In this document: positions 1-22,475 of the stretch, one piece after another
Layout: every line of letters begins with the position of its first letter
Numbering within the stretch: position 1 is the first letter of the stretch
From: a virus
Length of the DNA stretch: 22,475 nucleotides
IMG/VR virus record: IMGVR_UViG_3300013099_000098
Coordinates: 1-22,475 of that record
Direction: 5' to 3' (one strand)
Made by a program: the position numbers and the translations under genes
Notes under the pieces: generated by a model
What the model was told of the DNA's origin: nothing
What the model saw: the letters and a program-made list of their open reading frames with translations, nothing else
Database searches by the model: none

Positions 1-33
1 ATGCTCCACCAACAGCGTAATGGAGATGATTAA
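1..33 (+). CDS. 3' end of an upstream gene (partial)
   Basis: Only the last ten codons and a TAA stop (31-33) are inside the window, so no function can be given. The stop directly abuts the ATG of the next gene at 34, and the GGAG at 23-26 inside this gene's last codons serves as the ribosome binding site of that gene. This means the two genes belong to one transcript. The true start lies upstream of the window, although an ATG happens to be at position 1. Confidence 0.5.
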   Translation: MLHQQRNGDD

Positions 34-675
34 ATGATACCAGGAATAACAGCAGGAAGCTTTCCAGCTGCGGGCGGAGGGGAGATAATATATCACACTC
101 CCGGTACCGACGCATATTGCCGGACCAACACCCCAGACACCACAGACTCATTTATATTACCTGCAGGATATGTTGCCGGCGATTTATTAGTGGCTATGAT
201 TTCAACTAGCTCTTCAACAGCAATATCAAATTTGTCTGGATGGACTTTGCTGAAACAACAAGGTATTAGCGGAGATGGCCAAATGTCAGTATATACTTTA
301 GAATATGTTAGCGGAACACCGGACACAACATTTACATTTGGCGGGTTTGGTCATCGCAGTGTTGTATATCGTCTCGAGGGCGCGACCCTAGATAACATCC
401 AATGGGCGTATTCTAGTAATAAAACTCCACCGGTATTAGCATCCGATGTTAACGATGGCGGGATGGTATTCACAATGGGTACTGGCCTTTATAGAAACGC
501 TATTACCGGTGGCCCGGGAACATTCGTATATTCAAATACTTGCACCAACACCACATATTATATTTCGGGCGCTTCAATATTTAATTACAATATGGCGTAT
601 GATGATCAAACCGCGTACACAGGTACAGGCTCGGGCGACATGGGAGTTTTGAAAATTGGAATAGATGCAGCATAA
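34..675 (+). CDS. Tail appendage / virion surface-like protein
   Basis: A 213-aa protein rich in Gly, Thr, Ser and aromatic residues, with almost no Lys and no predicted helix-rich part. It reads as a beta-sandwich. The segment around residues 45-115 has the pattern of small phage tail-associated domains: a GDLLVAMIS strand, then a GWTLL strand, then a strand ending in VVYRLEGA. Such domains occur in tail fibre and baseplate-decorating proteins and are often annotated as hypothetical. The start is ATG 34 with GGAG eight bases upstream, directly after the preceding stop. The next ORF overlaps its stop as TAATG. The neighbours downstream are small membrane proteins, so this is the end of the virion cluster next to a possible lysis block. 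A role in adsorption is inferred, not shown. Confidence 0.55.
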   Translation: MIPGITAGSFPAAGGGEIIYHTPGTDAYCRTNTPDTTDSFILPAGYVAGDLLVAMISTSSSTAISNLSGWTLLKQQGISGDGQMSVYTLEYVSGTPDTTFTFGGFGHRSVVYRLEGATLDNIQWAYSSNKTPPVLASDVNDGGMVFTMGTGLYRNAITGGPGTFVYSNTCTNTTYYISGASIFNYNMAYDDQTAYTGTGSGDMGVLKIGIDAA

Positions 676-779
676 TGGCCAACGAATTCAAACGCAGAGC
701 AGCAGACAATATTAAATGGTACAACTCATTTATTAACTCTGCAGGCCAAATAGGATTAATAATCAGGTACCCAATATAA
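675..779 (+). CDS. Tiny 34-aa ORF, translationally coupled on both sides
   Basis: ATG 675 shares its A with the TAA stop of the preceding gene (TAATG), and its own TAA (777-779) shares an A with the ATG of the next gene (779) in the same way. The predicted peptide starts MANEFKRRAADNIKWYNSFI and ends GLIIRYPI. It has a basic N-terminus and a mildly hydrophobic C-terminus. No family is recognised. The double TAATG arrangement makes real translation by reinitiation likely, even if the peptide itself mainly serves to carry ribosomes to the next gene. Confidence 0.5.
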   Translation: MANEFKRRAADNIKWYNSFINSAGQIGLIIRYPI

Positions 780-976
780 TGACCGATAAACTAACATACG
801 AAGATGGATTAATACAAGGCGAACTAAAAGCCATTCGCGAAATATTACATACGCACGAAATTAGACTTGATAAAGCAGACAATCGTCTTCGCCTAGTTGA
901 AAGAATAATGTACGGCGTGCTCGGAGCAATTGCGTTGATCCAACTCCTACCAATATTACAAGAGTTACTAACATGA
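779..976 (+). CDS. Small holin-like / XhlA-type membrane protein
   Basis: A 65-aa protein with an acidic, charged amphipathic helix (about residues 8-42, with the heptad-like stretch ELKAIREILHTHEIRLDKAD) followed by one hydrophobic segment near residues 44-64. An N-terminal coil and a C-terminal transmembrane helix are the layout of the haemolysin XhlA family found in phage and prophage lysis cassettes. The similarity is by architecture only. It begins by TAATG overlap with the preceding ORF and ends by ATGA overlap with the next membrane protein, so the two are probably made in fixed ratio. No endolysin is seen within the window, which weakens the lysis assignment. It could instead be a membrane anchor or exclusion protein. 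Confidence 0.45.
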   Translation: MTDKLTYEDGLIQGELKAIREILHTHEIRLDKADNRLRLVERIMYGVLGAIALIQLLPILQELLT

Positions 977-1173
977 TAAGCCAAGATGCATTAAAAACTA
1001 TTGTATCAATCATCGGCACTTTTTTAATTGCCGCTTTGCTTTTGCTTTGGATAATTGACGAGACAGTTGAAGGCAATGAGCAAGATGCCTATCAAGCCAA
1101 AATTGAATTGCACTTAGACAAGATGGCTGAATTCGCTGATGACTATTATGAGCATCACAAAGAGTGTCATTAA
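973..1173 (+). CDS. Small one-helix membrane protein, possible lysis accessory
   Basis: A 66-aa protein with a hydrophobic segment at about residues 9-28 (IVSIIGTFLIAALLLLWII) followed by a charged, probably helical tail rich in Glu, Asp and His. The start ATG 973 overlaps the stop of the preceding gene as ATGA. One N-terminal helix with a soluble charged tail resembles the topology of inner-membrane spanins or anti-holins, but there is no sequence motif to prove it. The gene is the last of its cluster. A strong rho-independent terminator follows about 80 bases downstream, at 1256-1281. Confidence 0.45.
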   Translation: MISQDALKTIVSIIGTFLIAALLLLWIIDETVEGNEQDAYQAKIELHLDKMAEFADDYYEHHKECH

Positions 1174-1255
1174 ACCCAAAGGACTAAATACTTTTACTTA
1201 CAATTGAACATAACATATACAAACTTTAAGGCACTTCTTTGATATCAATTGGATT

Positions 1256-1281
1256 AAACCCTGTCAACAGCAGGGTTTTTT
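1256..1281 (+). terminator. Rho-independent terminator of the left virion/lysis cluster
   Basis: AAACCCTG (1256-1263) pairs perfectly with CAGGGTTT (1271-1278) around a seven-base loop, and a run of six T (1276-1281) follows. It lies in a 230-base gap (1174-1403). The rest of that gap shows no convincing gene. Confidence 0.85.
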
Positions 1282-1370
1282 CTTGAGCATTAAACCCACC
1301 ACTTTACACTCCACTTTCTTAAAAGCACATCAACATACATGGTAAAAATAACCTGTACCTTTAGCAAAGG

Positions 1371-1404
1371 AAAATGGTCGGAAAGGACCTAATTTAACCA
1401 TTTT
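1371..1404 (+). promoter_or_regulatory. Leader hairpin(s) before the 1404 gene
   Basis: AAAATGGT (1371-1378) is the exact reverse complement of ACCATTTT (1397-1404). Inside it, GGTC (1376-1379) can instead pair with GACC (1386-1389) around the loop GGAAAG. The two pairings share GGT (1376-1378) and exclude each other. The AAAGGA at 1382-1387, the only ribosome-binding-like element here, is exposed or hidden depending on which forms. The outer hairpin followed by TTTTT could also act as a weak terminator. Confidence 0.35.
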
Positions 1405-1793
1405 TGTTGCAATTCTCAATAATAAATCCACCTCGTGATGTCGGGACTAAGTACAGTATGAAAGACAAAAACGGAAGATTGATACCACCTAGACATTTGT
1501 ACAGAGGAAGCCAAGCTACTTTTGATTTGTCCAAGTCGCCAAAAGCTATCTTGAAGAAAAAGCAATTTCAAATAAACAGCACAGCCGCGTTTGATGAAGA
1601 CTGCCCAAACTATTTGCACGACATGAGAGACGCATTTTACGCAAAGCGAAATGCAAGGATCTGCATTGAAGGAAACTATTTTGAAAATAGGAAGGAAGCT
1701 GCAATTGAAACAGGAATGGATTATGTTATGATGTGCAACAGGATTGCAAGCGATGACTGGCCGGAATGGCGCGAGGACTGTGAGGACGATTAG
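1404..1793 (+). CDS. Stand-alone protein with one IENR1/NUMOD-like DNA-binding repeat
   Basis: Up to 129 aa. The basic N-terminal part (about residues 20-65) is unrecognised. The C-terminal part (about residues 85-125, bases 1656-1775) has the pattern of a homing-endonuclease-associated repeat: GNYFENRKEAAIETGM, then MCNRIASDDWPEW. The helix-turn-helix core EAAxxxG, then xxRI, then W/FPxW also occurs in the proteins at 4833 and 5880. No nuclease domain is present. The start is uncertain. TTG 1404 is the most upstream option, but the nearest purine-rich site (1382-1387) is 16 bases away. ATG 1458 would give 111 aa and keep the repeat. The stop is TAG. The gene faces the leftward operon tail to tail. 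Confidence 0.6.
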   Translation: MLQFSIINPPRDVGTKYSMKDKNGRLIPPRHLYRGSQATFDLSKSPKAILKKKQFQINSTAAFDEDCPNYLHDMRDAFYAKRNARICIEGNYFENRKEAAIETGMDYVMMCNRIASDDWPEWREDCEDD

Positions 1794-1798
1794 TCATT

Positions 1799-1828
1799 AA
1801 AAAGCCCCTTCACAGCAAACAATGGGGC
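1799..1828 (-). terminator. Terminator of the leftward operon
   Basis: Read on the minus strand, GCCCC (1828-1824) pairs with GGGGC (1808-1804) and is followed by TTTTT (1803-1799). It sits just after the rightward gene ending at 1793, so it closes the leftward operon. The transcript upstream of it (about 1840-1878) contains a second stem, AGCGGCGA against TCG(T)CCGCT, so the whole 3' untranslated region is folded. Confidence 0.7.
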
Positions 1829-1890
1829 CAGGTTGTCTGAGCGGCGAGGATGAACCCGCCTGCTGCTAATCGTCCGCTTGCCAATTGCTA

Positions 1891-2034
1891 CTATTTGCTT
1901 ACCTGTATTAAGATTTTCTCAAGCAATTCATTTCGTTCCTTAGTGAGGGTAACCCAAAAGTAAATTGGATAAAGCCCGATTGTAATAATCGATAATAAAA
2001 CGAAAATTAGAAAATTACCTATTCGTGTCGCCAT
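1891..2034 (-). CDS. 47-aa single-pass membrane protein
   Basis: ATG 2034 on the minus strand is preceded six bases away by a perfect AAGGAGA site (2047-2041), which makes this short ORF credible. The peptide starts MATRIGNFLIFVLLSIITIG, has one transmembrane segment through about residue 29 (TIGLYPIYFWV), and ends in a charged tail, KERNELLEKILIQVSK. The stop is TAG. It is the last gene of the leftward operon, about 30 bases after the exported 71-aa protein. No family is recognised. A small inner-membrane protein beside an exported partner could act in superinfection exclusion or lysis control (inference). Confidence 0.65.
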   Translation of the reverse strand: MATRIGNFLIFVLLSIITIGLYPIYFWVTLTKERNELLEKILIQVSK

Positions 2035-2062
2035 TATATTTCTCCTTAGTTAATCTACAATC

Positions 2063-2278
2063 TTATCGTGTATAATCGTAGTCGTGTTTTTCGCCTAGGT
2101 CGCGCTGGTTGGCTTCCAATGCTTTGCGATCTTGTTGGTAGTTCTTGTCCTTTTGGACATAATATTCTTTGCTGTGCATCCAACTCCAGTCTGTAGCGGA
2201 TTCTGCAGGATAGCACGGATTAGGTGCGAAGGCAGATAACACAAATAATAAAACGAGTAATATCCACAAGTGTTTCAT
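2063..2278 (-). CDS. Small exported (signal-peptide) protein
   Basis: A 71-aa protein with a clear Sec-type signal: MKH, a hydrophobic core WILLVLLFVLSAFA, and a likely cleavage after about residue 25-28 near YPAESA. It leaves a mature part of about 45 residues. This part is hydrophilic, with Lys, Asp, Gln and Tyr, and ends GEKHDYDYTR. There is one Cys (in NPCYP) but no good lipobox, so it is probably a periplasmic or secreted protein and not a lipoprotein. ATG 2278 overlaps the stop of the upstream gene as ATGA, so translation is coupled. No family is recognised. Confidence 0.6.
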   Translation of the reverse strand: MKHLWILLVLLFVLSAFAPNPCYPAESATDWSWMHSKEYYVQKDKNYQQDRKALEANQRDLGEKHDYDYTR

Positions 2279-2457
2279 TCTTGCCTCTGTATCATTTCCA
2301 ATTCGCGCCAGCCCTTGCCCACCTTAGCAAAAGTCCGGCCAGTTAATTCCCAATAAAAGACATCACCGTATCGCATGTGGAACCAACGCTCCTGCAATTC
2401 CTGCAGGGCGCCGGGGTGATGTTCTGTAAGTCTTTCAGTTGTTAATATTTTAGACAA
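2275..2457 (-). CDS. 60-aa hypothetical protein starting at TTG
   Basis: The frame is open back to 2589, but that part overlaps a better gene. A TTG at 2457 has a strong AAGGAG site seven bases upstream and overlaps the stop of the preceding gene by eight bases. This gives a 60-aa acidic/basic mixed protein: MSKILTTERLTEHHPGALQE, then a Trp- and Tyr-containing segment (RYGDVFYWELTGRTF), then KGWRELEMIQRQE. The Gly/Trp/Tyr pattern suggests a small folded beta-containing domain. No family is recognised. It ends by ATGA overlap with the exported protein gene. The non-ATG start and tight packing support a real but low-level product. Confidence 0.6.
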   Translation of the reverse strand: MSKILTTERLTEHHPGALQELQERWFHMRYGDVFYWELTGRTFAKVGKGWRELEMIQRQE

Positions 2458-2905
2458 GTGCCTTCTCCTTAGGAGTAAGCAATTTGGAATCAACTTTTGA
2501 AGTGCTAGTAGTCTCCAGCTTCTTGCGCATTGCAGCGAGTTGCTTCTCAGTCTTTTTAGAAGCCTTCTCCAACTGCAGGATATACGCATCCTTGTCGAAA
2601 GTGGTACAAGTGGATTCGCCTGCTTTGCTGAACTTAAAAATCATTGTCGCAGTGTCGACCACGCGAGTGTAAATGTGATGACGCTTGGTAAACAGCTCGT
2701 CTCCCATTTCCTTAACCTGCGCATTTAACAAAACACGCTCTTTGGAGAGCATCTTCTCGATGCGCTTTGCGCGAGCATACCGCGTTGCAATCTTTGTAAA
2801 ACGCTCTGAAGTTTTACCTGTTAAGGTAGCAACGATGCTGTCAATAACCGAGGGATCCTTTTTGGTCTTCGGGACTTTAACTAATGTTACATCTGGGTTC
2901 TTCAT
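2450..2905 (-). CDS. Coiled-coil basic protein, first gene of the leftward operon
   Basis: A 151-aa protein rich in Lys, Thr, Glu and Leu. Residues about 15-75 contain KTSERFTKIATRYARAKRIE and look helical. Residues about 105-140 (LQLEKASKKTEKQLAAMRKK) are a likely coiled coil. No catalytic motif is visible. ATG 2905 is preferred over the upstream ATG 2941, because AAGG lies eight bases before 2905 and because the predicted promoter -10 box (2945-2940) overlaps 2941. It leads an operon whose other products are small, coupled and partly membrane-directed. It could be a DNA- or RNA-binding or structural helper protein. The function is unknown. Confidence 0.65.
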   Translation of the reverse strand: MKNPDVTLVKVPKTKKDPSVIDSIVATLTGKTSERFTKIATRYARAKRIEKMLSKERVLLNAQVKEMGDELFTKRHHIYTRVVDTATMIFKFSKAGESTCTTFDKDAYILQLEKASKKTEKQLAAMRKKLETTSTSKVDSKLLTPKEKALV

Positions 2906-2939
2906 ATCGTGTGCCTTGCTGTTGTTTAATATGTTACAC

Positions 2940-2974
2940 ATATTACAGGGTTTTTAGCAATAGGTCAACCTATT
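2940..2974 (-). promoter_or_regulatory. Leftward sigma70-type promoter with palindromic operator
   Basis: On the minus strand, TTGACC (2968-2963) is separated by exactly 17 bases from TAATAT (2945-2940), giving 5/6 and 4/6 consensus matches. The -35 box is the centre of a perfect palindrome: AATAGGT, CA spacer, ACCTATT (2959-2974). A repressor or regulator bound there would cover the -35 box. The predicted start near 2933 lies upstream of ATG 2905. Confidence 0.55.
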
Positions 2975-2986
2975 ATTTTGGGCATA

Positions 2987-3004
2987 CTGTTCGAGTCATA
3001 AATA
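2987..3004 (+). promoter_or_regulatory. T4-late-like promoter motif before candidate small RNA
   Basis: CTGTTCGAG (2987-2995), one base, then CATAAATA (2997-3004). The same 17 bases without the extra T recur at 7214-7230. By analogy with the T4 late promoter (TATAAATA at about -13 to -6), transcription would start near 3010, where the first RNA stem begins. No gene lies downstream on this strand for 1 kb. Confidence 0.5.
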
Positions 3005-3009
3005 AAAGT

Positions 3010-3118
3010 GTACCCACTAATGCCATTGTAGGTACCTTTAAAATTTTTACTTGTTTATGACATAAGTAAATTCCTAATAGTCCCTGCTAGTTTACTCTAA
3101 TTTTCTAGCAGGGTTTTT
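3010..3118 (+). ncRNA. Candidate 109-nt small RNA
   Basis: A compact unit with promoter-like motif, three stems and terminator, and no ORF of note. Stem 1 is GTACC (3010-3014) with GGTAC (3031-3035). Stem 2 is TTTACTT (3046-3052) with AAGTAAA (3064-3070). Stem 3 is the terminator hairpin (3082-3113) with its T run. The predicted start at 3010 coincides with the first paired base. It does not resemble a tRNA or any RNA family I recognise. It could be a regulatory RNA or a short abortive leader. Confidence rests on the coincidence of promoter, folding and terminator. Confidence 0.45.
3082..3118 (+). terminator. Strong rho-independent terminator
   Basis: CCCTGCTAG (3082-3090) pairs perfectly over nine bases with CTAGCAGGG (3105-3113), followed by TTTTT (3114-3118). 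It has no protein gene upstream on the same strand. This implies that a short RNA is made from a promoter between about 2980 and 3050. Confidence 0.85.
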
Positions 3119-3986
3119 AATGGAAGAAATATCTGCGGTGTCAATCACTTCGGATAAATAACAATGTAGCATGAATAACTGTTTGGAGCGGTTCGCTACA
3201 TAATCATCTACAAACACCCCACCGATTTAACAAAGAATTCCCTGTGTGATGTAAAGTAGATGACGCATCCTCCAAGCACAGGGATATTCCCTTCAATGAC
3301 AGGCTCCATTTTAGATTAGTAAACTTCAGAAAAGTTGAACATCGCCCGCCAAATTTATGCTCAGATGCTAGCAAACTGTGAACCGAAAAGGCAAGCGATA
3401 AAATCTCCCTTAGTAACGATCAGTATAAAAGAACCCCCTGTGTATTGTCGAGGAGACAATATCACCAATCTGTCAGCATAGTTAGAGGCTGACTATAAAA
3501 AATATTTCTATCATGAATCCAATTGGGGCCGAGAGGCTAGATAAGGATGACCGACTATAAACTTTGTTAGAGTTGTTTATAGCGACAGCGTTGATAACAC
3601 CGGGCATTAAAGGGAGACCACCAACCACCCCTGCGTATAGCTTTGCAAACTAAATGATGAAAGACCTAAAGCAAGACCTTTTTGATACTGTGGCTTGAAA
3701 TACAAGCCATTGTATGACTTCCTCTCCTTAAGCAAGTTATTCTTTAAAGTATTCATTAAAACATTATTCAAGTTCTTTCTAAAAACAAAAGTTAAAACCA
3801 CTGCGAAATAAACTATTATTGAGCGAATGCGAAATGATTGTTTGTGAAGAAGTAGTTGAATGCGTAGCATTAAACAGACTAAGGTGATCTACTTTAATGC
3901 TTTTCATCATAATGGCTAAAAACAATCCTCACCGGATCCGCTATCCTCAGTTTGCAAATGAGGATTAAAATCTTTTCGGGTCGCAA
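3119..3986. other. Long gene-poor, hairpin-rich control region
   Basis: About 870 bases without a convincing gene. It holds a row of perfect inverted repeats: CCCTGTG/CACAGGG (3240-3246, 3277-3283) enclosing GATG/CATC; TATTGTC/GACAATA (3443-3449, 3455-3461) with loop GAGGA; GTCAGC/GCTGAC (3472-3477, 3488-3493); CTATAAAC/GTTTATAG (3555-3562, 3575-3582); TGGCTTG/CAAGCCA (3691-3697, 3703-3709); and ATCCTCA/TGAGGAT (3943-3949, 3959-3965). GATAAATA at 3153-3160 is a weaker copy of the promoter core. A minus-strand frame (3607-3870) exists but has no ribosome binding site. The region lies between divergent operons and could hold non-coding RNAs, an origin or both. Confidence 0.5.
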
Positions 3987-3988
3987 TA

Positions 3989-4000
3989 CGAGTATAAATA
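3989..4000 (+). promoter_or_regulatory. T4-late-like promoter of the endonuclease operon
   Basis: CGAG (3989-3992) directly followed by TATAAATA (3993-4000), a perfect match to the T4 late promoter core. The predicted start near 4006 lies just before the GAAGGAG ribosome binding site (4008-4014) and the ATG at 4026. Confidence 0.55.
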
Positions 4001-4025
4001 CATGCATGAAGGAGACTAAAAACTA

Positions 4026-4463
4026 ATGAAGCTACAATACGACAATGCAAAGGTAATGGACCCAAGACCCGGAAACAATTTTTGCACCACATATTTCAGA
4101 CTATCGAAGGAGAACATGGGCCATGCGCGATTGCACATTGCATCTGTGTTAGAGGCAATTGATAAAGTACAAAGAGAAGACCCAATAACATATGCATGGA
4201 TAGGCGAACCCTTTAAAGGATTTCCTAGGCAAGGCAAGCAAGCTAATTACTCCATGATGTCTATTGTCACTGATCTCACCCGCCAAATAATTTCTGGAAA
4301 GGATATTCCAAGCGGAATGCTGTCGCGTTGGAATCGCATGTTCAAAGGAACCCCATGGGACTTGATCCTCACAAAGGAAGCCCAACCCCCTCCTCCTAAC
4401 CCCAATTTACCGGATACACCGCTATTTAGAAAAATACAATCTAAGTTAGACGCGCAAAAATGA
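4026..4463 (+). CDS. Hypothetical protein, first gene of the endonuclease operon
   Basis: A 145-aa basic protein with a mixed helical middle (GHARLHIASVLEAIDKVQRE, about residues 32-51). A Gly/Pro/aromatic stretch (YAWIGEPFKGFPRQGK) follows, then a helix SIVTDLTRQIISG and a proline-rich linker, PPPPNPNLPDTP, near the C-terminus. No family is recognised. GAAGGAG at 4008-4014 precedes ATG 4026 by 11 bases, under a TATAAATA-type promoter. Its stop overlaps the start of the endonuclease VII-like gene as ATGA. The coupling suggests a partner or regulator of that nuclease (inference). Confidence 0.6.
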   Translation: MKLQYDNAKVMDPRPGNNFCTTYFRLSKENMGHARLHIASVLEAIDKVQREDPITYAWIGEPFKGFPRQGKQANYSMMSIVTDLTRQIISGKDIPSGMLSRWNRMFKGTPWDLILTKEAQPPPPNPNLPDTPLFRKIQSKLDAQK

Positions 4464-4852
4464 AGTTAACACAAAAGACCGCTGTCTTTTCTCGGAATTT
4501 ATTTTATAAACAGCAAGGAGATGTTTGCGCATTATGCAAGCAACCCATTAAGAACAATCCGCATTTAGATCACTGTCATAAAACAGGATATGTTAGAGGA
4601 ACCCTGCATAAGGACTGCAATATTTTATTAGGGAAGATCGAAAACTACATTAAGAGCATGGGAAAGGAACTTAGCACCGAAAATAGATTAGGAGCTTTCC
4701 TACAAAATGCATTCCTCTATTTGGAAGCTGATTACAGTAGCAACCCAATCTACTATACCCATAAAACAGAAGACGAAAAACGCCTGCGCAAAAATAAACG
4801 CGCAAGAGCAAAATATAAGAAGGAGAAACAGAATGTCAAGAGCACCAAGTAA
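4460..4852 (+). CDS. Endonuclease VII-like HNH (His-Me finger) nuclease
   Basis: A 130-aa protein. Residues 21-62 match the recombination endonuclease VII pattern (T4 gp49 type): CALC (C23, C26), LDHCHKTGYVRG (D37, H38, H40) and HKDCNILLG (C53, N54). In the family, a CxxC pair and a second Cys pair bind zinc, and the DH plus the Asn form the active site. Here the third zinc ligand appears to be His50 in place of Cys. The basic tail (residues 105-130, many Lys/Arg) would bind DNA. T4 gp49 has 157 aa and cleaves branched DNA before packaging. This protein may do the same, or may be a homing or nicking nuclease. It overlaps its upstream neighbour by ATGA, and the ribosome binding site of the next gene lies within its 3' end. 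Confidence 0.85.
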   Translation: MKLTQKTAVFSRNLFYKQQGDVCALCKQPIKNNPHLDHCHKTGYVRGTLHKDCNILLGKIENYIKSMGKELSTENRLGAFLQNAFLYLEADYSSNPIYYTHKTEDEKRLRKNKRARAKYKKEKQNVKSTK

Positions 4853-5576
4853 TTACGGAAGGAACCTAGAGTCCCCGCATTACAGATACAACCAACAAAA
4901 AGCACAAGCAGATTATCGAAATGAGGCCTGGGCAATAACACTTGAAGAGTGGACAGCATGTTGGGATGAATCCGGCAAATGGGATCAAAGAGGAAGAGGT
5001 AAAGGAAAATACCGCATGACACGGATCGACGCATTATACCCATGGCAACTTGATAACATCGAAATAACATCCCGCAAAGGCAGGAGAGTGCGCCCCCTTA
5101 ATGCGCCCCCTGTAACAAGCAGGAAGCCAATTAAACACGGCGATGGCCACGCAATATCCAGCAAGGAAGTTATTATTAACGGAGTAACTTACGAATCCCA
5201 AAACAAAGCCGCCATGGCATTAGGCGTATCTCCGAGCATGATTAGATACAGAGCTTGCGGCAACGAAGACTACCCAAATTGGACTTATGTAGATCCTGCT
5301 AATGCAACGAGCAAATACAAGTATATTAAAGTTGGTAACAGAGACCCAGCATGGCAAGAAGAGAATAATCGCTTAAATAGAATTGCTGCCCTTAACAAAT
5401 ATATTAAAACTTCAAATAGAGAAATGAAGAAGATTAAGCTCAAAAGGCATAAATTACAAGTCACCCTGCAGCGAACACAAAAGTCCATAATAACTTGGGA
5501 CAGGAATATTGACATTGAAGCTGCAAATCACAAAGCACTAACGGATGAACTTAAAACACTGGAGAACAAAGAATGA
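4833..5576 (+). CDS. DNA-binding protein with an IENR1/NUMOD-like repeat and C-terminal coiled coil
   Basis: A 247-aa protein. ATG 4833 has GAAGGAG seven bases upstream and overlaps the endonuclease gene by 20 bases; the open frame upstream to 4707 is ignored. Residues about 25-80 contain ITLEEWTACWDESGKWDQRG, then GKGKYRMTRID, PWQLDNIEI, a W/G/R-rich pattern seen in phage proteins linked to HNH and homing elements. Residues about 112-153 (bases 5166-5291) are one helix-turn-helix repeat: NGVTYESQNKAAMALGVSPS, then IRYRACGNEDYPNWTYV. Residues about 170-247 are a long Lys/Arg-rich coiled coil. No nuclease residues are seen. Its stop overlaps the next ATG (ATGA). It probably binds DNA near the adjacent nuclease's target (inference). 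Confidence 0.65.
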   Translation: MSRAPSNYGRNLESPHYRYNQQKAQADYRNEAWAITLEEWTACWDESGKWDQRGRGKGKYRMTRIDALYPWQLDNIEITSRKGRRVRPLNAPPVTSRKPIKHGDGHAISSKEVIINGVTYESQNKAAMALGVSPSMIRYRACGNEDYPNWTYVDPANATSKYKYIKVGNRDPAWQEENNRLNRIAALNKYIKTSNREMKKIKLKRHKLQVTLQRTQKSIITWDRNIDIEAANHKALTDELKTLENKE

Positions 5577-5887
5577 AACTACAAGAACTAAAGCACCTAT
5601 TAGAACAAAATGGAACAGTCCGAGTCCGCATAGCAACCCGCGGCAACCAAGACATTACAAAGTACATATCCGAAGAAGAGAATAAAGGAAACCTAAGCAC
5701 TAGGCTATCCAGCGACGGATTTTATGTACAGGTAACCACAATCGATGAACCCATTACAGAAGAAGATTTCATGGACTTAGATTGTAAATATTGTGAAGGC
5801 ATGGACCCCGGATGCAAATATTGCGTTGAGCCCGATGAGGACAACGAAGGCGCCGAAGTCCAAATTGTTGGCAACGAAGATGAATAA
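5573..5887 (+). CDS. Small acidic protein with a double CxxC motif
   Basis: A 104-aa protein. The N-terminal half (MKLQELKHLLEQNGTVRVRI) looks like a helix then strands. Residues about 70-85 hold CKYCEGMDPGCKYC, two CxxC pairs six residues apart, a likely small zinc site. The C-terminus is very acidic (EPDEDNEGAEVQIVGNEDE). Start and stop overlap both neighbours (ATGA at 5573-5576; eight bases with the gene at 5880), so all three are coupled. An acidic zinc protein between two basic DNA-binding proteins could be a partner or a DNA-mimic modulator, but this is a guess. Confidence 0.55.
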   Translation: MKLQELKHLLEQNGTVRVRIATRGNQDITKYISEEENKGNLSTRLSSDGFYVQVTTIDEPITEEDFMDLDCKYCEGMDPGCKYCVEPDEDNEGAEVQIVGNEDE

Positions 5888-6707
5888 AAAGAAGAAGGTA
5901 CTTGGCGAAGGAATAGTATACGCATCATCTAAGGAAGCAGGAATAGCAACCGGCAAAACACCCGCAGCTATCCATAACAGGATATTACAAGACACATTCC
6001 CAAACTGGATGTATTACGAAGACGGAGATGTAATTAATGTTGTCCCAAATCCAAAACGAGTCCGCCCAAATCAAAAGCAAGTCTTAATAGACAGCGTACT
6101 TTACGATAATATGGGCAGCGCAGCAGAAGTCCTCGACCTATCATATCCTTGCTTGCATTGCAGAATGGGTAACCCGAACTTTCCTAATTTCACCTTTTGG
6201 CAAGAAGGAGACTCCCTAGTATCTGCTCCTGGCCCTATTAAGAAAGTTAGACAAAAGAAAGTACAACAGCAACAGGTCCTAGTAGACAGCGTACTATATA
6301 AAAATGCAGCGGTCGCAAGCAGAGAACTTGGAATAGGTGATGCCCAAATCCGCATTAAGATTAATAGCGAACGATTCCAGAACTACACATATTGGAAAGA
6401 CGGAGACTCCCTAGTATCACTGCCTCCACCGAAGAAGGCAACTGTCGCTCCTAGCGCCCCCAAGCCTAATAAAATACAAAAGAAATCCAAGCCCACAATG
6501 CAGCCCATCCCGGCTAGTTTCTCCAAGCCGAAGAAACTCAAAAAGAATAAAATGGATGAGTACAGCTTCTTAGTGTACAGGAACGAGAATCACGAAGGAT
6601 ACCCTGCCTTTAATATGACTGAAGAAGAATGGGAACTTAATAGACATACTCTCCTGCATGAGCACTTATACGGATATTACGACGAGAACAACAATGCCCG
6701 AGAATGA
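5880..6707 (+). CDS. Triple IENR1/NUMOD-like repeat protein without a nuclease domain
   Basis: A 275-aa protein from ATG 5880, which overlaps the upstream stop by eight bases. It has three tandem repeats. The first (residues about 7-50) has IVYASSKEAGIATGKTPAAI then FPNWMYYEDGD. The second (68-111) has SVLYDNMGSAAEVLDLS then FPNFTFWQEGD. The third (133-176) has SVLYKNAAVASRELGIGDAQ then FQNYTYWKDGD. Each is a beta strand, a helix-turn-helix (x-EA/AA/AS-xxLG) and a W/F-rich strand. The linkers are Lys/Pro-rich (PNPKRVRPNQK; PGPIKKVRQKK; PPPKKATV). The C-terminal 75 residues start basic and end acidic and are unrecognised. Repeats of this type normally position homing nucleases (GIY-YIG, HNH) on DNA. 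Here no nuclease is attached, so it should be a sequence-specific DNA binder, perhaps serving the endonuclease VII-like protein of the same operon. Confidence 0.65.
   Translation: MNKKKKVLGEGIVYASSKEAGIATGKTPAAIHNRILQDTFPNWMYYEDGDVINVVPNPKRVRPNQKQVLIDSVLYDNMGSAAEVLDLSYPCLHCRMGNPNFPNFTFWQEGDSLVSAPGPIKKVRQKKVQQQQVLVDSVLYKNAAVASRELGIGDAQIRIKINSERFQNYTYWKDGDSLVSLPPPKKATVAPSAPKPNKIQKKSKPTMQPIPASFSKPKKLKKNKMDEYSFLVYRNENHEGYPAFNMTEEEWELNRHTLLHEHLYGYYDENNNARE
6081..6407 (+). repeat. 195-bp internal duplication (repeats 2 and 3 of the 5880 gene)
   Basis: Two identical tracts recur exactly 195 bases (65 codons) apart: TAGACAGCGTACT at 6088-6100 and 6283-6295, and GGAGACTCCCTAGTATC at 6207-6223 and 6402-6418. 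The units begin at 6081 and 6276. The bases between are much more divergent, so the ends of the unit are better conserved than its helix-turn-helix core. Confidence 0.75.
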
Positions 6708-7167
6708 ACTAACTAACGAAGATAAACTCCCTGTCCCTTATCAATTATTTGAGGATGCAATTTTTAATGTACAACCAACCTATCTTCCTGGCCCTGTAAT
6801 ATACGATATAATTGTTAAAGACAGAGTCTTGTTATTGCCATGGAGACAAAACGGAAAAGTTTATCATATGCCCGCTCCTAGTGTATTGAGTATTACTGCT
6901 ATGCAATACTCGAACCGCGGAAGCCCTGTATTAGAACCATGGGATGTCTTTAGTAGACGATTAGCAGGAGCAATGGCAACCCTACACGAATCTTATGTAC
7001 AATACGAAAGATGGACTAAATGGATTAATAGCGATGAAGTAATCCAATGGAACTTTAAGTACCTAGCATTGCAAGATCACATTAACGATGTAATTGACAC
7101 TATAGAAGCAACTATTGAACTAGATGACTTAGATAACTTAACTTTCGATGACGATAATCCTCAATAA
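6694..7167 (+). CDS. Hypothetical acidic protein, last gene of the endonuclease operon
   Basis: A 157-aa protein from ATG 6694, overlapping the previous gene by 14 bases; an in-frame ATG at 6658 is possible but has no ribosome binding site. The middle has beta-type strands (YLPGPVIYDIIVKDRVLLLP). A helical part follows (residues about 95-140, with Trp and Tyr), and the C-terminus is strongly acidic (ELDDLDNLTFDDDNPQ). No family or motif is recognised. Coupling to the repeat protein is the only clue to its role. Confidence 0.6.
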   Translation: MPENELTNEDKLPVPYQLFEDAIFNVQPTYLPGPVIYDIIVKDRVLLLPWRQNGKVYHMPAPSVLSITAMQYSNRGSPVLEPWDVFSRRLAGAMATLHESYVQYERWTKWINSDEVIQWNFKYLALQDHINDVIDTIEATIELDDLDNLTFDDDNPQ

Positions 7168-7168
7168 C

Positions 7169-7192
7169 TCCCTAAATCATTCCCTAAATCAT
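7169..7192 (+). repeat. Two tandem 12-bp repeats
   Basis: TCCCTAAATCAT occurs twice head to tail (7169-7180, 7181-7192), directly after the stop at 7167 and about 20 bases before the promoter motif at 7214. Possible binding sites for a regulator. They could also be an incidental slippage product. Confidence 0.6.
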
Positions 7193-7213
7193 TCAAATAT
7201 AATATAACGCACT

Positions 7214-7230
7214 CTGTTCGAGCATAAATA
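7214..7230 (+). promoter_or_regulatory. T4-late-like promoter of the packaging cluster
   Basis: CTGTTCGAG (7214-7222) followed directly by CATAAATA (7223-7230), repeating the element at 2987-3004 with one base fewer. A TATAAT is present at 7198-7203 without a recognisable -35. The predicted start near 7236 is one base before the ATG at 7237, so the first mRNA would be almost leaderless. Confidence 0.5.
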
Positions 7231-7236
7231 GTTATT

Positions 7237-7401
7237 ATGCAAGAATCCAACGACGAAGCACCCACCGATATTGATCTACCTGCTCTCCCTGAATGGCCTG
7301 ATCTATTTATTACCTCCGAGACTGCTAGAGCATTGATTGAAGCCTCAGAGATGACAGATGAAGAACTTGATGATCTTCATAGTGGCAACAAGGAGGAATA
7401 A
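7237..7401 (+). CDS. 54-aa acidic protein, possibly from a leaderless message
   Basis: ATG 7237 opens a 54-codon frame for a very acidic peptide: MQESNDEAPTDIDLPALPEW, then a helix ending SEMTDEELDDLHSGNKEE. There is no ribosome binding site. Instead the CATAAATA motif ends seven bases before the ATG, as expected for a leaderless transcript. The ribosome binding site of the next gene (AAGGAGG) is formed by this gene's last codons. No family is recognised. It may be a small regulator or simply a leader for the packaging genes. Confidence 0.5.
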   Translation: MQESNDEAPTDIDLPALPEWPDLFITSETARALIEASEMTDEELDDLHSGNKEE

Positions 7402-7403
7402 GG

Positions 7404-7520
7404 ATGAAAACGAAGAACATAGTGATGAAACACGAAGAAATGTTGACGCAGCCAGATTTTTCACATAGTGGACCAGTTTTAAAAAGCTTTTTCGGACCCT
7501 CGAGGACCTACCATGCCTAA
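7404..7520 (+). CDS. 38-aa ORF with a strong ribosome binding site
   Basis: ATG 7404 is preceded by a perfect AAGGAGG with good spacing. The peptide runs MKTKNIVMKHEEMLTQPDFS and ends GPSRTYHA. Its last codons overlap the start of the probable small terminase gene (ATG 7513), so it may serve as a coupled leader for it. No family is recognised. Confidence 0.5.
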   Translation: MKTKNIVMKHEEMLTQPDFSHSGPVLKSFFGPSRTYHA

Positions 7521-7875
7521 GAATATGTGGAAGCCTGGCGACTCACCATACGCCGATTATATCAAGAGCCTCACCCCGGAACAACTTGAAGCACACAAAA
7601 TAAAACGCGCCGTCAAGAAGTCCATGAAGAAGTCCATGCAAATAATTGTTGAACAGCAAGAGGCACATTGGTTGGCAGCACTCAATAATGCTGGAGCAGC
7701 CGTCTTAGCTAAGGCAGCATTGAAGGGCGACCCTCAAGCATATATGGCCGTATACGATCGTATCATAGGCAAACCACAAACAGAAGTAATCATAGATACC
7801 GAAACTCCGCTAGTATGGAACGATGACTTTGAAGATCACAGTATAGACCCAACCGAGGAACAGGATGATGAGTAA
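7513..7875 (+). CDS. terS: Probable terminase small subunit
   Basis: A 120-aa protein. A basic helical part (KIKRAVKKSMKKSMQIIVEQ, about residues 30-49) is followed by an Ala-rich helix and then GDPQAYMAVYDRIIGKPQTE (about residues 75-95). A pattern of GD-x-A-x-YDRI-x-GKP is typical of small terminase and terminase-associated DNA-binding proteins just upstream of large terminases. The acidic C-terminus (DDFEDHSIDPTEEQDDE) may contact the large subunit. The gene is about 330 bases before the large terminase, with a short ORF and a promoter between them. It would recognise the packaging site on phage DNA. The assignment is by pattern and position, without a database match. Confidence 0.6.
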   Translation: MPKNMWKPGDSPYADYIKSLTPEQLEAHKIKRAVKKSMKKSMQIIVEQQEAHWLAALNNAGAAVLAKAALKGDPQAYMAVYDRIIGKPQTEVIIDTETPLVWNDDFEDHSIDPTEEQDDE

Positions 7876-8035
7876 CATCAAGCCCAAAGTATATGAAGAT
7901 GAAAACCATGCATCGGCCATGATAGAAGAATTGGTTGTGGCAGCGTACGGAAAACGGTACGAGAATTTAAACCAACGACAGCTTCTTAGAGTAAAATTGA
8001 TTCGCGAAGAAGACGATGACGGAGCCGTCAGTTAA
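7865..8035 (+). CDS. 56-aa hypothetical protein between the terminase subunits
   Basis: The frame starts at ATG 7865 (a second ATG at 7868) within the last codons of the upstream gene and ends at TAA 8033-8035. The peptide has KVYEDENHASAMIEELVVAA and then YENLNQRQLLRVKLIREEDD, which is a mostly helical, charged small protein. The 11-base overlap suggests coupling. No family is recognised. It may be an accessory packaging protein. Confidence 0.6.
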   Translation: MMSNIKPKVYEDENHASAMIEELVVAAYGKRYENLNQRQLLRVKLIREEDDDGAVS

Positions 8036-8076
8036 TTATAACATATATGAATAACCCTGTCTACCTCCTACAACCG

Positions 8077-8105
8077 TTGACACACCTAGTTAATGGTGTT
8101 ATAAT
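8077..8105 (+). promoter_or_regulatory. Consensus sigma70 promoter with inverted repeat before the large terminase
   Basis: TTGACA (8077-8082) and TATAAT (8100-8105), both perfect, are 17 bases apart. Within the spacer, ACACC (8082-8086) and GGTGT (8095-8099) form an inverted repeat around eight bases, a plausible operator. The predicted start is near 8112. A promoter this strong in a phage late cassette would need repression early on. Confidence 0.75.
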
Positions 8106-8123
8106 ATTAGCGGGTGCCCATGT

Positions 8124-8216
8124 ATGAAATGGTTAAAGACAAACTGGATCACCCTATCCGTTATCCTTGTATCCTTCTTGGGCTTTACCTTGCTGGGAAT
8201 GATCAATGCCTCTTAG
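8124..8216 (+). CDS. 30-aa hydrophobic peptide
   Basis: ATG 8124 to TAG 8214-8216 encodes MKWLKTNWITLSVILVSFLG and a further ten residues ending MINAS. It has a basic start and one transmembrane-length segment. It is the first frame after the strong promoter and overlaps the large terminase start by 11 bases. The leader is only about 12 bases and the ribosome binding site is poor. An overlapping frame from ATG 8120 (38 codons) is the alternative. Confidence 0.4.
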   Translation: MKWLKTNWITLSVILVSFLGFTLLGMINAS

Positions 8217-9519
8217 TATTCCACAACAAACAATAGCCCAATCAAATGCTCGCTTCCGCGTAGCGATATGTGGACGAAGGTTCGGCAAGACTATATTAGC
8301 GATAAGAGAGATATGTAAGAATGCAGCAATGCCTAACAGCGAGATCTGGTACATTAGTCCTAGCTATAGGCAATCCAAAGAAGTTGTTTGGCGTCCACTT
8401 AAGGATAAACTGCGCAGCCTACATTGGATAGAGAAGATAAACGAAAGTGAACTGACCATTACATTGAAGAACGGAAGCCGCATATGCCTTAAGGGTGCAG
8501 ACAATCCAGACAGCCTTCGAGGAGTTGGCTTGAACTTTATCGTAATGGATGAGTTCGCTGACATCCAACCAGAAGCATTTTATGAAGTGCTAAGACCTAC
8601 TTTAGCTGACAAGAATGGCGCCGCTCTGTTTATAGGAACACCAAGAGGTACCGGCAACTGGAGCTACGATTTATTCCTTAACGAACAGACTAAGAAGAAC
8701 TGGGAATCATTTAAGTACACCTCGATGGAAGGAGGCTTCGTACCGCAATCTGAAATTGAAGACTTAATGGCTACCCAAGATGAAAGAACATTTAACCAAG
8801 AGCATAATGCAGACTTTGTTACGAGCGGTAATCGAGTTTGGTATAATTTTGATCAACAAGAAAATGTCGTGCCCTACTACACGCCGGCCCGCTCACAAAC
8901 ACCTTCAATTTTATTTTCTGGTTGGGACTTTAACATAGACCCAATGTCCGTTGTCATCTTCACCAGGTACGACATCATGAAGAATTGGGAGGAGTACGAT
9001 GAATCCACTAAGCGCATGGAGAAGAGATCCACGAAGCTAGAGATCTGTCATGCCATAGACGAAATATTAATATACGGTAGTAACACGCAGGAAGCATGTG
9101 ATGAGCTTGACAACCGCTATCCACATAGTCGCCACATTACATATCCGGACCCAGCATCTCGCCAAAGGAAGACAAGCGCGGGCGGGACCACAGACTTGAA
9201 GATCATGCAGAACGCAGGATACAAAGTGAATGCTCCACATAGACACAACCCTGTTCGCGACGGTGTAAATGCTGTCAACAGTAAACTATGCAACAGCCTA
9301 GGGGACCGGACTTTCCTAGTAGATCCAAATTGCAAGCAATTAATAAATAGCTTGCTGAGACACAATTATAAGCCCGGGACAACGGTTCCCGATAAAGACT
9401 CTGGCTTTGACCATATCACAGATGCGACACGATATTTTATTGACTACGAATTTCCAGTCACAATGAAACGCACAGAGAACCGAGAGACCCCGAAACGATG
9501 GGCACACAATATAGGATAA
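8206..9519 (+). CDS. terL: Terminase large subunit
   Basis: A 437-aa protein, normal length for the family. The N-terminal ATPase has Walker A GRRFGKT (residues 23-29), Walker B FIVMDE (D115, E116) and a coupling motif IGTPRG (143-148). The C-terminal RNase H-like nuclease has GWDFNIDP (D241), probably D315 in YPDPASR, and D406 in the ITDATRYF end motif. It packages DNA into the procapsid through the portal and cuts the concatemer. The start at ATG 8206 leaves only seven residues before a conserved helix and 22 before Walker A, which is normal. It is followed five bases later by the portal gene. The termini type (cos, pac or direct repeats) cannot be told from the sequence alone. Confidence 0.95.
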   Translation: MPLSIPQQTIAQSNARFRVAICGRRFGKTILAIREICKNAAMPNSEIWYISPSYRQSKEVVWRPLKDKLRSLHWIEKINESELTITLKNGSRICLKGADNPDSLRGVGLNFIVMDEFADIQPEAFYEVLRPTLADKNGAALFIGTPRGTGNWSYDLFLNEQTKKNWESFKYTSMEGGFVPQSEIEDLMATQDERTFNQEHNADFVTSGNRVWYNFDQQENVVPYYTPARSQTPSILFSGWDFNIDPMSVVIFTRYDIMKNWEEYDESTKRMEKRSTKLEICHAIDEILIYGSNTQEACDELDNRYPHSRHITYPDPASRQRKTSAGGTTDLKIMQNAGYKVNAPHRHNPVRDGVNAVNSKLCNSLGDRTFLVDPNCKQLINSLLRHNYKPGTTVPDKDSGFDHITDATRYFIDYEFPVTMKRTENRETPKRWAHNIG

Positions 9520-9523
9520 CATC

Positions 9524-10873
9524 ATGGCCAATTCAGAAATAGACAACTTACTAGCAGTCAATGCACTCTACACAGACAACAAAGCAGTTTGGCAATATAT
9601 GCAGGACTCTTACCTGGGCGGACAAGTTTACCGCAAAGCAGGATACCTTACTAATTACACTAACGAAACATCCGCCGAATATAACCAGCGCCTACTAGTG
9701 ACACCACTAGACAATCATTGTGCCAGCGTTATATCCGTCTACAACAGTTTCCTATTCCGTGTAAGTCCAACAAGAACATTTGTGAACTTAACGGAAGACG
9801 AAACCAATCCATTCTTAGCTGATGCAGACTTTGATGGGCGCTCCCTAGATAACTTTATGAAAGATGTCGCAACCTGGTCATCAGTGTTTGGACATGTTTG
9901 GACAGTTCTAGTCAAGCCTAACACAAACGCTGGCACACGAGCTGACGAACTGGCCCAAGATGTAAGACCCTATATTAATTTGCTGACGCCACTAAGCGTA
10001 ACAGACTGGGCATGGACTAGACAGGAGAATGGACTTTATGTATTGACATATTTCAAATACATAGAAGGCGTGCGCGGATCCCAAATTACCCTTAAGGAAT
10101 GGACTCCAGATTTTGTTCGTACTGTAACCATAGACAAGGATGAAGACGAAATCGTTGCTGACCTTGTTGAAGAAAATGGATTAGGAACAATCCCAGCTGT
10201 CATAGCCTATAACCAACGCTCTCCAATTAGGGGAATTGGCCTTAGTGACATTAACGACATAGCGGACGAACAACGATTAATCTATAACCTAAACAGTGAA
10301 ATGGAACAAGGGATTAGATTAGAAGGGCACCCTAGCTTAGTCGCCACAGTGGACACCTTAGAGAAGGCTGGTAGTGGCGCTGGTGCAATAATTGCAATGC
10401 CAGAAAACATGGATCCACAGTTGAAGCCGTTCATGCTTGTATACGATGGAGCTCCAATTGACGCCGTCCTTAAGGTTATTGAAAAGTCTGTCACAGCTAT
10501 TGACAAAATGGCTAATACTGGCGCCGTTCGTGCAACAGAAGTCCGTACACTTTCTGGAGTGGCAATGGAAACTGAATTCCAATTGCTTAACGCTCGCCTG
10601 TCAGACAAAGCTAACAACCTAGAATTAGCAGAAGAACAAATTTGGCGCCTATTTGCTTTATATGAAGAAAAAGCATTTGGGGGCACAATCGAGTATCCTG
10701 GATCATTTAACATCCAAGATCTCAAAAACGAGTTTGCGCAATTAGTTACGGCTAAGAGTGCAGCAACAGATCCGAAAGTCCATCAACTAATCGACCGTAA
10801 AGTGGTTGAATTGTTTGGTGATGACGCGGAAATTATACTGGGAACGCCAGAAAATCCTGGAAACGAACAGTAA
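9524..10873 (+). CDS. Portal protein
   Basis: A 449-aa protein directly after the large terminase and before a scaffold-like gene, the standard place and length for a siphovirus portal. The N-terminal half has the strand- and loop-rich pattern with many Trp/Tyr (WAWTRQENGLYVLTYFKYI). The middle holds a segment like other portals, IPAVIAYNQRSPIRGIGLSD then DIADEQRLIYNLNSEMEQG. The C-terminal half is helical (LSDKANNLELAEEQIWRLFA), matching stem and crown helices. Twelve copies should form the ring at the unique capsid vertex. AGGA at 9512 precedes ATG 9524 by seven to eight bases. A long hairpin separates it from the scaffold gene. Confidence 0.85.
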   Translation: MANSEIDNLLAVNALYTDNKAVWQYMQDSYLGGQVYRKAGYLTNYTNETSAEYNQRLLVTPLDNHCASVISVYNSFLFRVSPTRTFVNLTEDETNPFLADADFDGRSLDNFMKDVATWSSVFGHVWTVLVKPNTNAGTRADELAQDVRPYINLLTPLSVTDWAWTRQENGLYVLTYFKYIEGVRGSQITLKEWTPDFVRTVTIDKDEDEIVADLVEENGLGTIPAVIAYNQRSPIRGIGLSDINDIADEQRLIYNLNSEMEQGIRLEGHPSLVATVDTLEKAGSGAGAIIAMPENMDPQLKPFMLVYDGAPIDAVLKVIEKSVTAIDKMANTGAVRATEVRTLSGVAMETEFQLLNARLSDKANNLELAEEQIWRLFALYEEKAFGGTIEYPGSFNIQDLKNEFAQLVTAKSAATDPKVHQLIDRKVVELFGDDAEIILGTPENPGNEQ

Positions 10874-10879
10874 TTTACT

Positions 10880-10913
10880 AAATAGTTACATACTCTACAG
10901 TGTGTAGCTATTT
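10880..10913 (+). promoter_or_regulatory. 13-bp RNA hairpin between portal and scaffold
   Basis: AAATAGTTACATA (10880-10892) pairs with TGTGTAGCTATTT (10901-10913), with eleven Watson-Crick pairs and two G-U pairs, around an eight-base loop. There is no T run after it, so it is more likely an RNA processing or stability element than a terminator. It would separate low portal from high scaffold and capsid expression. Confidence 0.6.
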
Positions 10914-10936
10914 CACTCTAACAGAGGATACGGAAA

Positions 10937-11626
10937 ATGACCGATACATCATTAGAAGACCAGGACAACACTGATGCGTCCAATACAAACAATAATCAGG
11001 ACACCACACCAAAAACTTATACTCAAGCAGAGCTTGATGTCATGATGACTAAAGCCCGCACCAATGCAGAAACAAAAGCTGCAAAGAAGTATGAAGGATT
11101 AGGAGATGTTGAAACATTACGAACATTAGTTACGGATGCAGAAACACGCCAACAAGAAGAAGATATTGCCAAAGGTAATTTCGAGAAAACTTTAAGCGAA
11201 GTGGTTGGAAAGAAAGACGCGATCATACTCGCACAAAAAGAAACCATAAGAGGTTATTCAATTAACACACCTTTGCTTAATGCAGCCGCAAAGCACCGTT
11301 CCATTAATCCGGAGCAAGTTCGCGACCTACTAGCAGATAAAGTTACACTAACCGAAAGTGGAGAAGTCCAAGTCATAGATAGTGCGAAAGCGCCTAGGTA
11401 CAATGACAGTGGATCGCTATTTACTGTTGATGAATTAGTTTCAGAATTCTTAAATGCAAATGCCCATTTCGTGGCACCAACTAAATCAACAACAAATTCA
11501 AACAGTAGTCACGATACCACAACAAGTACTGAATTTGATTACGACAACATAGATCCTACAAAAATGTCGGATCCTAAATACCGAGCAGCATACGCGAAAT
11601 ATCGTGTGAAGCACGGAATAGCTTAA
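10937..11626 (+). CDS. Capsid scaffolding protein
   Basis: A 229-aa acidic protein with a disordered Asn/Thr/Asp-rich N-terminus (residues 1-28). A long charged helical middle follows (TYTQAELDVMMTKARTNAET and on to residue about 105), then a TEFDYDNIDPTKMSDPKYRA end with a basic C-terminus (YAKYRVKHGIA). This is the usual build of scaffolds from phages without a maturation protease: coiled-coil centre and basic C-terminus that touches the coat. It sits between portal and major capsid genes. GAGG precedes ATG 10937. No protease gene is seen next to it, so scaffold exit or host proteolysis is expected. Confidence 0.75.
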   Translation: MTDTSLEDQDNTDASNTNNNQDTTPKTYTQAELDVMMTKARTNAETKAAKKYEGLGDVETLRTLVTDAETRQQEEDIAKGNFEKTLSEVVGKKDAIILAQKETIRGYSINTPLLNAAAKHRSINPEQVRDLLADKVTLTESGEVQVIDSAKAPRYNDSGSLFTVDELVSEFLNANAHFVAPTKSTTNSNSSHDTTTSTEFDYDNIDPTKMSDPKYRAAYAKYRVKHGIA

Positions 11627-11650
11627 TTTTAGTCCTGGAGGACATATAAC

Positions 11651-12496
11651 ATGGCAAACGAAAGCACAACAACTACCTTAGACGACTTACTTCCGAAGAT
11701 TATATCTGAAGCAATGTTTATCGCTGAGGAAACTTCATTGATGCGCAACCTGGTTAAGAACTATACCGCACCTCTTGGTGGTGGTACTACAGTTAATGTA
11801 CCTAAGTACGCACGACAAACAGCGGCAGCAGTAGCAGAAGGCACTGACCTAGCTAACACAGCCGTATCTACCACAGAGGCTGTATTAACAATCTCTGAAG
11901 TTGGTATTATGACAACTATTACAGACATGGCTGCTCGCAGCACTGCTTCTAATGTAGTTGCAGATGTAGGCCGTTTATTCGGCGAAGCAATTGCTCGTAA
12001 GCAAGATGCTGACCTATGCGCACTATTTGACGGTTTCTCAACTGTCGTAGGCGACGGTACTTCAGCTCTTACAGCGGCAGCAATCTTTAATGCAGTTGCA
12101 CAACTTCGCGCGAACAGCGTAGTCGTTGGTAATGTATATTGCGTTATCCACCCTGAAATTGCATACGACCTTAAGGATGATCTTACAAACACCTTCGCAA
12201 ACCCTGCGGGCGGTGATGTACAGAACACTGCAATGGTTAACGGCTATGTCGGAATGCTAGCAGGCGTACCTGTCTTCGAAAGTGCAAACATTGTTTCCAC
12301 TGCAGGCGACAGCAAGGGCGCAGTATTCCACCAGGATGCACTTGGCTTAGCGGTACAGAACGATATCACTATCGAACTGCAACGCGATGCTTCACTTCGT
12401 GCTACTGAGCTTGTTGCAACTTCTGCATATGGTGTTGGTGAGTTGGAAGACTCTTACGGCGTCGAAGTGTGGATGGACAGCTCAATCGTATCTTAA
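11651..12496 (+). CDS. Major capsid protein (HK97-fold)
   Basis: A 281-aa protein with an Ala/Thr/Val-rich sequence and few charged stretches. The N-terminal region has SEAMFIAEETSLMRNLVKNY and GGGTTVNVPKYARQ, then TEAVLTISEVGIMTTITDMA, a pattern seen in HK97-type coat proteins (E-loop and P-domain). The central GEAIARKQDADLCALFDGFS is the spine-helix candidate, and VYCVIHPEIAYDLKDDL the A-domain strand/helix. A perfect GGAGG precedes the ATG, and codon choice appears smoother than in neighbours, fitting high expression. A length of about 280 aa without an N-terminal delta domain agrees with the presence of a separate scaffold. Confidence 0.9.
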   Translation: MANESTTTTLDDLLPKIISEAMFIAEETSLMRNLVKNYTAPLGGGTTVNVPKYARQTAAAVAEGTDLANTAVSTTEAVLTISEVGIMTTITDMAARSTASNVVADVGRLFGEAIARKQDADLCALFDGFSTVVGDGTSALTAAAIFNAVAQLRANSVVVGNVYCVIHPEIAYDLKDDLTNTFANPAGGDVQNTAMVNGYVGMLAGVPVFESANIVSTAGDSKGAVFHQDALGLAVQNDITIELQRDASLRATELVATSAYGVGELEDSYGVEVWMDSSIVS

Positions 12497-12509
12497 TCGG
12501 AGGTTTATA

Positions 12510-13028
12510 ATGCCCTGGTTTAATAATGCAGAAGATGTAGTTATCAGTTTTGCGGACGAAACAGATGTCCAATTAATTGATCAGCGATTATTTGAAGCGA
12601 ACAATGGGCTTACTGACGAGATAGTAACGGACTTTTGTATACGGGAAACAGCCCGTATCTTAACCAAGATAAGCGCGACCGACGAATGGGTTAATTATTA
12701 CCTAAGTCGGTCAAGCGGTACAGCAGCCGTAGACATACCGGATGTGAATCCAAACTTGATTATTTCAAGTACGGATGATTTTACGGACTTATGTGTCTAC
12801 GGTGCCCTGTACGAATATATCTTGCCTAGGACTGCAAACTTTGGACTGGAAGAAGATTCCACCTATGCTAAAATTGATTATTACCATAACAAGTTTAACG
12901 GCTTGTTTGGTGATTTAATTAAGCGATGGGACTGGTACGACTTTGATGGAGACGGCACTGTCGATTCCAATGAGAAGTTCCAAGGAATCGACCTTTACGA
13001 TACGGTGCGCATGGTGAGGATTAGATAA
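12510..13028 (+). CDS. Head-tail connector / adaptor protein
   Basis: A 172-aa acidic protein. CGGAGG (12498-12503) precedes ATG 12510 at the right distance, so the longer open frame to 12387 is not used. The helical part (ETARILTKISATDEWVNYYL; LCVYGALYEYILPRTANFGL) followed by a C-terminal DFDGDGTVDSNEKF resembles connector proteins that bind under the portal. The DFDGDGTVDSNE stretch looks like an EF-hand calcium loop (D-x-D-G-D-G-x-V-D-x-x-E), which is worth noting in a virion protein. It overlaps the tail terminator gene by TAATG. Position after the major capsid protein supports the call. Confidence 0.65.
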   Translation: MPWFNNAEDVVISFADETDVQLIDQRLFEANNGLTDEIVTDFCIRETARILTKISATDEWVNYYLSRSSGTAAVDIPDVNPNLIISSTDDFTDLCVYGALYEYILPRTANFGLEEDSTYAKIDYYHNKFNGLFGDLIKRWDWYDFDGDGTVDSNEKFQGIDLYDTVRMVRIR

Positions 13029-13432
13029 TGAGAGACGACATAATTGCATACTTGGAAGCAAACATTGTGACCGGGTTTACAGTAACAGATGAGTTACCAT
13101 GGACTTCGAGTAATGTTCCATTGTATGTGAAAAATAAAAATGTTGTTTACACTAGTCTCGATCAAGTCGAGCAGGAACCTTTATTGGATACGCTAGATGG
13201 CTTAGGCTTTGCTAACGAAGTTAGCACAGTTGAAGTCTTTGTATCCTCAGACGCGAAAACAATACACACGAATTATGATGCTTTAGTAACAATGATTAAG
13301 GATGTAAACAGTGACGCTGCCTTTGCTGGGCAAACAGCAAGAGTAACGGACATTGTAACAGACTATGTCGAAGATGCTTTAGTATCAACATTCGCTATTA
13401 GCCTAACACAACTAGTTGCCTCGTGCGATTAA
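13028..13432 (+). CDS. Tail terminator / tail completion protein
   Basis: A 134-aa protein: MRDDIIAYLEANIVTGFTVT, then VPLYVKNKNVVYTSLDQVEQ, then STVEVFVSSDAKTIHTNYDA, ending VSTFAISLTQLVASCD. The helix, strands, and long amphipathic helix with a C-terminal strand fit the gpU/gp10-type tail terminator fold. It begins by TAATG overlap with the connector gene and ends just before the major tail protein, the usual place. It would cap the tail tube as a hexamer and join it to the head. Confidence 0.65.
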   Translation: MRDDIIAYLEANIVTGFTVTDELPWTSSNVPLYVKNKNVVYTSLDQVEQEPLLDTLDGLGFANEVSTVEVFVSSDAKTIHTNYDALVTMIKDVNSDAAFAGQTARVTDIVTDYVEDALVSTFAISLTQLVASCD

Positions 13433-13472
13433 CTTTAAGCTAATTATTAATTCATAATAGGAGACTTAAGAA

Positions 13473-13973
13473 ATGAGTTATATTTACCCAGCACCAGGTG
13501 TTACCGGCGTCGAAATGACCCTAACACTTACAGCAGAAGACGGTGGTGACGATTTACTAACCGCTGGATCTGGTGGCGCAAATGATCCGATGGTGGTCCC
13601 AGCAATACAGGACATTTCGATGTCTGCAGCAAATGATGTATTCAGTTGGACACAGCTTGATGAATCTGCAAAGCTTCAGATTGCGACAACAGCAACAAAC
13701 TCACTTAGTGGGAACCTTGTATTAGAAGAAGATTCATTCTTCGGACTAAGCACAGCAGACGGCGTCGAATTCATCGGCATCTTCGGCTTGTCAGATACAA
13801 AGCGACTAACTAGTTTTTCACTCTACTTGGGTGACAACAGTGATGGTACAGTTGGTAAGACAATTACAGGTGATGGATACTTTACTGGTCTTGTACCAGT
13901 AGTATCAGCGGACAGCCCAGTTTGGGTTTCACCGTTTACCTTAACAGTAACAGGAAGCTACACCGTAACATAA
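13473..13973 (+). CDS. Major tail tube protein
   Basis: A 166-aa protein rich in Gly, Thr, Ser, Asp and Val, nearly all beta, with a good AGGAG site nine bases before the ATG. Segments VTGVEMTLTLTAEDGGDDLL, VFSWTQLDESAKLQIATTAT and TVGKTITGDGYFTGLVPVVS look like tube strands. The gene lies between the tail terminator and the tail chaperones, where the tube gene is expected. Strong hairpin and promoter elements directly behind it suggest its level is set apart from the downstream genes. The exact fold family is not recognised. Confidence 0.75.
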   Translation: MSYIYPAPGVTGVEMTLTLTAEDGGDDLLTAGSGGANDPMVVPAIQDISMSAANDVFSWTQLDESAKLQIATTATNSLSGNLVLEEDSFFGLSTADGVEFIGIFGLSDTKRLTSFSLYLGDNSDGTVGKTITGDGYFTGLVPVVSADSPVWVSPFTLTVTGSYTVT

Positions 13974-13982
13974 GATGGTTAA

Positions 13983-14010
13983 TTATGCTGGGCAATTGGG
14001 CCCAGCATAA
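13983..14010 (+). promoter_or_regulatory. Perfect 11-bp hairpin after the tail tube gene
   Basis: TTATGCTGGGC (13983-13993) and GCCCAGCATAA (14000-14010) are exact reverse complements around a six-base loop. There is no T run, so it is more likely a transcript-stabilising or attenuating hairpin than a full terminator. Its 3' arm contains the first part of a CATAAATA promoter core. Confidence 0.7.
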
Positions 14011-14013
14011 ATA
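14006..14013 (+). promoter_or_regulatory. CATAAATA promoter-like core before the tail-chaperone block
   Basis: CCAG then CATAAATA (14006-14013), a looser version of the CGAG-YATAAATA elements at 2987, 3989 and 7214. The predicted start near 14019 lies just before GAGAGGA (14022-14028), the ribosome binding site of the gene at 14037. Confidence 0.45.
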
Positions 14014-14036
14014 CTTGACACAGAGAGGATCCATTA

Positions 14037-14222
14037 ATGGAAGTCCTAAAGAAACTGTCCAATAAAGAATTGTTGGAGAGTATGCGTGCTGAATTACGAA
14101 AGGCACAAAATGAAATATCCTGCGCAAACGGAGATATTAAAAAGGCAAATACGAGGATATCGTTTTGTCATGCAATCATAAAAGAGCTCAGCAATGAGAA
14201 CGGAGATAGACAATGCAATTAG
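14037..14222 (+). CDS. 61-aa coiled-coil protein
   Basis: A short helical protein: MEVLKKLSNKELLESMRAEL, then a second heptad-like helix with three Cys (SCANGD, SFCHAI, RQCN). GAGAGGA precedes ATG 14037. Its last codons (to TAG 14220-14222) overlap the start of the tail chaperone at 14213. No family is recognised. It is the first gene after the internal promoter. The TAG here is a clear stop, because the next gene starts ten bases before its end in another frame. Confidence 0.6.
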   Translation: MEVLKKLSNKELLESMRAELRKAQNEISCANGDIKKANTRISFCHAIIKELSNENGDRQCN

Positions 14223-14518
14223 CAGACCTAGCAGCAACACCACAACTTAAATCCATCATAATTGACGACGAAGAGATCGTTACGAAGTACGGAGAGACAG
14301 TAGAATTCTTTATATACGATAGGATGCCACTCGGCGAATACCTATCAATCATAGCAAACGCAACAGACGAAACTGACCTTAATGGCAGAATCGAATTTGC
14401 GTCAACTTTAATGCTTGACAAAAAGGGCAAGCCAATATTTACAGCAAAGAAACAAGTCCCAGGCGACCTAGCAATGGCAGCCGTTCGCGGAGTTATGGCC
14501 GAATTGGGAAACCTGTAA
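14213..14518 (+). CDS. Tail assembly chaperone (G-type, short form)
   Basis: A 101-aa protein (MQLADLAATPQLKSIIIDDE then VEFFIYDRMPLGEYLSIIAN). Its size and place before the tape measure match the lambda gpG-type chaperone. It ends AVRGVMAELGNL at TAA 14516-14518. A GGGAAAC slip site sits four codons before the stop, in the right phase for -1 frameshifting. Chaperones of this type coat the tape measure during tail assembly and are absent from the virion. GGAG lies eight bases before the ATG. Confidence 0.85.
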   Translation: MQLADLAATPQLKSIIIDDEEIVTKYGETVEFFIYDRMPLGEYLSIIANATDETDLNGRIEFASTLMLDKKGKPIFTAKKQVPGDLAMAAVRGVMAELGNL

Positions 14519-14814
14519 GCGGTTCGCTAAACTTTGACGATCCGCTAACACAAAATTTAATATCGTTGGATTTACTTGCAACGAGGTACGGAGTATTACC
14601 AAGCTTTGCTTTACAGCACGGCAACACATTAGACCTAACTGTCTTACATGTTAGTGCTCAGTACCAAGCGTATGTTAATGAGACCTCGACAACAGAAGGT
14701 AAGATTGCATATAACACTAAGAATCACGGCAAGTCCCAAGCGGAACTGCAGGAGATGTTAAATAAAGCAAAGGAGAAGCAAAAGCGTGCCAATAGTCAAA
14801 AACACAATGGATGA
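14213..14814 (+). CDS. Tail assembly chaperone GT-type fusion via -1 frameshift
   Basis: Slipping back one base at GGGAAAC (14506-14512) joins the 100 residues of the short form to a second 100 residues read in the -1 frame up to TGA 14812-14814, giving about 200 aa. The frame after the slip is open and has no start codon of its own with a ribosome binding site. It encodes LDLLATRYGVLPSFALQHGN, then a charged end, SQAELQEMLNKAKEKQKRAN. In lambda the T part of gpGT links to the tail tube protein. This second part takes that place. Confidence 0.8.
14506..14546 (+). promoter_or_regulatory. -1 ribosomal frameshift signal
   Basis: The heptamer G GGA AAC (14506-14512) has the X XXY YYZ form in the zero frame. 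After five bases, AGCGG (14518-14522) can pair with CCGCT (14542-14546), or AGCG with CGCT (14525-14528), giving a stimulating structure. The zero-frame stop lies within the spacer and stem. Confidence 0.85.
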
Positions 14815-15067
14815 TAGTCTTAAGAGGATTAGCAAAAAACTAAAAACACAGTTAGTTCCAGCGGCCCTTAAAGAATTTAAAAGAGTTACTCCAATTGACA
14901 CAGGCAACGCAAGACGCAGCACAAGGAAGCGCGGCAAAACTATTCATGCTAGATATGATTACGCCAGCTACTTAGATAAGGGCCACAGCAAACAGGCGCC
15001 CAAAGGAATGAGCGAGCCCGTTACCCAGTTTTTGAATAAGCTGGTTAAGAAAATAATGAGGAAGTAA
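14786..15067 (+). CDS. HK97 gp10-like (head-tail/tail completion) protein
   Basis: A 93-aa basic protein with RVTPIDTGNARRSTRKRGKT then YASYLDKGHSKQAPKGMSEP, the signature of HK97-gp10/lambda Z-like proteins (TPxDTG, and YxxYLDxGxxxQAPxGM). GTG 14786 is chosen because AGGAG (14771-14775) lies ten bases upstream; ATG 14807 has none. It overlaps the end of the chaperone fusion by 29 bases. Such genes normally lie before the tail tube gene; here it lies between the chaperones and the tape measure. Confidence 0.75.
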   Translation: MPIVKNTMDDSLKRISKKLKTQLVPAALKEFKRVTPIDTGNARRSTRKRGKTIHARYDYASYLDKGHSKQAPKGMSEPVTQFLNKLVKKIMRK

Positions 15068-15068
15068 G

Positions 15069-17213
15069 ATGGCTGATGTAAAATATACAATTGATGTAAA
15101 CACTACCCAGGCAGTCGCTAGTGTTGACAAACTAAACAAGTCCTTAGATAAAACATCTAAGCAAATGAAGAAGACTGACAACAGTGCCAAAGGAATGGGC
15201 AAAGGACTGACCTTAGCAAAAGCTGGCATTGCGGCCCTTGCTGTAGCCACCACCGCAGCATTAGTAGGAATGATAAAAACAGCAGCCTCCTTCGAAACAA
15301 TGAAGACCACCCTTGTTGCGGTAACAGGCAGCACAAAGGAAGCGGCAATTGCATTTAGATTCATCCAAGATCTTGCAAAACAATTACCCGGCAGTTTAGA
15401 AGAAACAACCCAAGCATACACAAAATTAACAGCATTAGGTATTGCTCCAACAAAGGCAGCAATGATATCCTTCGCGAACACCGCATCAGCAACAGGCAAA
15501 AGTTTAGACCAGTTTGTTGAAGCAGTGGCAGACGCAAATACAGGCGAATTTGAGCGATTGAAAGAGTTCGGTATTAAAGCTAGGAAGGAAGGCGAGAATG
15601 TTGCCTTCACTTTCCAGGGTGCGACCACTACAGTTAAGAATAGTTCCGAAGAAATCCAAGGATTTTTACAAAGTATTGGTGACACTACTTTTGCAGGCGC
15701 TGCAACTAAGCAAATGGACACTTTGTTAGGTCGTTATTCCAACTTCAAAGACACCTTAGCCACAATTAGCGACGACATTGTTAATAACAGTGGATTAATG
15801 GACTTGTTGAAAGATGGATTGTCCGGATTAACCGTTGCTATACAAGCAACCGTTGAAGGAGCCCAAGAATTTATCGCTTTTGTCGGAAAAGAGCTTCCTG
15901 CAGCAATGTCCGTTTGGGCAGATTGGTTAGGAATTACTGAAGCACAGACAAAAGCATTCGCTGACGGCAGTAGTACGGCGCTAGGTGGACTGAAAACCAC
16001 TTTTGCCGTATTGTTTACCGACACACGCCACCTAGGTGTTGCGATGGTTGACGGACTTGTTAAGGGATTCTTAGAATTGCAACATGTCTGGGAACTATTC
16101 ACAGCAACAATGGCATTTGGTTGGACAGAATCCATTAACGAGGTTGAACAAACCTTTGTTGAGATGGTAAACTTCATAATTGAAGGCATGAACAAGCTTG
16201 CCGTCATCCCAGGATTTGGGGATTTCAATATTGAGCTATTAGACATTATTGAAGACACTAAAACCTATAGTGAAGTAATAGCTGATGTTGACGCAGCGGC
16301 AAAAGCTAGATTAAAGACCCATCAGGACACTATTAATTTATGGCACGATGAAATTACAGTTAGCCAAGAAGCTGCAGAAACACTTAAGGAACGAATTAAG
16401 CTAGAACGCGAAGCAGAGTCAACACAACACGATGCAAACCTAAAGCAAAGACAGCAAGAACAAAATGAAGCAGCAGCACTACAAAAGAAAAATGCAGAAG
16501 CAGCAAAAGAGTTAACAGATGCAAACGAAGACCTAGCAAAGCAAGTTAAAAGCCTTGCTGAAGCCAACAAGACCCATCTGCGACGACTTAACGAAACCGA
16601 AAAGGCATTACTCAAGAATAGGGCAGCATTAATGGAGGTCGGCGTAACAGCAGAAGAGTTTGCAGCCGCAATGGCAAACATTAATGAACAGCAATTGCGT
16701 GAAAGCAGAGATTTTGCAGACGGCTGGACAGTAGCAATGGAAGATTATGCTGACGCAGCAACTAATTCTGCACAAATTGCAAAGGATGTCTTTGCAGACA
16801 CAACAGATGCAATGGAAGATTCCATTATGAAATTTGTTAAGACTGGTAAGTTTGGATTTGAAGAACTAAGTCAAGCAATTGTCGACAGTTTGTTAAATGC
16901 GCAGATTGCTAAATTAACATCAAGCATTTTTGGAAGTAATACTGGCAGCGCAGTTGGTAGTTTGTTTGCAGGCTTCTTCGCAGACGGTGGAACAATCCCT
17001 GCAGGTAAGGTTGGTATAGTTGGTGAACGAGGACCAGAGTTGGTAACAGGTCCTGCAAGCGTAACTCCAATTGGTGGACAAATGTCTGGCAACATTACTT
17101 ATAATATTAACGCGGTTGACGCAATTAGCTTCAAGCAATTAGTGGCAAGAGACCCGGCGTATATTTACGCTGTGACAGAACAAGGTAGGAAGACACTTCC
17201 TAGCGGGAGATAA
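15069..17213 (+). CDS. Tape measure protein
   Basis: A 714-aa protein. The N-terminus is coiled coil (VDKLNKSLDKTSKQMKKTDN), followed by a hydrophobic helix (residues about 50-72, GIAALAVATTAALVGMIKTA) and the conserved block AAIAFRFIQDLAKQLPGSLE with TALGIAPTKAAMISFANTAS. A long Ala/Glu/Lys/Gln coiled coil occupies about residues 430-530. The C-terminus holds the lambda-type end FADGGTIPAGKVGIVGERGP then ELVTGP. The length suggests a tail of about 107 nm at 1.5 angstrom per residue. ATG 15069 follows the previous stop by one base, with AGGAAG upstream. No lytic transglycosylase or peptidase motif is visible. Confidence 0.93.
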   Translation: MADVKYTIDVNTTQAVASVDKLNKSLDKTSKQMKKTDNSAKGMGKGLTLAKAGIAALAVATTAALVGMIKTAASFETMKTTLVAVTGSTKEAAIAFRFIQDLAKQLPGSLEETTQAYTKLTALGIAPTKAAMISFANTASATGKSLDQFVEAVADANTGEFERLKEFGIKARKEGENVAFTFQGATTTVKNSSEEIQGFLQSIGDTTFAGAATKQMDTLLGRYSNFKDTLATISDDIVNNSGLMDLLKDGLSGLTVAIQATVEGAQEFIAFVGKELPAAMSVWADWLGITEAQTKAFADGSSTALGGLKTTFAVLFTDTRHLGVAMVDGLVKGFLELQHVWELFTATMAFGWTESINEVEQTFVEMVNFIIEGMNKLAVIPGFGDFNIELLDIIEDTKTYSEVIADVDAAAKARLKTHQDTINLWHDEITVSQEAAETLKERIKLEREAESTQHDANLKQRQQEQNEAAALQKKNAEAAKELTDANEDLAKQVKSLAEANKTHLRRLNETEKALLKNRAALMEVGVTAEEFAAAMANINEQQLRESRDFADGWTVAMEDYADAATNSAQIAKDVFADTTDAMEDSIMKFVKTGKFGFEELSQAIVDSLLNAQIAKLTSSIFGSNTGSAVGSLFAGFFADGGTIPAGKVGIVGERGPELVTGPASVTPIGGQMSGNITYNINAVDAISFKQLVARDPAYIYAVTEQGRKTLPSGR

Positions 17214-17218
17214 CAGAT

Positions 17219-17902
17219 ATGGCATTCCAGTGGGTATTTGACAATGCTGCGACAATAGCAGTTAACAAGAGACAGGTTGTTACACAAACCGAAACACGAA
17301 ATGAAACAGTGCGAGCGGTTAGCCGCGGCACGGCTGTTAAGAAGTTTACAGTTATGATGCCTGTTGGTATGCAATGGTCAGCAAACCAAGCCAGCATTAA
17401 TGCAGTTGATGTGGCAGACAGGTTTACTGTTGAAAACATTATATTTGATTTAACAAATATGGCGTGGATGGAAAGTACAGCAATTGGAGACAACGATACA
17501 TATGATATTATTTGTACTTCCTTGCCGCAATGGACAATTACAGACATTGATGTTGTGCAATGGAGCGGAGCATTCCAATTCCAAGAAGTTCTTAGGATTG
17601 TAATTTTTACGCAACCTGCTAACGATACTTCCTCTAGTGGAGCAGCATCATTTACTCTAACAACCGGTGTAATTGTTCCTGCATCATACCAATGGGAATA
17701 CAGCACAGACGGCGGAACAGTTTGGGCGACAGCAACAGGAACAATTGGCAACATCACATACACAAATGACACAACAGCGACATTAACACTTGCAGGCGTA
17801 ACAGCCGGCGAGGATGCATATCAATATCGTGTTGTAATGACAGACACTAACGGCCCGGATGTAACATCTGACGGCGCTGCAATTTTAACATTCGGATCAT
17901 AA
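17219..17902 (+). CDS. Distal tail protein with C-terminal Ig-like domain
   Basis: A 227-aa protein. Residues 1-138 (VFDNAATIAVNKRQVVTQTE, then GTAVKKFTVMMPVGMQWSAN) are beta-rich and unrecognised. Residues about 140-225 form an Ig-like sandwich: ASYQWEYSTDGGTVWATATG, then TLTLAGVTAGEDAYQYRVVM. This YQW...YRV/Y pattern is common in phage Ig-like domains on tails and capsids. GGGAG precedes the ATG. The place between tape measure and tail tip fits a distal tail or minor tail protein. The Ig-like domain may be exposed on the virion. Confidence 0.65.
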   Translation: MAFQWVFDNAATIAVNKRQVVTQTETRNETVRAVSRGTAVKKFTVMMPVGMQWSANQASINAVDVADRFTVENIIFDLTNMAWMESTAIGDNDTYDIICTSLPQWTITDIDVVQWSGAFQFQEVLRIVIFTQPANDTSSSGAASFTLTTGVIVPASYQWEYSTDGGTVWATATGTIGNITYTNDTTATLTLAGVTAGEDAYQYRVVMTDTNGPDVTSDGAAILTFGS

Positions 17903-17903
17903 T

Positions 17904-18500
17904 ATGGCTTCGTACACAACCACACACGGGATTAAAGATTTAACAGATAGCAGCGGCATTGAGTCGGCTGTATTTGTTAAATGGGTTGTAACTGGCTTAG
18001 GAACCACCTTGCTAAGTGACTATGACCAAAGCACCACAATTGATGGCGATACTTACGAGAGCATTGGAAACTTGTTAAGCGTAACGGCACCTCGATCAGA
18101 ATTAAGAGCATCCCCTGCAGAACTTACAATTACAATTAGTGGAATCCCAACTGACAGTGTTACTGATGTTTTAAACAGCGACATTAAAGGAAGCACAATA
18201 AAAGTGTCTCGCATATATGAAGACCACCAAAGTTCTGCATCCGGCTCATTTGTAATCTTTAATGGCATTGTGACCAATTACAGTATTACAGACAGCGTAG
18301 AGCCCGGCAGCAAAACAGCGGCAACAGTTATTGCGTTGACAGTGAATAACATTGTTGAAATACTTAATCGTAAAACAAACGGCCGCAAGACCCATCCACA
18401 AGACTTTTTAGATCAAACTGGCAGCATTGATAGCGTCATGTTCGATCTAACTGCAATATTAAAAGATAAAGATTTACAAATAGGAGCACCAAACAAATGA
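17904..18500 (+). CDS. Minor tail / baseplate protein
   Basis: A 198-aa beta-rich protein directly upstream of the tail-tip gene: SAVFVKWVVTGLGTTLLSDY, SPAELTITISGIPTDSVTDV, KTAATVIALTVNNIVEILNR, then a helix and a Lys-rich end. The layout resembles hub-associated minor tail proteins of siphoviruses (lambda gpL/DUF2163-like), but I cannot prove the family. ATG 17904 follows the previous stop by one base. Its stop overlaps the tail-tip start as ATGA. Confidence 0.55.
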   Translation: MASYTTTHGIKDLTDSSGIESAVFVKWVVTGLGTTLLSDYDQSTTIDGDTYESIGNLLSVTAPRSELRASPAELTITISGIPTDSVTDVLNSDIKGSTIKVSRIYEDHQSSASGSFVIFNGIVTNYSITDSVEPGSKTAATVIALTVNNIVEILNRKTNGRKTHPQDFLDQTGSIDSVMFDLTAILKDKDLQIGAPNK

Positions 18501-21500
18501 GTTTCTTCGGAGCAGCATTATCCTGGCTTGGCGGCGACAGCACAAGTGCAACCATTACTAAAATTGCACTTATTAATTACACCGCATCATTAATTAATGA
18601 CAACACAAAGTCCGACAGCATCGACGCTGAGGATCCCGGTGTAAGGATTCAACTTGATGCAAGTGTTGACAATACATTCCCAGTTTTATATGGAGATGCA
18701 TATTTCAGTGGAAATTTAGTATGGGCAGAAAGAAGTAATGATCTTAAAACAATGACATATGTTTTAGCCTTAGCTGAGAGCAACGATGATAATTTATTAA
18801 GTACAGGCTCAGCTCACACTTACACTGTCGGCGACATATACATGGACGGCAATAGAATAACATTTGAAGGCGACGGATATACTGTCGCAAAGACTACCGA
18901 CAGCAACGGAAACGATGATGAAAGCATGGCTGGGCTGATTGAGGTTTATGTCTATAAAAATAATTTAGGAATATCAGGTACGGGCGGCTACATATACAAT
19001 ACAGTTGGTCAGGCATCAAACTTTATTGCGGATGATACTTTGCTAGCGGCGGTTGTCGTAACATATAATAGATCAGCCGGAACTGCTGAATTGCCTGTAA
19101 TGACATTTAATATTGACAGTGGGCAAACCTTGCCCGGAGATGTATTATATGATTATATGACAAATACTGTATACGGCGCAGGGATTCCCGCAGCTGAAGT
19201 AGACACAACCTCTTTAGCAGCATTAAACACATACGGATCAACGGGCTTTAGTTACGACGATCTAGTCCCATCTGCGCAAACTGGAATAATAGGAATTAAT
19301 GGATTAGTTGATGTAACCAAACCGGTAATGTCAAATATGGAAGACCTTTGTACTTCTGTAAATGCATGGCTCGTATATGATTCCCATACAGGACTGTGGG
19401 GCGTCAAGATTAATCAAGCAGAGGCGTCATCTGTTTCTTTTACAGATTATAATATCATAGGAGATATTACTGTAACTGGGACAAGCTTAACGCAGATAGA
19501 TAATACAGCCTCAGTAAGATTCCAAAACACAGACATTATTGATAAAACGGATAAGGTTACTATCACAATTGACCCCGGCGACTTGTATGATTATGAACCG
19601 GAATCAACTTCGTTTATTGAACTGCCATATTGTAATAAACAGGTAGTCGCAATAAAAATTGGTCTTGTCGCATTAAAGCAAGCTCGAGTTGATAAAGTTA
19701 TAACATTCAAAACTGATTACAGTTATATGCAGGTTGAGGCTGGGGCAGTTATTGATATAACTTCATCAGTTTTTGGATATACTAATAAACTGTTCCGCGT
19801 AATGAATGTTACCGAAACAGAAAGCCAAGACGGGATAGAAATAGAATTCTCCTGTATTGAATACGATGCCGATGTTTATGCATACGACATTAATGAATAT
19901 GCAATTGTTACAGATGATGGTCTATTAACACCCGGCGCAATCGGAACACCAAATACCCCAACTGTAGATGACTACAGTGAAACCAACCAACCGCATGTAG
20001 ACATTAATGCAGTGGTACCTAGTGGTATTGTTGATAGAATGGAATTTTGGGTAACATACGATACAACGGTTACGCCAGACTCATCTAGAGAATATAGCCT
20101 TGTAGGAAATACGCGGGCAACTAACTCCGCGCTGTACACAGAAAACGACGATGTGGTTTTGTATTTCAATTCCACTAGCACAAGAGATTTTTATGTAAAA
20201 GTTCGCGGCGGCAATGCTGTAACCGTCGGCCCATTTAGTGCGATAAGCGGATTAATTGAATATGTTCCTGTTGTCGCAGCGGACACAGCAGATGCAGGCA
20301 CACCGGGATTCTCTTTGCAGGATCTTGCAACCCAGCTTGCTCTTTCGTATTTGCTTGGGTTACTTGACGACCTTATTGATGGCAGCATTACTGACACTAT
20401 TGGTGACGCTATTGCTGCAAACGATCTAGACGGAATCGCAAGCACCCTGCCAACAGATCCAGATTTTGTACAAGACATGGATGACGCATTAAATGCACTT
20501 GCGCCCCCAACAACCGTTCCAGACGCGCCAACCGGGTGTAGTGGATATCCTACTTCCGACACAGCCATTACAGTTAATTGGACAGATAATGCAACAGACG
20601 AAGATAGCTATGTCCTAGAAAGAAGCTTAGACGGATTGGTTTTTGCCGACTTGGTAACACTCGTAAAGAACACAGTTTCGTACAACGACACATCGGTTGT
20701 AGCTGAGACTAGTTATTGGTATCGTATTAGGGCTGTAAATATAGTTGGAAATTCTAGTCGTTGCACAACGGATGAAATTGAAACTCCTGCCGCAGGAGTT
20801 ATTCCACCTATTCCTAGCGATGACCGCCCGGGAGACGGCAATTATAGCCAACCATTAATATTAGTGGCCCAACAGCCACAAAGCAATGCAAACAATGTAT
20901 CTGAACTTGGATCTGTATATATTCAATACAGATCAAATGTGTATGAACTATTTTCTGCTCTAACAAAAGGCACAACGGAATCAGCAAGAATATATAGTTC
21001 TGACGGCACTCTTATAGAAACAAAGGCAGCATCGACATTTGTAATTGATAACGACTGGGTTGAGATCCCATTTGCTACTAGGGCACTAGGTACTGATTAT
21101 TATATTTTGATGGACGAGGGTTGCATAACATATTGTGACGAATTCTCCCCGGAATTTATAGTGCCGACTGCATGGTACTTCGATACTACAATTACAACTA
21201 AGCCTGCGGAAACTGCACCTGTTGCAGACGCACTACCAACTTACTCAAATACAATCACAGGATACACACCCGCCGGCGTTGATATTTGTCCTGATAAATT
21301 ATACATTAATTTCGAAATAGATTACATCGAAGTCGGATCCACTGCAGGAGTTTCTATATGGGATGATTCCGATGATTCATTAATCCACGCGTTTGATGAG
21401 ACTGACATGGAAATAGCAGGGGGTTGTGGCAACCAATTACAAGTTAACGATGTTGCACAATACCTGACCCCAGGGGTCGACTGTTATGTTACTGTTATTG

Positions 21501-22237
21501 CATCATCCGTTGATCCATCGGAATGTGGAATTAGTCCTAGTCCAACATCCGATGCATTAACAGGAACACCGAGTGCATGGACCTTTAGTACCATGGCTGC
21601 TCCGTTATTAGAATTAGTGTATGCTTCGTACGACGAAGTTGATCCACCTACTGTAACATCGCCAATTGACGATTCAACAGCGGTTAATTCAGAAACAGAT
21701 ATATACTTGCAATTTGATCAAACTGTTACACTAAGGAGCACAGCGGGCGCAAGTGTTTATTTACACAAGACTTCAGATGATTCCTTAGTGCAACAATTTG
21801 ACCCATGGAGGACTTTTGCGTCTGACGGAGTTTATGAAATAATTACTGTTTCGGATCTTGATGAAGATACAGGTACCGGAACAACTATAAAAATAAATCC
21901 AACCGACGATATGGAAATTGGTACGGCGTATTATTTGTTAGTTGACGCCGATTTAGTAACTAATTCTTGTGGATATGGCAACGCTGCCGTAACCGATAAA
22001 ACTACTTATAACTGGACAACAATCGGCCAGGCGTTTGTTGAATCGCTTGTCCCCGATACGCACGATGGCAATCCTTACGAAGATCCGGATGTTGTGCAAA
22101 CACCAACGGAGCTTGTTATTACATACGATAGATTGGTAGCATTAAATACTGGTGCCCTAGTCATATATGATTCCACAGATAGTGTTGTGGCAACATACGA
22201 TGCTATGGATTCTGAAGTAACAAGCTTAGATATATAG
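18497..22237 (+). CDS. Tail tip / host-specificity (J-like) protein with FN3 and Ig-like repeats, ending at an in-frame amber
   Basis: A 1246-aa protein. Residues about 1-460 form the hub part (VLYGDAYFSGNLVW, GDVLYDYMTNTVYGAGIPAA, TASVRFQNTDIIDKTDKVTI), as in J-like central tail tip proteins. Residues about 672-765 are an FN3 domain (DAPTGCSGYPTSDTAITVNW then YRIRAVN). Four Ig-like repeats of SbsA/Big_5 appearance follow (about 784-898, 914-1033, 1040-1175 and 1185 on). The first three end in a W/F strand: AWYFDTT, AWTFSTM, YNWTT. The fourth breaks off at TAG 22235-22237 after SEVTSLDI, yet the same frame stays open past the stop and supplies the missing strands, ending DWDFWTTG. AGGAG precedes the ATG. 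The protein would bind the host and trigger DNA release. Confidence 0.85.
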   Translation: MSFFGAALSWLGGDSTSATITKIALINYTASLINDNTKSDSIDAEDPGVRIQLDASVDNTFPVLYGDAYFSGNLVWAERSNDLKTMTYVLALAESNDDNLLSTGSAHTYTVGDIYMDGNRITFEGDGYTVAKTTDSNGNDDESMAGLIEVYVYKNNLGISGTGGYIYNTVGQASNFIADDTLLAAVVVTYNRSAGTAELPVMTFNIDSGQTLPGDVLYDYMTNTVYGAGIPAAEVDTTSLAALNTYGSTGFSYDDLVPSAQTGIIGINGLVDVTKPVMSNMEDLCTSVNAWLVYDSHTGLWGVKINQAEASSVSFTDYNIIGDITVTGTSLTQIDNTASVRFQNTDIIDKTDKVTITIDPGDLYDYEPESTSFIELPYCNKQVVAIKIGLVALKQARVDKVITFKTDYSYMQVEAGAVIDITSSVFGYTNKLFRVMNVTETESQDGIEIEFSCIEYDADVYAYDINEYAIVTDDGLLTPGAIGTPNTPTVDDYSETNQPHVDINAVVPSGIVDRMEFWVTYDTTVTPDSSREYSLVGNTRATNSALYTENDDVVLYFNSTSTRDFYVKVRGGNAVTVGPFSAISGLIEYVPVVAADTADAGTPGFSLQDLATQLALSYLLGLLDDLIDGSITDTIGDAIAANDLDGIASTLPTDPDFVQDMDDALNALAPPTTVPDAPTGCSGYPTSDTAITVNWTDNATDEDSYVLERSLDGLVFADLVTLVKNTVSYNDTSVVAETSYWYRIRAVNIVGNSSRCTTDEIETPAAGVIPPIPSDDRPGDGNYSQPLILVAQQPQSNANNVSELGSVYIQYRSNVYELFSALTKGTTESARIYSSDGTLIETKAASTFVIDNDWVEIPFATRALGTDYYILMDEGCITYCDEFSPEFIVPTAWYFDTTITTKPAETAPVADALPTYSNTITGYTPAGVDICPDKLYINFEIDYIEVGSTAGVSIWDDSDDSLIHAFDETDMEIAGGCGNQLQVNDVAQYLTPGVDCYVTVIASSVDPSECGISPSPTSDALTGTPSAWTFSTMAAPLLELVYASYDEVDPPTVTSPIDDSTAVNSETDIYLQFDQTVTLRSTAGASVYLHKTSDDSLVQQFDPWRTFASDGVYEIITVSDLDEDTGTGTTIKINPTDDMEIGTAYYLLVDADLVTNSCGYGNAAVTDKTTYNWTTIGQAFVESLVPDTHDGNPYEDPDVVQTPTELVITYDRLVALNTGALVIYDSTDSVVATYDAMDSEVTSLDI

Positions 22238-22246
22238 GAAAATATA

Positions 22247-22475
22247 ATGGTAACAAAAACTGAAATAACAATAGATATTAGCGCACTGTCGCTCGACCCA
22301 AATGCATATTATTATGTTCAAGTTGATGAGGGCTTTTGCCTTGCTGAAGACGGTGGCGTTGGAATGCCCGGCGCAGACACCGCTGCAATAGAAGACCAAG
22401 ATTGGGACTTTTGGACGACTGGTAATTTCGATCATACAATTGTCGCTCCGCTAGATGGAATTAGTTCGGGGGCTG
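22247..22475 (+). CDS. Continuation of the tail-tip frame after an amber codon (partial)
   Basis: The reading frame is the same as that of the 18497 gene and continues past TAG 22235-22237 through the end of the window without another stop. From ATG 22247 it reads MVTKTEITIDISALSLDPNA, YYYVQVDEGFCLAEDGG, then DWDFWTTG near 22412-22428, then starts a new segment (TIVAPLDGISSGA). AGGA at 22236-22239, seven bases before the ATG, could allow separate initiation. It is either the C-terminal part of one protein made by readthrough, a second polypeptide, or the result of a mutation or sequence error. Confidence 0.6.
   Translation, partial: MVTKTEITIDISALSLDPNAYYYVQVDEGFCLAEDGGVGMPGADTAAIEDQDWDFWTTGNFDHTIVAPLDGISSGA

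Follow-up and report, generated by a model that had tools for sequence, protein, structure and literature searches.

A gene boundary conserved among 17 virus contigs falls, judging by sequence profiles, inside a single Ig-like (Big_5/SbsA/CopC-like) domain, with the complementary half of that domain in the next gene. In the record in which the boundary was first noticed, the reading that we favour, at a probability of roughly 0.78, is that a J-like tail-tip gene ends normally at TAG 22235, that the next tail gene starts at ATG 22247, and that the two chains complete one Ig-like domain. The two separate proteins would then probably share one domain, plugging a host-binding fibre onto the tail, and it is the pairing in trans that we infer.

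The J-like gene ends within its fourth Ig-like repeat

The window, meaning the whole stretch of DNA that was analysed, is an entire virus record of 22475 bp, classed as linear, in which gene annotation gives the usual order of terminase, portal, capsid, tape measure and tail. Downstream of the tape measure (15069-17213) and a tail protein (17904-18500) lies the gene of interest, which occupies 18497-22237 on the plus strand, starts at ATG 18497 and encodes 1246 aa. Residues 46-518 of its product match the 'host specificity protein J' of Methylophilaceae phage P19250A (28.7%, E 6e-42, tblastn), and the Phage-tail_3 family PF13550 is matched at E 5e-4, under the family cut-off. The homologous N-terminal region, together with a gene position following those of the tape measure and distal tail proteins, identifies the product as a J-like tip attachment protein.

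Repeat alignment resolves three complete Ig-like repeats on the plus strand at 20849-21193 (residues 785-899), 21194-21595 (residues 900-1033) and 21596-22024 (residues 1034-1176), each ending in the W/F strand that had been described in the first-pass annotation. The third shows a weak Big_5 match, as PF13205 (Big_5/SbsA) aligns to residues 1049-1175 at E 5e-4 with a score of 21.2, below the curated cut-off of 23.6. The first half of a fourth repeat (22025-22234, plus strand) forms the 70-residue C-terminus of the J chain and aligns, at 9.4e-08, to positions 4-53 of a profile that is 103 positions long and was made from uncut repeats; J homologues end here too. The plus-strand TAG at 22235-22237 was confirmed in the frame of ATG 18497, so that the tail-tip frame does end inside the fourth repeat as first proposed. 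Database searches found no near nucleotide or protein relatives of the junction site itself, in collections from which records very similar to the window may have been excluded.

Several other features of the record were observed. The contig end falls inside the gene after J (20849-22475 region), and the opposite end (1-1173) carries a beta-rich ORF at 34-675 together with two small ORFs that resemble membrane proteins, which fits a position downstream of tail-fibre genes. No end repeats were found in the record, which may be a cut circular genome without part of the fibre gene. Elsewhere, within 4460-6707, the gene of an endonuclease VII-like protein (PF02945, E 4e-15) stands before those of two proteins whose repeats resemble the I-TevI DNA-binding domain (PF20987); one of these two has a 195-nt internal duplication at 6078-6418. 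About 1.1 kb at 2942-4025, between minus-strand ORFs and ATG 4026, holds no convincing gene.

The sequence after the stop has its own start signal and resembles the rest of the domain

Past the TAG, the J frame stays open up to 22474, a run of 79 codons with a chance probability of about 0.006 from base composition, while the open run past the stop never exceeds 44 codons in any other of 21 genes. The in-frame codon usage score of this stretch is 0.234, like that of the genes of this phage (the J average is 0.20), as against -0.34 and -0.48 in the other plus-strand frames. The open frame claimed at the outset is thus upheld, with the codon usage of this phage. A plus-strand AGGA Shine-Dalgarno at 22236-22239 overlaps the J stop and lies, as that early claim stated, 7 nt before ATG 22247, which is the normal spacing in this phage (for instance AGGA-7-ATG at 9524 for the portal). 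A comparable start within 15 nt downstream accompanies 65 of 5111 internal codons (1.3%), 15 of them in frame (0.3%). We assign the plus-strand stretch 22247-22475 to the next tail gene, of which 76 codons precede truncation by the contig end and whose N-terminus, to about 22432, corresponds to the second half of repeat 4.

That the residues after the TAG complete the fourth repeat, also proposed in the first-pass annotation, was no more than suggestive from the window alone, where shuffled sequences scored as high in 6 of 500 cases for the post-TAG part and in 1 of 500 for the whole domain. The homology is now clear because profiles of relatives were added: with the window left out of their construction, these detect its J half at E 2.8e-11 and its post-TAG half at an iE of 3e-4.

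Relatives share the cut point

A starting scan with an alignment of the window J and the P19250A J led to a viral locus, L015, whose J gene likewise ends in TAG with an overlapping AGGA inside the matching half repeat, its next gene following 14 nt on in another frame. L015 was the only one among the loci from the J N-terminus scan to carry the half-domain end. Scanning with the C-termini of the window and L015 J proteins gave 40 viral loci, and a further scan with a three-row alignment added L136 and L137. Junctions were tabulated in detail for 17 virus contigs representing about 15 lineages, none of the relatives being an isolate.

Comparison of the homologous tail-tip proteins across the site, as had been recommended, showed a stop there at every one of the 17 junctions. 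J terminates at one shared point of the fourth repeat, typically ...IYDxxNxVVATIPSxDPxIT... and then the stop, which is TAA at 14 junctions and TAG at 3. The distance between the J stop, counted at its first base, and the next ATG is 2-18 nt, and AGGA, GGAG or GAGG precedes that ATG in 15 of 17 cases. Relative to J, the next gene is in frame 0 in seven, +1 in three and +2 in seven. Since three different frames are used, no common readthrough or frameshift rule applies and the chains are most likely separate, with their own starts. The J half has a median identity of 32% between lineages. Among the relatives no uncut homologue with the domain in one frame was found; terminase relatives (27-29%) gave no J match, and no annotated phage record was found in which the domain is split between J and the next gene.

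In five loci (L122:2142-2315, L123:8583-8756, L128:2672-2842, L129:3872-4087 and L130:7957-8172), the first half of the domain is encoded not by J but by a +1-frame mini-ORF (56-71 aa), which starts 17-23 nt ahead of the J stop at an ATG without a clear Shine-Dalgarno; the gene after the mini-ORF encodes the second half. The mini-ORF could represent either a third chain or a +1 frameshift.

The next gene encodes the complementary half

The complementary half is present in the next gene of every relative in which that gene is readable. The N-termini of the next proteins read MGIRTKVEIDPASLGITWAANTSYRIAIEEGFVIEDGG...LSFTTNATGP in L120 and MKITVDTKGLLTWLPGETYRLEIEAGAIIDSLGDS...RAFTTNSTGP in L100, with MVTKTEITIDISALSLDPNAYYYVQVDEGFCLAEDGG...DWDFWTTGN as the window counterpart, and the N-terminus downstream in the window is homologous to those of the next genes in L096, L100, L104, L111, L120 and others. 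A second-half profile trained on 14 next-protein N-termini also found matches in next proteins outside the training set, namely those of L098 (E 4.5e-9), L133 (1.9e-7), L015 (3.5e-4), L119 (9e-6; best stretch 2e-3), L122, L123 and L126-L132.

The 103-position profile, for which only complete, uncut repeats from this set of proteins were used, is independent of the trained profile and free of its circularity. On it, J ends at about position 49-57 in 16 of 17 cases, L015 scoring poorly there, and the next proteins start at about 53-69 where they are scored. The J end and the next-protein start occupy positions 1-52 and 58-103 in L097, 11-56 and 59-103 in L104, 5-54 and 60-102 in L133, and 4-53 and 58-89 in the window, where the second half scores 3e-4. 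The second halves of L099, L111, L120 and L015 are weak on the independent profile, and support there comes from the trained profile and direct alignment. PF13205 has matches clearly above its cut-off in the next-protein repeats of L120 (E 2.6e-23), L097 (6e-42) and L133 (2.5e-19), and both window halves match the profile that includes these repeats. At the level of sequence profiles, then, two chains carry complementary halves of one Ig-like domain.

In three relatives the second half is preceded by extra residues, about 215 in L098 (4110-4760), 145 in L119 (8910-9345) and 210 in L015 (4216-4845). The extra stretch sits exactly at the domain cut and the second half is retained; in L098 it appears LamG-like by eye. 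The next proteins of relatives carry further Big_5 repeats or domains that are LRR-like (DUF285) or rich in glycine, which is what a receptor-binding fibre would be expected to have. The notion that the second half is an unusually conserved anchor was unsupported, its median identity being 28% vs 28% for the following 100 residues. A scan of bacterial genomes returned one multi-repeat protein, from a Cytophagales MAG (L141:7347-13806), which is uncut and is not a J; it is about 2150 aa long (2153 aa) and bears some 15 Big_5-like repeats in one chain.

The two halves are predicted to fit one fold

For structure prediction with AlphaFold2, both window halves were fused as one chain with the TAG read as Q and supplied with 41 alignment rows. 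The resulting model has pLDDT block means of 87-97 over residues 21-100; a run without the alignment gave a pLDDT of 37 and was useless. In the fused model the TAG becomes residue 68, which belongs to the end of strand 62-70, the strand running up to the break. A hairpin turn comes next, with the Met of the downstream chain (residue 72) in it, and leads into strand 73-81. The break would thus lie at a tight beta-hairpin, placing the last strand of J beside the first strand of the next protein.

VIA-align matched the model to CopC and to the CopC-like YcnJ domain with Z scores of 5.8 and 5.5, both below the decisive level; the alignments cover model residues 21-120, and hence both halves, with the CopC match extending over 79 residues. 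Foldseek against the PDB gave no match below 1e-3. BFVD returned an uncharacterised phage protein (9.6e-4) and, lower in the ranking, an Ig-like protein of the SbsA type as well as a tip attachment protein J. The fold is partly imposed by uncut paralogous repeats, which the model alignment contains, and the model indicates that the halves fit one fold rather than that they associate.

Alternative explanations

The first-pass annotation had listed four options for the stop and leaned to amber readthrough, in which a few per cent of ribosomes would read the TAG, so that a long tail tip accompanies a more abundant short form. In its favour, the 79 codons after the stop are open in the J frame and supply the rest of the repeat. 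The relatives tell otherwise, as their stop at the matching domain position is TAA in 14 of 17 and their next gene is out of frame (+1 or +2) in 10 of 17, so that no conserved frame for an extension emerges. L015 J, also TAG-ended here, closes within seven codons in the J frame. ATG 22247 moreover has a full Shine-Dalgarno at the usual spacing of the phage, and a search for the suppressor tRNA that had been suggested found no tRNA gene in the record. We therefore regard readthrough as improbable, and of the options on that list the one that stood has translation reinitiating at ATG 22247, so that two chains make up a split domain; the junctions of relatives support it. A stop mutation or base error might be suspected of a TAG so close (240 nt) to where a metagenomic contig ends, yet L015 has TAG and AGGA at the homologous place, other relatives also stop there, and the downstream ATG has a proper Shine-Dalgarno; the homologues already largely refute this explanation, to which we give very little weight. 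Still less credible is a change of genetic code by which the window phage would read TAG as an amino acid. Among 21 firm genes, it is true, just one uses TAG as its stop, but gene-like ORFs end in TAG at 1793 and 14222, the single in-frame TAG compares with dozens expected under recoding (207 Gln codons in 5839), and the record holds no suppressor tRNA. The specific alternative of TAG as Gln (code 15) is refuted within the record by the one in-frame TAG and the same two TAG-ended ORFs.

The strongest competitor, though itself unlikely, is an ancient gene fission without pairing, in which the boundary was fixed once by chance, the halves fold or are tolerated alone, and the chains meet elsewhere; in one variant, J halves of the trimer pair with each other. 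Such a history would be compatible with the disorder or homotypic association that is possible for half domains located at protein termini. Against it, the lineages that retain both halves are too far apart for chance, as the median J-half identity indicates, the second half persists in L098, L119 and L015 with extra residues in front of it, and the model places the break at a hairpin.

Discussion

On the favoured reading, in which the J gene ends normally at the TAG and two chains share the domain, the next tail gene would be translated from its own Shine-Dalgarno overlapping the J stop. The first half of the domain would form the end of the J chain, and the second half would sit at or near the N-terminus of the next protein. 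Coupled translation may make both chains side by side, whereupon they would complete one Ig-like domain in trans, and the shared domain would fix the downstream protein to the tail tip as a receptor-binding module. The proposed advantage is that the next gene could be exchanged without touching J.

In donor-strand complementation of chaperone-usher pili, the gap in an Ig-like domain is filled by a segment that the adjacent subunit provides. There one strand is donated, whereas here a different gene product would contribute about half a domain, a single time at each junction. The J gene of P19250A (KX815270) is homologous to that of the window over the first 500 residues (28.7%), and its next gene likewise begins 9 nt after the J stop with a Shine-Dalgarno overlapping that stop. 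In contrast to the window, P19250A J has no similar Ig-like repeats at its end, and its next gene encodes an unrelated 156-aa fibre protein.

The RTX adhesins FrhA and MpIBP contain split Ig-like domains inside single polypeptides that support another domain at the adhesin tip (PMC10865825). The J domain resembles these in being an Ig-like domain cut in two in sequence, and the LamG-like stretch at the cut in L098 recalls the sugar-binding domain at the cut of FrhA, but the adhesin halves belong to one polypeptide (PMC10865825) while those described here lie in two genes and two chains. In phi29-like phages of Gram-negative hosts the tail knob gene is split in two, and beta-sheets are predicted to draw on two different monomers (PMC11476376). 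One tail protein is there too divided over two genes; unlike J, the tail knob p9 is an unrelated protein and fold, and the cut is not described as lying inside an Ig-like domain (PMC11476376). Literature on split Ig domains in phage tails yielded only these precedents, the RTX adhesin (PMC10865825) and the tail knob (PMC11476376), and the open-access literature, which misses most subscription journals, gave no account of an Ig-like domain common to two adjacent tail proteins. The split J domain would thus represent intermolecular completion of a beta domain, a kind of arrangement already known, with its sharing by adjacent tail proteins having no precedent that we found.

Gene boundaries normally respect domains, and one that is maintained within a domain in many virus lineages suggests a selected joint at which the host-binding protein docks on the tail tip. 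An in-domain stop followed by an open frame need not, as a caution, mean readthrough or error. The split-domain junction offers a sequence mark for receptor-binding genes in uncultured phages, together with a small, testable half-domain pair. A bolder proposal, for which we consider the odds about even, is that the junction is an obligate two-chain Ig-like plug and socket, used by a widespread group of uncultured tailed phages, by which any downstream protein with the matching half could be mounted on the tail tip. If that is true, phages could swap receptor-binding proteins by exchanging one gene.
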